A stretch of DNA of 64,000 nt from Treponema sp. (GTDB taxonomy: Bacteria; Spirochaetota; Spirochaetia; Treponematales; Treponemataceae): positions 1-64,000 of the forward strand of contig JAEEYO010000015.1 of NCBI GenBank assembly GCA_016288205.1. The letters are read 5' to 3'. The notes beneath the pieces are model-generated. The model made no database searches. It was given only the letters and a program-made list of their open reading frames with translations, and was not told the origin of the DNA. Each line of letters begins with the position of its first letter. Position 1 is the first letter of the stretch. The position numbers were made by a program, and so were the translations under genes. Below, in pieces: positions 1 to 64,000 of the stretch.

Positions 1-26
1 GAGCCAGGATCGAACTCTCCATGATG
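1..26 (-). rRNA. 5' end of 16S rRNA gene (continues off the left edge)
   Basis: Reverse complement reads ...CATGGAGAGTTCGATCCTGGCTC, matching the universal 16S 5' motif AGAGTTTGATCMTGGCTCAG with one mismatch; preceded by a structured leader and a strong promoter. Confidence 0.8.
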
Positions 27-113
27 TATTCTCAAGCCCCGAAGGGCTAAAGATCATTTCCAGTCTACCCGCTCCATCCAATGGAATTGCCTGCCCCCTC
101 GGACAGGTCTCGG

Positions 114-136
114 GTCGGTACCTCAATCGTACCGAC
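114..136 (-). other. 8-bp stem hairpin in the rRNA leader
   Basis: GTCGGTAC-CTCAATC-GTACCGAC perfect inverted repeat in the leader between promoter and 16S start. Confidence 0.5.
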
Positions 137-260
137 GTGTGTCAGTTCTTGTGAACGTTTGGCTTGCCGGGATCCTGAGACGGACCCCGTCGTATCCTTT
201 GCCTTCTTTCCTTCCCTTTTACTGTCAAACAGCCTGCCGCGTTTTGTCGCGACGATGTTT

Positions 261-289
261 AATATATCACCGATGCTTTTTTTTGTCAA
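261..289 (-). promoter_or_regulatory. rRNA operon promoter
   Basis: Minus strand TTGACA (284-289), 17-bp spacer, TATATT (261-266), with phased A-tracts upstream. Confidence 0.8.
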
Positions 290-329
290 CACCAAAATTT
301 AAAAAAATTCGATTTTTTTGAATTTTTTT

Positions 330-1094
330 TCATTTTTTTATTTTATCCCTCTGGAAAGCGCTTGCGGGGGAAACAATCTGATTGTAGATACCCCGAAAAT
401 AGGGCTCAAGGGCAGCGGGAAGCTCCACGGTGTACATTCCGCTCTGGGATGAGTTTCCGTTTGCGTAATCGTAGTAATAAAGAAGCTGGAGTTTTCCGTC
501 CTGCATGACAAAAAGATTTCCTTTGTAGGATGTGAAAAAACCGTCTTTTGAGACTTTGTAGAATCGGGCCTCGTAGTGCTCGGATGCTGGATCGGGCATG
601 GCATGTTTTTGCTGCCCCTTGTCTGCACCGGCATGGAAGGGGTCGTATTCATGGGATGAGGCGAAGGTCCAGAGCTGGGAGAATTTTTCTACGTCGGGAT
701 TGCTGATTTTTACAGTTTGCTCTGAATTTTCCCTGCCGGATATTGTGCAGTAGAAGTCGAAATTTTCATTGGAGGCATAGAAGGCTCTCTCGCTTTCAAA
801 CGTGGATTCGGCGGTGTAGATTTTGCTGATAACGCTGCGACAAGCAATCCAGTCGTGGCCGGGAAAATCCAGATCATAGAACGAGAAGTTTTTATAGTCG
901 AAGGTCGGTGTATCTGAGCTTATGTTCTCTTCATTAAAATACAGGTCGCCGTAAAATCCTGTTTTATAAGTTTTTCCATCGTGGCTCAGGGTTTCGGGCG
1001 GTTCCATGAGGCTTTCAAGCAAGGGACAGCCGCAGACTACGAGCAGAGTCAATGAGAGCATCCCTGCCATGACGGATTTTATGATTCGATTCAT
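330..1094 (-). CDS. putative lipoprotein
   Basis: ORF with signal peptide and lipobox (LLVVCGC); start chosen at ATGAATCG after GGAGAAA. Confidence 0.7.
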   Translation of the reverse strand: MNRIIKSVMAGMLSLTLLVVCGCPLLESLMEPPETLSHDGKTYKTGFYGDLYFNEENISSDTPTFDYKNFSFYDLDFPGHDWIACRSVISKIYTAESTFESERAFYASNENFDFYCTISGRENSEQTVKISNPDVEKFSQLWTFASSHEYDPFHAGADKGQQKHAMPDPASEHYEARFYKVSKDGFFTSYKGNLFVMQDGKLQLLYYYDYANGNSSQSGMYTVELPAALEPYFRGIYNQIVSPASAFQRDKIKK

Positions 1095-1355
1095 GTTTTT
1101 CTCCATAATATACATTAAAAAATTGCGAGCCTAAAATAACATTTAAATTAAAATGGTGCAAGATGGTTTACTTTTTCAGATTCTCGCGCCGGTTTGATTT
1201 TTTTATAAGTTTTCTCACAATATTTATAAAACTGTGCTATAATCAAGAAAATTGGGGATGTTGCCATGCATGTCTCCGGTAAATTTCTGCCACGTGCGAA
1301 TGTCCGCGGATTTTCTGCATGTGACACACAGTAAGACTCAGGAGGGTTTCTCTGT

Positions 1356-3401
1356 ATGATTTATTACGTCAACGCAAAGACGAAGAAAAACGGGAACGGA
1401 ACAAAGGAGCTGCCGTTCAAGACAATCAATGAGGCGGCATCGCTTGCAAAGGCCGGGGATGAGGTCCGTGTGGCTCCGGGAATCTACCGGGAAAAAGTCA
1501 TTCCTCGCTTCGGCGGCACAAAGGAAAGCCCTGTCACCTACAAATCAGAGAAGCCTCTGGGTGCTGTGATTACGGGATCGGAAGTGCTCAAGGGATGGAA
1601 AAAGTTCAAGGGTGATGTCTGGACCGCAAAAGTGGACAACGGAATCTTCGGCGGATACAATCCATACACGACTTATGTATGCGGCGACTGGTATTTTGCT
1701 CCCACGGTCAGGCACACAGGCTCGGTGGTACTTAACGGCCTGATGATGTACGAGACCACGACCCTGGATGAATGTCTTGAGGGAAAAGCGGATCCGTATG
1801 CATGGAATCAGAAGGAAAGCGAGTTCAAGTGGTTCTGCGAGCAGGAGGGGGATGCGCCTGAGCCCAAGGGTGAAAAAACGGAATATGTCGTAAACGCATG
1901 GGACAAGGACACGAAGGAAGGTCGCTACACGGTTTTCTACTGCAACTTCAAGGGACTGGATCCGAACAAGCAGGACGTGGAGATTCTTGTGAGACGAAAC
2001 TGTTTCATGCCGGAGAAAAACGGACTTAACTATATTACTGTGAGCGGATTCAAAATCTGCAACGGAGCTACTACATGGGCTCCCCCGGCCTCATATCAGG
2101 ACGGACTGATTGGCCCGCACTGGAGCAAGGGATGGATTCTTGAGGATCTTGAAGTGTGCAACGCACGGTGCTGCGGAATCTCCCTGGGTAAATACCGCGA
2201 CGAAGAGAACGACATGTACTTCTACACGAAGAGATTGAAGAGCCCCACACAGATGGAGCGCGATGCCGTTTGCCGTGGTCAGTTCCATGGATGGAAGAAG
2301 GAGACCGTGGGATCGCATATCGTGAGAAGGTGCCATGTACATCATTGCGAGCAGACCGGAATTGTCGGACGCATGGGAGCTGTGTTCTCTACTATAGAAG
2401 ACTGTCACATCCACCATATCTGCAACTCACAGCAGCTTGGGGGAGCTGAGACGGCGGGAATCAAACTTCATGCGGCGATCGACGTGCTGATTCAGAGGAA
2501 CCACATCCACGACACGATTATGGGCGTATGGCTGGACTGGGAGGCTCAGGGCGCGCGGATTACTCAGAACCTCATGTACAACAACGAGCGTCCTGAAGGT
2601 CTGGAGCAGGCGAAGGGAGCGATGTTCTCCACCGATGTTTTCATTGAGGTGGGACACGGACCGACTCTGATTGACAACAATCTTTTGCTTTCAAAAACCT
2701 CAATCACAATTCCGAGCGAGGGAATCGGCGTGGTGCACAATCTTGTTCTGGGCGCGTTCAGCCTGATTAACTCCGGCGTTGACAGCATTGTGAATGACCA
2801 GAGGGAGCCGAGATATACTCCGTACCACATAAGGCACAGAACCGAGGTGGCGGGATTCATGACGATTTTGCACGGGGACGACAGAATCTACAACAATATT
2901 TTCGTGCAGAACAAGGCCGTGAAAAACAAGGACAAAAAACCGACCGACGCTGATTACGAGGTTGTCGGAACGGAGCCCTTCGACATTTTCCCGAGCTACG
3001 ACGAATGGGTTTCCCTGTTCAATTTCGGAAAGGAACCGGACATGGGAAATCTTGCCAAGGCACATTTCGGACATCTTCCCGTGTGGGTGAGCGGAAACGC
3101 TTACTTGAACGGAGCGACGGTCTCAAAGCACGACAAGGAAAATCTTGTGGGAAAGGGAAAGGCAAAGATCACCCTGAAGGACGGAATCCTGAAGACAAAT
3201 CTTTCCGCTCTGATTGGGGATTTCAAGACCGGTGTGGTGACAACCGAGATCCTTGGATGCGCCTTTGAGCCCGAGCAGAGATTTGAGAGCCGCGACGGAA
3301 GCGACATTATTTTCAACACGGATTTCTTCGGAAACCACCGCGGAACCCATGTTGTGCCGGGACCTTTCGCCGAGCTTTCTGACGAAATAAACGTCCTGTA
3401 A
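1356..3401 (+). CDS. right-handed parallel beta-helix repeat protein
   Basis: 681-aa ORF, SD GGAGGG; N-terminal YYVNAKTKKNGNGTKELPFKTINEAASLAKAGDEVRVAPGIY typical of beta-helix/DUF1565-type proteins. Confidence 0.75.
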   Translation: MIYYVNAKTKKNGNGTKELPFKTINEAASLAKAGDEVRVAPGIYREKVIPRFGGTKESPVTYKSEKPLGAVITGSEVLKGWKKFKGDVWTAKVDNGIFGGYNPYTTYVCGDWYFAPTVRHTGSVVLNGLMMYETTTLDECLEGKADPYAWNQKESEFKWFCEQEGDAPEPKGEKTEYVVNAWDKDTKEGRYTVFYCNFKGLDPNKQDVEILVRRNCFMPEKNGLNYITVSGFKICNGATTWAPPASYQDGLIGPHWSKGWILEDLEVCNARCCGISLGKYRDEENDMYFYTKRLKSPTQMERDAVCRGQFHGWKKETVGSHIVRRCHVHHCEQTGIVGRMGAVFSTIEDCHIHHICNSQQLGGAETAGIKLHAAIDVLIQRNHIHDTIMGVWLDWEAQGARITQNLMYNNERPEGLEQAKGAMFSTDVFIEVGHGPTLIDNNLLLSKTSITIPSEGIGVVHNLVLGAFSLINSGVDSIVNDQREPRYTPYHIRHRTEVAGFMTILHGDDRIYNNIFVQNKAVKNKDKKPTDADYEVVGTEPFDIFPSYDEWVSLFNFGKEPDMGNLAKAHFGHLPVWVSGNAYLNGATVSKHDKENLVGKGKAKITLKDGILKTNLSALIGDFKTGVVTTEILGCAFEPEQRFESRDGSDIIFNTDFFGNHRGTHVVPGPFAELSDEINVL

Positions 3402-3541
3402 TTAATGCTACGATAAGTAGCAGGAAATTCTGCGTTTGCAAACTGCAATTTCTAGTAAAATCGGACGGGCCGCCGTAAAATGTTTGTGAAAAGCCCGGGA
3501 GACCAGCTTCCGGGAACCAAACTGCATAAGAGAGGTGCAAG

Positions 3542-4423
3542 ATGAATTTTGCGGAAAAACTCAAGACGCTAAGAAAGCAGAAAGGCATTTCACAGGAACA
3601 GCTCGCGGAAAAAATCTACGTGAGCCGGCAGGCCATTACAAAATGGGAAAGTGGCAACGGGATTCCAGACATTGAGAACCTGCTTGCCATTTCTTCCCTA
3701 TTTAACGAGTCCCTTGACTCACTCCTAAGCGAAGAAAAAAGCCTCATCTCAAAAAATGAATTTCTTTACAACAGCCGCACCGAATACGATCTGGACAGTC
3801 CGAAGAAAATCGACCTCAAGATTGGGACGGCGCACGAGCTGATCATCGAAAAGACGGGCGATGAGAAAATCCAGGTGATTGCCGCATCCAACAAGCTTTC
3901 CTATTTAAGCCAGCAGGTGAAGGTGAAAATCGTGGAGGACAAAAGACGCATGGACGTAATCGTAAAGCATACGGCGGATTTGTCTGACATAGCGGCACTG
4001 GAAAATCTTTTCATCCTCGTCCGAATCCCGGCAAAATTTGTGGCGGACATGGAGCTGGAAGCAGAGCTTGAGAACCTGAAAATCCGTGACATAAACTTTG
4101 ACACGATTGAATTTGACGGCAAGGCGAAAAATGTTTTTGTGACGAACACATCAGGACACGTTGAGCTAAACACAAACTCAAACCTCAGTGTGGAAGTAGG
4201 CGGCGCAAAGGGAAAAATCGACCTGAATCATTTCCATGCGGTCTCAAAAATCAGTTTCGCCGAGGGACAGAACTATTACCTTAAAAATGCGGGACGGCTG
4301 ACACGCTTCGTTGACTCCAATGCGAGGGTTATCTCCGGAAAGAGGGAGAAGGACAATCCTCAGCTTGAGACGGATTTGATTGTGGAACTTAACGGCTGGA
4401 AAAGTGAAGTTCAGGTTTTGTAG
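3542..4423 (+). CDS. XRE-family HTH regulator with C-terminal DUF4097-like beta domain
   Basis: N-terminal LKTLRKQKGISQEQLAEKIYVSRQAITKWESGNGIPD; C-terminal repetitive beta-rich segment. Confidence 0.8.
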   Translation: MNFAEKLKTLRKQKGISQEQLAEKIYVSRQAITKWESGNGIPDIENLLAISSLFNESLDSLLSEEKSLISKNEFLYNSRTEYDLDSPKKIDLKIGTAHELIIEKTGDEKIQVIAASNKLSYLSQQVKVKIVEDKRRMDVIVKHTADLSDIAALENLFILVRIPAKFVADMELEAELENLKIRDINFDTIEFDGKAKNVFVTNTSGHVELNTNSNLSVEVGGAKGKIDLNHFHAVSKISFAEGQNYYLKNAGRLTRFVDSNARVISGKREKDNPQLETDLIVELNGWKSEVQVL

Positions 4424-4433
4424 GAGGTGAGCC

Positions 4434-5249
4434 ATGTACATTTACAGACCAAAGAGATTCTATATTACGGTGTTCGCGACGACATGGGCTTTCTGGCTTT
4501 TCGCGATTCTGTTCAACGACGGACTCACCAACACGCTCGGGATGATTCTCGGAGGATTGTGCCCCGCAACGGTCGCAATAATTACGGTGTTCACTTCAAA
4601 AAGCGACGCTCTCAAAAAGGATTTCAAGCGGAAGATTTTCAACTTCTGGAAACTGAAGCCGTTTTATATCTTCGCCGCGGTAATTCTTTTTTCAGCAATC
4701 GTGGCATGCTCAATTTTGCTCTCCACAATTTTCGGTGAGTCGCTCGGGCAATTTTCCTTCACCAAGGATTTCTCCTTTTCGGGCGTGGGAGTCATGTCAG
4801 CATTCGCCACAATCTTCCTTGCGGCCGTCCTTGAGGAAGTCGGTTGGCGAGGTTACGGCGAGGACTCAATCGCACAGTATCACTCATGGTTCAAGGAGTC
4901 AATCATCTTCGGCTTCGTATGGGCACTGTGGCACCTTCCGCTCTTCTGGATTCCCGGAACCTACCACTACGAGATTCGGCAGATGAACGTGCTTTACATG
5001 CTCAACTTCCTGATTTCCGTAGTGCCGATGGGATTCATCACGACATGGGTTTACGTAAAGAACGGACGCAGCATGCTCGCAAGCATAATCTTCCATCTTT
5101 TCATAAACTTCATGCAGGAAAAAATCGCCATGACGCAAAACACCAAATGCGTTGAGACCCTGGTCGTAGTCGTCGCCGCCACAATCATAGTCCTGACCAA
5201 CCGCGACATGTTCTTTGAAAAGAGACACGTGGGCCACATTTTGGAATAG
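4434..5249 (+). CDS. CPBP (CAAX/Abi) family intramembrane metalloprotease
   Basis: Multi-TM protein with EEVGWRGYGED and H-containing motif FVWALWHLPLFW. Confidence 0.8.
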   Translation: MYIYRPKRFYITVFATTWAFWLFAILFNDGLTNTLGMILGGLCPATVAIITVFTSKSDALKKDFKRKIFNFWKLKPFYIFAAVILFSAIVACSILLSTIFGESLGQFSFTKDFSFSGVGVMSAFATIFLAAVLEEVGWRGYGEDSIAQYHSWFKESIIFGFVWALWHLPLFWIPGTYHYEIRQMNVLYMLNFLISVVPMGFITTWVYVKNGRSMLASIIFHLFINFMQEKIAMTQNTKCVETLVVVVAATIIVLTNRDMFFEKRHVGHILE

Positions 5250-5267
5250 GGAGCGTCACAACGGATC

Positions 5268-5858
5268 TTAATCGCCGTCCCACAACTCCGCCCCGATTTT
5301 TTTCTCGAAGCTCCTCAGGTAAGGATTTTTATCCAGATCGATTTCAGCCTCGTCAAAATAATCGGCGGCATCCTCATAGCGTCCCTCATTGAAAGCCACG
5401 ACGCTTTTCAAAAAATTAATTTTCCGCTCATCCACATTTTCTTTCTCAAGCTCATTGATTGAATCAAGGGCAAGACGATAATCCCCGGACAGAATCGTGT
5501 TCGCAATTTTCGAAAATGCAACTCCAAGACTTTCCACGCGGTAGACATAAAGCTTGGTCGAATCCACATCATATTCTTCGACCGAAAGATTTTTCCATCC
5601 GCTTTTCGTCGCCATAAATCTGACGGCATCGGAATCCTGCAGACTGATTTCAAACAATCCCCGGCAGTTGCTCACGCCAACAATTTTGCAGTCCACCGAA
5701 ATCTCGTATCCCTCAACAGGAATGTTTCCCGCATTTACGATAAGTCCGTGCAGACATTTTTTCTCCGTAAAACTTCCGCCCACGCATCCCGACAAAGCGA
5801 CAAAGACAAAAAACAGAGCAGGGCAAATCAAGCGGCATACAGATTTTCTCATTTCCAT
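5268..5858 (-). CDS. putative lipoprotein
   Basis: Signal peptide/lipobox (FVALSGCVGG) after SD AAGGA. Confidence 0.6.
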   Translation of the reverse strand: MEMRKSVCRLICPALFFVFVALSGCVGGSFTEKKCLHGLIVNAGNIPVEGYEISVDCKIVGVSNCRGLFEISLQDSDAVRFMATKSGWKNLSVEEYDVDSTKLYVYRVESLGVAFSKIANTILSGDYRLALDSINELEKENVDERKINFLKSVVAFNEGRYEDAADYFDEAEIDLDKNPYLRSFEKKIGAELWDGD

Positions 5859-6068
5859 TTTAATCCTTTCCCACAGCCGGATATGGAAACAAAGGAAGTT
5901 TTTTCCACGAGCGGGTAAAATCCATTCCTCCACGATGTATATGTCCCTCGATCAACGCAATGAAACTTGATTGCCGTCCTGAAGCGAGAGACCGTCTTCT
6001 CAGGCGCATACTCTTTTCCGGGTTACGCGTTTTAGCATCATTTTTCAGCTCAAGATAATCCACGGCTC

Positions 6069-6539
6069 TCATCTCCTGAACTCAAGGTCGGACTCACTCC
6101 GCGGTGGAAGCACACTTTCGCCAAGGGATGGAATCCGTCTGAAAATTCTCAGGCAACCGTCCACCAGCTCCGAGGCGTAATCGTGTCCCAAAAGACGTGC
6201 GACCGAAGCGACGAAATCCACTACACCGGTTCCTGATGTGTGAATCGTGACAGGCATGTCTGGCAAAGAGTCGAATATGATTTTCACTCTGAAAAAGCGG
6301 CTGATTTTATGAACCAGCTCAATCGGACTCACGTCGCTCGCATCCAGAGAATACAATCCGTCTCCGAGCCTGGAAAACTGCACGCGGTCTGCTTTCCAAA
6401 AAATCCCGCTCAGGTCACGTCCGTCGCCGCAGGAAAATCCACCGGTTCTCTCTCCGAAGCAGGCACCCGAAATCATGGACGAAAGACAGATGCGGACAAG
6501 AATTCCCGCAATCACTTTTTTCAAAAAACACTTTTGCAT
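6069..6539 (-). CDS. small exported protein with secretin/TonB short N-terminal (STN)-like segment
   Basis: Signal peptide from MQKCFLKK; SPIELVHKISRFFRVKIIFDSLPDMPVTIHTSGTGVVDFVASVARLLGHDYA resembles STN domains. Confidence 0.5.
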   Translation of the reverse strand: MQKCFLKKVIAGILVRICLSSMISGACFGERTGGFSCGDGRDLSGIFWKADRVQFSRLGDGLYSLDASDVSPIELVHKISRFFRVKIIFDSLPDMPVTIHTSGTGVVDFVASVARLLGHDYASELVDGCLRIFRRIPSLGESVLPPRSESDLEFRR

Positions 6540-6775
6540 ATAACCTCTCATGCCGGACATTTTTTTTGCCCGACACATATATATGTTCCGCAAATCTTCG
6601 CCACGGTAATCAAAATGCAAAAATATTTTCAAAAAAGAGGAATTTTTTTTAGGACAAGTCTAAAATCTCCATTGATGACACCTGTAGAGACACTTGTGCA
6701 GACACTTGGAGACGCGTGAAATTTATAAAGGGCAAGAGAACGATGGAAGTCTCCTGCCCCATTTTATTAGGATTG

Positions 6776-7910
6776 ATTATTTCGAAGGTCTGAACCTGTC
6801 GTAGCGCAAAGGTGAGATATCCGCCGGACAAGATCCGGATGAAATGAGACTCGCGATGTTGTATGCCGCCGCGGGACCGATTCCGAATCCGTGTCCGGTG
6901 AACCCACATTCAATGTAGAGCCCCGGAACTTCATCGCACTTGCTGACTGTGGCGACCGCATCCACGCTGAAATCCGCATATCCGCCCCACGCCCTCACGA
7001 CCTTCGCGTTCTTGAGCATCGGGAAATATCCGAGAATGCCACGGCTCGTCGCGCTAATCATGCTGCTTCCGACAAGCGGATAACTGTCATCAATGCGCTG
7101 GGGAACCTCGTCGAAACCGTCCGTCCCTCCCATCACGAAGGAACCGTGCTTTGTCTGATGTCCGTAAAAATCCGCCATCGCAGTACCGAGCATCTGACGG
7201 AACATCTGTGGCTCAGCCTCCGTCACAAGACAGGTCAGGGCATGTTTTTTCATTGGGATGTAGACTCCCACGCCCTCAAGAATCGCATTGCTCTCGTAAC
7301 CCGCAGCGACAACCACATTGTCAGAGCTGAAAATCTGCTCGGGTGTCTCAACGCCGGTGATTTTTCCCTTTGACCTCAGGATTCTCGTCACGGGAGCACC
7401 GGTAACAAACTGAACTCCAAGCTCCCTAGCCTTTTTATAATATCCGAGCGTCGTGATAAGGGGATTGGCATGTCCGTCGGTCGGGCACCAGCTGGCACAA
7501 AGCACTTCATCGGAAAGATAGGGATTTATCTCCTTCACCTCAGCCGAATCAAGCATGCGCACGTCAACCCCGCACTTCACCGCCGCATCCGCAAGTCCCT
7601 TCAATATGGCACGGTGCTGCTCAGTTTTTCCGAGACGCAGGTTTCCCGCCTGAGTGTATTCCGTGTCGCACCCAAGCTCATCGCTCAAAGTCGGCCAGAT
7701 GTTCTTCACTCCCCAGGTCATCAAGGGAAGCTCCTTCGGATTACGACCGCTCTGACGCACTCCGCCGCCGTTACGGGATGAACCTCCGTTTCCTATAAAA
7801 TCGCTCGCCTCAAGAACCGTCACGCTCATTCCGCTCTTCGCAAGATAATATGCCGTAGCGTTTCCGACGATTCCCGCGCCTATAACTATTACATCCGATG
7901 TAGTTCTCAT
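6776..7910 (-). CDS. FAD-dependent oxidoreductase, DAO (D-amino acid oxidase-like) family
   Basis: Rossmann FAD motif VIVIGAGIVGNATAYYLAKSG; SD GGAGG before ATGAGAAC. Confidence 0.8.
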
Positions 7911-7921
7911 AAGACCTCCAG

Positions 7922-8236
7922 TCACCACGTTTCCTTTGAAAGAGTCTCCATCTCGGTCGGACGGATCGGTCCCCTGCTGGTAGCCGGCTCAATAAGCGAC
8001 GGACTTACCCCAAGCTCGGACGCCACAATCCCCTTCACGATTTTTGAACATGTCTGTCCCTGGCACAGTCCCATGCCTGCCCTCAGATAGCGACGTATCT
8101 CCTGCATCGTGAACATTCCGTCATGCACGGCCCTGCGGATTTCTCCCCTCGTGATTTCCTCGCACCGGCACACGAGCATGTCGTCGTCATCTCTCGGAAC
8201 AAAATCTCCTATGTCCCTGCTCCTGTCGTTCATCAT
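7922..8236 (-). CDS. BFD-like [2Fe-2S]-binding protein
   Basis: VCRCEEITRGEIRRAVHDG...LRAGMGLCQGQTC cysteine pattern; overlaps the next gene by 4 bp. Confidence 0.8.
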   Translation of the reverse strand: MMNDRSRDIGDFVPRDDDDMLVCRCEEITRGEIRRAVHDGMFTMQEIRRYLRAGMGLCQGQTCSKIVKGIVASELGVSPSLIEPATSRGPIRPTEMETLSKETW

Positions 8237-9837
8237 ACACGGCCTCCCTGTCCAACAGACTTAAAGAACCTCGCGGACATGGCGAACTCATTCGGAACTT
8301 TCATCGTAAGAAGGTTCGTATGGTCAAACGCCGGGCTCTTTCTCACTCCCACAATCTCCGCGTCACAAAGGACCTTTCCGCTCCTTGACAAAGCCACTCC
8401 CTTTTCCCCGCTCTCAGGCAGAGGAAGGAATTCATAAGGAAGCGTGATTGCGGTAAATCCCGGCTCAAAATCCTCATGCACCAAAAAGATTGCCTGTCCC
8501 GAGCAGCTTGCGACACACATTCCGCATCCAGTGCACGAGCTTCCTCCCTCCCCGACTTCCACCTGGGGCAAGGCCGTAATGCATGATCCGATCTTGATGC
8601 AGTGCTTTTTACATGCGTCCTGACACGGATTGCATGGGATATTCTGCGTGCACTCAATGACCGGATGGATTCCCTTCTGCCTCGTGACTCCGGGGAAACG
8701 CAGTATCTCCTCGTCGCTCACGAAGCCCTTTGTAAGAAGATTCTGAGAAATCGGGATGCCCTCATCCGTCGTCTCAATCTTCTTGCCCCTGTTGGAGGGA
8801 GCGAACATTCCCTGCCGCAGACTGTCCAAATCCTTCGCGTACTCCGTGCTCTTATCTTTTACTCTCTCCTCGTCCGTAAAACCAAGCTTGTACGCCGCAC
8901 GCAATCCGGAAAGACGGCCCTTTATCATAGCGGAGCTTGCCTCCTCTATTCCGCTCACATCTCCCGCCGCAAAAAGACAGGGAATGCTCGTTTCGCCATA
9001 CTCATCCACAAGAGGAACCTGACCTCCAAGCCTGGGATTGTCCTGCATCTTGCATCCCGTCATCTTCAGCAGCTGGCTCATTGGGCTGAGTCCGACCGCC
9101 ACGCAAACGGTGTCAGCGTCAAAGCTGATTTCAGTTCCTTCTATAATCTTGAAATGCTCGTCCACCTTTCCGATCGTAACGCCCTCGACCTTCTCAGTTC
9201 CCTCCACCTTCTTGATTGTATATCCAAGGTAAAAGGGAACGCCGGTACGGGCTATCTTCGCAGCATGGACACCGTAACCGCCGATCCTTGGAGCAGCGTC
9301 CACAAGAGCGACGACCTCGCATCCAGCCTGCATGAGCTGGAAACTCACCACGAGACCAACGTTGCCGCTTCCGAGCATGAGGATTTTCTTACCCGGCCTC
9401 ACGCCATGAAGGTTCATCATCGTCTGAGCAGCACCCGCACCGATCACACCCGGCAGAGTCCATCCATCGAAGGGAACCATGTTCTCGGCAGCCCCCGTCG
9501 CGATAATCACCGAGTCCGCCTTGTAGTGATGGACCGAACCGTCATGGTTTACCGTCACTTCCTTGTTCTCGAAGATTCCTATGACCGTGGCATTCAGCCT
9601 GACCTCCACGCCCGCATCAGACGCTTCCTTCAAAAGCTCCTCGCCTATGTTGAACCCACGGATTTTCGCCTTGTGCTCCTTGCTTCCAAAAAATTTGTGT
9701 ATCTGCTTGAAGAGCTGACCACCTGGACGCGCGTTCTCGTCAAACACGACCGTTTTCATGCCGTACTTCGCCGCTTCTATTGCAGCGCTCAGACCCGCAG
9801 GTCCCGCACCGACAACAATCAGATTATACCGCTCCAT
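8233..9837 (-). CDS. FAD/NAD(P)-dependent oxidoreductase with 4Fe-4S segment
   Basis: LIVVGAGPAGLSAAIEAAKYG, second GxGxxG (LMLGSGNVGLVVS) and CTGCGMCVASCSG cluster motif. Confidence 0.85.
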   Translation of the reverse strand: MERYNLIVVGAGPAGLSAAIEAAKYGMKTVVFDENARPGGQLFKQIHKFFGSKEHKAKIRGFNIGEELLKEASDAGVEVRLNATVIGIFENKEVTVNHDGSVHHYKADSVIIATGAAENMVPFDGWTLPGVIGAGAAQTMMNLHGVRPGKKILMLGSGNVGLVVSFQLMQAGCEVVALVDAAPRIGGYGVHAAKIARTGVPFYLGYTIKKVEGTEKVEGVTIGKVDEHFKIIEGTEISFDADTVCVAVGLSPMSQLLKMTGCKMQDNPRLGGQVPLVDEYGETSIPCLFAAGDVSGIEEASSAMIKGRLSGLRAAYKLGFTDEERVKDKSTEYAKDLDSLRQGMFAPSNRGKKIETTDEGIPISQNLLTKGFVSDEEILRFPGVTRQKGIHPVIECTQNIPCNPCQDACKKHCIKIGSCITALPQVEVGEGGSSCTGCGMCVASCSGQAIFLVHEDFEPGFTAITLPYEFLPLPESGEKGVALSRSGKVLCDAEIVGVRKSPAFDHTNLLTMKVPNEFAMSARFFKSVGQGGRV

Positions 9838-9849
9838 AAAACCTCCCGC

Positions 9850-10167
9850 TCACCATGTCTTCTCAGCCGACGAGCCGTATTGTGTCTGAACCATCATCCC
9901 TTTTCTCAGGGGAGTGACGCAGGTCCGTGTATTGGGAACTCCGTCAACAACCATAACGCAGTCCGTGCAGCGACCGATGGCACAGAAAATCCCGCGGGGT
10001 TTGTGCAGCTTCGCCGTCTCACGGTGCTTGAGGATTCCCATCGCCTTCAACGCCATAGCAATCGGCTCACCCTCGTAGCCCTGCATCTCCTTTCCGTCAA
10101 ACGTAAAGGTAACAAGCTCACCTTTTTTCGGCACTCCAAGAATCGGATGCTCATCTATTCGTTCCAT
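9850..10167 (-). CDS. (2Fe-2S)-binding subunit, HcnA/SoxX-like
   Basis: 105-aa ORF with GIFCAIGRCTDCVMVVDGVPNTRTC. Confidence 0.8.
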   Translation of the reverse strand: MERIDEHPILGVPKKGELVTFTFDGKEMQGYEGEPIAMALKAMGILKHRETAKLHKPRGIFCAIGRCTDCVMVVDGVPNTRTCVTPLRKGMMVQTQYGSSAEKTW

Positions 10168-10185
10168 AAGTCATCTCCTCCACAT

Positions 10186-11664
10186 TCAGTCCTCAGGTCT
10201 TGTACCCGTGTTCACATCCGCGCCTACAGGAAGCACGTCCGGCTCAGCCTCAAGATGGAGCTTCTTCGAAAGCACGGGATAGTGCCTTATCTGATACATG
10301 TCCGTGTCCATCGCCATGACTTCCTTGATCGGGTATGGCTCGAAAAGCTTTCTCTTTATCCTGAACTTGATCCAGAAAAATGCGTAGATAGCGAGAACCA
10401 GGGTCGCCGCACCGAAGATTCCGAATATGATCAGACGGTTCTGCATGTCGGGAGCGATGTTCCAGATCATGAAGAGATTTCCGATCACACCGATCACCGG
10501 TATTAATATCCCGAACGGCAGCTTAAATGTCCTCGGCGCTTTCGGCAGCTTGAAGCGAAGCACAATCACGTTAAGATGAACCACCACGTAGCAGAAAATC
10601 CAGAACACGCAGCCTGTGTTTATGAAGAAGATAATCTTCTCGCTTGTGCCCAGACCGGTCGCATTGATCAGAGACTGGGCAAACATCACCAGAAAAAGTC
10701 CGACGTACGGGACTCCCTTTGAATTCCTCCGCATGAAAACCTTGGGGAGAAGGTCAATCTTTGCCATACCGAAGCAAAGCTGGCTCAAGCCGAACATTCC
10801 TGTGTTCAGCGTGCTTATCACGGCAAGGAGAGAGACGAGCGTCATCCATGCAGTACCCGCCTTGCCCAGAAGCGCACTTCCGTACAGCATGTGGGGAACC
10901 ACACTTTCACCCAGCTCTTCCCACGGAGTATAAAGTCCGAATCCGAAGGTCACAAGAACCTGCATGACAAGGATTATCACCAGGCTCAGCACCATTCCGA
11001 GCGGGATATTCCGTCTTGCATTCCTTACCTCAGGTGAAATGGGAACAATGAACTCAACCCCGATGAACAGAAAGAATGAAAGACCAAGAAGCGAGAATAT
11101 ATCTTTCAGGTCCGAAGAAATCACCAGCGGCTGTTCCACCACGGAATCAGGGTTTATCTTTATGCAGCCAAGGATTCCCATGATCACCAGAGAACCGATA
11201 AGTCCGTATGCCACGATATTCTGGATTTTTGCGAACATATCCACGCCGAACATATTGAGTATGAACAGAACAACAATGAGCGCAATAGTATAGACCGATC
11301 CGCTGATGGGAACAGACTTGAACACCTCGCTCAACGTATTTCCGAACATAGCCGCTTCGGAACTGCCAAGGATAATCTGGCAGCACAGGAAACCGCCCAC
11401 ATTCACGATGATTGTTACAAAGGGACCTAAGCTTGCAAGCGTAAACTGAGCCATACCGCCCGTCAGGTTTGGCATGAGGGCATTCAGCTCGCATATAGAC
11501 AGGGCCGTCAGTATGTTGAACGCACATGCGACCGCCATACTGATGATGAAGGGAGTACCTATCGCGCTGGCACCCTGTCCGATCGAAAGCAGACAGCTCG
11601 TGGCAACAATCAGTCCCACTCCGGTGGCAATGACGCTCGCAAGTCCCAAAGATTTTTGATTCAT
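10186..11664 (-). CDS. APC-family amino acid permease
   Basis: Multi-TM protein; start after AGGAGG; LGLASVIATGVGLIVATSCLLSIGQG. Confidence 0.8.
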   Translation of the reverse strand: MNQKSLGLASVIATGVGLIVATSCLLSIGQGASAIGTPFIISMAVACAFNILTALSICELNALMPNLTGGMAQFTLASLGPFVTIIVNVGGFLCCQIILGSSEAAMFGNTLSEVFKSVPISGSVYTIALIVVLFILNMFGVDMFAKIQNIVAYGLIGSLVIMGILGCIKINPDSVVEQPLVISSDLKDIFSLLGLSFFLFIGVEFIVPISPEVRNARRNIPLGMVLSLVIILVMQVLVTFGFGLYTPWEELGESVVPHMLYGSALLGKAGTAWMTLVSLLAVISTLNTGMFGLSQLCFGMAKIDLLPKVFMRRNSKGVPYVGLFLVMFAQSLINATGLGTSEKIIFFINTGCVFWIFCYVVVHLNVIVLRFKLPKAPRTFKLPFGILIPVIGVIGNLFMIWNIAPDMQNRLIIFGIFGAATLVLAIYAFFWIKFRIKRKLFEPYPIKEVMAMDTDMYQIRHYPVLSKKLHLEAEPDVLPVGADVNTGTRPED

Positions 11665-11674
11665 AAAAGACCTC

Positions 11675-12034
11675 CTAAATCTCCCCGGAGATGAGGGCAG
11701 CCTCGCCTTCCTCACCTGTACGGACGCGGACAATATCCGTCACATCGCTCACGAAAATCTTTCCGTCGCCAATGTGTCCCGTGTACAGCTCCTTTTTCAG
11801 GAATTCAATCAGCTCAGGAACATCCTCCTTGGGAAGCACCATCATGACGACTTCCTTCGGCAAAAGCTGTATGTCCTTTTTTTCCTCCACCTCAAATTCC
11901 TGGGTTCCATGCTGCACTCCGCATCCGAGCACCTGATAGACCGTCATTCCGGTTATGTGGAACTTTCCCAACGCCTTCTGCAGCGCCGCAATCTTTGATA
12001 TTCCTGTTATTACTTCAACTCTTGAAAACTTCAT
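11675..12034 (-). CDS. PII-family signalling protein (atypical T-loop)
   Basis: YTGHIGDGKIFVSDVTDIVRVRTGEEGEAAL matches the PII C-terminal signature; SD AAGGAGG. Confidence 0.8.
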   Translation of the reverse strand: MKFSRVEVITGISKIAALQKALGKFHITGMTVYQVLGCGVQHGTQEFEVEEKKDIQLLPKEVVMMVLPKEDVPELIEFLKKELYTGHIGDGKIFVSDVTDIVRVRTGEEGEAALISGEI

Positions 12035-12053
12035 TTTTTGCCTCCTTTTATTT

Positions 12054-13205
12054 TTACACCACCATCTTGGGTGTCTCCCAGAGATTGAGCTTGGTACCGA
12101 TTCCCTTCTCCAAGGCATTGCGGTAAACGATTGTTCCCCACGCCACATCCTCGACAGGCATTCCGCCCACGGAGTAGATTACAATCTCGTCGTCCTTTCT
12201 GTGCACCGGAGCCTTTCCAGTAAGCACGTCGCCCAAATCATCCAGCTGATCCCTTGTCATCTTGCCGGAAGAAATCAAATCTTCGACGTAGACCGCAGGA
12301 ATCGGGATGGTGTTGAACGCATCCGGGGAATACTCATCCTCCCAGGCCTCGTACAGCTTCACATTGTCCGCAACGTTTCTGGCACGGTTCACCACGAAAT
12401 CCTCGTCGAACCTCAGGGCAGCTGTCGTGCAGATCATCGCACCCTTTTTAATCCATTCTTCCTTTATATATGGATAGTTATCCACACTTCCGGTCGGTAC
12501 GGACGTGGACACATAAACGATGTCGCTGTCACGCACGGCCTCCTCAATGGACTCCACCTTCACGAAATCAACTCCGGGATAGTCCTCCTTCGCCATGCCG
12601 ATGAAGCTTTCCAGAGACGCAGCACCGCGACCCTTCACCTTCACGGTCTTGATTCCGCTCCTTACCGCCATGATCGCAGCGAGGGCAGTCTTGCTCATAA
12701 CTCCTGGGCCAACAATTCCGACGGTGGAAGAGTCCTCCCGTGAAAAATATTTGAATCCTACACCGGGAACCGCGCCTGTCCTGTATGCAGAAAGAATGTT
12801 CGCGCTCATAAAGGCAACCGGGCATCCAGTGTCCTTGTCATTCAGCACGAGCATAAGAATGGAGCGTGGAAGTCCCTTGCCCCTGTTGTCCGCGTTGGAG
12901 CCGTACCACTTGCAGCCGGCCATGTCGAATTTTCCGCCGAGATATGCGGGCATTGCCATAAAACGTCTGTCCGGACCGTCAACAGGCATCTCCGGGAAAG
13001 GAGATTTTTCGGGGAAAGTCACCATGGTTCCGTGGCTGTTTCCGTTTGCGCCGCCCATCCTGTAATTTCCAATTTTCATCAACTTGAACATCTCTTCCAT
13101 CGCGTCAATGCAGCCGGCCATGTCCTTTACACCGGCCTTAATCATGTCTTCCTCGCTGAGATACAAAAAATCAACCCTCGGATACATTTCCTTTGCTCCT
13201 GCCAT
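12054..13205 (-). CDS. ornithine cyclodeaminase/mu-crystallin family protein (tyramine oxidase subunit B-like)
   Basis: AYRTGAVPGVGFKYFSREDSSTVGIVGPGVMSKTALAAI and overall OCD family layout. Confidence 0.75.
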   Translation of the reverse strand: MAGAKEMYPRVDFLYLSEEDMIKAGVKDMAGCIDAMEEMFKLMKIGNYRMGGANGNSHGTMVTFPEKSPFPEMPVDGPDRRFMAMPAYLGGKFDMAGCKWYGSNADNRGKGLPRSILMLVLNDKDTGCPVAFMSANILSAYRTGAVPGVGFKYFSREDSSTVGIVGPGVMSKTALAAIMAVRSGIKTVKVKGRGAASLESFIGMAKEDYPGVDFVKVESIEEAVRDSDIVYVSTSVPTGSVDNYPYIKEEWIKKGAMICTTAALRFDEDFVVNRARNVADNVKLYEAWEDEYSPDAFNTIPIPAVYVEDLISSGKMTRDQLDDLGDVLTGKAPVHRKDDEIVIYSVGGMPVEDVAWGTIVYRNALEKGIGTKLNLWETPKMVV

Positions 13206-13256
13206 AATCGCCTCCTGAAAAAGCTTACAGTTTTTTTCTCATCTCCGACACAAACA

Positions 13257-13298
13257 AAAAAAAGACGCCGGACCTTCAAACGAAAATCCAGCGTCTTT
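13257..13298 (-). terminator. intrinsic terminator-like hairpin between the AraC gene and the OCD gene
   Basis: Minus strand AAGACGCTGGA...TCCGGCGTCTTTTTTTT. Confidence 0.65.
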
Positions 13299-13381
13299 GC
13301 CTTGCTTACGGACATACTATAAATTTTTTCCGGAAATGTTTCTTGTAAAAATCGGAACTGATTCGGAACATCCAAGAGGAC

Positions 13382-14206
13382 TCACACGGTCCTGACCTTC
13401 GACGAATAGTTTCCGTCAGAAATCTCCGCGGTGTAGATTGAGGGAGCCTTGCCGCTGAGCTCCTTGAACTCATGGATAAAATGGGACTGGTCATAGAAAT
13501 CATACTCGGAGGAGATTGCCGTGAGCGACTCCATGTTCCCCATGTGCATCTCACCCAGAAGGAACTGAAATTTCACCGCCGTACAAAGCTGTTTCGCACT
13601 GAAGCCGATCTCGCTCTCAAAAATCTTATTTATGTAGCGGGACGTATAGCCGGAAAGTTTCTCCAGCTCCTTCACCTTGACCATGCCCCTGTGATTGATG
13701 ATGATGTCCGCAATCTGATTGAAGAGCCCCGTTTTCTCAGGCGATTTTTTACCCCTGCCGCAGAGAGCCGGAAATTCCTGAAGGAAGACTTTCATGCGCG
13801 ACTCAAAATCCGTCTGCATGCCCATGTGCGAGCAGAATTCCCTGGAGAAATCAAGTCCGTCAAGGATGATCACCTTGCCCACAGTCTCTTTCGCAGACAT
13901 ACCGGGAATGGAAAACGCACATCCGGGAGTGAGCCTCACACCGAAATACTGGGCGTCCTTTTTCACCGAGAAGGTTCTTTTCTCAAGCGTGCTCCCAACA
14001 AAATGGGTCCTGAGCGATCCGTCCCTGTACTCAAAGAGCAGATTGCTGCATCCGTCGGTCAAAACCGGAACAGTGATGTCCGATTCCGTCCTGTTTGAAA
14101 AACTGTAAAAATGCGATATTCCGTTCTCAAAAAGCAATCGCTGGCAAAAATCATCCGAATCAAGGACAAAGTACGGCTGTATCGACATAAGCGGGGTTCG
14201 TTCCAT
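13382..14206 (-). CDS. AraC-family transcriptional regulator
   Basis: C-terminal double HTH region (KVKELEKLSGYTSRYINKIFESEIGFSAKQLCTAVKFQFLLGEMH...YDQSHFIHEFKELSGKAPSIY). Start uncertain (ORF extends to 14263). Confidence 0.75.
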   Translation of the reverse strand: MERTPLMSIQPYFVLDSDDFCQRLLFENGISHFYSFSNRTESDITVPVLTDGCSNLLFEYRDGSLRTHFVGSTLEKRTFSVKKDAQYFGVRLTPGCAFSIPGMSAKETVGKVIILDGLDFSREFCSHMGMQTDFESRMKVFLQEFPALCGRGKKSPEKTGLFNQIADIIINHRGMVKVKELEKLSGYTSRYINKIFESEIGFSAKQLCTAVKFQFLLGEMHMGNMESLTAISSEYDFYDQSHFIHEFKELSGKAPSIYTAEISDGNYSSKVRTV

Positions 14207-14363
14207 GGGAAACTGCCTCTCTTCCATAAAAAACGATGCGTCATACGAAGCCACAAAACGCAAGGATTCTAAACCAAAAGAAAAAAAAATTCAACAGGTA
14301 TTCATCATGATAAATTCTTCCCTTTTTACGGCAGAATTGACGGCACAGATTCAACGCAAAATA

Positions 14364-14392
14364 TTGACTAAATCCCTTTTCTTCTATATACT
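14364..14392 (+). promoter_or_regulatory. alaS promoter (predicted ~3-nt 5' UTR)
   Basis: TTGACT-N17-TATACT, ATG at 14402. Confidence 0.7.
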
Positions 14393-14401
14393 AGCAACAT
14401 T

Positions 14402-16225
14402 ATGACCGCTAACGACTTACGTTCAAAATACATTGCGTTTTTTAAAAGCAAAAATCATGCAGAGATTTCCGGACAGTCTTTGATACCGGAAAATGACCCA
14501 TCCGTACTTTTCACCACGGCCGGAATGCATCCTTTGGTTCCCTATCTTCTTGGCGAGCCTCATCCGGCAGGAACACGCCTTACTGACTACCAGAAGTGCA
14601 TCCGAACGGGCGACATTGATGAGGTCGGAGATCCCAGCCATCTTACATGCTTCGAGATGCTCGGAAACTGGTCCCTTGGCGACTATTTCAAGAAAGAGTC
14701 CATCGCATTCTCATACGAATTCCTTACAAGCAAGGACTGGCTCGGTCTGGATCCCAAAAAGCTTTCCGTCACTGTTTTTGAAGGCGACGAGAGCGCACCC
14801 AGAGATGACGAAGCCGCGGGATACTGGAAGGAAAACGGAATGCCCGAGGACAAGATTGCGTATCTTCCGGCAAGCGACAACTGGTGGGCGGCAGGTCCTA
14901 CAGGTCCGTGTGGTCCCGACACTGAGATTTTCTACTGGGTCGGCGAGGGATTTCCTCCCGTGGGCAGCAACAAAAAGACCGACAGCGCGAACTGGATGGA
15001 AATCTGGAACAACGTCTTCATGCAGTTCAACCGCATTGACGAAAAGACTCTCGTAAAGCTACCCAAGCAGAACGTGGACACAGGAATGGGCCTTGAGAGA
15101 ACCAACTGCATCCTCCAGGGAAAGACCAGCGTATATCTCACCGAGGTTTTCCAGCCCATCATCGCGGAAATTGAGAAATTAGCTTCATATAAATACGGCG
15201 ACGACAGCGAAAAGGACAAGAGCGTAAGAATCATCGCGGATCATGTGCGAGCGTCAGTATTCATCCTTGGTGACCAGAGGGGTGTCTCTCCCTCAAATCT
15301 CGGCGCGGGCTACGTCCTCAGAAGACTCATCCGAAGGGCCGTGCGTCATGGTCTCAAGCTTGGAATCGACGTGGATTTCCTTGGCCCCATCGCGTCAGTC
15401 GTGGTCGAAAACTTCAAGGGAGCATATCCTGAGCTTGCCGACAACCGCGAGAAGATTGAAAAGGAACTTAAGGCGGAGGAGAACAAATTCCGCGACACAC
15501 TGAAAAAAGGCGAGGCGGAGTTCCAGAAGCTTCTCCCCAACCTGCTCAAGAACCCCAAGAAGGAGATTTCGGGCAAGGTCGCATTCAGACTTTACGACAC
15601 ATTCGGCTATCCGGTGGAGCTCACACAGGAACTTGGAGCCGAGCACGGATTTACCGTTGACCTTGAGGGATTCAAGGAAGCGGAGAAAAAGCATCAGGAA
15701 GCATCGAAGTCCCTTGACGCGGGAAAAGCAAAGGGCGGACTTGCAGAGCAGAGTGAGATCACAACGAAATACCACACGGCTACCCACCTTTTGCAGCAGG
15801 CTTTGGTTGACGTACTCGGAGACCAGGTGGCGCAGAAGGGAAGCAACATCAACAACGAGCGCATGAGGTTCGACTTCACCTTCGACCGACCGATGACCAA
15901 GGAAGAGATCCAGAAGGCCGAGGACATCGTTAACGCGAAGATCAAGGAAGATTTGCCCGTCAGCATGGAGATTATGACTCTGGAGCAGGCAAAGGCTGAG
16001 GGAGCGAGGGCACTTTTCGCCAACAAATACGGCGAGAGCGTCAAGGTCTACACCATCGGACGTGACCCGAAGAACGACTGGTTCAGCAAGGAAGTCTGCG
16101 GAGGACCTCATGTCCAGCACACGGCACAGATCGGCGAGTTCAAGATTACGAAGGAACAGTCGTCGTCAGCCGGAGTAAGGCGAATCCGCGCGGTTATTTC
16201 CGGTGGACTGCCGCTTGACAATTAG
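14402..16225 (+). CDS. alaS: alanyl-tRNA synthetase, short form
   Basis: LRSKYIAFFKSKNHAEISGQSLIPENDPSVLFTTAGMHPLVPYL, editing-domain HTATHLL and CGGPHVQHT; ends after the editing domain. Confidence 0.95.
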   Translation: MTANDLRSKYIAFFKSKNHAEISGQSLIPENDPSVLFTTAGMHPLVPYLLGEPHPAGTRLTDYQKCIRTGDIDEVGDPSHLTCFEMLGNWSLGDYFKKESIAFSYEFLTSKDWLGLDPKKLSVTVFEGDESAPRDDEAAGYWKENGMPEDKIAYLPASDNWWAAGPTGPCGPDTEIFYWVGEGFPPVGSNKKTDSANWMEIWNNVFMQFNRIDEKTLVKLPKQNVDTGMGLERTNCILQGKTSVYLTEVFQPIIAEIEKLASYKYGDDSEKDKSVRIIADHVRASVFILGDQRGVSPSNLGAGYVLRRLIRRAVRHGLKLGIDVDFLGPIASVVVENFKGAYPELADNREKIEKELKAEENKFRDTLKKGEAEFQKLLPNLLKNPKKEISGKVAFRLYDTFGYPVELTQELGAEHGFTVDLEGFKEAEKKHQEASKSLDAGKAKGGLAEQSEITTKYHTATHLLQQALVDVLGDQVAQKGSNINNERMRFDFTFDRPMTKEEIQKAEDIVNAKIKEDLPVSMEIMTLEQAKAEGARALFANKYGESVKVYTIGRDPKNDWFSKEVCGGPHVQHTAQIGEFKITKEQSSSAGVRRIRAVISGGLPLDN

Positions 16226-16379
16226 GCAAATTTGGCCTGAAAAAGTTTTTTCCCTGTAACGAAAGGGACAGGGGTTTGTTATATTAAATGTACGGGGGAA
16301 GCCGAAAGACACCCCCTTCTGGAAAGAGAAAGTTCGGGATTCATTCCGGCTTTTATTTCGGAAGACTTAAACAAAGAGG

Positions 16380-17477
16380 ATGAATATGAAACGCTTAGCT
16401 ATTGGAATCGCACTTTTTTTGACAATTACGGCATCTGTCTTCGCACAGAGTGACCTTCAGCCTTTGGCGGTGGTAAAACTGAACAAATCAGAGACTATCA
16501 CCCTTAAACAGCTCAAGACCCGTGCTGGATTTCTTGAAAAACAGCTTGCGGCGGCAGGGGCAAACCAGAAACTCACCCCCGAGCAGCGTTCACAGCTTCT
16601 TGACAGCCTGATTCAGGAAAAACTCGTGGCACAGGCGGCTGCAAAATCAGGAATAAGCGTTACGGACAGCGAGGTTGACGCGGCTTTCCTGAGCACATTC
16701 GCACAGCAGATAGGACAGCAGGTAACGGAAGCACAGCTTTCAGACATGATTAAGAAACAGACCGGAAAGACTCTGAACGAGTACATTCTGGAATCCTCAG
16801 GAATGAGCCTTTCTGACTACAAGGCATATCTGAAAAACCAGCTTCTCGCCCAGAGATACGTTTTCACACAGAAACAGGCGGACATCCAGAAAGTCACTGC
16901 GACAGACAAGGAAATCCGCAGCGCTTACGACATGAACAAGTCACAGTACGTGTGGAACGACATGGTGAAGCTCTTCCTCGTGGTAGTACCCAAGGGAACT
17001 GACGCGGCGACAGCAAAGGCAACAGCCACCGACCTCCGCAACCAGTACGTGAAGAATCCGTCCGTGGAGAACACAATCAAGGCATCTCCCGACAACGGAA
17101 AGAAATATCAGGCCGGAAACATGATTGTGCAGAAGACAACTGACCAGGCACGCATCCTGGGATGGTCATACGACAACATCGAGGAGCTTTTCAGCAAGGC
17201 AAAGGGATATGTCGGAGAGATTACCGAGACAAAGACAGACTTCCAGTTCTACGCCGTCCAGGAAAAGTACTCCGCAAAGATGCTCGCAATCAGCGACATA
17301 ATCACACCAGAGTCAAACGTGACTGTGTACGAGTACATCAAGAGCGTGCTGACTTCCCAGAAGCAGAGCCAGTATTTCGCACAGGCGGCGCAGGACATCG
17401 CCTCATCACTTGACACACCGGCAAACGTGGAGCGCAAGAAGACCGGATCAGCACTCACATCGCTCCTCAACTGGTAG
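16380..17477 (+). CDS. SurA-N/peptidylprolyl isomerase-like periplasmic chaperone
   Basis: Signal peptide; SurA-N-like LTPEQRSQLLDSLIQEKLVAQAAAKSGISVTDSEVDAAF. Start may be the ATG at 16386. Confidence 0.75.
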   Translation: MNMKRLAIGIALFLTITASVFAQSDLQPLAVVKLNKSETITLKQLKTRAGFLEKQLAAAGANQKLTPEQRSQLLDSLIQEKLVAQAAAKSGISVTDSEVDAAFLSTFAQQIGQQVTEAQLSDMIKKQTGKTLNEYILESSGMSLSDYKAYLKNQLLAQRYVFTQKQADIQKVTATDKEIRSAYDMNKSQYVWNDMVKLFLVVVPKGTDAATAKATATDLRNQYVKNPSVENTIKASPDNGKKYQAGNMIVQKTTDQARILGWSYDNIEELFSKAKGYVGEITETKTDFQFYAVQEKYSAKMLAISDIITPESNVTVYEYIKSVLTSQKQSQYFAQAAQDIASSLDTPANVERKKTGSALTSLLNW

Positions 17478-17486
17478 GAACCCAGA

Positions 17487-17924
17487 GTGTCACGAAGAAA
17501 AGGACGAATATTGGCGGTTCAGGCCCTCTACTCCTATGACAACGGCGGAGGGTCTCTTGAAGAAGTATTGAAATTGGAGTGGGAAAATCTTCCTGAGGAC
17601 GACAAAAACGTTGCGACGGTGGATTTTGCCCGCGCTCTGATTGCAGGCACCATCAATCATAAGGACGAAGTGGATGAGATGATACAAAAGCATCTCACCG
17701 GAAACTGGGACTTTAGCAGGATAAATAAAGTTTCCCTCGCCATCCTGAGAATCAGCACATTCACGCTGATGTTCCAAAAGGACGTGCATCCCTCCATAGT
17801 GATTGACGAGGCCATAGACATCGCGCAGGATTATGGCACGGATGACTCGTTCCGATTCATAAATGCTGTGCTTGATAACATACGGAAAGAACTTAATGCT
17901 GAGACGAATGCGGGAGAAGAGTAA
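17487..17924 (+). CDS. nusB: transcription antitermination protein NusB (GTG start)
   Basis: MSRRKGRILAVQALYSYD...VDEMIQKHLTGNWDFSRINKVSLAILRISTFTLMF...VIDEAIDIAQDYGTDDSFRFINAVLDNI. Confidence 0.92.
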   Translation: MSRRKGRILAVQALYSYDNGGGSLEEVLKLEWENLPEDDKNVATVDFARALIAGTINHKDEVDEMIQKHLTGNWDFSRINKVSLAILRISTFTLMFQKDVHPSIVIDEAIDIAQDYGTDDSFRFINAVLDNIRKELNAETNAGEE

Positions 17925-19890
17925 ATTGAATCTCATCCGAAGGAGACCACTGGTGCAGATTTTTGTACCGGTGGTTTTGTCATGTCTGGTTTGCAACATT
18001 TCCTGTTCAAACCATGTTGAGGGCGGCTCGCTTCCGAGTATGCTTGATTCCGCCGACAATTACATAGCCGCAGGTGACGCAAAATCTGCCATCGCGATTC
18101 TGGATCAGGCGGCCACACAGGCGGACGGAACTTATGAGCAGCTTGGAGTGTTCAAGCGTTTTATGAAGCTCGGAGATTTGAACCGCGCGGAAAAAACGGT
18201 CAAAAAAGCCCTCAAAAAGGACAAAAAATCCCCGGAACTGAACGCCGTTTACGGAAATCTCCTTCTCAAGAAAGGACAGACGGCAAAAGCACTCAAGCAG
18301 GCAAAAAATCTCTCGGGAACGAAATACGGCTCAATCTACGCCGAGGCATTCCTCCGCACCGCACAGGAGACCGGAAAATCAGCGAACGAGCTTTTCGGGG
18401 CAAAAAAGACAAAGGCGGACAAGGAATGGAAAAAATCCTGCGAGAGATTCCCCGATGATATAGCCCTCAGGCAGAGAGTATTCAGGGACAGACGATTTTC
18501 TTCTATATACTATGACGCATTTTTGGGAACGGGCAAGTACAGGTGGAACTGGAACGCGGCGACCCTTGACATGCTTGGCGGAAAATACTCACAGGCTGCG
18601 GACAAATATTCAGGAGAGACGGAAAACGCCGAGGACTCCCTTTTCTGGGGCAAGGTTCTCTATGACGCAGGACATTTCCCGGAGAGTCTGGACGCACTCA
18701 CCCAGCACGAGGATGATCTGGACGAGGACGACGAGGAATATGATTACGTCACGGCGGTACAGACAAAGGCATTGCTGGCGGATGTCTACTATATTCTGGG
18801 ACAGGATTCAGACTCAGCACAAAAACGTGAGGAAATCCTTGACATGGAGATTGAGGAAGGCACTCTCGCGGATTCAGTCCTGCCGAGCGTATACGTAAAC
18901 AGCGCGATCTACGCAAAATCCCAGGAGGACCCTTTTTCCGAGTATGAGTTCCTGAGCAGGGCCGTAAATGACTACCCGGAGTACATCCCCGCGCTCGCAT
19001 CCTACGGTGAGTTCGCACTTGAGCGCATGAACAGGCCCCCGGACGACACGATGACAGCCCATATCCGTGCAGCAGGACTTCTGACCAGGGAAATGGAAAA
19101 GGACGCTGAGATTCCCGAAATCAACCTGAACGGCATCCTTGACCAGATGAAAGCCCTGTCCTCAAAGACCGACAACTCCGAACTGAAAGTTATGATGGAA
19201 AAGCTCTACTCAAGGGCAAACAGGGGTGAGGAAAAATCAAGGATGAGCGCGAGAATCTGGACCATGCTTGAGCAGAGCGAGACCGGCAACAACCTGTATC
19301 CGGAGCCAATTGTACGCTACGCCGTATCCACATTCATTAACAACGATCTTTTCTCGGACGCAGAGGATCTTTTCATGCGTTACGAGATGGCAAATCACCG
19401 CGACAGTCTTTCGGGAAAGAAAAAGAAGGCCAAGGTCTTCGTTCCTGAGGACAACATGAATCTTCTGAGCCTGTGGGAGTGCGAGGCAGCCGCATGGTTC
19501 CGCATTTACCACGGGGACTATGAGAACGCGAAGAAACTCTATGACCACATCCTTGACGTGTACGCAGACCGCAGTCCGGTGCTGAATGTCTCAGGGCAGA
19601 ATGAGTCGGTCGTGAACACTTACATAAACCTGGGCAACCTCTATTCAAGGGACAAGCGCTCCCCCATCGCCATGGACTACCTCAACAAGGCATCCGGAAG
19701 GGCATCATCCGCGGAAAAAAAGGCGGAGATTCTTTACCGCATGGGCAAAATCAGCTACTACCAGAGGGACTATCACAGTGCCTCACGCTTCATACAGTAT
19801 GCGCTTAAGCTCGATCCCTCGCACAACAGGGCGCATTTCGTAGAGCAGCAGATTGAAAGGGCAACGATGCTGGAGAGTGACGCAGACTAG
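17899..19890 (+). CDS. TPR-repeat lipoprotein
   Basis: Lipobox-like VVLSCLVCNISC, multiple TPR-like helices. Confidence 0.7.
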   Translation: MRRMREKSKLNLIRRRPLVQIFVPVVLSCLVCNISCSNHVEGGSLPSMLDSADNYIAAGDAKSAIAILDQAATQADGTYEQLGVFKRFMKLGDLNRAEKTVKKALKKDKKSPELNAVYGNLLLKKGQTAKALKQAKNLSGTKYGSIYAEAFLRTAQETGKSANELFGAKKTKADKEWKKSCERFPDDIALRQRVFRDRRFSSIYYDAFLGTGKYRWNWNAATLDMLGGKYSQAADKYSGETENAEDSLFWGKVLYDAGHFPESLDALTQHEDDLDEDDEEYDYVTAVQTKALLADVYYILGQDSDSAQKREEILDMEIEEGTLADSVLPSVYVNSAIYAKSQEDPFSEYEFLSRAVNDYPEYIPALASYGEFALERMNRPPDDTMTAHIRAAGLLTREMEKDAEIPEINLNGILDQMKALSSKTDNSELKVMMEKLYSRANRGEEKSRMSARIWTMLEQSETGNNLYPEPIVRYAVSTFINNDLFSDAEDLFMRYEMANHRDSLSGKKKKAKVFVPEDNMNLLSLWECEAAAWFRIYHGDYENAKKLYDHILDVYADRSPVLNVSGQNESVVNTYINLGNLYSRDKRSPIAMDYLNKASGRASSAEKKAEILYRMGKISYYQRDYHSASRFIQYALKLDPSHNRAHFVEQQIERATMLESDAD

Positions 19891-19926
19891 AAAATGGCTC
19901 TTTTCCGAAGATAAAAGCACATTGAG

Positions 19927-19966
19927 ACAGACCCGGAATTCAGATGGATTTTGGGTCTGTTTTTTT
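19927..19966 (+). terminator. intrinsic terminator
   Basis: ACAGACCC...GGGTCTGT followed by T7. Confidence 0.8.
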
Positions 19967-20125
19967 ATGCCGGCTGAATATATTTTTGTGCTCTATTTAA
20001 AATAAAACCAGCTCTAAAAACAAATGCTTTTAGAGAAAAAAGATGAGAAAAAGAATAAGGAGATTTGAAAAAACAGAAGTCCTAATCCCCCACGAGCATT
20101 TCGCGGAGGACCGGATGCTTCAACA

Positions 20126-20572
20126 TTAGTCCGTAAGTATCTGAATGACTTCCGCTTTGTCCGCTGTATTCAGAATCTGGGCACGCTTGTCCGCTGACTT
20201 AAACAGGAGACTTACCTCTGCAAGGAACTGCAGGTGCGGTCCGGTCTTGTTCACGGGCGAAAGTGTCATTATGAATATACGGCACGGCTCCTGATCGAGA
20301 CTGTCAAAATCAACAGCCTTGTCCGAGATTCCTATGCATGCGACGAGATCGGAAACGGTGTCTGTCTTTCCATGTGGAATGGCGATTCCATGCTTCATTC
20401 CGGTTGACATCTTCCTCTCGCGGTCAAGCACACATTCCTTAGCGGCTTCCTTGTCCGTGACCTTTCCTGCCTTCACAAGAATGTCCAGAAGCTCGTCAAT
20501 AATTTCTTCCTTGGTGGATCCCTTCAAATGGAGATCTACTGTTTCAGGTGTTAATACTGTTCTTAAGTCCAT
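20126..20572 (-). CDS. PTS IIA (fructose/nitrogen type)
   Basis: MKHGIAIPHGKTDTVSDLVACIGI active-site region; 148 aa. Confidence 0.88.
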   Translation of the reverse strand: MDLRTVLTPETVDLHLKGSTKEEIIDELLDILVKAGKVTDKEAAKECVLDRERKMSTGMKHGIAIPHGKTDTVSDLVACIGISDKAVDFDSLDQEPCRIFIMTLSPVNKTGPHLQFLAEVSLLFKSADKRAQILNTADKAEVIQILTD

Positions 20573-20578
20573 GTGTAT

Positions 20579-20607
20579 AGTTTATGTTCTGTTGCAAAAT
20601 TTGTCAA
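20579..20607 (-). promoter_or_regulatory. promoter of PTS IIA gene (predicted +1 = A of ATG)
   Basis: TTGACA-N17-TAAACT-ATACAC-ATG on the minus strand. Confidence 0.65.
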
Positions 20608-20738
20608 GGAAAAAATGCTTATTTCGCTCAATTTCGTGCAAAAATCTGCGTTAATTTTTCCACATTATGAAAGATTATGTCAGAAAAACGCAAATTATTC
20701 AAAGATAAACTAAAGAATCTCGGATTCAAGCACCTAGC

Positions 20739-21434
20739 TCAAAGCGGCTGTACCTGCTGCGATGAAATATCCGGAAAAAGTCCCAAAAGCTCATCCGTAT
20801 CCGCGGCAGTGGCAATACATTTTGCCTCCACCAGTTCCTCCTTTGAGCCGAACCCCCAGAGCACACCGACACACGGCACTCCGTTCAAGGCGGCTCCCTC
20901 GGCATCGTAAAGCCTGTCTCCCACCATCACGCAGGTTCCGGGCTCCTTTATCTCAAGACTGTCCAAAACAAAACGGACTATCTCAGATTTTTTCACCCGC
21001 GTCTCATTGATGTCGCTTCCCGCAATCAGGGTAAAAAATCCGTCGAGCGAGTCCCTTTCAAGAAGCTCACGCGCATAACGCTCCGGTTTGCTGGTCGCAA
21101 GGCAGATGGCGTACCCACGATTTTTCAGCTCCCGAAGCATATCGGCCACCCCCGGATAAACCGAAGCCTGATACACTCCCTTCGGCGTATAGTACTCACG
21201 GTAACGTTTCATTGCAAGCTTGGCCTTTTCCTCGTCGAAGCCATAAAAGGTCTGGAAACTGTACATGAGCGGAGGTCCCACCATCTTTCTGTACGCCTCA
21301 TGCCCCGGAAGCTCTATTCCAAAAGACTCCAGCGCATAGTCGAAGGAATTGAAAATCCCCTCGGAGGTGTCCATGATAGTGCCGTCAAAATCAAATAAAA
21401 TGGTCCTGAATTGATTCATTCCTATGTTATACAT
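20739..21434 (-). CDS. HAD-family hydrolase (phosphoglycolate phosphatase-like)
   Basis: FRTILFDFDGTIMDTSEGIFNS and VMVGDRLYDAEGA. Confidence 0.85.
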   Translation of the reverse strand: MYNIGMNQFRTILFDFDGTIMDTSEGIFNSFDYALESFGIELPGHEAYRKMVGPPLMYSFQTFYGFDEEKAKLAMKRYREYYTPKGVYQASVYPGVADMLRELKNRGYAICLATSKPERYARELLERDSLDGFFTLIAGSDINETRVKKSEIVRFVLDSLEIKEPGTCVMVGDRLYDAEGAALNGVPCVGVLWGFGSKEELVEAKCIATAADTDELLGLFPDISSQQVQPL

Positions 21435-21519
21435 TTTTTCCCCCGAAGATTCAAGTGAGCCCTGTCCGCCGCAAAAACACAAAAAAAAATTTATTTTTCA
21501 TTTTTTTACGAAAGCTCTA

Positions 21520-21548
21520 TTGACATTTTTTCTCCTTTATACTATCAT
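21520..21548 (+). promoter_or_regulatory. tRNA-Asn promoter
   Basis: TTGACA-N17-TATCAT upstream of the tRNA. Confidence 0.6.
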
Positions 21549-21569
21549 TTGATTATTCTCAATCGAGAA

Positions 21570-21642
21570 GCTCCCTTAGCTCAGTCGGTAGAGCAACGGA
21601 CTGTTAATCCGTGTGTCGCTGGTTCAAACCCAGCAGGGGGCG
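21570..21642 (+). tRNA. tRNA-Asn (anticodon GTT)
   Basis: Cloverleaf: acceptor GCTCCCT/AGGGGGC, anticodon loop CTGTTAA, T-arm GCTGGTTCAAACCCAGC. Confidence 0.95.
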
Positions 21643-21645
21643 ATT

Positions 21646-21679
21646 AAGTCCAATCGCAAGATTGGACTTTTGTTTTTTT
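21646..21679 (+). terminator. intrinsic terminator, repeat unit 1
   Basis: AAGTCCAATC-GCAA-GATTGGACTT then T-rich tract. Confidence 0.85.
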
Positions 21680-21793
21680 AAAGAGATTTTCTTTAAGCAA
21701 TAAGATTGCTGGGTTTGAAGCCGAAGGGAGCGCCGACCAGGGGGAGGAGCAAGCGACCGTAGGCCGGCCACCAAACCCAGCAGGGGGCGTTCT

Positions 21794-21826
21794 AGCTCAA
21801 TCGTAAGATTGAGCTTTGTTTTTTTT
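21794..21826 (+). terminator. intrinsic terminator, repeat unit 2
   Basis: AGCTCAATC-GTAA-GATTGAGCT then T-tract. Confidence 0.8.
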
Positions 21827-21940
21827 AAAGAGATTATCCTTTTACTATAAGATTGCTGGGTTTGAAGCCGTAGGGAGCGCCGACCAGGGGGAGGATCCAG
21901 CGACCGTAGGCCGGCCACCAAACCCAGCAGGGGGCGTTCT

Positions 21941-21973
21941 AGCTCAATCGCAAGATTGAGTTTTTATCTTTTT
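21941..21973 (+). terminator. intrinsic terminator, repeat unit 3
   Basis: AGCTCAATC-GCAA-GATTGAGTT then T-rich tract. Confidence 0.7.
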
Positions 21974-22196
21974 AAAGCGATTACCTTTTAACAATAAGAT
22001 TGCTGGGTTTGAAGCCGAAGGGACATATTGCAAGCAAGTGCGTAGCAATATGGGATCAGTCAAAATTATGCTTTCATTCAAAAAAATAAACTTGTAACTT
22101 TTAAAAAACGGGTGTATTATATTGATATAGGCATATCTCCAGAAACAGCTTTTTTCGGAGGTATCCACAACATTTTTTCCAAACGGAGGCTTCATA

Positions 22197-23078
22197 ATGA
22201 AAAAAATCGCACTGGTACTGGCAGCTTTGCTTACGGCTGGTACATCATTTCTTGCAGCGGACGAAGTACCATCGTCAGATACCAAGGTAGTATTCCAGCA
22301 GGGACAGCCCGCAGGCTCAATCAAAAAGGTAACAATCGCGCTCAAGGCCGAAAATCTTGTAATCAACAGAACAGAAGAGGAGAACATCTCCATCAGGATT
22401 GACTCAAACTATATGACGGCAGTTCCCCAGGTCTCATTTGACTCCAAGAGCATAAAGATCGAGCAGAAGGACAAAAAGAGCGTCAAACTGCAAAACAGAA
22501 TCTGCATAGTAACCCTCTCACTTCCAAAAGACCTCAAGCTTCAAGAAGTAAAAATCGGAGGAGACTCATCCGACATCATCCTCACCGACGCAAACATCCA
22601 GAAACTTTCCGTCATCACCGGAGACAAGGGAGCAATCACCCTCAGCGGAATCAATGGACAGAGCCTGGAGCTCAAATCTGAGAAGGGAGACGTGGATCTC
22701 AGCGACATTGAGATGGACAAGGACTTCAAGCTCATAAGCGCGGACGGAGCCGTAAGCCTCAAGAATTTGGAAGCTGCCGACTTTACTCTGGAAACTGAAA
22801 AGGGAAAGGTCTCTGCGGAAGGACTCAAGGCAAAGAAGGTTTCCGTCAACACAGACAAGGCAGACGCAAAGATTTCCTTTGACACAATGTTTGAAAAGGA
22901 TTCCGTAATCTACGTAAGCTCAGGAAAGGCTGAGGTCGAGCTTCCTTCAAACGCGGTTCTCTGGACAGCAGGTTCCGTTGACAAGGGACGCTTCCGCTCA
23001 GACTTCACCGAGGACTCAAAGGGTTCCCTCCTCACAATCAAAGTGGGCGGCGGTGATCTCCAGATCCAGAAGAAATAA
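22197..23078 (+). CDS. exported DUF4097-like beta-strand repeat protein
   Basis: Signal peptide; repetitive ITGDKGAITLSGINGQSLELKSEKGDVDLSDIEMDKDFKLISADGAVSLKNLEAADFTLETEKGKV. Confidence 0.75.
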   Translation: MKKIALVLAALLTAGTSFLAADEVPSSDTKVVFQQGQPAGSIKKVTIALKAENLVINRTEEENISIRIDSNYMTAVPQVSFDSKSIKIEQKDKKSVKLQNRICIVTLSLPKDLKLQEVKIGGDSSDIILTDANIQKLSVITGDKGAITLSGINGQSLELKSEKGDVDLSDIEMDKDFKLISADGAVSLKNLEAADFTLETEKGKVSAEGLKAKKVSVNTDKADAKISFDTMFEKDSVIYVSSGKAEVELPSNAVLWTAGSVDKGRFRSDFTEDSKGSLLTIKVGGGDLQIQKK

Positions 23079-23109
23079 GACTGATGCCATAACGGCACCA
23101 TAAAATCAA

Positions 23110-23144
23110 GGCTCCTGCTTAAAAACGGCGGGAGTCTTTTTTTT
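23110..23144 (+). terminator. intrinsic terminator
   Basis: GGCTCCTGC...GCGGGAGTC then T8. Confidence 0.75.
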
Positions 23145-23177
23145 GTTACTGTCCCGGAGGATTTGCCCCGCGTCCAA

Positions 23178-24977
23178 CTAATAGGTCACCCTCTCCCGCT
23201 CCTGCTCAAGGACCACACCGGCTTCCTGTATCTCGCTGTTCGTAGGAATCCAGGGATAGTCGGGACGCAGAAGATTGGCCGATATTACGGGATTTTTCTC
23301 CCTGTCCTCGAAAGTGCCAAGATAATCAGCATAAAAACGCCTGTAATCCACGTGCTCCACGGAATCATCGCTGGTCTGTACGGCCGTAATGATCCAACGG
23401 TCCTTGTGGAAAAGCAAGTGCACAAGATCAGTCCTGCGCTCCACACTCAGAGTCTCCTCGCTGTCGCTGAAAACCAGATTGTAAGTCACGGTATAATCCC
23501 TTGTGTCCTTGTCCTTCACGGCACGTCCGTCTTCCTCCGAAACCGCCTTTGGATGGGAATTCTTCAGGGGGCCGGAAAAGAACACGCTGCCCTTGCTGTC
23601 GTTTATGTTGAAATCCGTAAGCCCGAACATGTTGTAATTGCCGTCGAAGTTGAAATTCATCCATTTCGCCGGAGAGACGGTCTGATCCTTCACGTTATAG
23701 GCATACCGGTTTTTGGCGGCTACATACACAGTGCTCACCATGTCAGCAAACTCGTTTATCTTGCTTCCGCTAGAGCATCCCTGCATGGAGGAAACGTCCA
23801 GATTGTTGACCGCGCTGTAGAACATCTCCACGGTCTCGAACGAAGTGAGTCCCTTTGACGTTGGGTTCGTGGAATCCCCCTGAAAATACATTGCCCCCAC
23901 AACCAAAAGTCCCAGACAGATTGCGCAGACAGCCGTTATCGGGGTGCGTTTTGCCCTGAACCATCTCTTCAATGCAAGCCGGGACTGAAAGCGGGATTTC
24001 TCCTTGAACGCATTTTCCTCGAAGGCCTCCTGCGACATATTTGACTTGCGTATCACCGGCGAAAGAACACCACCGGCGGGAATCTCACCCTTTTCGTTGA
24101 GTCCCAGCTCCTTGTAAAGACTGACCATCGGGAACGTGAGTGAAAAATCACCGTCGTCTATGGAAGATTTTCTGTCCGAATCCTCGCTCAAAATGCCTCC
24201 GATTTTTTCCGTAAGACTGCTGCCACGGGCCTTACCCGCACCGTGTTTTCTCAATCCGGATTTTCTCTGCAAGGCATTGTCTACGAAGAAAGAGAGCTTT
24301 TCATCCAGCGCCCAGATTCTGTTCCTAAGCGGCTCATAATTGCGGTCGAAATAATCAGTGAGACGCTCGTTGGTTTTCAGTGATTTGAACGGAAACTCCC
24401 TTGTGAGCGCGCGATACGCTATGACGGACTGAGTGAAATTGATTGCGGCGCTTCCATGCAAGGTCGGATTCACATAAATTCCGTTTTGCTCGGAGGAATT
24501 CGTCTCCCCTCCGCTTTCCACGGCATTTTCAAAAAGAGTCTTAGGCAAAAAGAGAATCTTGGAAAAATCAGCCGAAAGATAGATTCCTCCGCCGCCTATG
24601 TTCGCCACGTCAATCTTTTGCTTTGAGGCAGCCTCCAGAGCCGAACAAGTCTTTGCAGCAGCATAGATTACAAACGCCTTCTCCGCATTGCCGAGCTCCC
24701 TTGAAAAATCCAGGTCAAAAAAATCTTTCAGCGTGCGTCCAGCAAATCCCGCTCCCTCAAGAATCACGGTCTCAGTCACAGGGCCAGACTCAGACATACG
24801 GGCTCTGGTGCCGGTAAAACGCCACTCGGAAAAATTCCACTGTCCGCCGTCCTTTTGCGCGAGCCAGCCGTTTTCCTCCATGTGGTCCGCCATCCGGGAT
24901 TTCGCGAAGGATCCCTGGGTCATGTATGTGTCAAAGCATATATTTCCGTTCTCAAAAAATACGAGCTGTCCGTCCAT
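23178..24977 (-). CDS. conserved membrane protein with degenerate kinase-like N-terminal region
   Basis: Start at MDGQLVFFENG after AGGAAGAGTGAG; one TM near residue 330; kinase-like spacing without HRD/DFG. Confidence 0.5.
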   Translation of the reverse strand: MDGQLVFFENGNICFDTYMTQGSFAKSRMADHMEENGWLAQKDGGQWNFSEWRFTGTRARMSESGPVTETVILEGAGFAGRTLKDFFDLDFSRELGNAEKAFVIYAAAKTCSALEAASKQKIDVANIGGGGIYLSADFSKILFLPKTLFENAVESGGETNSSEQNGIYVNPTLHGSAAINFTQSVIAYRALTREFPFKSLKTNERLTDYFDRNYEPLRNRIWALDEKLSFFVDNALQRKSGLRKHGAGKARGSSLTEKIGGILSEDSDRKSSIDDGDFSLTFPMVSLYKELGLNEKGEIPAGGVLSPVIRKSNMSQEAFEENAFKEKSRFQSRLALKRWFRAKRTPITAVCAICLGLLVVGAMYFQGDSTNPTSKGLTSFETVEMFYSAVNNLDVSSMQGCSSGSKINEFADMVSTVYVAAKNRYAYNVKDQTVSPAKWMNFNFDGNYNMFGLTDFNINDSKGSVFFSGPLKNSHPKAVSEEDGRAVKDKDTRDYTVTYNLVFSDSEETLSVERRTDLVHLLFHKDRWIITAVQTSDDSVEHVDYRRFYADYLGTFEDREKNPVISANLLRPDYPWIPTNSEIQEAGVVLEQERERVTY

Positions 24978-25125
24978 CTCACTCTTCCTACAAAAATGAA
25001 TCTGTTTGCCCCAAATCCGGGACATGACAGTCCATATACATTTTATCAATAATTCAAAAATCTGTACAGTGGTACAACTTGAGGTTAAAGCAGAAATATT
25101 GTATACTGAACAAAAGGGGTTAGTA

Positions 25126-26223
25126 ATGGCTGGAAACACATTTGGAGAGGCTTTCAGGGTAACGACATTCGGCGAAAGTCACGGGGTCGCGCTCGGATGC
25201 ATCATTGACGGATGTCCCGCGGGGGTTCCGATCGACGCTGATTTTTTACAGTCCGAGATGGACAGACGAAAACCCGGAGCTAGGCAGACAGACTCACAGG
25301 GCAAGGAGATTTTCAATGCGGCCGTCACGTCAAGAAGCGAGGCTGACAGGGCTGAGATTTTGAGCGGCGTATTCGAGGGAAAGTCCACGGGCACTGCGAT
25401 TGCCATTGAGATAAGGAACACCAGCCAGAAATCCAAGGACTACTCATCAATCATGGACAAATTCAGGCCGGGACACGCTGATTTTACATATCACGAAAAA
25501 TACGGCATAAGGGACTACCGCGGGGGAGGAAGATCAAGCGGACGTGAGACTTCGGCAAGGGTTGCTGCGGGTGCGGTCGCGAAGATGTTCCTTTCCATGA
25601 GCGGAGTTGAGATCAAGGCATATACGGTGAGGGCTGCGGGAATCCAGTGCGAGAAAATCAATCTGGAGGAGATTGATAGAAATCCGCTGAGAGTTCCTGA
25701 CTGTGCTTCGGCTGAGCGTATGATGGAAAAAATTGAGGAGCTAAGGAAAAGCGGAGACTCCGCCGGAGGAATAATCGAATGCAGGATTTCAGGACTTCCG
25801 GCAGGTCTTGGTGAGCCTGTGTTTGACAAGATGGACGCGGTTCTTGCCTCAGCCATGCTTTCCATCGGTGCCGTAAAGGGAATTGAGTTCGGCGAGGGAT
25901 TTCATGCGGCTGATTTGACCGGAAGCGAAAACAATGACCCCATGCGCGAGGGACCTGCATTTGTCTCGAACCATGCGGGGGGCATACTCGGAGGAATCAC
26001 ACGCGGCGACGACATTGTGTTCCGGCTTGCGATAAAACCTGTGCCTAGCATCTTCAAGAGGCAGTCCACCGTGGACACATCCATGAGAGAGTGTGAGATT
26101 GAGATAGAGGGAAGACACGACGTGTGCCTTTGTCCGAGGATTGTCCCCGTGGTTGAGGCCATGGCAGCGATTACGGCTGCGGATATGATGCTCAGGAACA
26201 GAAGCTCTCGAGTGGAAAGATGA
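25126..26223 (+). CDS. aroC: chorismate synthase
   Basis: MAGNTFGEAFRVTTFGESHGVALGCIIDGCPAG...RPGHADFTYHEKYGIRDYRGGGRSSGRET. Confidence 0.95.
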   Translation: MAGNTFGEAFRVTTFGESHGVALGCIIDGCPAGVPIDADFLQSEMDRRKPGARQTDSQGKEIFNAAVTSRSEADRAEILSGVFEGKSTGTAIAIEIRNTSQKSKDYSSIMDKFRPGHADFTYHEKYGIRDYRGGGRSSGRETSARVAAGAVAKMFLSMSGVEIKAYTVRAAGIQCEKINLEEIDRNPLRVPDCASAERMMEKIEELRKSGDSAGGIIECRISGLPAGLGEPVFDKMDAVLASAMLSIGAVKGIEFGEGFHAADLTGSENNDPMREGPAFVSNHAGGILGGITRGDDIVFRLAIKPVPSIFKRQSTVDTSMRECEIEIEGRHDVCLCPRIVPVVEAMAAITAADMMLRNRSSRVER

Positions 26224-26315
26224 AAGTGGAAAGATGAAAGTGGAAAGATGAAAGTGGAAAGATGAAAGTGGAAAGTTGAAAGTTGAAAGTTGAGAGTGGA
26301 AAACGGAAAGTTAGA
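26212..26315 (+). repeat. GTGGAAAGATGAAA tandem repeat (four perfect 14-bp units plus degenerate heptads)
   Basis: Units at 26212, 26226, 26240, 26254, then GTGGAAAGTTGAAA, GTTGAAA, GTTGAGA. Confidence 0.9.
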
Positions 26316-26329
26316 GTAGGAGAAAGATA

Positions 26330-27775
26330 ATGGCTAAAAATAAGAAGGTAAATAAAAAGAGAGATGAGAAAAAATCTGGGAAGAAAGGTTCAAGGGCGGT
26401 GAAGGCATTCTGCATCGGGATTCCGCTTGCCCTGATTGTGGCACTCGGTGTCGCCCTGCCTGTAAACGCAAAGTCGGTCATAAAGACTCCGCCGCTCGGT
26501 GACAGGACTTTGGAGCAGGAGAAAAATCTTACGGGAGTTCTGGACTCGCTTTATCCGGAGAGAAAATCCGTGGAGCTCACTCCCCTTCCCAAGGAATACT
26601 TTGAGCTTGATGAGTATGAGATTGCCGCACAGAGCGCCATCATCGTGGACGTAAAGACCGGCAGCATAATCTGGGAGAAAAACGCCGACCAGCAGATTCC
26701 GCCGGCATCCATGACCAAAATCGTGGAGATGTACGTGGTTCTTGAGGCCGTAAAGCGCGGGGACATTTCACTTGACGACGTTGTGCCCCTCCCTCCCGAA
26801 AGCTGGGAAGTCAATCTGCCAGCGGACGCTTCAAGGATGCATCTTGCCAAGGGACACATAGTTACGCTAAGGGAGCTGCTTCTGGGACTTGCCATTGCCA
26901 GCGGAAACGACGCATCAATCGCAGTGGCAAATTACGTTGCGGGTAATATGGAAGATTTTGTTGACCGCATGAACGCAGCCGTCAAGCGCATGGGGCTTGA
27001 AAAAACAGTGTTCGTCGAATCAAGCGGATACAGCGAAAAAAACCTTACCACGGCGAGGGAATTCGCGCTCTTTGCCCGTCAGTACATCCTTGATTTCCCC
27101 GACGCACTCAAGGAATTCCATGCAAAGCCGAGCCTGCGCTATCCCACAAGAAAAAACATGCCGGACGGTTCCACTCCAGTCTCCTACACACAGAACAACA
27201 CGAACAAGCTACTTTCCAAAATCCAGGGCTGCGACGGACTTAAGACCGGATTCATCTACGAAAGCGGCTACAACATCTCCGTAACGGCAGAGATGAACGG
27301 CACCAGGTTCCTTTCAGTCACGATGGGAGGCCCCGGAAACAACACCGTGGACGGAAACACATACAGGGTGAGCGACAACATGACTCTCTTCAACTACGCG
27401 TTCTCCCATTACGCAGACTACCATGCGCCGACAGGAGACGACAAGCATGAGTTCACCGTGGGAATCTTCGGTGGAGCGGAAAAATCCGTAAAGCTTGTTC
27501 CTGCCCTAGACGAGACCTTCACCGTGCCGAGAATCACAAGTGACTCACCCACAGGAGCCGCAGCGAGCGTATACGTGCGTGCAGACGTTCCAAGGTACCT
27601 CTACGGAAAGATTGAGTGTGGAAAACAATACGGCACAATCACCTACATGATTGACGACGAGGTCCTGAGAGTGGTTCCATTGGTCGCCGACCGGACCGTG
27701 GAGCTCGGAGGATTCTTCACCCGCACCCTCGGCAAGCTCGATGAGATACTGCTGGATGCGATTTTAAAAGATTGA
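26330..27775 (+). CDS. D-alanyl-D-alanine carboxypeptidase (PBP5/6-like, S11)
   Basis: PPASMTKIVEMYV (SxxK), ASGNDASIAVANY (SxN), GLKTGF (KTG). Confidence 0.92.
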   Translation: MAKNKKVNKKRDEKKSGKKGSRAVKAFCIGIPLALIVALGVALPVNAKSVIKTPPLGDRTLEQEKNLTGVLDSLYPERKSVELTPLPKEYFELDEYEIAAQSAIIVDVKTGSIIWEKNADQQIPPASMTKIVEMYVVLEAVKRGDISLDDVVPLPPESWEVNLPADASRMHLAKGHIVTLRELLLGLAIASGNDASIAVANYVAGNMEDFVDRMNAAVKRMGLEKTVFVESSGYSEKNLTTAREFALFARQYILDFPDALKEFHAKPSLRYPTRKNMPDGSTPVSYTQNNTNKLLSKIQGCDGLKTGFIYESGYNISVTAEMNGTRFLSVTMGGPGNNTVDGNTYRVSDNMTLFNYAFSHYADYHAPTGDDKHEFTVGIFGGAEKSVKLVPALDETFTVPRITSDSPTGAAASVYVRADVPRYLYGKIECGKQYGTITYMIDDEVLRVVPLVADRTVELGGFFTRTLGKLDEILLDAILKD

Positions 27776-27776
27776 C

Positions 27777-27791
27777 CAAAAAGCTTGAATC
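27777..27791. repeat. left direct repeat flanking MNT-HEPN pair
   Basis: CAAAAAGCTTGAATC identical to 28528-28542. Confidence 0.85.
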
Positions 27792-27824
27792 TATGGTATA
27801 ATGAAACAAGCTGGAGGTTGAATC

Positions 27825-28139
27825 ATGCTTACAGAAGAGGCAAAACTTATAAACGAACGGCTAAAAACCGTAATGAATCCAAATCGAATCTATCTTTTCG
27901 GCTCCTATGCGAAAAATACCCAGAGAGCCGACAGTGACTATGATTTTTATATAGTCATGCCAGATGACGCAGGAAATGAGATTCTTCTTGGTCAAAAGGC
28001 TTACCGTTCACTTCGTGGAATACGCAAGACCCCTGTAGACATTGTTGTCGGACATGAAAGCTCCTTTGAGCGACTCAAAAACCAACCGACGCTTGAGCGT
28101 GAAGTTTTCCGCGATGGAGTAATCCTTTATGAAAAATGA
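27825..28139 (+). CDS. MNT-type nucleotidyltransferase (probable antitoxin)
   Basis: LFGSYAKNTQRADSDYD = GSX10DXD; SD GGAGG. Confidence 0.88.
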   Translation: MLTEEAKLINERLKTVMNPNRIYLFGSYAKNTQRADSDYDFYIVMPDDAGNEILLGQKAYRSLRGIRKTPVDIVVGHESSFERLKNQPTLEREVFRDGVILYEK

Positions 28140-28539
28140 AAGCCTTGTAAAAAATTGGATTGAATTTGCAGACATGGATGCAAATATGGCTTCATTTACC
28201 TTTGAAAATATGCATCCAAAACCGCTTGAACTCATCTGTTATCATTGCCAGCAAGCTGCGGAAAAAATTTTAAAGGCATTGCAAATCGCTATCTCCGAAA
28301 ATGTGGATGTCCAGAAAACTCATGACCTTGCACTACTGGCAGATTCTCTTTCTGAGATCATTGAAATTTCTGACATCATTTACAATGCATGCTCAGATCT
28401 TACCCCATACGGTGTAAAAGTCCGCTATCCAAAAGAGGTTTTCGTGGATGAAACCATGACCCAAAAAGCCTTGAACGATATGAAAAAAGTCTTGGAATGG
28501 GGAAAATCCGAAATAGAGAAACTGACACAAAAAGCTTGA
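28129..28539 (+). CDS. HEPN-domain protein (probable toxin partner)
   Basis: YHCQQAAEKILKALQIAISENVDVQKTHDLALLADSL; overlaps the MNT ORF by 11 bp. Confidence 0.88.
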   Translation: MKNESLVKNWIEFADMDANMASFTFENMHPKPLELICYHCQQAAEKILKALQIAISENVDVQKTHDLALLADSLSEIIEISDIIYNACSDLTPYGVKVRYPKEVFVDETMTQKALNDMKKVLEWGKSEIEKLTQKA

Positions 28540-28542
28540 ATC
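28528..28542. repeat. right direct repeat flanking MNT-HEPN pair
   Basis: CAAAAAGCTTGAATC; contains the HEPN stop codon. Confidence 0.85.
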
Positions 28543-28576
28543 CCTAGAGAAAAACTCCACTGTCAATTATCAAGAC

Positions 28577-30835
28577 TCATTTCCCGAGAAGGTCCCGAAG
28601 CTCGCAGATTTCGTAGCCGGAGTCCAAAATCGTGGAGATGAGCAGGTCCAGCTTTTCGTAGAGATAGTCGGTGCGGCTTCCGTTTACGTTACCCACGTTC
28701 ACCGGGATTATCATGCCGTCGTGCAAGTCAGCCTCCATTTTTTCGATGATTGCGCCCGCATCCAAATAGACAGTCTTTCCTCCGCTCAGCATGGCCTGTT
28801 CAAGTGAAACTCTGTCGTTGCATTTATTCCATGCGTCCACGTAAACATATCCGGACTCCTCGCCCGCCTGCCTCATCATTGAATTCGCGTTGTAGTTCGG
28901 AGCATGCCAAAGCAGAGCCAGTTCTCCACCGGTTGCGGCAAAAAACTCATCCTCGTTTCTCGCAAGTCCCCGCTTGATAAATCCGGCGTCTATCCTGAAA
29001 GTCTGGGTAAGAAGGTCGGCATTGCTGAAAAAAGACGATGCGCACACGTTTCCGCTCGCAAGAATCTGTCTTGTCTCCTGAGGACACCTTCGGATAAACT
29101 CACCGTTAATGAAGAAAGTTCCCTTGATTCCGAATCTCTCAAGCCATGCAAGAACCTGCGCGAGACCTTCCGAGCTTTCGGTCGCATCAAAAACAAGCGA
29201 CACCCTTTTCGTACCGGGGCTCACAGTCTGCGTCTCCTGATAAAGCGGATACGTCACGGCAGGACCTGAGAGCGAGCGTACAAAAATTGCATTTTCATAA
29301 AGAGTGTTCTGTGCGGCTGTGGTATATGCACGGAAGCGCGAGTTTTTCACCGATGAATGCGGCATGGAAGACAGTCCCGCCCCAGATGACAAGTCCTTGC
29401 TCAAGCTCCATGACCTGAGTGAAAAATCATACTCGAATCTTCGTCCGTCAATCTCGGAAGTGATTTTTCCATTCCTCCACGAAACCGAGTCCACCGACGA
29501 AAGCAGAAGCACGGATTTTGTCCCGACCTTTCCTTTTCCCGCAGATGGCAGAATCCACTCAAAGACGGAGCGCTGTCCACCGGCAATCAACGAGGCGTTT
29601 CCCTTCCATTTTATGGAATATGCCTTCTCACCGTCCAATCTCGCGCGCAGGGTCCATTTTTTCAAATCAAGGGCAAAGAGCGTGTTTCCAGAGACAAAAG
29701 CAATGCTCCTTCGGTCGGGAGAGACCACAGGCTTAGACACGTCCTGATAATCCCTTACGACGCTCATTTTATCCGCCAGCCTGTAGAATGCACCGGAGCG
29801 TTTTCCCTTCTCATAGCTCAGACTGTCAATCCAGAGCACGGCACCCTCATCCGACCAAAAGACATCGTAATCAAGCGCGGAACCGGAAAGTCCCGTAAGA
29901 GGATACATTCCCTTCATGTCCGCAAAATCAAATGCGGTAGGAATCGAATACAGAGCCGCAATCTTGTCCGAGCTGACGGTCACAATCTCCCTGCCGTCGT
30001 CCTTGCACCAGAATCTTCCATGCACGGGATTAAACGCAGAGGGCAAGCGTGAGAGAGCGACACCGCAACCGACCAGAGCCGAATAGAGACCACGTGTGTA
30101 AAGCTCATTTTCCTGAATCCTGTAAACTATGTCGCCGCTGATGTAAAAAATATTTCCGCCGGGAGTCCACTGCACTGAATTGATTGTGCCGTTCCCGATT
30201 TTTCTCAAATCCTCGGAAATGGATATGCCGCGGAACATCGCATCAGGAGTCGCAAAATAAACAGAGCCAGAGTTCTCGTACAAAAGACAGGCGGAATCAG
30301 GAGCCCATTTTACCGGGAGACTTCCGTAAGTAAATGGAATCCTCTCCGCAAGAACCAGAACCTTACCGGTTGAAACCTGCTGCAGGACAAGCTTTCCCGA
30401 CCCATGATTTTTCTGCTCCACATAGCAGACCCATTTTCCGTCAGGACTTTCGCACGCGCTTCCGGTATGAGCGTACTCCACGGGAATCTTCTTCGCTTTC
30501 TCCGTCCACCGCAGCGATGATGTGTCCATGCTGTAACGAGCAGTTCCATAGCGGTTCCTGAGCTGGATTGTGCGTCCTCCGTCAAGAATCTCCATCTCCT
30601 CGGGGAAACAGGTAATCAACTCCGGCTCCTTCTCGACCGAGGTTTTGCCTAACTTGCCAATAAAAAGACTTTTGTATTCTGGTGTGCCGGGAAAATTCTG
30701 ACGCACGGAAAAAAGAAGCTGGCTGTCATCGTTCAAATCAAGAACCTCAAAGGCAACCTTCGCGTGAAGAAGAGTCAATGACGAGAAAACGAGCCCCAGT
30801 GCGAGCCCCGCTTTTTTAAGGAAACAGAACTTCAT
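28577..30835 (-). CDS. exported polysaccharide deacetylase-family protein with large N-terminal beta-propeller-like region
   Basis: C-terminal VSLVFDATESSEGLAQVLAWLERFGIKGTFFINGEFIRRCPQETRQILASGN; WD/TolB-like repeats before it. Confidence 0.75.
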   Translation of the reverse strand: MKFCFLKKAGLALGLVFSSLTLLHAKVAFEVLDLNDDSQLLFSVRQNFPGTPEYKSLFIGKLGKTSVEKEPELITCFPEEMEILDGGRTIQLRNRYGTARYSMDTSSLRWTEKAKKIPVEYAHTGSACESPDGKWVCYVEQKNHGSGKLVLQQVSTGKVLVLAERIPFTYGSLPVKWAPDSACLLYENSGSVYFATPDAMFRGISISEDLRKIGNGTINSVQWTPGGNIFYISGDIVYRIQENELYTRGLYSALVGCGVALSRLPSAFNPVHGRFWCKDDGREIVTVSSDKIAALYSIPTAFDFADMKGMYPLTGLSGSALDYDVFWSDEGAVLWIDSLSYEKGKRSGAFYRLADKMSVVRDYQDVSKPVVSPDRRSIAFVSGNTLFALDLKKWTLRARLDGEKAYSIKWKGNASLIAGGQRSVFEWILPSAGKGKVGTKSVLLLSSVDSVSWRNGKITSEIDGRRFEYDFSLRSWSLSKDLSSGAGLSSMPHSSVKNSRFRAYTTAAQNTLYENAIFVRSLSGPAVTYPLYQETQTVSPGTKRVSLVFDATESSEGLAQVLAWLERFGIKGTFFINGEFIRRCPQETRQILASGNVCASSFFSNADLLTQTFRIDAGFIKRGLARNEDEFFAATGGELALLWHAPNYNANSMMRQAGEESGYVYVDAWNKCNDRVSLEQAMLSGGKTVYLDAGAIIEKMEADLHDGMIIPVNVGNVNGSRTDYLYEKLDLLISTILDSGYEICELRDLLGK

Positions 30836-30906
30836 ATCCGCCGCAAGCCCCCTGATATGGAATTTAAGAATATAATCGAAAGACTGATTTTCAGAAGCTT
30901 TCCTTA

Positions 30907-32112
30907 TTAGAAGCGACCCTTAAGAGCAGAGACTACGGAAACAGGATTTACCAAAGCTCCGTTCTTGTAGACCGTGAAGTGCAGGTGTGGTCCGGTGGAG
31001 TATCCCGTGCTTCCGACGAGTCCGATTTTCTCTCCCTGGCTGACCTTCGCTCCCTTCTGCGCGATGATTTTGCTCATGTGTCCGTAAAGGGTCTGGTAGT
31101 TGTCCTTGTGCTTGATGATTACGTAATATCCGTAGACATTGCTCCAGCCGGATGTGGAGACGGTTCCGCTCATCGCGGCATAAATCGGAGTACCCGTAGG
31201 ACAGGCCATGTCAACTCCGGTATGATTCTTCCGCACCTTGGAGATCGGGTCAATTCTTGATCCGTAAGCGGACGTAGCGTACCACTTTGCCTTGAGCGGG
31301 CTGATGAACTTCTCACCCATTGCCTTCTCAATGACGCTCTCGGAAAGCTTGGCTCCCGGAATGAAAAGCTGCTGTCCCTTCTCAAGATTCGCGGAGACGA
31401 GATTGTTCACGTCCTCAATGTCAACCTGGGTCACATTATATTTTTTGGCGATGCGGCTCAGGGAATCTCCGGAGGAAACCGTATAAATAATTCCATTCAT
31501 CGAAGGAATCTTGACTTTCATTCCAGCAGGAACCTCGGTAACATCAATAATGGTGGGGTTCGCCGCAAGCAGGGTTGAAAGGGTGATATTGTTGTTGGCA
31601 CAGACAGTCGCAATCTTCTCGCCCTTCTTCATCGTGTGCCATCCGTAGCGGATCTCGGCCTTGAATCCTCCCAAGACAGCGTCGTTAAGAAGAAGATTTC
31701 CGTCCTCGTCAACGACATTTCCCTGGTCATCAAGATAAGTGGTTGTCTCACGCGCAAAGGATGCTATGGCTTCGTCCAGATAAGCGAAGGACCTCTCGTT
31801 GTCAGCGTCAAGTTCCACGGGAAGCGCAAAACTTTTCTCATGCGCCATTTTCTCCACAGATTTCCACGGATAGTAAATGCACGCGGCAACGGCAGGCACG
31901 ATCCAAATAAACTTGCAAATTGTTAAAAAAATCTTAAAAAATGTAGAAAAAGCGGATTTTACTGTAAGGACAAAATTCCTCGCGCCGTAGTTCCTGGGCA
32001 TCACAATGGCCGCAGAAGAATAGCGGGACTGATTTATTCTGTTACCGGTAAATCTGAACCGGTTTTTCTGACCTGAATATATAGCGTTTTCTGAATAATT
32101 TATAATTTCCAT
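30907..32112 (-). CDS. LysM and M23 peptidase domain protein
   Basis: LysM YTVSSGDSLSRIAKKYNVTQVDIEDVN; M23 HTGVDMACPTGTPIYAAMSGTV...TGPHLHFTVYKNG. Confidence 0.9.
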   Translation of the reverse strand: MEIINYSENAIYSGQKNRFRFTGNRINQSRYSSAAIVMPRNYGARNFVLTVKSAFSTFFKIFLTICKFIWIVPAVAACIYYPWKSVEKMAHEKSFALPVELDADNERSFAYLDEAIASFARETTTYLDDQGNVVDEDGNLLLNDAVLGGFKAEIRYGWHTMKKGEKIATVCANNNITLSTLLAANPTIIDVTEVPAGMKVKIPSMNGIIYTVSSGDSLSRIAKKYNVTQVDIEDVNNLVSANLEKGQQLFIPGAKLSESVIEKAMGEKFISPLKAKWYATSAYGSRIDPISKVRKNHTGVDMACPTGTPIYAAMSGTVSTSGWSNVYGYYVIIKHKDNYQTLYGHMSKIIAQKGAKVSQGEKIGLVGSTGYSTGPHLHFTVYKNGALVNPVSVVSALKGRF

Positions 32113-32122
32113 AACGTATCTA

Positions 32123-32151
32123 TCGACATAATCCTTACTCTATATTAGAAT
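32123..32151 (+). promoter_or_regulatory. lepB promoter (predicted ~3-nt 5' UTR)
   Basis: TCGACA-N17-TAGAAT, ATG at 32161. Confidence 0.5.
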
Positions 32152-32160
32152 AAAACGGAA

Positions 32161-32688
32161 ATGAAGTCAAAACAAATTCCGCAAATTTTACATATTTTTG
32201 CATTTTTTTTTGCAGGAATCACAGCCGGACTCCTCATAAAATTTTTCATTTTGGACTTTCTGCATATTCAGGGAAAATCCATGGAGCCGACATTTAAAGA
32301 AGGAGATATTGTCCCTGTCCTCAAGGCGGCTTACGGTCTGGACGTCCCGTTCGGAGACTCTACATTCGTACAGTGGAAATATCCTGAGGTGGGCGACGTG
32401 GTTATCTACATGATTGACGGACACATGGTAATCAAAAGATGTGCCGCAGTCGGTGGTTGCGTACTGGATTATTCCTTCGATTCAGGATATACTCTAAGGG
32501 CCGGTGATTTGCTCATTCCGCTGACGGTGGACCAGTATCACCTGATGAAAGACAGCACATCGGTACCTGAAGGAACGATTCTTGCCCTTGGTGACAATTA
32601 CTCAGACTCGGTTGATTCGAGAAAATACGGGTTTGTTCCCGTAAAAAACATTTTGGGAAAAGTACTATGCAGACGAACGGCTTTCTAA
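32161..32688 (+). CDS. lepB: signal peptidase I
   Basis: QGKSMEPTFKEGDIV catalytic Ser region, VIKRCAAVGG Lys region, LGDNYSDSVDSRKYGFVP. Confidence 0.9.
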   Translation: MKSKQIPQILHIFAFFFAGITAGLLIKFFILDFLHIQGKSMEPTFKEGDIVPVLKAAYGLDVPFGDSTFVQWKYPEVGDVVIYMIDGHMVIKRCAAVGGCVLDYSFDSGYTLRAGDLLIPLTVDQYHLMKDSTSVPEGTILALGDNYSDSVDSRKYGFVPVKNILGKVLCRRTAF

Positions 32689-34553
32689 TAAAGAAGCGTC
32701 TTTATCTTTTATTCGCGGCCATAGCTTTCATGCTTCTGGTCATAATTTTTACTTACGGGAGACTCTCGCTCAGAACTCCGCCCGCACCTCCCGCTCCCAC
32801 ACCGTCCGTGGAAAGAGGCTCCATCGTGGACAGGAACGGAAAGCCACTCGCGGTACAGACGAATTTCTATCACTTCGGCGTCACACCCAAGCTGATTAAG
32901 GATCCCAAATATTTCGCGGACACAATCAGCAAGGAAGTGGGCATGAGGTCCATCGACATACAGAACATAATCAACCTGCGCCGTCAAGCCCAGTACGCAA
33001 TCATCAAAAAGCACATCTCTCAGGAACAGTGCGACCGTCTCATGGCGGTTATACGCGACCACGATTTCTCACACTTCTGCCGCTTTGACCAGCTCCCCGG
33101 AAGAATCTATCCCCTGAACGACCTTGCGAGCCAGCTCGTGGGATACATGGGAACGATGGGAAGCGGACTGAGCGGAATCGAATACTCCATGGAGGATTTG
33201 CTTTCCCCCGAAGTAAAGGAAGGAGAGACGGAGCCCACAATATATGGAAAGAACATCTACCTGACAATAGACTCCGACCTGCAGTACAAGCTTGAGAAAA
33301 TCTCCAAGAACGCAATGGAAACGACACAGGCCGAAAGCTTCATGCTCATTGCGGCGGATGCGAAATCAGGAGAGATACTGAGCTACATCAGCCTTCCCTC
33401 CGCGGATTTGAACACATATCCGAAATCCACGTCACAGCAGAAAATCGACCGGCCCGCCATGGTCACTTACGAACCCGGAAGCGTCTTCAAAATCTTCTCG
33501 GCGGCGGCATACCTTGACTCGGGAGTCATCAACGAGGACACGCTCTTTTTCTGCGACGGACTCTACACAAGGACGACGAACCACAACGAGACAATCCGCA
33601 TCAGCTGTCTGGACCACCACGGCTATCTTTCGGTGAGGGGCGCGCTGGAGCTTTCCTGCAACGACGCGTTCGCACAGATGAGCGACCTTCTGAACACGAA
33701 CACATTCCTCTCATACATAGACAAATTCGGATTCGGCAAAAAGACCGGAGTTGAGCTTCCCCGCGAGGAAACCGGCTATGTAAAAACTCCCGACGCAAAA
33801 TCATGGTCAGCACGTACAAAGGCAACCATGTCCATCGGTCAGGAGCTTACCGTAACGGCACTCCAGATGGTTCAGGCCGCCGAGGTGATTGCGAACAAGG
33901 GACTTCCTCCCAAGCTCACGTTCCTGAAAAGAATCAAGGACAAGGACGGACAGGTGGAATACAACCACACGCCCGAATACGGAGACAGAATTCTGAAGGC
34001 ATCCACGGCGAAATATCTTCTGAGCTGCATGGAAAGCACGGCGGAAAAAGGAACCGGAAGCAGGGCAGCCCTTGGAGACATTTCCATCGGAGTAAAGACA
34101 GGTACGGCGCAGATGGCGGATCCAATCCACGGCGGTTACAGCGAGACTGATTTTATCTCGAACTGTATGGCAATCTTCCCGGTGGAGGAGCCGCAGATTG
34201 TTCTTTACATCGTGGTTGAAAAAGCGAAGGGCGAGACATACGCGGGACGAATTGTTGCTCCTGTAATCAGGGAAGCTGCGGATGAGATAATCGACCACCT
34301 GGGAATGACACGTGACGCGGCTCCGGCTGTTGAGCACACGGGACTTGTCTCAATCACCGAAAACACACCTCTGATAATTGACGACATCGTGCCAGATTTC
34401 CTCGGCCGTCCCAAGAGAGATTTGATTCCGCTTCTCCAGAGCAACCCCGGACTCAAGTTCGTCGTAAACGGAGAGGGCTGGGTCGTAAGCCAGAAACCCG
34501 CGCCCGGCTCACCCATCGTGGAGGGAATGACCATTGAACTCAATCTGGAATAA
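32667..34553 (+). CDS. FtsI/PBP2-type transpeptidase with PASTA-like C-terminus
   Basis: YEPGSVFKIFSAAAYL (SxxK), SCND (SxN), GVKTGTAQ (KTG). Confidence 0.9.
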   Translation: MQTNGFLIKKRLYLLFAAIAFMLLVIIFTYGRLSLRTPPAPPAPTPSVERGSIVDRNGKPLAVQTNFYHFGVTPKLIKDPKYFADTISKEVGMRSIDIQNIINLRRQAQYAIIKKHISQEQCDRLMAVIRDHDFSHFCRFDQLPGRIYPLNDLASQLVGYMGTMGSGLSGIEYSMEDLLSPEVKEGETEPTIYGKNIYLTIDSDLQYKLEKISKNAMETTQAESFMLIAADAKSGEILSYISLPSADLNTYPKSTSQQKIDRPAMVTYEPGSVFKIFSAAAYLDSGVINEDTLFFCDGLYTRTTNHNETIRISCLDHHGYLSVRGALELSCNDAFAQMSDLLNTNTFLSYIDKFGFGKKTGVELPREETGYVKTPDAKSWSARTKATMSIGQELTVTALQMVQAAEVIANKGLPPKLTFLKRIKDKDGQVEYNHTPEYGDRILKASTAKYLLSCMESTAEKGTGSRAALGDISIGVKTGTAQMADPIHGGYSETDFISNCMAIFPVEEPQIVLYIVVEKAKGETYAGRIVAPVIREAADEIIDHLGMTRDAAPAVEHTGLVSITENTPLIIDDIVPDFLGRPKRDLIPLLQSNPGLKFVVNGEGWVVSQKPAPGSPIVEGMTIELNLE

Positions 34554-36408
34554 AAACATCACTCTCTTCAAGGAAAGATTTCCCGGACTTCACGAAATGC
34601 TTTCCCCGCTGATTGCAGATTTTGAGTCCGGCAAAATTAATTCCCCGATGGATGTGACTGAGGCAAAAAACGGACTTCCCACGGCGAGCGAAAACGGAAT
34701 GACGCTCCACTCAAAATACGCCCCGGACAGAGAGGCACAACAGGCAGCTTCCAAAATAAGCGACGAGAATTCGGCTGCGGTATTTCTCTCATGCGGCCTC
34801 GGATATGCACCAATTGCCGCGGCAAAAAAATCTCCTTCCACGCCGATCGTAATAGTTGAGGCAAGCCCCGTGCATTTTTTTCAGGCACTCTCGGTCTTGG
34901 ACTGGAGCGACGTAATCAGACATCCCGAAGTGATTTTCGCAATCGGAACCGACGAGGAGACGGCAGCTTCCTTGATCCGTAAATTCCAGCAGGACAAAAT
35001 CATCTTTTTCAGCGTCCCCGGCCAGATTGCACACGCCAAGGAATATTTTTCCGTAGTCACAGATTTGTGCAAGAGAAACCGCCAGAAGGAAGAGGTGAAT
35101 ACGAACACGCTTGAGAAATTCGCACATCTCTGGCTTTCAAACTCATGCAAGAATCTTCCGAAGATGGGTGAGCTTGGAGGAGTAAGCAGATTTTTTGACG
35201 CAGCACAGAATCTCCCGACCACCCTTCCCTTCATAATAATCGCCGCCGGACCAAGCCTTGAGAAAATTCTGCCGAAACTTCCCGAGTTGAAAAAGCGAGC
35301 TGTCCTTGTATGTGTGGACACAGCCCTTCACTCCTGCCTTGAGTATGGAGTTGAGCCAGACTTTGTGATCCTCGTTGACCCGCAATACGCATGTGCCCTG
35401 CACCTTGAGTTTTTGGCATCCCCATCATCCATACTGATTACCGAGAGCGCAGCATGGCCGTCCGTTTTCCGTTTCCCCTGCAAGGAGATTCTTTTGTGCT
35501 CTTCCCTTTTCCCGATCGGACAGTACTTTGAAAAAATCATGGGCAAAAAAGGAGAGCTCGGTGCGGGTGGAAGCGTGACCACAACGGCGTGGGACTTTGC
35601 AAGAAAATGCGGCGCGGGAAAAATCTACATCGCGGGAATGGATTTGGGATTCCCCGGAAGACAGACACACATACGCGGCTCACAGTTTGAGGAAAGAGCG
35701 CACAGAACTTCCATGCGGCTTCACACGGCGGAGACAGACGGAGTCAACGCATTGCTCGGAGCAAATCCGAAAATCGCAAGGGATTACAACGGAAACGAAA
35801 TTCTCACCGACTCACGGATGTCGCTTTTCTCATGGTGGTTTGAAACATCGTGCGGCAAGGCAAGGCAGGACGGACAGCTCACATACACGCTCACACCGGA
35901 AAGCATGGCCATAAACGGAATTGAGATTGCCGACTGCGACACACTTTGCTCCGGCCCCGACCTGAGTGAGATTAAAAGAATCTTTTTTGAACGAGCTGAG
36001 GAAAACAAGCTGAGAATAAAAAAGGAAGCCGAGGAAAATGGCACGCCGAAATTCGAGGAGGTATTCAGAACCTTCGTTGGAAATCTACGCGAGTTGAAAT
36101 CGCTTTCAAAAAAAGGACGCTCACTTTGTGAAAAAGGAATCCGGGACAGAACGAAAATCCCCGCCGTCTCTCAGGAGCTCAAAATGATTGACTCACAGAT
36201 TCTCTCATCAAAAGGAAAGGACGCCGCAGCCCTTGTATTTCCCACGCAGAGACAGCTGGACTCACTCTCAAAAAATCTCCCGGAAGATGAAGTCCTCCGC
36301 CCCATCTATTTCTCAAAGCTGATTTACACCGAACTGGAAAAAGCCGTAAACGAATACATCGCCTCACTCTCGCTCGAAGACGAAGGGCATGCTTACCATC
36401 TCCTGTGA
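34534..36408 (+). CDS. DUF115/6-hydroxymethylpterin pyrophosphokinase MptE-like (motility accessory factor) protein
   Basis: IIAAGPSLEKILPKLPELKKRAVLVCVDTALHSCLEYGVEPDFVILVDPQ and GAGGSVTTTAWDFARKCGAGKIYIAGMDLGFPG. Confidence 0.85.
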   Translation: MNSIWNKNITLFKERFPGLHEMLSPLIADFESGKINSPMDVTEAKNGLPTASENGMTLHSKYAPDREAQQAASKISDENSAAVFLSCGLGYAPIAAAKKSPSTPIVIVEASPVHFFQALSVLDWSDVIRHPEVIFAIGTDEETAASLIRKFQQDKIIFFSVPGQIAHAKEYFSVVTDLCKRNRQKEEVNTNTLEKFAHLWLSNSCKNLPKMGELGGVSRFFDAAQNLPTTLPFIIIAAGPSLEKILPKLPELKKRAVLVCVDTALHSCLEYGVEPDFVILVDPQYACALHLEFLASPSSILITESAAWPSVFRFPCKEILLCSSLFPIGQYFEKIMGKKGELGAGGSVTTTAWDFARKCGAGKIYIAGMDLGFPGRQTHIRGSQFEERAHRTSMRLHTAETDGVNALLGANPKIARDYNGNEILTDSRMSLFSWWFETSCGKARQDGQLTYTLTPESMAINGIEIADCDTLCSGPDLSEIKRIFFERAEENKLRIKKEAEENGTPKFEEVFRTFVGNLRELKSLSKKGRSLCEKGIRDRTKIPAVSQELKMIDSQILSSKGKDAAALVFPTQRQLDSLSKNLPEDEVLRPIYFSKLIYTELEKAVNEYIASLSLEDEGHAYHLL

Positions 36409-37368
36409 CATGGACGCGGATTTCAGATTGGAGAGTTCTTCAGGAGTCTCGTCAAAAGCAATCTCGGATTTTAAAATGTAAGAGCTTCCTGAGATGGACT
36501 CACCGGCATCAGTGTAGGAACTTGAGAAAGAGAATGTCCCGCTGATTCTTCCTGGCTTGGAAATTTTCATGTAGGTTTTGTCACCGTTCTCAATTACAAA
36601 ATTTTTGTAGACCGCACCTGAGAATTTTCTGTGTCCGTCCATCCACTCAACGAAAGCCGTATATGACGTGGACTCTTCTCCGACCTCTTCCCTCTCTCCG
36701 TCCGAATTCAATTTTGTCAGAGGATAAATGATTATCTCACTGCCATACACATCAATCTCGTAGTCACCGGAATCATCTTCGGAAAAAACAATGTCCTCGC
36801 TTCCCGGGTTGTCCGATTTTTTCTGCACAAGCGTAAGCTGATTCTCATCCTCAGAAAGATAATAGAGATAGTTGACGGTATCATCAAGAGCGGCCTTCCC
36901 CATTGACTCAATGCTCTGCCGGTTTATTTCCATAAAATATTTCTGGGAAGCGCTGTCCATATCCATAGAACCGTTAAGCAGCATCTCCGTAATATTCGCC
37001 ACGGTCGCATCCAGATTTTTCTGCACATAAGACTCAAAGCTGCTCATCGTCTGATTTTGAAAGCAGAGTTTTGTGGCGTTCAGCTTGAGCAGATTTTTCT
37101 CCGGGAAAGCGGAATATGTTCCCTCAAAATCCTTTACCCAGGAATCTCCATCAGGATCCACGGCGACATCATGACTGTAGACAAACACAGTTCCGTCATT
37201 TCTGAATTCCATTTTTGAAAGCTCGTCGGCAAACACGGAATCGCTCAGCGCGTCCCTTTTCACATCCATCATGGTCTGACTGCGGTCGGCATTTCTGCTT
37301 TTCTCATCACATGCTGCGAACAAAAAAATCAGCATGGAAAATCCAGTGATCAAATATTTTCTATTCAT
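36364..37368 (-). CDS. putative lipoprotein
   Basis: Start MNRKYLITGFSMLIFLFAACDEK (lipobox). Confidence 0.6.
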   Translation of the reverse strand: MNRKYLITGFSMLIFLFAACDEKSRNADRSQTMMDVKRDALSDSVFADELSKMEFRNDGTVFVYSHDVAVDPDGDSWVKDFEGTYSAFPEKNLLKLNATKLCFQNQTMSSFESYVQKNLDATVANITEMLLNGSMDMDSASQKYFMEINRQSIESMGKAALDDTVNYLYYLSEDENQLTLVQKKSDNPGSEDIVFSEDDSGDYEIDVYGSEIIIYPLTKLNSDGEREEVGEESTSYTAFVEWMDGHRKFSGAVYKNFVIENGDKTYMKISKPGRISGTFSFSSSYTDAGESISGSSYILKSEIAFDETPEELSNLKSASMSQEMVSMPFVFERE

Positions 37369-37397
37369 AAGGCTCATCCTTTTCGAAGCACAGTTTT

Positions 37398-38474
37398 TCA
37401 TTCTTCTTTTCCCGTCCCAGAAAACGCTGTAACTGAGCCGTCCTCCATTCTGAACCACCAGAGCAACTCGGCGGAATTTATTCTTGTTGTAAATCTCTCT
37501 CCGGCTAAAAGGCAAAATGACTCCGGGACGCCCGTAATCTCCATCACCACATCCACGGACTGTGGACTTCTTGTTTTCTCGTCAAAGAAAATCTCCGCCT
37601 CAATTTTTCCTGCCTCCGAAATCTCCGCTCGTCCAGTCGCAAGTTCCGAATCAAAAAGAAAAAGACTGCATTCAACATGGGTTCCATTTTCCAACTTGGA
37701 CTCGGTAAACTCAGGAATGCAGCCGTAAGAGACAGATTCCTTTCCGTCATCAAAAATAAAATAAAAAGATGTCGGAGTAATGCGGAAAATCTTTGAGTCA
37801 TCATTGGAAATAAAACGCAGGCCCCCGTTACGGATCAGCTCATGCTCCGGATGGAGTTCCTCGGCAAAGATTCCTTTTTCCATAAGCGAAAATTCCACGG
37901 TAAAAATCTCAAACAGATTTCCCATCACAATTTTCTCAACACGCCGCTCAAGCAGATTTTTCACGTCGGCAAAATTCTCTCCCTCCTGAATCAGCGGATA
38001 GCGATAAAGAATCTCATCAAGGATTTTTTCCGCAAGAAGAGAAGTGATTTCGGAAGAGCTTTGAACCAAGGAATCCTCATGGACGAGGCCTACTGGTTTC
38101 GCATAGATTTTTCCGTCAACAGAATCCACGGAATATGAGACACGGAATAAAACCGGCACATTGAATTTTGAGTCGAGCGGCAGAAGATAATTCATGGTCA
38201 TGGAATCCGCTGAGTCAAAGACATATTTCATGGTTCGTTCCGGCGATGAATAGATTTTTCCGACAAAAGGATTTTCACCCCTTGGCTCAGGAAGCACAGT
38301 GGAATCAATCTTGTCATTTGAAACAACAGCCCCCGCGGATTTTGCGTCAGTCTTGATTTGAAGAAAACAAAAGACGGCGACAGAAACTACGGCCGCGATT
38401 CCCCACGCGCATACTGAGATTAATTTTTTCTTCGGTACATTTTTAAATGCTCCCACACCGATCCCCCATGCCAT
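37398..38474 (-). CDS. hypothetical membrane-anchored/exported protein
   Basis: N-terminal TM ISVCAWGIAAVVSVAVFCFL; start uncertain. Confidence 0.5.
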   Translation of the reverse strand: MAWGIGVGAFKNVPKKKLISVCAWGIAAVVSVAVFCFLQIKTDAKSAGAVVSNDKIDSTVLPEPRGENPFVGKIYSSPERTMKYVFDSADSMTMNYLLPLDSKFNVPVLFRVSYSVDSVDGKIYAKPVGLVHEDSLVQSSSEITSLLAEKILDEILYRYPLIQEGENFADVKNLLERRVEKIVMGNLFEIFTVEFSLMEKGIFAEELHPEHELIRNGGLRFISNDDSKIFRITPTSFYFIFDDGKESVSYGCIPEFTESKLENGTHVECSLFLFDSELATGRAEISEAGKIEAEIFFDEKTRSPQSVDVVMEITGVPESFCLLAGERFTTRINSAELLWWFRMEDGSVTAFSGTGKEE

Positions 38475-38537
38475 GCATTATGAATTACTTTCGATTTTTT
38501 TTCAAGCCCACCTATTTTCAAAAATCCGCAGTTGTGC

Positions 38538-38550
38538 TACACTTACTACA
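38538..38550 (+). promoter_or_regulatory. pepF extended -10 promoter (predicted +1 = A of ATG)
   Basis: TGC-TACACT-TACTAC-ATG; weak -35 TTTTCA 17 bp upstream. Confidence 0.5.
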
Positions 38551-40355
38551 TGAGCAAAGAAACTATTCCTTTAAGAAAAGACGTGCCCGCTGAATACAAG
38601 TGGGACCTGTCTGCAATTTATAAGTCTGATGATGAATGGGAAGCTGATTTGAAAGCTGTTCCCGCCGCCACTGAAAAACTCGTCGCGTTCAAGGGACGCC
38701 TGGGAGAAAGCAAGGAGACTCTTCTGGAGGCACTTCATGCTGACGAGGCTTTGGACCGCCTGATGGAAAATGTCTATCACTACGCGAGTCTTTTGCACGA
38801 GGCTGACCAGGGTGATGCTGACGCGCAGGACAAAGTGAATCGTGCGATGATGGCATACACAAAATGCGGTGCCGAGACAAGCTTTTATGTTCCCGAGCTT
38901 CTTTCAATCCCCGATGAAAAAATCAGGGCGTGGATTTCGGAGGATGATTTCGCCGACTACCGCATTTATATAGAAAAGATTTTGCACGGAAAGGAACATG
39001 CGCTTTCTGAAAAGGAAGAGAGAATCATGGCCCTTCATTCCGAGACGGCATCCACCGCCGACAACGCATTCAGTCTGCTCAATGACGTGGACATGAATTT
39101 CGGCACGGTAAAGGTTGACGGAAAGGACCTGCCACTCACTCACGGGACATGGAGCAATTTCTTGGAGAACCAGAACCGCGAGGTGAGAAAGGAAGCCTAC
39201 GAAAAATTCTACGCAGTGTATGAGTCTCATGCGAACACGCTCGCAGCACTCTACGCTGGATCCGTCGCCAACGATGTTTTCGTCGCACGCGCAAGGGGAT
39301 ACAAATCATCTCTCGACGCGGGACTTTTCGGAAACAAGGTGCCTGAGGAAGTTTACCGCAATCTGATTGATACCGTGCATAAAAATCTGGAGCCGCTTCA
39401 CAGATTCTATTCGCTCAGAAAAAAAGTTCTCGGCGTGGATGATCTCCGTCATTACGATGTCTACGTGCCGCTTGTAAAATCAGTAAAGAGCCACATCACC
39501 TATGAGGAATCCGTGGAGATTGTCAGAAACGCGCTTTCCGTCCTTGGAAAAGATTACACCGACACTCTCTGCAACGGACTTTTGCACGGATGGGCTGACC
39601 GCTATGAGAACAAGGGAAAAAATTCCGGCGCATTCTCTTCCGGCTGCTACAAGGGATATCCGTACATTCTTCTGAACTACGACGAGGACACAATCCGCGA
39701 TGTTTACACGATGGCACACGAGGGAGGACACTCCATGCACTCATGGTTCAGCGTCCACAACAATCCCTTCATGAGCTACGAGTACACCATCTTCGAGGCT
39801 GAAGTCGCATCCACATTCAACGAGGAGCTTGTGTTTGAGTACATGCTCAAAGAGGCAAACGCAAAGGGCGACACAAACCTTGCGACATATCTTCTGTCCA
39901 TGCGCGCGAACGACATCCTTGCCACATTGCACCGTCAGACCATGTTCGCAGAGTTCGAGCTTAAGACACACGAGAGCCTTGAGCAGGGAATTCCTTTGAC
40001 GACTGACAAACTCCGCTCAATCTACCGCGAGCTTCTGGAGCAGTACTTCGGACCCGAGATGCATTTTGAAAAATCAAGCGACATGGAAGGACTCCGCATC
40101 CCGCATTTCTACAACGCGTTCTATGTCTACAAATATGCCACGGGAATCTCCGCGTCCCTCGCCCTCGCAAAACGTGTGACAAACGGCGGCGAAAAAGAAA
40201 AGGAAGATTACTTCAAGTTCCTGAAAAGCGGCGGCTCAAGATACCCGATTGAAAGTCTCCGTGTAGCCGGTGTGGACATGGCAAGCTCAGAACCGATTCA
40301 GGCGGCACTGGACACATTCGCATCGCTGGTCTCACAGCTTGAGGAAAGACTTTAA
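38550..40355 (+). CDS. pepF: oligoendopeptidase F (M3)
   Basis: HEGGHSMHSWFS zinc motif and M3 family layout. Confidence 0.92.
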   Translation: MSKETIPLRKDVPAEYKWDLSAIYKSDDEWEADLKAVPAATEKLVAFKGRLGESKETLLEALHADEALDRLMENVYHYASLLHEADQGDADAQDKVNRAMMAYTKCGAETSFYVPELLSIPDEKIRAWISEDDFADYRIYIEKILHGKEHALSEKEERIMALHSETASTADNAFSLLNDVDMNFGTVKVDGKDLPLTHGTWSNFLENQNREVRKEAYEKFYAVYESHANTLAALYAGSVANDVFVARARGYKSSLDAGLFGNKVPEEVYRNLIDTVHKNLEPLHRFYSLRKKVLGVDDLRHYDVYVPLVKSVKSHITYEESVEIVRNALSVLGKDYTDTLCNGLLHGWADRYENKGKNSGAFSSGCYKGYPYILLNYDEDTIRDVYTMAHEGGHSMHSWFSVHNNPFMSYEYTIFEAEVASTFNEELVFEYMLKEANAKGDTNLATYLLSMRANDILATLHRQTMFAEFELKTHESLEQGIPLTTDKLRSIYRELLEQYFGPEMHFEKSSDMEGLRIPHFYNAFYVYKYATGISASLALAKRVTNGGEKEKEDYFKFLKSGGSRYPIESLRVAGVDMASSEPIQAALDTFASLVSQLEERL

Positions 40356-40358
40356 CGA

Positions 40359-40466
40359 GTGGAAAGTAACGAGTTGAAAACGGAAAGTGGAAAACGGAAA
40401 GCTAGTGGACATACTATGAAACGAGCATCCAAACTTTCCACTTTCATCTTTCAACTTTCCACTTGT
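40359..40466. repeat. GTGGAAA/GTTGAAA heptad repeats in inverted orientation
   Basis: Forward GAGTGGAAAGTAACGAGTTGAAAACGGAAAGTGGAAA; reverse CTTTCCACTTTCATCTTTCAACTTTCCAC. Confidence 0.8.
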
Positions 40467-40471
40467 TCCGC

Positions 40472-40500
40472 TTGACATCTTTTTAAAATAGTTCTATATT
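40472..40500 (+). promoter_or_regulatory. promoter of the rtcB-prfH transcript
   Basis: TTGACA-N17-TATATT; predicted +1 at 40507. Confidence 0.8.
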
Positions 40501-40506
40501 AAAACC

Positions 40507-40527
40507 ATGTTCCGTATGGAGCGTTAA
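40507..40527 (+). other. 6-codon mini-ORF (MFRMER*) starting at the predicted +1
   Basis: ATGTTCCGTATGGAGCGTTAA; ATG coincides with the predicted transcription start. Confidence 0.4.
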
Positions 40528-40548
40528 ATTAATTTCAGGAGGCCAGTT

Positions 40549-40608
40549 ATGAAAAAGAATCTTTATCCCATTGCAACAACAGAAAGAGGACTGGCCGGAC
40601 GCTCATAA
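40549..40608 (+). CDS. 19-aa leader peptide candidate MKKNLYPIATTERGLAGRS
   Basis: ATG 6 nt after a perfect AGGAGG. Confidence 0.6.
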   Translation: MKKNLYPIATTERGLAGRS

Positions 40609-40703
40609 AAAAATCCGTCTGAATTAAAATTCCAAGTTAAGGTATTTTCGCTACTCCTCTTTTTTCAACAAATTAATTAATTTCTCTTTTTTATTTTTTT
40701 AAT

Positions 40704-40736
40704 CAGCTGCGGGAAGTTTTAAATTTCCTGCATCTG
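40704..40736 (+). other. hairpin just upstream of the rtcB Shine-Dalgarno
   Basis: CAGCTGCGGGAA...TTCCTGCATCTG, about 11 of 12 pairs including one wobble. Confidence 0.5.
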
Positions 40737-40756
40737 AAAAATCGCACAGGAGTTAT

Positions 40757-41917
40757 ATGAGCGAAAAATTTTTGCAGGGTAAAATCGGCTCTGCTACCAT
40801 TCATTGCACGAACAATGAAAATACGGATGTGGATTCTTATGCAATTCACCAGATAAAAAATCTTCTGGACAACGAGGCATCCAGGGAAAGCAAAATCGAA
40901 ATCATGCCCGACGTTCATCCGGGAAAAGTCTGCACGATCGGACTCACAATGACGGTCGGAAAAAGAGTCATCCCGGAGATTGTCGGAATTGACATCGGCT
41001 GTGGTCTTACGGTCGCCAGGTTAAAGCTGGTGCGTCCTGAATTTCAAAAATTGGACACGGTAATCCGCGAGAGAGTTCCATCGGGTTTTGAAAAACACAA
41101 GATGCCTCCACGACGCTCGGATGAAATTGACTTGACATCGCTTTGCTGCTGGGACAAACTTCGCAAAAATGACGACGGTTCCGCACGCGCTCTTCTCGGA
41201 CTCGGGACTCTCGGCGGAGGAAATCATTTCATTGAGGTAGACCGCGACGAGGAGAAAAATCCCTATCTCGTAATCCATTCCGGAAGCAGGCACTTGGGAT
41301 GCGAAGTCTCGGATTTTTATCTGAAGGAGGGACACAAAATCCTGAAAGGTCGCGGTGAGGACGTGCCTTACGAGATGACTTATCTTGAGGGCGAGCTGAT
41401 GGAAAAATACATCCACGACATAAAAATCGTGAGTGATTTCGCGTCGCTCAACCGAAGCATTATGATTGACGAAATCTGCCGGGGAATGAAATGGAAGATT
41501 GAGGATGAGTGGACCTGCTGCCACAACTACATTGATTTTTCTCCTGAGCTTGACCGCCTCATTTTGCGTAAGGGAGCGATATCCGCAAGAAAAGATGAGC
41601 GCGTAATCATTCCGGTGAACATGCGTGACGGTGTGATTCTCGGGTTCGGAAAGGGAAACGAGCGATGGAACTTTTCGGCACCACACGGCTCGGGCAGGAT
41701 TCAAAAAAGGGAGGACATAAAAAAATCGCATACGGTCTCTGAGTTCAAGTCCTCCATGAAGGGAATCTACTCAAGCTGCATCGGAAAATCAACTCTGGAC
41801 GAGGCACCTTTCGCATACCGTCCGATCTCAGAAATCCTTGAGTCCATTGAGGAGACTGTCAGCGTGGAAAAAATCATCCGCCCGGTCTACAGTTTCAAGG
41901 CGGGAGGTGAAGACTGA
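40757..41917 (+). CDS. rtcB: RtcB-family RNA ligase (RtcB2-like)
   Basis: MPDVHPGKVCTIGLTM, GIDIGCGLTV, LGTLGGGNHFIE, HSGSRHLG, SAPHGSGR; directly followed by prfH. Confidence 0.93.
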   Translation: MSEKFLQGKIGSATIHCTNNENTDVDSYAIHQIKNLLDNEASRESKIEIMPDVHPGKVCTIGLTMTVGKRVIPEIVGIDIGCGLTVARLKLVRPEFQKLDTVIRERVPSGFEKHKMPPRRSDEIDLTSLCCWDKLRKNDDGSARALLGLGTLGGGNHFIEVDRDEEKNPYLVIHSGSRHLGCEVSDFYLKEGHKILKGRGEDVPYEMTYLEGELMEKYIHDIKIVSDFASLNRSIMIDEICRGMKWKIEDEWTCCHNYIDFSPELDRLILRKGAISARKDERVIIPVNMRDGVILGFGKGNERWNFSAPHGSGRIQKREDIKKSHTVSEFKSSMKGIYSSCIGKSTLDEAPFAYRPISEILESIEETVSVEKIIRPVYSFKAGGED

Positions 41918-42579
41918 TGGAAGGAAAAATCCTGATACAGATTTCAAGCGGACGAGGCCCCGCGGAATGTGAGCTTGCCGTTGGACTTTTTGCACAGTCA
42001 CTCGCAAAGGAATTCAAGGGCATGAGAATTCTTGAAAAGCACAGAAGCGGAACCTGGGAAAAAATTCCAAAATCAAAACTGAAGGACGAATGTTTTAACT
42101 CAGTGATTGCGGAAATTGATTTTCACACACCGGAGTCCAAACCCAATCTTTGCGGCTCGGTTCTCTGGATTTGCAAAAGCCCTTTCAGACCCAAGCACGG
42201 AAGGAAAAATTGGTTCATTGACGTGAGCGAGGTGGAAAACTTCACGGATGAAAAAATCAGCCTTGATGAAAAAGACATCCGCATGGAGCGATTTCACTGT
42301 GGAGGAAACGGAGGCCAGAACGTAAACAAGGTTGAAACAGGGGTCCGCCTGATTCACATCCTCACCGGGATTTCGGTGACTGCGACGGAGGAAAGAAGCC
42401 AGCATTTGAACCGTGCGATTGCGATGAGAAAACTGGAGGAGAGAATCCGTGAAAAAATCAAGGAGGAGAACTCAGGACGTGAGAGCGAGAGATGGGAAAA
42501 ACACTGCACGCTTGAGCGAGGGAACCCAATCCGTGTTTATGAAGGGATGGGGTTTACACCCAAAGCTCAGTGCAAATAA
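41917..42579 (+). CDS. prfH: peptide chain release factor homolog PrfH
   Basis: FHCGGNGGQNVNKVETGVRLIHILTGISVTATEERSQHLNRAIAMRKL (GGQ) paired with rtcB. Confidence 0.92.
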   Translation: MEGKILIQISSGRGPAECELAVGLFAQSLAKEFKGMRILEKHRSGTWEKIPKSKLKDECFNSVIAEIDFHTPESKPNLCGSVLWICKSPFRPKHGRKNWFIDVSEVENFTDEKISLDEKDIRMERFHCGGNGGQNVNKVETGVRLIHILTGISVTATEERSQHLNRAIAMRKLEERIREKIKEENSGRESERWEKHCTLERGNPIRVYEGMGFTPKAQCK

Positions 42580-44639
42580 ACCATCAGGAGCATTATGTCG
42601 CTGTTTCGGATTCCGCTGATTCTTGATGCCTGTCCCAAAGTCATGGGACGGATTTTCTCCAGCTTGCCACGGCTTTCCGCGCTCAGGGCAACGACTTTTC
42701 CGTAGTCAAAATTTGATGGGATCCGGGCATTTTCCATTCTGTGCATTTTCGCCACGCGGGCATCCTGCTTTTCAATGTAGTAGCGGTACTTGAAATCTTC
42801 CTGTGCCAGAGTCCACTGCATGTCAGTGAAGGTGCCCGGATTTTCCGCCGTGGGATGAGATGAGATATATGCGAGTGCCTCATCAACCGCGGCATATTTT
42901 TCCCTGAGAAGATTCATCTGCGTGTCGGAGATGAGACCTACGCGATGTCCCTTTTCACGGAGCCTTCTGTCGCATGTGTCGTGCCTCAGTTTCAGGCGGT
43001 ACTCTGCACGTGCTGTGAACATCCTGTACGGCTCCTTTGTTCCGAGCGTCACCAGATCGTCAATCAGAACTCCGATGTATGCCTCGTCCCTTCCGAGAAT
43101 CAGCGGCTCATATTCAGGAATCTCATGGACTTTTTCAAATCCGTTTTCCTTCGAGAATGAAATCAACTTTTCGGAAAGTCTTTCGGTCTCCCTCTCGGAG
43201 ATTGCGGCGAAATCTTTCAGTTCGTCCTTGGTAAAACGTGGCTTGGGCTGGAATCTTCCCGGCTCCATTGACGAAGGACTTGAACCCAAACTTGAGTCAG
43301 AGTCACAAAGCGGACCGCAGATTTTTTTGTGCTCCCTCGCATAAAGACCGGCGTTGATTCCCGCGACCAATCCCTGACCGGCTGCCTCCTCGTAACCTGA
43401 AGTTCCGTTAATCTGGCCCGCGTTAAAAAGTCCCGCGACCCTTTTTGTCTCAAGGCTCGGAAAAAGCTGGGTCGGCTCCACGTAATCGTACTCGACGGCG
43501 TAACCAGGCCGACTCACGGTACAGTTCTCGAATCCGCTCATCGTGCGCAAAAATGCGTCCTGCACTTCCTCGGGCAAAGACGATGAAAGTCCGTTCAGAT
43601 AAATCTCGTCGGTCTCAAGTCCCTCGGGCTCAACAAAAAGCTGGTGTCTCTCGCGCTCGGGAAAACGCATCACCTTGTCCTCAATGGAAGGGCAATAACG
43701 AGGCCCCACTCCGCTGATTTTTCCAGAGTAAAGTGGCGAGCGACCAATGTTCTCGCGGATGATTTTGTGCGTCTCTGAGTTCGTGTAGACCATGTGGCAT
43801 GGAACCATCGGGCGGTCCACGCTCTCGTCGTCGAAGCTGAATGGTATAACGTCGCTGTCTCCGTCCTGAATCTCAAGCTTTGAAAAATCCACCGTGTGCC
43901 TGAGGATTCTTGGAGGAGTTCCTGTCTTCAATCTTCCTGTGGTGAATCCCAAACGGTTCAGGCTTTCCGTAAGACCGAACGCACCCTGCTCACCGAGACG
44001 ACCGCACGGGGCATCAAACTCACCGATGAAAATGCGTCCTCCCAAAAAAGTTCCAGTCGTCAGAACCACCGAGCGAACAGGAATCACCCTGCCCCTTTCC
44101 GTCACCACGCCGATGACCTTTTGCCTCATTCCGCTTTTTGCAGCCTTCGTCGCAAACTCGTAATCCGCAGAGCCACGCTTTTCACCCGGGATGCTTCCGT
44201 AATCAGCAGCGGAGTCACTTGAATCCGGGAGAGGAGTTGTGGATGCGACCGTCAGAATGTCAACGGCTGTGTCCATCAATGTGGAAAGATTGGGTGTTGT
44301 CTCAAGACATTTGCGTGCGAGCTGAGAGTAAGTGATTTTATCTGCCTGTGAGCGGGGAGCCTGAACTGCGGGACCACGGCTTCTGTTGAGCAAGCGGAAC
44401 TGAATCATGGAGCGGTCAATGAGCTTTCCCATCTCACCGCCAAGCGCGTCAATCTCACGCACGATGTTTCCTTTCGCAATGCCGCCGATCGAGGGATTGC
44501 AACTCATGCGTCCGATTGAGTCCACGGTCTGAGTAATCAATACGGTCTTAAGTCCCATGCGGGCACAAGCAAGCGAGGCTTCTATTCCAGCGTGGCCGCC
44601 CCCAACCACCGCAACATCAAATGAATCATAAAAAGACAT
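42567..44639 (-). CDS. mnmG: tRNA uridine-5-carboxymethylaminomethyl(34) synthesis enzyme MnmG
   Basis: VAVVGGGHAGIEASLACARMG...SCNPSIGGIAKGNIVREIDALGG. Confidence 0.95.
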   Translation of the reverse strand: MSFYDSFDVAVVGGGHAGIEASLACARMGLKTVLITQTVDSIGRMSCNPSIGGIAKGNIVREIDALGGEMGKLIDRSMIQFRLLNRSRGPAVQAPRSQADKITYSQLARKCLETTPNLSTLMDTAVDILTVASTTPLPDSSDSAADYGSIPGEKRGSADYEFATKAAKSGMRQKVIGVVTERGRVIPVRSVVLTTGTFLGGRIFIGEFDAPCGRLGEQGAFGLTESLNRLGFTTGRLKTGTPPRILRHTVDFSKLEIQDGDSDVIPFSFDDESVDRPMVPCHMVYTNSETHKIIRENIGRSPLYSGKISGVGPRYCPSIEDKVMRFPERERHQLFVEPEGLETDEIYLNGLSSSLPEEVQDAFLRTMSGFENCTVSRPGYAVEYDYVEPTQLFPSLETKRVAGLFNAGQINGTSGYEEAAGQGLVAGINAGLYAREHKKICGPLCDSDSSLGSSPSSMEPGRFQPKPRFTKDELKDFAAISERETERLSEKLISFSKENGFEKVHEIPEYEPLILGRDEAYIGVLIDDLVTLGTKEPYRMFTARAEYRLKLRHDTCDRRLREKGHRVGLISDTQMNLLREKYAAVDEALAYISSHPTAENPGTFTDMQWTLAQEDFKYRYYIEKQDARVAKMHRMENARIPSNFDYGKVVALSAESRGKLEKIRPMTLGQASRISGIRNSDIMLLMVYLH

Positions 44640-44646
44640 GATGGGG

Positions 44647-44675
44647 ATTATAGCAGATTTTCATAGTTTGTACAA
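44647..44675 (-). promoter_or_regulatory. mnmG promoter (predicted ~1-nt 5' UTR)
   Basis: Minus strand TTGTAC-N17-TATAAT-CCCCATC-ATG. Confidence 0.65.
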
Positions 44676-44708
44676 TGTGGACCAAAAATCGTTTTCAGCC
44701 GTCCACTC

Positions 44709-45467
44709 TCACTTTTCACCTTCCCTCACCTTGTCGAACCTGAACGCATCAAGGAATTTCTTTGCGCGGTCGGTTTTCGGGGAGGTGAAAAAATCATCCG
44801 GGGAGGCTTCCTCAACAATGTTTCCCTCGTCAATGAAAACAATGCGGTCGGCAACTGCACGGGCAAACTCCATCTGGTGGGTCACAATCAACATAGTGGA
44901 GCCGCTTTTGGCAAGGTCTACCATCACGTCAAGAACCTCGCGAACCATCTCCGGGTCAAGGGCGGCAGTCACTTCGTCAAAAAGCATAATCTCTGGATGC
45001 ATGCACAAAGCACGGACAATCGCCACACGCTGCTTCTGTCCGCCAGACAAGGTACGAGGGTATACGTTGGCCTTATCCTCAAGTCCCACGCGGGCAAGCC
45101 ATTGCATCGCCTCTTTTTCAACCTCTGCCCTGTCACGTTTCTGGGCCTTCATGGGACCGAGCAGGATATTTTTCAGCACCGTCATGTGAGGGAAAAGATC
45201 GTAGCTCTGGAAGACCATGCCGATTTTCTGTCTGACCAAATGCATGTCCTTTTTCATGCCGCTGATTTTATTTCCGTCAAGCAGAATCTCTCCGTCCTCA
45301 ATCATCTCAAGACCGTTTATGCATCTGAGCAACGTGCTTTTTCCGCAGCCCGAGGGACCGAGAATCACGACCACCTCACCCTTCTGAACATCAAGGGAAA
45401 CACCGTTCAAAATATATTCGCTTCCAAAATGCTTCTTTACATTCTTCACTTCAAGCAACGCCATCAT
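44709..45467 (-). CDS. polar amino acid ABC transporter ATP-binding protein
   Basis: Walker A GPSGCGKST, LSGGQKQRVAIVRAL, LFDEVTAALDPE. Confidence 0.92.
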   Translation of the reverse strand: MMALLEVKNVKKHFGSEYILNGVSLDVQKGEVVVILGPSGCGKSTLLRCINGLEMIEDGEILLDGNKISGMKKDMHLVRQKIGMVFQSYDLFPHMTVLKNILLGPMKAQKRDRAEVEKEAMQWLARVGLEDKANVYPRTLSGGQKQRVAIVRALCMHPEIMLFDEVTAALDPEMVREVLDVMVDLAKSGSTMLIVTHQMEFARAVADRIVFIDEGNIVEEASPDDFFTSPKTDRAKKFLDAFRFDKVREGEK

Positions 45468-46165
45468 TTGCCTCCCTGTTTCTTTTCAATATGCGAGCCG
45501 AGCATGGAAAGCGGCCAGCACACAATAAAATACATGAAAAAAATTGTCGCGTAAACAGCGATGGATGCGGTCGGAACCGTGAGCCTGTTTGACTCAATGA
45601 TTTGCTGTCCGATTTTCACCACCTCAATCACACCGACGAAAACCACGAGCGATGTAGTCTTCACCATTCTCGTAATCAGATTCAGACTCAAGGGAACAAG
45701 ACGACGCACGGCCTGAGGCATTATTATATGGAAGAAAATCTGTCGCTCAGTAAGTCCGATCGCACGTCCGCTCTCATACTGATGAACCGGCATGGACTCA
45801 AGCGCGCCACGCACCAAATCTCCCATCTCCGCGGTTCCCCAAAGTGTGAAAACCAAAATGCTCGCCGTCTCTCCGCTTAAAGAGATTCCGAAACTTCTTG
45901 TCAGACCGTAGTAAGCCAAAAAGAGCAGGACCATCTGTGGCATGATTCTCATAAACTCAAGATAAATTCTGCACAAGATTTTCACCGGACGATTTTTCAC
46001 CGTCATCAACATTCCGAAAAGACATCCGAAAATAAGTGAAAGGACAACCGACACAGCCGCGATCCATACAGTCACTCCGAGCCCACCCAAAAGTCGCGCG
46101 AAATTTTTTCCCTGGAACAAAACACCGAAAGCCGATGACACGGCACTACGCACCGAACTGTCCAT
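45464..46165 (-). CDS. amino acid ABC transporter permease
   Basis: HisM-type permease; SD AGGAGG. Confidence 0.88.
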   Translation of the reverse strand: MDSSVRSAVSSAFGVLFQGKNFARLLGGLGVTVWIAAVSVVLSLIFGCLFGMLMTVKNRPVKILCRIYLEFMRIMPQMVLLFLAYYGLTRSFGISLSGETASILVFTLWGTAEMGDLVRGALESMPVHQYESGRAIGLTERQIFFHIIMPQAVRRLVPLSLNLITRMVKTTSLVVFVGVIEVVKIGQQIIESNRLTVPTASIAVYATIFFMYFIVCWPLSMLGSHIEKKQGGK

Positions 46166-46805
46166 AACGCAGCCTCCTTTCCGCAATGCCGCTCAAAATT
46201 GAAATGGGGAGCAGCAGGATAAAATATGCGATCACAAGCAGGGTCAGAGCCTCGTCGGTTTTGTAATAAAGTCCGATCAGGTCCTTCGCGACGTACATCA
46301 AATCAGCGAGTGCGACGGCAGAAAACATTGAGGTCTCTTTTATCAAAAACATGATGTTCGCGCACACACCCGGAATGCTCACCGAAAATGCCTGGGGCAA
46401 AATCACATAGCGGACAATCTGCGATGGCTTAAGACCAATGCACTGCCCCGACTCAATCTGCACCTGACTCACAGTTTCCAACGACGACCTGAAAGTCTCA
46501 GCCATGTAGGAGCCGCCCAAAAAAGTCAGGCCGATTATTCCGCACTGCTCCGAGCTGAGTTTGATTCCCAATCTTGGAAGAGCGAAGTAAAGAAAAAAGA
46601 GCTGAATCAAAAGAGGTGTGTTCCGTGAAAGCTCCGTGTAGATTTTTACAATCTGAGAAAGCACCGGGATTTTAAAAAGTCTGATTACCGCACAAAGGAT
46701 TCCGAGCACAATGCACAGCGCGATGCTGATCAAGGCAATTCTGAGAGTGAGCCACGCGGCCTGCATGTAAAGAGGAATCACTTCGGAAATAAATGCAAAG
46801 TCCAT
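46146..46805 (-). CDS. amino acid ABC transporter permease
   Basis: HisM-type permease with YTELSRNTPLLIQLFFLYFALPRLG. Confidence 0.88.
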   Translation of the reverse strand: MDFAFISEVIPLYMQAAWLTLRIALISIALCIVLGILCAVIRLFKIPVLSQIVKIYTELSRNTPLLIQLFFLYFALPRLGIKLSSEQCGIIGLTFLGGSYMAETFRSSLETVSQVQIESGQCIGLKPSQIVRYVILPQAFSVSIPGVCANIMFLIKETSMFSAVALADLMYVAKDLIGLYYKTDEALTLLVIAYFILLLPISILSGIAERRLRYGQFGA

Positions 46806-46815
46806 AATTGCAACT

Positions 46816-46844
46816 AGATTAACTGATTTTCCCTCCCATGTCAA
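46816..46844 (-). promoter_or_regulatory. ABC permease operon promoter (predicted ~4-nt 5' UTR)
   Basis: TTGACA-N17-TAATCT on minus strand, ATG at 46805. Confidence 0.6.
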
Positions 46845-46870
46845 TATAATGGACATATTTGCGCCTTCTA

Positions 46871-46899
46871 TTGAATAAATCAAGTTTTAATGCTAACAT
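46871..46899 (+). promoter_or_regulatory. promoter of three-gene unknown cassette (predicted ~1-nt 5' UTR)
   Basis: TTGAAT-N17-TAACAT, ATG at 46907. Confidence 0.55.
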
Positions 46900-46906
46900 A
46901 AAAATC

Positions 46907-47770
46907 ATGAGCAGACGAAGCCAAAAGCTTAAAGCGGACATTGCGAACATTTTTAAAATCACCTGCGGACTCATTCTGTCGCTCGCGTCAATTTTCTGGA
47001 TGACATTGCAGACAAGAAAAAACATGCGGATTGAATATGCCACAAGAAGCCCCGACACTCTTTTCAAAGGACAGACTTCAGCCAAAAGCGAGGAGGCCAT
47101 TTTTCTTTGCTCCATTCTCCAGAAGATAGAAAATAATTTTACGGATGAATTTATGGAAGATATTGAAACTCTTTCACAAAGAAGTTCTCTCAGTCCTGAC
47201 GTAAAAAATTACATGCTCAATTTCAAGACATATTGCGAGCAACATACGACAAAGAAAAAGCCGAAGACCGGTGCGGTGGAAGCTGTATATTTCGTGAGAG
47301 GAGTTTTTCCGCTGATTGATTTTCTTAAACAAAACGGACTCAACGACGGCGAGACACTTTCATACTCGGAGGTCATCCCGTACTATTGCATAAAATATTT
47401 CGAGCAGGGAAACAAAAAAAATCAGACGAGCAAAAACCCGATGAACCTCAACCTGTACGAAACTTACATTAAAACCTTCGCGTCCATGAACAAAAAACTC
47501 TCCGAAAAAGGAGCCGACATAATCTGCCTGTACACAAAGGCATCGTTTGACTGCCTGAAGAAAAAAAGCGACAAGATTGGTCTGAGACAAATTCAGGACA
47601 GCATAAAAAAATACCAGAGCGAGTTCATGAATGAGATTGGCAATGACGGAATCTATGAGCGGCAGAAAAATTACCTGAGCTCATCCCTCGTGATTCTGGG
47701 CAACGCAATAAACAAGACCAGATGGGAAAAGAAAAAACTTGACGAATACAAGATTCCGGTCACAAAATAG
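46907..47770 (+). CDS. hypothetical protein with N-terminal TM segment (cassette gene A)
   Basis: ORF; TM ITCGLILSLASIFWMTLQ. Confidence 0.6.
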   Translation: MSRRSQKLKADIANIFKITCGLILSLASIFWMTLQTRKNMRIEYATRSPDTLFKGQTSAKSEEAIFLCSILQKIENNFTDEFMEDIETLSQRSSLSPDVKNYMLNFKTYCEQHTTKKKPKTGAVEAVYFVRGVFPLIDFLKQNGLNDGETLSYSEVIPYYCIKYFEQGNKKNQTSKNPMNLNLYETYIKTFASMNKKLSEKGADIICLYTKASFDCLKKKSDKIGLRQIQDSIKKYQSEFMNEIGNDGIYERQKNYLSSSLVILGNAINKTRWEKKKLDEYKIPVTK

Positions 47771-47782
47771 GGGGAACCAGAA

Positions 47783-48964
47783 ATGTCGTCCAAACAAAAG
47801 CAAAGAGATTTTATTCCGAACGCAATTCTCCTCATGGGATTTTCACTTCTCGCTCTCGTCCTGTCCATGAGCAGCTGGACGAAAATGGGAAGCTATCATT
47901 TTTCCACCGAAAATCAGGCCGGCATTTTTGTGAACGTGATTCTTGGAATCCTGCTCTCGCTGCATTTTTTGAATTACACCGAAAGCTTCGGGCTGGACAT
48001 TAAAAAAATAGGAATCGTGGTCTACATACTCAACACGCTGTCTTACACACTTCTGTGCACGGCATTTTTCAACACGGTTCTTCTTCCGTTCTCAGGCATC
48101 GGGATTTTGGAATGTGCCGTCATACTGATTTATCTTTTCGGAAATCTGATTTGCAGTCTTGGCGTGGGAGGGAAAAAATCCTGCGCGGGACAGTCGCCGG
48201 TTTTCATCTTCGGCTTCGGACTTCTTCTGATGGTGTTCAAACAGATAATTTTCTATCTTTTTGAGGACAACATCTACGAGCAGCTTTTTCAAGGAAATCC
48301 GCTCATGCGCTTTCTTTTGTTTCTTGCGTCCACAGTCTCAGGCTTCATGATTTTCAGCAACCTCATAAAAGCGGCGCAATCAAAAATCCTCGTCAACAGA
48401 ACCACGCTCAAAACTCACTCCGAAAAAATTGCAAAGAAAATTGTCTCCGCTCTCAAAATGATTGGAAAATCCATCGTAGGAATTTTCACCACGCTTCTTT
48501 CAGGGCCCGTCATAATCGCAATTGCATTTTCTGCCCTGCTGATTTTCGGCGGATTCATAATCTTTTTCGCAAAGAAAGCTTTCGACAGTTTTTTCAACAA
48601 CGTGATGGCGGTAATCGAGCCGTTCATGCAAAAGATGCTTTCAACCGGGAAAGATTTTCTCACGCCAAGCACCGGCTACCTTCTCTGCAACCTCGGCGTG
48701 CTTTTGATTTTTTTCGTCGTAATCATACTCATGCAAAATTCATGCAAAACCTCTCTTGAGGAGGAGCTGGAAAAGACTCTTGAGGACAAGACCTTGAACA
48801 ACCCGCATTTTCAGGACGCGAACAGAATCGAGCTCAAAAACAGAATCCTTGAGAAAATTACGGGCGAAAGAAATGCCGTGCTGCAGATTGAGTACAAGAA
48901 CACGCGTGAGGCGATTGAAAAACTTGCGGAGTCGGAATACAGGGGGATGAAAAATGGAAAATGA
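47783..48964 (+). CDS. hypothetical polytopic membrane protein (cassette gene B)
   Basis: Multiple TM segments, charged C-terminus. Confidence 0.65.
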   Translation: MSSKQKQRDFIPNAILLMGFSLLALVLSMSSWTKMGSYHFSTENQAGIFVNVILGILLSLHFLNYTESFGLDIKKIGIVVYILNTLSYTLLCTAFFNTVLLPFSGIGILECAVILIYLFGNLICSLGVGGKKSCAGQSPVFIFGFGLLLMVFKQIIFYLFEDNIYEQLFQGNPLMRFLLFLASTVSGFMIFSNLIKAAQSKILVNRTTLKTHSEKIAKKIVSALKMIGKSIVGIFTTLLSGPVIIAIAFSALLIFGGFIIFFAKKAFDSFFNNVMAVIEPFMQKMLSTGKDFLTPSTGYLLCNLGVLLIFFVVIILMQNSCKTSLEEELEKTLEDKTLNNPHFQDANRIELKNRILEKITGERNAVLQIEYKNTREAIEKLAESEYRGMKNGK

Positions 48965-51128
48965 AATTGAGGCTTATAAGCCGGTTTATAAAAACGGACT
49001 TCCTGATGCAAGCAATATAATAGAAGAAAACGGATATTATGCCGCGCTCAAAAAGAACGAGCATACTGTGTTTAACATCATAAAGGGCTCAGGTGAAAAT
49101 CTTTCAGGCAAGCAGATCGCTGAAAAGGTTGAGGCATATTTTGCAGATGAAAAGGACCCCACAATCTACTCGGATTTTCTCACATCCGAATCACGCTGCC
49201 CCATCCTCGGATTCTCCGATGTTCTTCTGGACAGGGCGTACAGCAAGATTGAAAAATGGACAGGGCCAAAAACAAACTTCTTTGACGTGATAAGCATTGC
49301 CGCGTCGGAAGAAAAATACAAGCTCAAAAAAACACGCTTAGATGACATTGTTGAAAAATATTCCGCCGGACTCGACATTGAAATTGACAGCGCAAAAAAA
49401 ATAGCCGAGTGCGTAATCCTGAACGGATCCGAAAGGGTCATGCAATCCGTGAGGATTCTTACCACATCCCTCATCAACACACTTAGCAAACGTCTCGACA
49501 AAAAGGGATTTTTCGGCAAGGGAATAAAGGACGAGGAGAAGACAAAACTTCTGGCAGGATTCACAGAATACGAAAGCAGCATCTTCAACTCGCTGTCTGA
49601 TTTGATCCGATTCAAAATCAAGAACGGACAAATTGACCTCTACGAAAAATGCAGCCCGGATGACATAAACTCGCTGCTCCAGTCAATCACGGAATTCAAG
49701 GCAAAGCATGAGATTGAAAGCCGCATAAATTCCAGCTGCGAAAACTTCCTCATGGAATTCATAAACTACTACGTGACATTCGCATCAATGAAAAACTCAA
49801 ATGCGGACATGGGAATCATTTCCATATCAAACTGGAAGCTCAACTCCGCGTTCTCCATTCTCGGAAAATACACGTCGAACAACAATCTGAAATATGAGCT
49901 GATAAAAAAATATGTTGACGAAAGGGACCAGAACGGCATGGTTTACTTTCCGTTTGAAATCATCCAGGACATTTTGCTGAACCACAACGGAAGCGACGGA
50001 GATGTGGCGTTTAAAAACACTTGTCTTGAGGTTGTGTTCAATCGCTTTGCAAACAGTCCGGCGACAGATCCGGCAAGAGCGAAAACTGAGACAATGATCA
50101 GCGAGATAATCACGGACGAAAACCAGAACGAGTCGGTGCAGCTCCATGCGTTCAATTCTTATTTCAGCGCCATACACGAAAACAGACCGGCTCTCATACA
50201 GTGGCTCAGGGACTCAATCACCGCAAAGATTTACGAGAAAGCCTACCGCTCATCCTACGTGCAGATTTGCAAGTCCATTTTGCTCGGGGTAAAAAATCAG
50301 GACGCATTTGATGACGGGCTGGACGGAAGCAGGGAAAAAGCGGCGCAATATCTTTGCTCACATTTTAAATCCGACATGACGGAGATACGGACAATCATAA
50401 AATCATTCCTCACGGATGCGGAGCAGAAAAAAGATTTAATCAAGGAAAAGATTTACAACCGCTTCATCACGATTCTTGAGGATCCTTCTGAAAAAATCCA
50501 GCTGAACAAGGAACTTCTTTCCGCTCTTGAGGGCAACACGAATTCAAGGGAGCTTCTGACGCACATTTGCAGCGAGACGCTTGATGAGGTGCAGGTCATT
50601 CCGGAGTCCCAGCGTTCGGTCGTTTCCATGAGTGTGGATTTTCTTCTGAACAATGTATCCGAGAATGAGATTGACGATCCTGTTTTCAAAAAGATTTTTG
50701 ACTTCATTCTCTCGGGCAAAGACCACAACTTGGGAAAAAACACTCTTGATGAATTTTTCAAAAAATGGCCCGCTCTGATTTTAAAATCCGCAGAAAGATG
50801 TGTCACGGAAATTCTTGGCAAGGACAAAAATATCTCATCCGAATATGACGCGCTCATTTTGAAATCAGCTCTGGATCATGTGCTCGGGGAAACGGAGGAC
50901 AAATCATTCGCGAATAAAATTCTCATCGCATTTCTTTCCGCCGATTTCAGCGATGACAGATTCGGTTTGGTGGAATATGCAAAAAAGAGCTCTAACTATA
51001 TATGGGAACAAAAGGAAAATGGCGAGGAAACATGGAAGGCCGCACAGTTTGATTTCATCGACCGGATTTCAAAATGCCAGAACGTGGAGATACTGCAGCA
51101 CGCCTTTAAAAAAGCCTGTAAAATTTAG
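48954..51128 (+). CDS. hypothetical large soluble alpha-helical protein (cassette gene C)
   Basis: 724-aa ORF overlapping gene B by 11 bp, no signal peptide. Confidence 0.65.
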   Translation: MENEIEAYKPVYKNGLPDASNIIEENGYYAALKKNEHTVFNIIKGSGENLSGKQIAEKVEAYFADEKDPTIYSDFLTSESRCPILGFSDVLLDRAYSKIEKWTGPKTNFFDVISIAASEEKYKLKKTRLDDIVEKYSAGLDIEIDSAKKIAECVILNGSERVMQSVRILTTSLINTLSKRLDKKGFFGKGIKDEEKTKLLAGFTEYESSIFNSLSDLIRFKIKNGQIDLYEKCSPDDINSLLQSITEFKAKHEIESRINSSCENFLMEFINYYVTFASMKNSNADMGIISISNWKLNSAFSILGKYTSNNNLKYELIKKYVDERDQNGMVYFPFEIIQDILLNHNGSDGDVAFKNTCLEVVFNRFANSPATDPARAKTETMISEIITDENQNESVQLHAFNSYFSAIHENRPALIQWLRDSITAKIYEKAYRSSYVQICKSILLGVKNQDAFDDGLDGSREKAAQYLCSHFKSDMTEIRTIIKSFLTDAEQKKDLIKEKIYNRFITILEDPSEKIQLNKELLSALEGNTNSRELLTHICSETLDEVQVIPESQRSVVSMSVDFLLNNVSENEIDDPVFKKIFDFILSGKDHNLGKNTLDEFFKKWPALILKSAERCVTEILGKDKNISSEYDALILKSALDHVLGETEDKSFANKILIAFLSADFSDDRFGLVEYAKKSSNYIWEQKENGEETWKAAQFDFIDRISKCQNVEILQHAFKKACKI

Positions 51129-51289
51129 TCACGGGATTTTGCACAAATTTTCAAGTAAAATGATGTAATAATCTAATTGAACGAATTCCGCATCCCGTGT
51201 TATTATGAGATTATCGAGGATTGGATCGCTAAATATCGGCAGGCCGTCCTTTTCATAAAAAAAGTCTTCACAACACTTTTGGAGGTTTT

Positions 51290-52579
51290 ATGAAAATCAC
51301 AAACAAATGCTGTATTCTTCCGGTCATTCTCATTTACACCACACTCATTCTCTCATGCTGCAAGACAAACAACACCCCCGCTCATGAGGGTGACTTCGAG
51401 ATCGGGAGCACATCCGTGGAAATGGTAAAAAATATGTCCGTGGGATGGAATCTTGGCAACACGCTGGATGCCACCGCGGATTATACGGACGCTGCCGGAA
51501 AATTTCACTGGACGAACAATGCCGGCATAAAGACAGAAAAAAACTGGGGAATGCCAGTGACCACACAGAAGATGATTGCCGCAATAAAGGACGCCGGATT
51601 TAAAACCATACGCATTCCTGTAAGCTGGCACAACCACATCAGCGACGGAAAAAATTATACGGTGGATCCCGCATGGATGTCCCGGGTCAAAGAGGTCGTT
51701 GACTACGCGTATAATCTGAAAATGTGCGTGATAATCAACATCCATCACGACAACATGGCAATCTCAAAAATGGGAGACTGCTACGGATTTGCACTCAGCG
51801 ATGACCCCGCCATACAGGAAAAATCACAGGCGTATATAGGAAAAATATGGACGCAGATAGCAGGCACCTTCGCATCTTATGACGACAGGCTGGTATTTGA
51901 GGTTCTGAACGAGCCTCGCGATATTGGCGGAGAATTCTCAAGCACAAAGGGATGGACAAACAGCAGCGAATGGTGGACGAACAAACGTGCAATGATGGAC
52001 ATAATCACTTCATACGAACAGACAGCCATAAACGCAATCCGTGCTGTGGATGGAAATCAGAAGCGATATATAATGGTCCCCGGATATGCGGGAAGCGGCG
52101 CAGACAAATCCATGCTTTCTCTTTACACGCTTCCAAAGGATTCCGCGAAAGACAGACTGATTCTTTCCGCACACGCATACTCTCCCTACAATTTCGCAAT
52201 GAGCACTACCGCCGACACAAGATTTGATCAGGACGACAAAAATTCCCTCGATGCGATTTTCTCATACCTCAAGGCAAACTACACGGACAAGGGAATTGGA
52301 GTTGTGATGGGAGAAGCCAGTGCGAGCGACAAGAACAATCTTTCCGACAGAGTGGCATGGGCAAGCTATTATTTCGCAAAGGCAAGGGACGCAAAAATCC
52401 CTGTGGTTCTCTGGGACAACATGGTGACGGTTTCCACGGGCGGAGACATTGAAAGCGGCGAGTGCCACGGATATCTGGACAGGAACAATCTGAGCTGGTA
52501 TTTTCCGACCTTTATTGAAGCTGCGATGAAGGCTGTTTACGGCTCATCCTACAGCAACGAAAAACTGAGCAGTTTTTAA
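51290..52579 (+). CDS. GH5-family endoglucanase lipoprotein
   Basis: Lipobox LILSCC; MSVGWNLGNTLDA, FKTIRIPVSWHNH, VFEVLNEPRD; SD GGAGG. Confidence 0.9.
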   Translation: MKITNKCCILPVILIYTTLILSCCKTNNTPAHEGDFEIGSTSVEMVKNMSVGWNLGNTLDATADYTDAAGKFHWTNNAGIKTEKNWGMPVTTQKMIAAIKDAGFKTIRIPVSWHNHISDGKNYTVDPAWMSRVKEVVDYAYNLKMCVIINIHHDNMAISKMGDCYGFALSDDPAIQEKSQAYIGKIWTQIAGTFASYDDRLVFEVLNEPRDIGGEFSSTKGWTNSSEWWTNKRAMMDIITSYEQTAINAIRAVDGNQKRYIMVPGYAGSGADKSMLSLYTLPKDSAKDRLILSAHAYSPYNFAMSTTADTRFDQDDKNSLDAIFSYLKANYTDKGIGVVMGEASASDKNNLSDRVAWASYYFAKARDAKIPVVLWDNMVTVSTGGDIESGECHGYLDRNNLSWYFPTFIEAAMKAVYGSSYSNEKLSSF

Positions 52580-52628
52580 TTTTTTCTGAAACCTTTTTCC
52601 TTTTCATCTGTCTAATAGATAGAAGGAA

Positions 52629-53453
52629 TTGACTATGAAACACAAGCATATTTTTCTCTGCATCTTAATTTCTGCGATGATTTTTCCGAGTGCATTTGCG
52701 GATATCACAATCTCAAGCAGGACGGAAAATCTCCTGAGCGAGCTTTTTCAGAACAGACTCAGCTATGCGGCCGAAGCAGACGGATCAAAGGCACTTAAAA
52801 GCCTGGAAGACTGGGTTGACGGAATATCCGCAGAAATGTCCACATTCCCTGAAGCCGACAAACTTGTCCTCACCAACATGATTGACTGCGTAAAATATGA
52901 CCAGATGGTAAGAATCTCCGGCACAAAAAAAGAGATGATAAAGTTACTCAGCGCACAGACCAAAACCACCAACGCATACATGAAGGCGCACAAGACCGAG
53001 AAAATGGACAAGTGGCTCTACCTTTCCACCGGCAGCGTAACCTCAGTCTACATGGCACTGGAACCGCTCAAGACTGCCATGACCTATGGATACGGAGTGC
53101 GCGACATGTGGCTTGAGGCATTGAAGATTGATCCGAATTTTTCCTATGCACAGAGAAACCTTGCGCAGTGGTATTACTATTGCCCGGGATTTTTAGGTGG
53201 AAGCAAGAAAAAGGCACGCGAGCTTTTCAAATCAGCATACGCAAATTCAAAGTCCAAATCCGACTCATACGAGACCGCCATCCTCATGTCACAGATGTGC
53301 TACGAGGACAAGGACAAAACGAAATGTGAAGTCTACCTGAAGGAGGCGGAAGATTTGGTCAGCACCAACAGCGCATACATCGCTTTCGTCCGTAAAATCA
53401 ACAAGGAAGGCGAGTCAATTTTCAAGTACCACAATCACAAGGCCGACCAATAA
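52629..53453 (+). CDS. exported TPR-like hypothetical protein
   Basis: Signal peptide; helical repeats. Confidence 0.55.
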   Translation: MTMKHKHIFLCILISAMIFPSAFADITISSRTENLLSELFQNRLSYAAEADGSKALKSLEDWVDGISAEMSTFPEADKLVLTNMIDCVKYDQMVRISGTKKEMIKLLSAQTKTTNAYMKAHKTEKMDKWLYLSTGSVTSVYMALEPLKTAMTYGYGVRDMWLEALKIDPNFSYAQRNLAQWYYYCPGFLGGSKKKARELFKSAYANSKSKSDSYETAILMSQMCYEDKDKTKCEVYLKEAEDLVSTNSAYIAFVRKINKEGESIFKYHNHKADQ

Positions 53454-53470
53454 AAATCTTCCGCATAAAA

Positions 53471-54268
53471 TCAAATGCTCAGACGGACGGGTACATTCTG
53501 CTCGTCCAAAGCCTTTTTGATTCCGCCGACAGTATATTCTCCGGAGTGAACCATGCTCGCAATCAGGGCTGCGTCGGCACGTCCACGGGTCAGCACATCA
53601 GCAAGATGCTCAGGTTTACCGCCACCACCGGAAGCGATGACAGGAACAGGAACCGCCTCGCTTATCATTTTGGTAAGGTTGATTTCATATCCGTCGCGAG
53701 TACCGTCCGCATCGATTGAGTTAAGGACGATTTCTCCCGCACCAAGTTCCACGGCACGGATTGCCCACTCCCTCGCATCCAGATCAGTCGCAACACGGTT
53801 TCCGTTTATAAAGACCCTGTAGCCGGAAGGACAAGTCGGATCCCTTGCCGCATCCATTCCCAGCACAATGCACTGATTTCCGAACACCCTCGCGCCCTCG
53901 CGAATCAGCTCAGGATTTTTCACTGCCTGACTGTTGAGAGAGACTTTTTCCGCGCCGGCCAAAATGGTGGAACGAATATCATCAAGAGAGCCGATGCCGC
54001 CTCCCACGCAAAACGGAATGAACACCTCGCTCGCCACACGGGAAATCAAATCCAGGATGGGTCCCCTTCCGCGTGCAGATGCCATGATGTCGTAGAAGAC
54101 AAGCTCGTCCACACCCTGCCTGTAGTACTCGGCCGCCATCTCCACGGGGTCGCCTATGTCAAGATTGTTCTGAAATTTTACACCCTTTGTCGTCCGTCCG
54201 TCCTTTACGTCAAGGCAGACTATAATTCTTTTTTTAAGCACAGCATCCTCCTTTTCAGCACGAGACAA
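53471..54268 (-). CDS. hisF: imidazole glycerol phosphate synthase subunit HisF
   Basis: [50 protein letters not shown]. Confidence 0.95.
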
Positions 54269-54914
54269 AATTTTTCAAAATGCGAAGTCCCGGCGCTCCT
54301 GATTTTTCAGGGTGGAACTGAAATGCCGTAATATTGTCCTGCTCAACGACAGCCGGAATCATGGTACCGTAGCAGGCAAATCCCTTGATGACCTCCGCGT
54401 CATCCGGCTGAATCACGTAGGAATGCACGAAATAAAAATCAGTTCCCTCGCGCACACCGTCAAGAAGTTTGGAAGAGCCGTTCGCAAAGGTGATGTCGTT
54501 CCAACCCATGTGAGGACATTTCAAAGAGGATTTCAAAAGAGGAACGTCTTTGTTCTCGTCATCCGTGGGAGCAGTCTCCTTCCAGATTTTAGGCAGATGG
54601 CGGATAAGTCCCGGAATCAGACCAAGGCACTTTACGTCGCCCTCCTCGCTGTAGTCAAAAATAATCTGGGAGCCAAGGCAGATTCCCATGAGGGGTTTCC
54701 CTGATGCGGCCCAGTCCTTCAAAAAAGAGTCAAAGCCGGTAAGACGAAGCTGCTCCATGGCATAGGTGGCATCTCCGACACCGGGGAAAATGATTCTGTC
54801 CACATCCTTTAAGTCAAGCGGATTTTTGGAAAGAACGTAGGGCGCGTTAAGTGAGTTCAACGCACGCTCCACGCTCTTAATATTTCCCGCATTATAATCA
54901 ACAATACCAGTCAT
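54255..54914 (-). CDS. hisH: imidazole glycerol phosphate synthase subunit HisH
   Basis: MTGIVDYNAGNIKSVERAL; glutaminase motif MGICLGSQIIF. Confidence 0.93.
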   Translation of the reverse strand: MTGIVDYNAGNIKSVERALNSLNAPYVLSKNPLDLKDVDRIIFPGVGDATYAMEQLRLTGFDSFLKDWAASGKPLMGICLGSQIIFDYSEEGDVKCLGLIPGLIRHLPKIWKETAPTDDENKDVPLLKSSLKCPHMGWNDITFANGSSKLLDGVREGTDFYFVHSYVIQPDDAEVIKGFACYGTMIPAVVEQDNITAFQFHPEKSGAPGLRILKNFVSC

Positions 54915-54921
54915 AGGAAAA

Positions 54922-54950
54922 AGTCTAGCAGATAATAGGATGAAATTCAA
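54922..54950 (-). promoter_or_regulatory. hisHF promoter (predicted ~1-nt 5' UTR)
   Basis: TTGAAT-N17-TAGACT-TTTTCCT-ATG on the minus strand. Confidence 0.6.
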
Positions 54951-55007
54951 GTTATCCGTTGATTTTTGGAGAAAATGGTGTTATAATGTTTTTTGCGGGA
55001 GTTAAAA

Positions 55008-55751
55008 ATGAAAAGAATCAGATTTCTTCTATTAATATTAGTCATTATGCTTCTTGGCTGTACGAAAAAAGAGCCTGTTGTCAGCGAGAATGAGGATGAT
55101 GAAGAAGAGACCGTTGAGATACAGGAAGAAAAAATTACGAACATTCCATGCGTCATGCTCGGCGACTATTACTACGAGGAAAATCCGGATGGAGGATTCA
55201 GTCCCAGCTTGAAGGCAGTCATGGGAAGCCCGGTTCAGGCACTCCCGAGCGAGAACGACAAAACAAAGCCGGTGACAAAAATCGATGAGGCGAAAAACAC
55301 ATTCGTGAGAATCATCCTTGAGGACGACATAGAGGAATCTAATCTGTGGGCAGTTCTTGATGAGCTTGCCGTCAACGCACACCCCGGATGCACTTATGAG
55401 ACCGGCTCCGACATCTTCATATTTGAGAACCCGGATTTTGAGTCCCAGGGCAAAACGAAACTCAGCGCCGACATGATTCTCGCAATCTACAACGAGACTT
55501 CCAGCGCCGAAAGATTTCCAGACGCGGACAAATTTCAGAAAATCAAAATCAGGCTTGGAAACTTGGGAACTATGACCGAGGGATTTTTGAAAAACATGCA
55601 GCTTGATAAAAGTCCTGAGCGGGTCACACTGATTCAGGTCTCAAAAAAATACAGCGAGCTTCTTGAATCCGGAACTGCGTCAAACGAAGTGCTTTCCGAA
55701 CTCTCCGACACGATTGAGGAACTCAGGCAATGGAGCGACAGACGATGGTAA
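55008..55751 (+). CDS. putative lipoprotein
   Basis: MKRIRFLLLILVIMLLGCTKKE lipobox; SD GGGAG. Confidence 0.7.
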   Translation: MKRIRFLLLILVIMLLGCTKKEPVVSENEDDEEETVEIQEEKITNIPCVMLGDYYYEENPDGGFSPSLKAVMGSPVQALPSENDKTKPVTKIDEAKNTFVRIILEDDIEESNLWAVLDELAVNAHPGCTYETGSDIFIFENPDFESQGKTKLSADMILAIYNETSSAERFPDADKFQKIKIRLGNLGTMTEGFLKNMQLDKSPERVTLIQVSKKYSELLESGTASNEVLSELSDTIEELRQWSDRRW

Positions 55752-56839
55752 AATTCAGAAAAGTTTTGGCCGTGACAATGCTGCTTCTGGCATCCCTTTA
55801 TGCCGCTGCACAGGAAACAAAGGAAGCGACAGTAATAAAAGAAGAGATGGCTCTCTGGACCCTGCAGGATGACGGAAAGATGGCAAACTCAAAAAACGAG
55901 CTGAACGCCGGAACCACAGTGCAGGTCTACATGAAGGAAGACGGAAGAACACCGGATGAAATCAGCGCGGAAACTTCGACATCAAGAAGCAGGGGCTCGA
56001 CTCAGACTTTTACGAAAATCAGTTACGAGGGCAATGACTATTACGTTGTCCCAAACATGATTTGCATTGGCGGAACACCTGCCGTAATCACCACGGAGAA
56101 CGCCTGTCTGTACAAGACAAAAAATCTGGCCGACATAACATCGCACGTGCTGGTACGGAGCAAGGTCGTATGCCTGAAAGGGACGTTCAAGACTGTGGCC
56201 GGAAAAGAGATGTCCTATGTGACCTACTACGATGACTCCTCATCCTCACAGAAAAGCGGATATGTGAAAAGCGAGAAAACCAGCACAAACAGGGACGACA
56301 TTACCGCGCTAAGGGCACTCAGAAAAATCAATGCGACGAACAATCAGAAACTCAAGACTGATTTGGTTTCCACGCTCCGGGATCTGAATGTTTCAGGAAA
56401 CGTGCTTGAGCTGATCGGAGAGGCCGAGATGCGCATTCTCAGAGCCACTGACCTTTCGCTTGCCGGCGTGATGGACATCTATCCGCAGAAATTCACCTAT
56501 CTGGTTGAGGACGATTATCTGAACATACGCGACATTCCCTCAAAGGCCGGAAAGACGCTCGGAAGGCTGGAATTCGAGGATGAATTCACGGCTGTCAGAA
56601 AAACGCTTGCGACCCAGACTTTTGATGATGTCACCGACTCATGGTATTACGGAGTCGCGAAGGGCATTGACGGATGGATTTTCGGCGGCTACCTGACTCC
56701 GATTGAAGAAGAAGTCGAGGACGAGGAAGGCCTTGAGGCGGAAGGACAGGAAGATGGCGGAGAAAGCAGCGGTGAGGGCAATTCGGACGGAAACGAATCA
56801 AGCGAGACATCGGAAACGGAAAAAGACAGCGAGGAATGA
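55736..56839 (+). CDS. exported SH3-like domain protein with acidic C-terminus
   Basis: Signal peptide VLAVTMLLLASLYAAAQ; DDYLNIRDIPSKAGKTLGRLEFEDEF resembles SH3b. Confidence 0.65.
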   Translation, partial: RQTMVKFRKVLAVTMLLLASLYAAAQETKEATVIKEEMALWTLQDDGKMANSKNELNAGTTVQVYMKEDGRTPDEISAETSTSRSRGSTQTFTKISYEGNDYYVVPNMICIGGTPAVITTENACLYKTKNLADITSHVLVRSKVVCLKGTFKTVAGKEMSYVTYYDDSSSSQKSGYVKSEKTSTNRDDITALRALRKINATNNQKLKTDLVSTLRDLNVSGNVLELIGEAEMRILRATDLSLAGVMDIYPQKFTYLVEDDYLNIRDIPSKAGKTLGRLEFEDEFTAVRKTLATQTFDDVTDSWYYGVAKGIDGWIFGGYLTPIEEEVEDEEGLEAEGQEDGGESSGEGNSDGNESSETSETEKDSEE

Positions 56840-56851
56840 CGGAGGTAAAAA

Positions 56852-57595
56852 ATGGACATACAGATTGGAGACATAGACAAGAGTGAGCTGGAACCACTTG
56901 CGGCACGTGCTCTTGAGACTGAAAAGGAAAACGCAAGACTCAAGGATCAGAAAGCACTGGAACTCACGCAGGCCCTTGAAATCAATACAAAAAAATACAA
57001 CCCGTTCATTGAGAATGAGAAAATCATAGCGCGCACACTGATTATTGACAGGGAAGTCGCTAGTCTGATAAAGGAAAACGAGGATGCAACCGTGGTGAAC
57101 CTTGGCTGTGGATTCGACAACAGATTTGCCCGCGTGGACAACGGAAAGATTTTCTGGTACGACGTGGACCTTCCCGAAATCATCACGGCAAGGAAAAAGG
57201 CTTTCGGAAACCAGGTGCGTGTCACAATGCTTGAGGGAAGCGCGACCGAGCATGACTGGTCAGTTTTCATAAGGAAGGACAAGCCCGCAATAGTGATTGC
57301 CGAGGGACTTTCCATGTATCTTCCCGAGGATGACATTAAAAAGATGCTTGAGGTCCTGCGCACATCCTTCCCCACAGGCTATCTCGTGGCGGATTTCATT
57401 GACAGGACAGGTCTTTCAAAGGATTATGTCTGGGGCATTGATTCCGCGAAGGAAATCTCGGACTTGGACAACGCATACCAGCTTCTGGGTGAGTTCTCCA
57501 TCGCGGCTGAGGTAAAGAAAACATCGTTCCGTGGAAAAATCTTCGCATCCTTCGGAAAGGGACGCGGAAGCACGGTCGGCGTGTTCAGGTGGTAG
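56852..57595 (+). CDS. class I SAM-dependent methyltransferase, LCMT/PPM family
   Basis: ATVVNLGCGFDNRFARVDNGKIFWYDVDLPEII. Confidence 0.85.
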   Translation: MDIQIGDIDKSELEPLAARALETEKENARLKDQKALELTQALEINTKKYNPFIENEKIIARTLIIDREVASLIKENEDATVVNLGCGFDNRFARVDNGKIFWYDVDLPEIITARKKAFGNQVRVTMLEGSATEHDWSVFIRKDKPAIVIAEGLSMYLPEDDIKKMLEVLRTSFPTGYLVADFIDRTGLSKDYVWGIDSAKEISDLDNAYQLLGEFSIAAEVKKTSFRGKIFASFGKGRGSTVGVFRW

Positions 57596-57596
57596 A

Positions 57597-59249
57597 CTAG
57601 AACTGGGAGAGTGCGTTTGCGATGCTGTAGGCCTTGTCACCGAATTTTTCAATCTGACGCACGAGGTCAATGTACAGAAGCTCGGACTTTACGTTTGCTC
57701 CCTCTTCCAATCTGCGTCGGGCGACCTTCTTCAGGTTGTGGCGGAACACGTCAATCTGAGTCTCAATCTCACGCGCGATTACTAGTCCGTCCTTGTCCAG
57801 GTGCTTGTTGATGTTGGAGCTTACGAAATACATGCTCTGTCTTGCCAAATCCAGGTAGGGATCCAGACGGTCCATGTCCTCCTGACGGAATTCCATCTTT
57901 TTCTCTATGGACTTTTTCAGCAAGTTCGCCACGTTGTAGCAGTCGTCGGTCATCTCCTCAAGGTCATCCACAATCTGCTGCATGATTGAAAGGCTATCCC
58001 CCTGCTGTGCCGAAAGAGGAAGCCGCGAGCAGCTCAAAAGATAGCGAGTAAGTTTTTCCTTCATCTGGTCGGCGAAATCTTCCTGCTTCGTCAAATCCTC
58101 GAAATGCTCCTCAATGAAGGTCTCGTCGCGGTTCTTGAATCCGAGGGAAACTTTCTCGAACATTTTCGTAACAAGCACGGTCATATCCTGAATCTCTTTT
58201 TCCGCACGGATAATGTAGGCGGAGGCATTCTCGCGTCCACCGGTCTCGCTGAACTCAAGTATGTACTCATTGGGCATCGCGTTCGGATTATCCTTTATAA
58301 GCAGGGTCATAAGGGCCGAAATCTGTGCCGTAAACGGAAGACACAGAAGCGATGTGATTGTCTTGAGCACGGTATGAAGGGCAGCGATGTGGTAAGTGAT
58401 GTTGGTCTCAGGAGTTCCAGGAACAATCCAGTCAATCAGCTCCAGGAAAGGATTGAAGAACACACAGGCAAGGAAAACCGTGGCGGCGTTAAAAAGCACG
58501 TGAACAAGTGCAGTCCTTTTGGCATCGGCGCTCAAATGCATGGAGGCCATAACAGCGTCAATGCAGGAACCGAGGTTGCTTCCGATGACCAGCGCAGCGG
58601 CAAAGCTCCAAGGGATGAGCCTGTTGTACGCCATTGTGATTACGATTGCGCTCTCAGCCGAAGACGAGTGAATCAGGGCGGTGATAATAACGCCGACGAC
58701 CACACCGATTGCCACGCTCAAAGCTCCGAAATCAGCAAAGTGACCGAGGAAATTCAAGGCTCCCTTCTCAGGATTTATCGTAGCGGAAAGCCAGTCCAGA
58801 CCGATGAACAGGAGTCCGAATCCCATGACGGCCTCACCGAGGGACTGTTTTTTGATTTTCTTGAAGCTGGTCAAAAAGTAGCCGAATCCGAAGATTGGAA
58901 TGGCAAAAGCAGAAATCTTGAAGTTAAATCCGAAAAAGACGACGAGCCATGCGGTAATCGTCGTACCGATGTTCGCACCGAGCGTGACACCGACGGATTG
59001 TTGGACAGTCATAAGGCCGGCATTGACGAAACTCACTTCCATGGCCGTGGTCGCACCAGAAGATTGTATGATAAAGGTGAGTATAAGTCCTGTTAAAAAT
59101 GCCAGCACCCGGTTTCCGGTCATCCATCCCAATGCGGTCTGCAATTTCGATCCGGCACTCTTCTGAATACCGTCGCTCAGCATTTTCATGCCGTAAAGCA
59201 GAAACGCAAGACTTCCAAGAAGCTGTAGTACTGTAGATACAAGGTTCAT
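57597..59249 (-). CDS. Na/Pi cotransporter family protein
   Basis: LLYGMKMLSDGIQ..., FIIQSSGATTAMEVSFVNAG, LIHSSSAESAIVITMA; PhoU-like C-terminus. Confidence 0.88.
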   Translation of the reverse strand: MNLVSTVLQLLGSLAFLLYGMKMLSDGIQKSAGSKLQTALGWMTGNRVLAFLTGLILTFIIQSSGATTAMEVSFVNAGLMTVQQSVGVTLGANIGTTITAWLVVFFGFNFKISAFAIPIFGFGYFLTSFKKIKKQSLGEAVMGFGLLFIGLDWLSATINPEKGALNFLGHFADFGALSVAIGVVVGVIITALIHSSSAESAIVITMAYNRLIPWSFAAALVIGSNLGSCIDAVMASMHLSADAKRTALVHVLFNAATVFLACVFFNPFLELIDWIVPGTPETNITYHIAALHTVLKTITSLLCLPFTAQISALMTLLIKDNPNAMPNEYILEFSETGGRENASAYIIRAEKEIQDMTVLVTKMFEKVSLGFKNRDETFIEEHFEDLTKQEDFADQMKEKLTRYLLSCSRLPLSAQQGDSLSIMQQIVDDLEEMTDDCYNVANLLKKSIEKKMEFRQEDMDRLDPYLDLARQSMYFVSSNINKHLDKDGLVIAREIETQIDVFRHNLKKVARRRLEEGANVKSELLYIDLVRQIEKFGDKAYSIANALSQF

Positions 59250-59255
59250 ACAAAA

Positions 59256-59284
59256 AGCATACAGTAAATTGACTTTTATTTCAA
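59256..59284 (-). promoter_or_regulatory. Na/Pi cotransporter promoter (predicted +1 = A of ATG)
   Basis: TTGAAA-N17-TATGCT-TTTTGT-ATG on the minus strand. Confidence 0.55.
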
Positions 59285-59388
59285 TAGGTCCACTTCACAA
59301 AGCAAATGTTTTGTGGTATAATGGTTTTAATTAATAAAGAACGAAGGCAAGGAGTTTGTGGCGCTTTCGGATCTTGAAGGAGTACCAG

Positions 59389-60162
59389 ATGAAATCTTAC
59401 TTTGATTTGAAGGGGCAGGTTGCCGTAGTAACCGGATGTTCCACAGGACTTGGAGTGCAGATGGCAAAGGCACTTGCCAATCAGGGAGCGTCAATTGTGG
59501 CCATAGCGCGCAGGCAGGAACTGATTGATGCCGTCGCAAAGGAAATCAAGGAGAGCTACGGCGTGGAGACAATGGCGGTCCGCTGTGACATCACCGACAC
59601 CGCCGCCGTGGACAATGCAATAAAGGCAATCATGGACAAATTCGGCAGAATCGACATCCTGATCAACAACGCGGGAACAGGAGCAGTCGCACCGGCCGAG
59701 GACATCACCGACGACCAGTTCTATAATGAAATCAACATTGACCTTTACGGAACATTCCGCATGGCACGCGCAGTCGCAAAACAGGCGATGATTCCGGCAA
59801 AATACGGACGCATCATCAACATAGCCTCCATGTACGGACTCGTGGGAAACAAAGTGGCACCTTGCTCACCCTACCACGCGGCAAAAGGAGGAGTCGTGAA
59901 CCTGACGAGGGGACTCGCGGCTGAATGGGGAAAATACAACATCACCGTAAACACAATCTGCCCGGGATATTTCTACTCACCGCTCACAAAGGAGACCCTG
60001 GACTCTGACTTCTTCCAGCAGAACGCCCAGACCATGATTCCACTGAGCAGATACGGAAACGAGGGCGAGCTTGACACCGCGGCCATCTTCCTCGCATCCC
60101 CTGCCTCATCCTATGTGACAGGAGTCGCGCTACCGGTTGACGGCGGCTACACCTCAATGTAA
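59389..60162 (+). CDS. SDR-family oxidoreductase (gluconate 5-dehydrogenase-like)
   Basis: AVVTGCSTGLGVQMAKALANQG, NNAGTG, YHAAKGG. Confidence 0.88.
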   Translation: MKSYFDLKGQVAVVTGCSTGLGVQMAKALANQGASIVAIARRQELIDAVAKEIKESYGVETMAVRCDITDTAAVDNAIKAIMDKFGRIDILINNAGTGAVAPAEDITDDQFYNEINIDLYGTFRMARAVAKQAMIPAKYGRIINIASMYGLVGNKVAPCSPYHAAKGGVVNLTRGLAAEWGKYNITVNTICPGYFYSPLTKETLDSDFFQQNAQTMIPLSRYGNEGELDTAAIFLASPASSYVTGVALPVDGGYTSM

Positions 60163-60214
60163 TTAAATTACACTTGAGACTATAAATATCCTAATCTATT
60201 TGGGAAATACAACC

Positions 60215-60267
60215 GAAAAAAAAGAGCAGGCTTTAAAAACCACTTGCAATGCCTTTTAAAACCTGCC
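60215..60267 (-). terminator. intrinsic terminator for the ybaK-like gene
   Basis: Minus-strand GCAGG...CCTGC hairpin then TCTTTTTTTT. Confidence 0.65.
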
Positions 60268-60278
60268 ACACTGTTTTG

Positions 60279-60316
60279 TCCCCTGTGCAAGTTGCAGTCG
60301 CAGGGGATTTTTTTTT
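60279..60316 (+). terminator. intrinsic terminator for the SDR gene
   Basis: TCCCCTG...CAGGGGA then T-tract. Confidence 0.8.
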
Positions 60317-60332
60317 GCCCAAATTTTACCGA

Positions 60333-60818
60333 TCACTCAAGGATCAAATCCGCAGTCTGAGCCTCGGTGACATTTATCAGGTCCTGGGGTGAAAGAATCA
60401 GCTGCTGCCCCCTGACCCCCGCACTGACGCAGATTTTCTCATGCAAAAGCACGGACTCATCTATAAATGTCCTGTATTTTCTTTTCATTCCCACGGGAGA
60501 GCATCCACCGCGGACATATCCGGTAAGAGAAAGAAGCTCATCCTGCTTTACCGGACTCACCTCTTTCGCACCGCAGACCTGCCTTGCCTTTTTCAGATTG
60601 ATTTCATGCCCCGCACTCTGGCAGAAGACCACAATCTCACGGCTTTCAGTACGCATCACGATTGTCTTGAAAACGGTCTCCGGGTCAACTCCAAGCTTTT
60701 CGGCAGTCTTACCGGCGGCACCATGCTCAAGCTCATGCTCACCGTCATCGTCATACTCGCGGCACTCATAGACAATCTTCGCACCGTCCAGAATCCGCAT
60801 GGCATTGGTCTTTTTCAT
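60333..60818 (-). CDS. ybaK: Cys-tRNA(Pro) deacylase YbaK/ProX family
   Basis: VFKTIVMRTESREIVVFCQSAGHEINLKKARQVCGAKEVSPVKQDELLSLTGYVRGGCSPVGMK. Confidence 0.9.
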   Translation of the reverse strand: MKKTNAMRILDGAKIVYECREYDDDGEHELEHGAAGKTAEKLGVDPETVFKTIVMRTESREIVVFCQSAGHEINLKKARQVCGAKEVSPVKQDELLSLTGYVRGGCSPVGMKRKYRTFIDESVLLHEKICVSAGVRGQQLILSPQDLINVTEAQTADLILE

Positions 60819-60824
60819 ACGGAC

Positions 60825-61745
60825 TTAATTTTTCGCGATTGGAGCGGATGAGTTCACGATGTAAGTTCCGGCGTTCGCAAACAGTTCGATGGAGTCAACC
60901 TGCTTTTTCCAGTACTCAGCCTCATCCTTGTTCAGATAGGGACCCACGCGCACACGGTAATAAAGGGTTCCGCTCGCGTCATAAGTGAAAACCTCGCACT
61001 GAATCTTGTTCTCGTCAAGGAGGGCACGTGCCTCGTCAGCCTTTTTCTTGCTTGAGTAGGACGCTGCCTGAACCCAGAATCTGTCGGGGAGAGTCTGGCT
61101 TGAGTCCTGAGCCTTGGGAGTGCTTGAGGATGCTTTTGTTGCAGTTGATTTTTTTGTCGTATCAGCTTTGGCCACCGTTGTCTTTGCGGGAGCCTTTTTC
61201 TGTGTGCTTTCGTCCAGTGTCTTTGCTACGTTTGCCTTCTGTGACTGATGAGCCGCCTCAGTGTTTTTCATGGCAGTCTCAGCGGCCTTGTTCTGTGCAG
61301 TGACGTTTGATGTGGCGGAGGAAGTTGTCTCGCTCAGATTGAAAGTCGTGGTCGCGGGTTTTGAGCTCACGGAAGAAGAATCTGCCACGGATTTGGACGT
61401 ATCTGTTTCCGGAACGACCGCAGTAGTCACTCCCTCAGCCGGATGGTCAAGGGCGGAGTCAAGAGATGGAGCTGCGGCAAGCTCGGAATCGTTTTTCTCG
61501 AATGAAGCGCCGTCACTTGCGGAAGTCTCCACGCGCGGATTGAGTCCCGTAGAAATTACAGGCTCGCTGCTTGTGGCGGAGGAAGGTTCCTCGTAAGGTG
61601 CGACCCAGACGGCGGAACTGTCCTTTGCCAACGATGATTTATTTTTCTTGGAAGTGGCACCGCTCACGACGAAAGCTGTACCGAAAACGAAGCAGAGGAA
61701 AATGCCTGCCGAAACCAGAATCCATAATGTTCTTTTATGTTCCAT
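60825..61745 (-). CDS. SPOR-domain membrane protein
   Basis: N-terminal TM, Ser/Thr-rich linker, FWVQAASYSSKKKADEARALLDENKIQCEVFTYDASGTLYYRVRVGPY. Confidence 0.85.
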   Translation of the reverse strand: MEHKRTLWILVSAGIFLCFVFGTAFVVSGATSKKNKSSLAKDSSAVWVAPYEEPSSATSSEPVISTGLNPRVETSASDGASFEKNDSELAAAPSLDSALDHPAEGVTTAVVPETDTSKSVADSSSVSSKPATTTFNLSETTSSATSNVTAQNKAAETAMKNTEAAHQSQKANVAKTLDESTQKKAPAKTTVAKADTTKKSTATKASSSTPKAQDSSQTLPDRFWVQAASYSSKKKADEARALLDENKIQCEVFTYDASGTLYYRVRVGPYLNKDEAEYWKKQVDSIELFANAGTYIVNSSAPIAKN

Positions 61746-61749
61746 ACTT

Positions 61750-62355
61750 TTATCCCCAACCGGCCTTTTTTAAAATTTGCCCAATCTTTTTTTCAAGACC
61801 TTGCCTTGAGCCGATATTCCATACTCTTACAATATCGGCATCCGCGTCCTTATATTTAGCAAAAAGATTTTTCTGGGCACGGAAGCGGTCAAGAATCTGC
61901 CGGGGTCTCATGCCATCCCTTTTTTTAGCACGGAAAAAGCGGATTATGCGGGGGGAATCCACGAAAATCACCATGTCCACAGATTTTATGACGGGAAGCT
62001 TGTAAAGCAGGGTCGCGTTCAGGACCACGTCACGCCCCTTATTAATAGAAAGAAAATCATCGATTTTTCTCTGGATCGCGGGATAGACAATCTCCTCCTG
62101 CTTTTTTATCAGGGCCGGGTCGGAGAAGACGATGGAGCCCAGGTTCCTCCTGTTGATTTTTCCGTCGCTACCCAAAAGCTCCACTCCCCTTTCCGAAGCA
62201 AGTGTCCCGAATGTCCCGAGGATTTTTTCAGCGCACTCATCCACGGCCTCATGTCCGAGCAGGTCAGCATCGGAGGAGACGAATCCCTTTTCCTCAAGAA
62301 TCCGTGACGCAAGATTTTTTCCCGCCGCCATCGGACCCGTAACACAGAGAATCAA
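61750..62355 (-). CDS. coaE: dephospho-CoA kinase
   Basis: ILCVTGPMAAGKNLASRIL...FVSSDADLLGHEAVDE. Confidence 0.88.
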   Translation of the reverse strand: MILCVTGPMAAGKNLASRILEEKGFVSSDADLLGHEAVDECAEKILGTFGTLASERGVELLGSDGKINRRNLGSIVFSDPALIKKQEEIVYPAIQRKIDDFLSINKGRDVVLNATLLYKLPVIKSVDMVIFVDSPRIIRFFRAKKRDGMRPRQILDRFRAQKNLFAKYKDADADIVRVWNIGSRQGLEKKIGQILKKAGWG

Positions 62356-64000
62356 TGGAAGGCTCCCCAGTTGCTTCCGCTCTCAATGCTCACACGCAGA
62401 GGCACCCTAAGCTTAATGACGTTCTCCATCTTGTCGCGGATAAGGGCTGTCGCTTTCTCAGGAAGTCCGTCAGTGTCATCGCACTCGAAAATCAACTCGT
62501 CATGCACCTGGAGCAGCATTCTCAGGTGTCCGTTCAGGTCAGAATCAGCTTCAATGGCAGACTGGACCTCGACCATCGCACGCTTTACAATGTCCGCCGC
62601 GCTTCCCTGAATGGGTGTGTTCACCGCAATCCTTTCCGCCGCATTTTGTTCTATTTTATTCTTGCTGTTGATTCCACGGATAAACCTCCGCCGTCCCGAG
62701 ATGGTCTCCACGAATCCGTTCTGTCTCGCCGAGTCCACGGTGGAGTTCAGGAACTTCTTCACGTCCGAATATGTAGTGAAATACTGGTCAATGAAATTCT
62801 TGGCCTCCGTCCTGCTGATTCCCAAATCAGACGCAAGCCTGAAAGCGGACATTCCGTACATCACGCCGAAGTTCACGGTCTTGGCAAAACGCCGCATCTC
62901 CGCTGTGACATCCTCCGGCTTGATTCCGTAAATGAGCGACGCGGTGGATTTATGCACGTCCACACCCTGAGTGAATGCCGAGCAGAGATTCGGATCCCCC
63001 GAAAGATGAGCCAGGATCACAAGCTCAATCTGGGCATAGTCGGCTGAAATCAAAACTGTGCCGGGAACTGCCGTAAAAGCGCTCCTGATTTTTCGTCCAG
63101 CGTCATCACGCACGGGAATGTTCTGCAGGTTCGGATCCCTTGACGAGAGACGGCCGGTAGCGGTTCCAGTCTGCAAAAATGATGTGTGCACGCGTCCGTT
63201 TGAGTCAGCAAGAGCCGGGAGAGTCTCCACATAGGTGCTCTGGAGTTTCGTCGCCCCACGGTACTCAAGGATTGCGGATGGCATGGGGTCGGTCGTCCTC
63301 TGCACAAGCTCCTCAAGAACCTCGTTGTCGGTGCTGTATCCTGTCTTGGTCTTTTTTCCCGGAACCAGTCCACGCTCCTCGAAAAGGACGGTCTGAAGCT
63401 GCTTGGTGCTCGCAATGTTGAACTCATGTCCCGCAAGCGAATAGATTTCCTGCTCCTTGGTTTTTATCTGCTCCGAAAGCTCCACGCTGTAGTCCGCGAG
63501 AGATTTTTTGTCAAGGTGGATTCCGCGCGTCTCCATCTCGGAAAGAATCGGGAGCACTTTCATCTCAAGTCCGAAATAAAGCTCCTCAAGATTTTTCTCC
63601 TTCAGCTTCGCCTCATATTTTTTCCAGAGCTGCAGGGTAAAATCAGCGTCCTCCGCCGCATAGGGATAAGCCGCATCCAGCTCCACATCCGCGAATGTAT
63701 GTCCCTTTGGTACCACGTCGTTGAACTCAATGCCCTTAAGTCCAAGCACGGTCTCCCCCAGGTACTCAAGTCCGTAAGGTGATTTTCCGAGCGCGTCAGG
63801 ATTCAAAAGCCATGCGGCAACCATGGTGTCCACAAGGCGGCACGAAAGTCTCTTCGTATAACCCGCGGTATAAAGAACGTGCAGGTCAAACTTCGCATTG
63901 TGCATTGCCACAGTGACATCAGGACATTCAAAAATCCGTGCGAGCTGGGAAAGGCTCTCTTTTTTGTCAATCACGTCTATGGCGAACATTCCACCGGGAA
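62352..64000 (-). CDS. polA: DNA polymerase I (N-terminal part lies beyond window end)
   Basis: PolA motifs SADYAQIELVILAHLSGDPNLC, RRFAKTVNFGVMYGMSAFRLA, QVHDELIFEC; 3'-5' exonuclease-like region upstream. Confidence 0.95.
   Translation of the reverse strand, partial: PGGMFAIDVIDKKESLSQLARIFECPDVTVAMHNAKFDLHVLYTAGYTKRLSCRLVDTMVAAWLLNPDALGKSPYGLEYLGETVLGLKGIEFNDVVPKGHTFADVELDAAYPYAAEDADFTLQLWKKYEAKLKEKNLEELYFGLEMKVLPILSEMETRGIHLDKKSLADYSVELSEQIKTKEQEIYSLAGHEFNIASTKQLQTVLFEERGLVPGKKTKTGYSTDNEVLEELVQRTTDPMPSAILEYRGATKLQSTYVETLPALADSNGRVHTSFLQTGTATGRLSSRDPNLQNIPVRDDAGRKIRSAFTAVPGTVLISADYAQIELVILAHLSGDPNLCSAFTQGVDVHKSTASLIYGIKPEDVTAEMRRFAKTVNFGVMYGMSAFRLASDLGISRTEAKNFIDQYFTTYSDVKKFLNSTVDSARQNGFVETISGRRRFIRGINSKNKIEQNAAERIAVNTPIQGSAADIVKRAMVEVQSAIEADSDLNGHLRMLLQVHDELIFECDDTDGLPEKATALIRDKMENVIKLRVPLRVSIESGSNWGAFH

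Follow-up and report, generated by a model that had tools for sequence, protein, structure and literature searches.

The rtcB gene analysed here is probably governed by a translation-controlled, ermC-like four-segment attenuator located upstream of it. The gene lies in the window, defined as the whole stretch of 64,000 nucleotides of Treponema DNA that was analysed. The supported steps of the mechanism are the conservation of a leader open reading frame (ORF), the covariation of segments 1 and 2, the non-random pairing of segments 2 and 3, and the computed, position-dependent opening of the rtcB site. In the proposed mechanism, a constitutive promoter would yield a leader RNA carrying a 19-codon ORF behind a strong Shine-Dalgarno (SD) sequence, in which segment 2 may pair either with segment 1 or with segment 3, and segment 3 has segment 4 as its other possible partner. 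Ribosomes finishing the leader would disrupt the 2:3 pairing, so that 3:4 forms and rtcB is turned off. A ribosome held on codons 1–5 would cover segment 1 and not segment 2, so that 2:3 forms, the rtcB site opens and expression is turned on. We infer that the natural inducer would be ribosomes slowed by decoding-centre damage or antibiotics, which rtcB(-prfH) would then repair or rescue to the benefit of the cell, and that the control would act on rtcB translation and not on transcription termination.

The closest named relatives of the window genome are Treponema MAGs. The rtcB gene (positions 40757–41917, forward strand) encodes an RtcB2-like RNA ligase of 386 aa, which matched PF01139 (E 8e-54), while its best NCBIfam equivalog, PRK09588, scored under its cut-off. 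It is directly followed by prfH (41917–42579, forward strand), which encodes a peptide chain release factor H of 220 aa that scored over the TIGR03072 cut-off and has an intact GGQ in the alignment; this is the RtcB2-PrfH operon layout. The two genes are flanked by a pepF-like peptidase M3 gene on the 5′ side (38532–40355) and by a convergent mnmG. In a phylum-wide TIGR03072 search the cut-off was passed by the window alone, the other proteins resembled RF1/RF2, and no additional leaders were obtained. Between pepF and the rtcB promoter (40353–40464), heptad repeats (GTGGAAA-like and AACTTTC-like) were observed in an inverted arrangement; matches to these short repeats were found in many further Treponema genomes, with several adjacent copies in G151. 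The window genome also holds a second RtcB fragment at a contig end (G000:C51:25-546), corresponding to the C-terminal part and ∼47% identical.

The sigma-70-type promoter TTGACA-N17-TATATT (40472–40500, forward strand) was present as originally predicted and goes beyond chance, matching 11 of 12 consensus positions. It is the sole promoter-like site within 40350–40800, and similar promoters were found upstream in relatives of clades A, B and C. At the predicted transcript start lies a 5′ stem-loop, GUUCC-GUAU-GGAGC (40509–40522, forward strand; −6.2 kcal/mol), whose stability was equalled by none of 200 shuffles. Clades A and B retain the form GUUCC-GUAU-GGA(G/A)C with covarying changes, GGGGC in G069 and GGAAC in G195. 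The stem-loop overlaps the leaderless mini-ORF MFRMER, which the original prediction had set in series with the 19-codon ORF. The letters of the mini-ORF are present at 40507, but it is unsupported as a gene and was found in no relative. Its ATG is restricted to the window, as the close relatives G005 and G009 read CCAGTTCCG and CAAGTTCCG, and clade B has GTG or TTG before TTCCG, with the early stop missing in most. The mini-ORF was therefore rejected; the relatives retain the stem-loop at this site and not the ATG.

In total, 200 Treponema genomes were searched with RtcB and with the leader DNA, and the DNA upstream of rtcB2-type genes was examined. This gave 18 loci with a readable upstream region; G017, which ends 52 nt upstream, and a few fragments were left out. 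All 18 loci carried a leader ORF of 18–24 codons, preceded by AGGAGG or a sequence close to it. The start of this SD lay 12 nt from the AUG in 17 loci and 11 nt in one, and the ORF ended 51–192 nt 5′ of rtcB. In the window, AGGAGG (40537–40542, forward strand) precedes the 19-codon ORF MKKNLYPIATTERGLAGRS (40549–40608 with its stop, forward strand), at the positions given in the original prediction. From the sequence comparison, the strong-SD leader ORF is real and conserved, SD and ORF alike exceeding what chance would give, its frame being preserved despite the differences in length among relatives. By sequence, the 18 leaders formed seven clades, most of which resemble one another little, and six other Treponema RtcB genes (∼48–50% identity) had no such leader upstream.

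A leader ORF could also act through its peptide, either as an arrest peptide or as a small functional protein, and the C-termini ERGLAG or KEATAVRL are indeed common within clades. However, no peptide is common to all clades, for which reason an arrest peptide was rejected, and the conserved residues are those encoded by base-paired codons. In the Pseudomonas aeruginosa leader PA5471.1, moreover, the reported changes Q3K and F4L leave wild-type expression unaltered (PMC13041342). A peptide-mediated action is thus very unlikely.

The proposed attenuator is made up of a set of alternative pairings, all mapped on the forward strand. Segment 1, GGCCAGUU (40541–40548), comprises the 3′ end of the SD and the spacer. 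Segment 2 (40581–40596) lies late in the leader ORF, where GACUGGCC (40589–40596) pairs with segment 1 and AGAAAGAGGA (40581–40590) with segment 3. Segment 3 (40645–40664) contributes UCCUCUUUUU (40655–40664) to the pairing with segment 2 and UUUUCGCUACUCCU (40645–40658) to that with segment 4. Segment 4 (40748–40767) flanks the rtcB AUG and includes the rtcB SD AGGAGU (40748–40753) and codons 2–4, AGCGAAAA (40760–40767); its pairing with segment 3 in the window is bipartite (−16.0 kcal/mol). The complementarity of the SD-AUG spacer to the late ORF, GGCCAGUU/GACUGGCC in the window, was seen in nearly every locus with different partners, such as GGACAGCC/GGCUGUCC in clade D, GCCGACAA/UUGUCGGC in G068 and GAGGUUGC/GCAACCUC in G095, and was weak in G062. 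The original prediction had overlooked both this complementarity and the downstream alternative pairings.

Covariation of the 1:2 helix was computed over 12 distinct segment pairs. The obtained results showed that 92.7% of the cells were paired, compared with 69.0% in column shuffles, that both-sided changes occurred at 7 of 8 pairs (1/500 shuffles), and that the covariation score was reached by 0/500 shuffles and lost on sliding, in a test that leans towards structure because segment 2 was chosen by pairing in the alignment. Duplex energies were then compared with those of dinucleotide shuffles in which the same space was searched. Combined by Fisher's method over seven Treponema clade representatives, they gave p = 5.5e-8 for 1:2, p = 1.3e-5 for 2:3 and p = 0.05 for 3:4; over eight non-Treponema loci, the values were 0.002, 0.0004 and 0.008, respectively. 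The 2:3 pairing was missing in G095, and 3:4 was strong in clade C alone, where ACGGACAU pairs with AUGUCCGU across the start codon. When the window was taken by itself, the p-values were 0.028 (1:2), 0.18 (2:3) and 0.19 (3:4), and the 1:2 pairing was not exceptional by single-sequence folding (z −0.6). The pairing support for the window is therefore comparative, and 3:4 is statistically weak. Such modest single-locus statistics are the one point in favour of a chance arrangement with no regulatory leader at all. Against it stand the conservation and covariation over the 18 Treponema loci, the occurrence of leaders in other phyla, and the finding of a comparable strong-SD upstream ORF at only 1 of 50 other window ORFs of at least 200 aa, which together make chance scarcely credible.

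The effect of a translating ribosome was assessed by placing its footprint at each leader codon and deriving, from constrained folding ensembles, how costly it is to open the rtcB site (−15 to +9). In most loci the site was predicted to be cheapest to open with the ribosome on codons 1–5, the cost at codons 1, 3 and 5 being below that at later codons. The opening cost in G028 was 4.5 with the ribosome early, against 8.9 for the free leader and 9.3 with the ribosome late, and in the window it was 5.3 early against ∼7–11 at codons 6–17. As a control, the stretch from codon 6 to the rtcB ribosome-binding site (RBS) was shuffled 40 times, with the later-minus-early opening difference as the statistic. 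This difference was reached by 0/40 shuffles for the window, C_G117, two clade D loci, E, F and L240, and by 1/40 for E. coli, so that 8 of the 10 tested loci, the window among them, surpassed at least 39 of 40 shuffles. The early-arrest effect failed in the other two, G005 (9/40) and G195 of clade B (33/40). The polarity, in which early arrest is on and passage is off, thus emerges from the folding calculation without any input of Pseudomonas sequence. Segment 4 is thus a candidate for the hidden rtcB RBS: its pairing with segment 3 is present but has p = 0.19 in the window, and the opening-cost test favours the assignment.

The same calculation bears on a second way in which the leader might sense damage, namely that loss of the 16S 3′ end abolishes initiation at the strong SD of the leader and that the free leader fold then permits rtcB expression, with no part for the mini-ORF. 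In its favour, the predicted openness of the free leader comes close to that of the early-arrested leader in the window, in clades C and E and in E. coli, and armZ is derepressed when the PA5471.1 stretch is deleted (PMC13041342). In clades D and F, by contrast, the free leader was closed (7.5–11.7 against 4.5–7.6 kcal/mol when early-arrested), rtcB is itself SD-dependent, and the mini-ORF is not conserved; such an anti-SD sensor is therefore unlikely. Because only the untranslated leaders of D and F are clearly more closed, non-translation in the window would also be predicted to be on. Loss of the anti-SD, which the original prediction had named as one possible signal, is accordingly compatible with the predicted openness of the untranslated window leader but is not required by attenuation through early arrest.

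Translational attenuators of the ermC type are built from four alternately pairing segments and a leader ORF; the RBS of the downstream gene is hidden in 3:4, and arrest over segment 1 frees it. The window leader likewise has 1:2 and 3:4 against 2:3, with 1:2 and 2:3 significant over the clades and 3:4 weak. It differs in having no apparent drug-dependent arrest peptide, in having the leader SD itself at the border of segment 1, and in that the downstream gene is rtcB (with prfH), for RNA repair, and not a macrolide resistance methylase. In attenuators of the trp/his type, a short leader ORF is translated, and this decides between alternative RNA structures. Translation of the window leader would act in the same way, although it contains no run of regulatory codons and no terminator was found in it.

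A closer parallel is provided by P. aeruginosa, where the 13-aa leader PA5471.1 lies upstream of PA5471 (armZ, RtcB-like) and PA5470 (prfH) (PMC13041342, PMC12057347). Expression of armZ is raised by ribosome-targeting drugs, by loss of suhB or cca, by an amber mutation at codon 3 and by deletion of the leader, while complete translation of PA5471.1 represses it (PMC13041342, PMC12057347). The two systems share a short leader ORF ∼250 bp 5′ of an rtcB-like gene that is followed by a release factor gene (PMC13041342, PMC12057347, PMC3516279), and in both, early-codon arrest would induce and complete translation repress, a polarity that in Treponema is computed. As judged from published descriptions of PA5471.1, they differ in length (13 aa against 18–24 codons in Treponema) and in that PA5471.1 is said to act by transcription attenuation in the service of mexXY efflux, whereas the Treponema leader looks translational, with segment 3 facing the rtcB RBS. 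The armZ locus itself was not found in the plasmid, phage and viral-contig collections searched. With PA5471.1-armZ-PA5470 as the experimentally studied precedent, the window leader is most likely a new, apparently translational variant of armZ-type control, convergent or very diverged between phyla.

Transcription attenuation was also considered for Treponema, with 2:3 or 3:4 serving as a terminator or with Rho acting on an untranslated stretch. It has been proposed for PA5471 (PMC12057347, PMC13041342), and UUUUUU follows the segment 3 strand of clade A. No intrinsic terminator-like site was found in the window leader, however, and segment 3 of clades D, E and F pairs with the rtcB start region yet has no U-run after it. 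This reading is accordingly improbable, and because the terminator-like 3:4 site was not found, the window leader is regarded as a variant and not as a strict member of the PA5471.1 type. A search of Rfam 15 with 40300–40900 gave no match at E ≤ 1. The local hairpin that lies between segment 3 and the rtcB RBS (40704–40736, forward strand) was confirmed in location and stability (−15.6 kcal/mol, equalled by 0/200 shuffles), but it is missing in G005, a relative with 91% identity, and G009 resembles its 3′ part only; it was rejected as a switch, being not conserved. The upstream alignment of relatives thus kept the SD and the leader ORF and dropped the mini-ORF and this hairpin. What stands of the original prediction is a plausible regulatory leader that would report ribosome health to rtcB(-prfH), whereas its arrangement of a mini-ORF in series and its hairpin switch have no conserved counterpart.

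Leader ORFs were also found at rtcB2-prfH operons of E. coli, Proteus (MTTTNMNTLCGQSQK and stop), Klebsiella (MQNTSTSFAGLVR and stop) and several Alphaproteobacteria, and perhaps in one Bacteroidota; they occur in Tritonibacter, Rhizobium, Methylosinus and Shinella, and on two IMG/VR contigs, L240 and L241, whose operons are of cellular type. The non-Treponema pairing signal came mainly from Gammaproteobacteria and partly from Alphaproteobacteria, with no significant pairing in Methylosinus or Aureibacter. The Skermanella rtcB2 locus had no evident leader, and rtcB2-prfH on the phage-like IMG/VR viral contigs L247–L249 (up to 292 kb) had no leader ORF. The E. coli operon has the same two genes as the window and a leader ORF too, which is 15 codons long and unrelated in sequence to the Treponema leader (AAGGAGGTAAATCATG and MTNPLSMTLCRPFQD, then stop; 1:2 CUGCAAGGAG/CUCUUUGCAG; 2:3 GCAGAC/GUCUGC). 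Of 5369 records, 5340 matched its 120-bp leader core with an identity of 99% or more, while the surrounding 364-bp stretch showed 90–95% identity in 2079 records and 95–99% in 2102; no annotated feature covered the core among the rows listed. The evidence suggests that E. coli carries a leader ORF that is highly conserved and has so far gone unannotated.

In E. coli, RtcB2-PrfH confers protection from colicin E3 (PMC9223846), and the truncated ykfJ of E. coli K-12 has been reported as inducible by 4-azaleucine (PMC3516279). Within the open-licence literature covered, the words "leader" and "upstream" are absent from the main text of PMC9223846, and "leader" is absent from a 2006 paper on the E. 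coli operon (PMC1586002). For MexXY, regulation by a leader of this sort has been called apparently unique (PMC12057347). It is conceivable, though somewhat short of an even chance, that leader-ORF attenuation is a general, cross-phylum control of RtcB2 in which ribosomes damaged in the decoding centre and stuck on the first codons signal their own repair, and that armZ/mexXY is a derived use of it. This would suggest ribosome-cleavage sensing, in which a broken ribosome stuck on the leader turns on the ligase that mends it, and, if true, a mode of regulation believed to be confined to a single drug-efflux circuit would become a widespread, testable form of control.

The leader travels with rtcB whether prfH is present or not. 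Among the 18 Treponema leader loci, prfH was intact in 10, internally deleted in G046 (L122), where the deletion removes the GGQ region, and absent just downstream in seven, namely L033, L111, L113 and L115 of clade B and L116, L117 and L125 of clade C. The notion that the leader always accompanies prfH was rejected, since clades B and C retain the leader without it. In E. coli/Shigella (L136, L145–L150, L156), the leader core was near-invariant even in strains where the annotation gives rtcB2 as a truncated pseudogene; large indels sit between segment 3 and rtcB. On L151, an IncC conjugative Klebsiella plasmid, rtcB2 and prfH adjoin sul1, and the annotated PrfH lacks the C-terminal part found in the other aligned PrfH proteins. 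On the Shinella plasmids L140 and L152, another RtcB-family gene lies directly 5′ of rtcB2-prfH.
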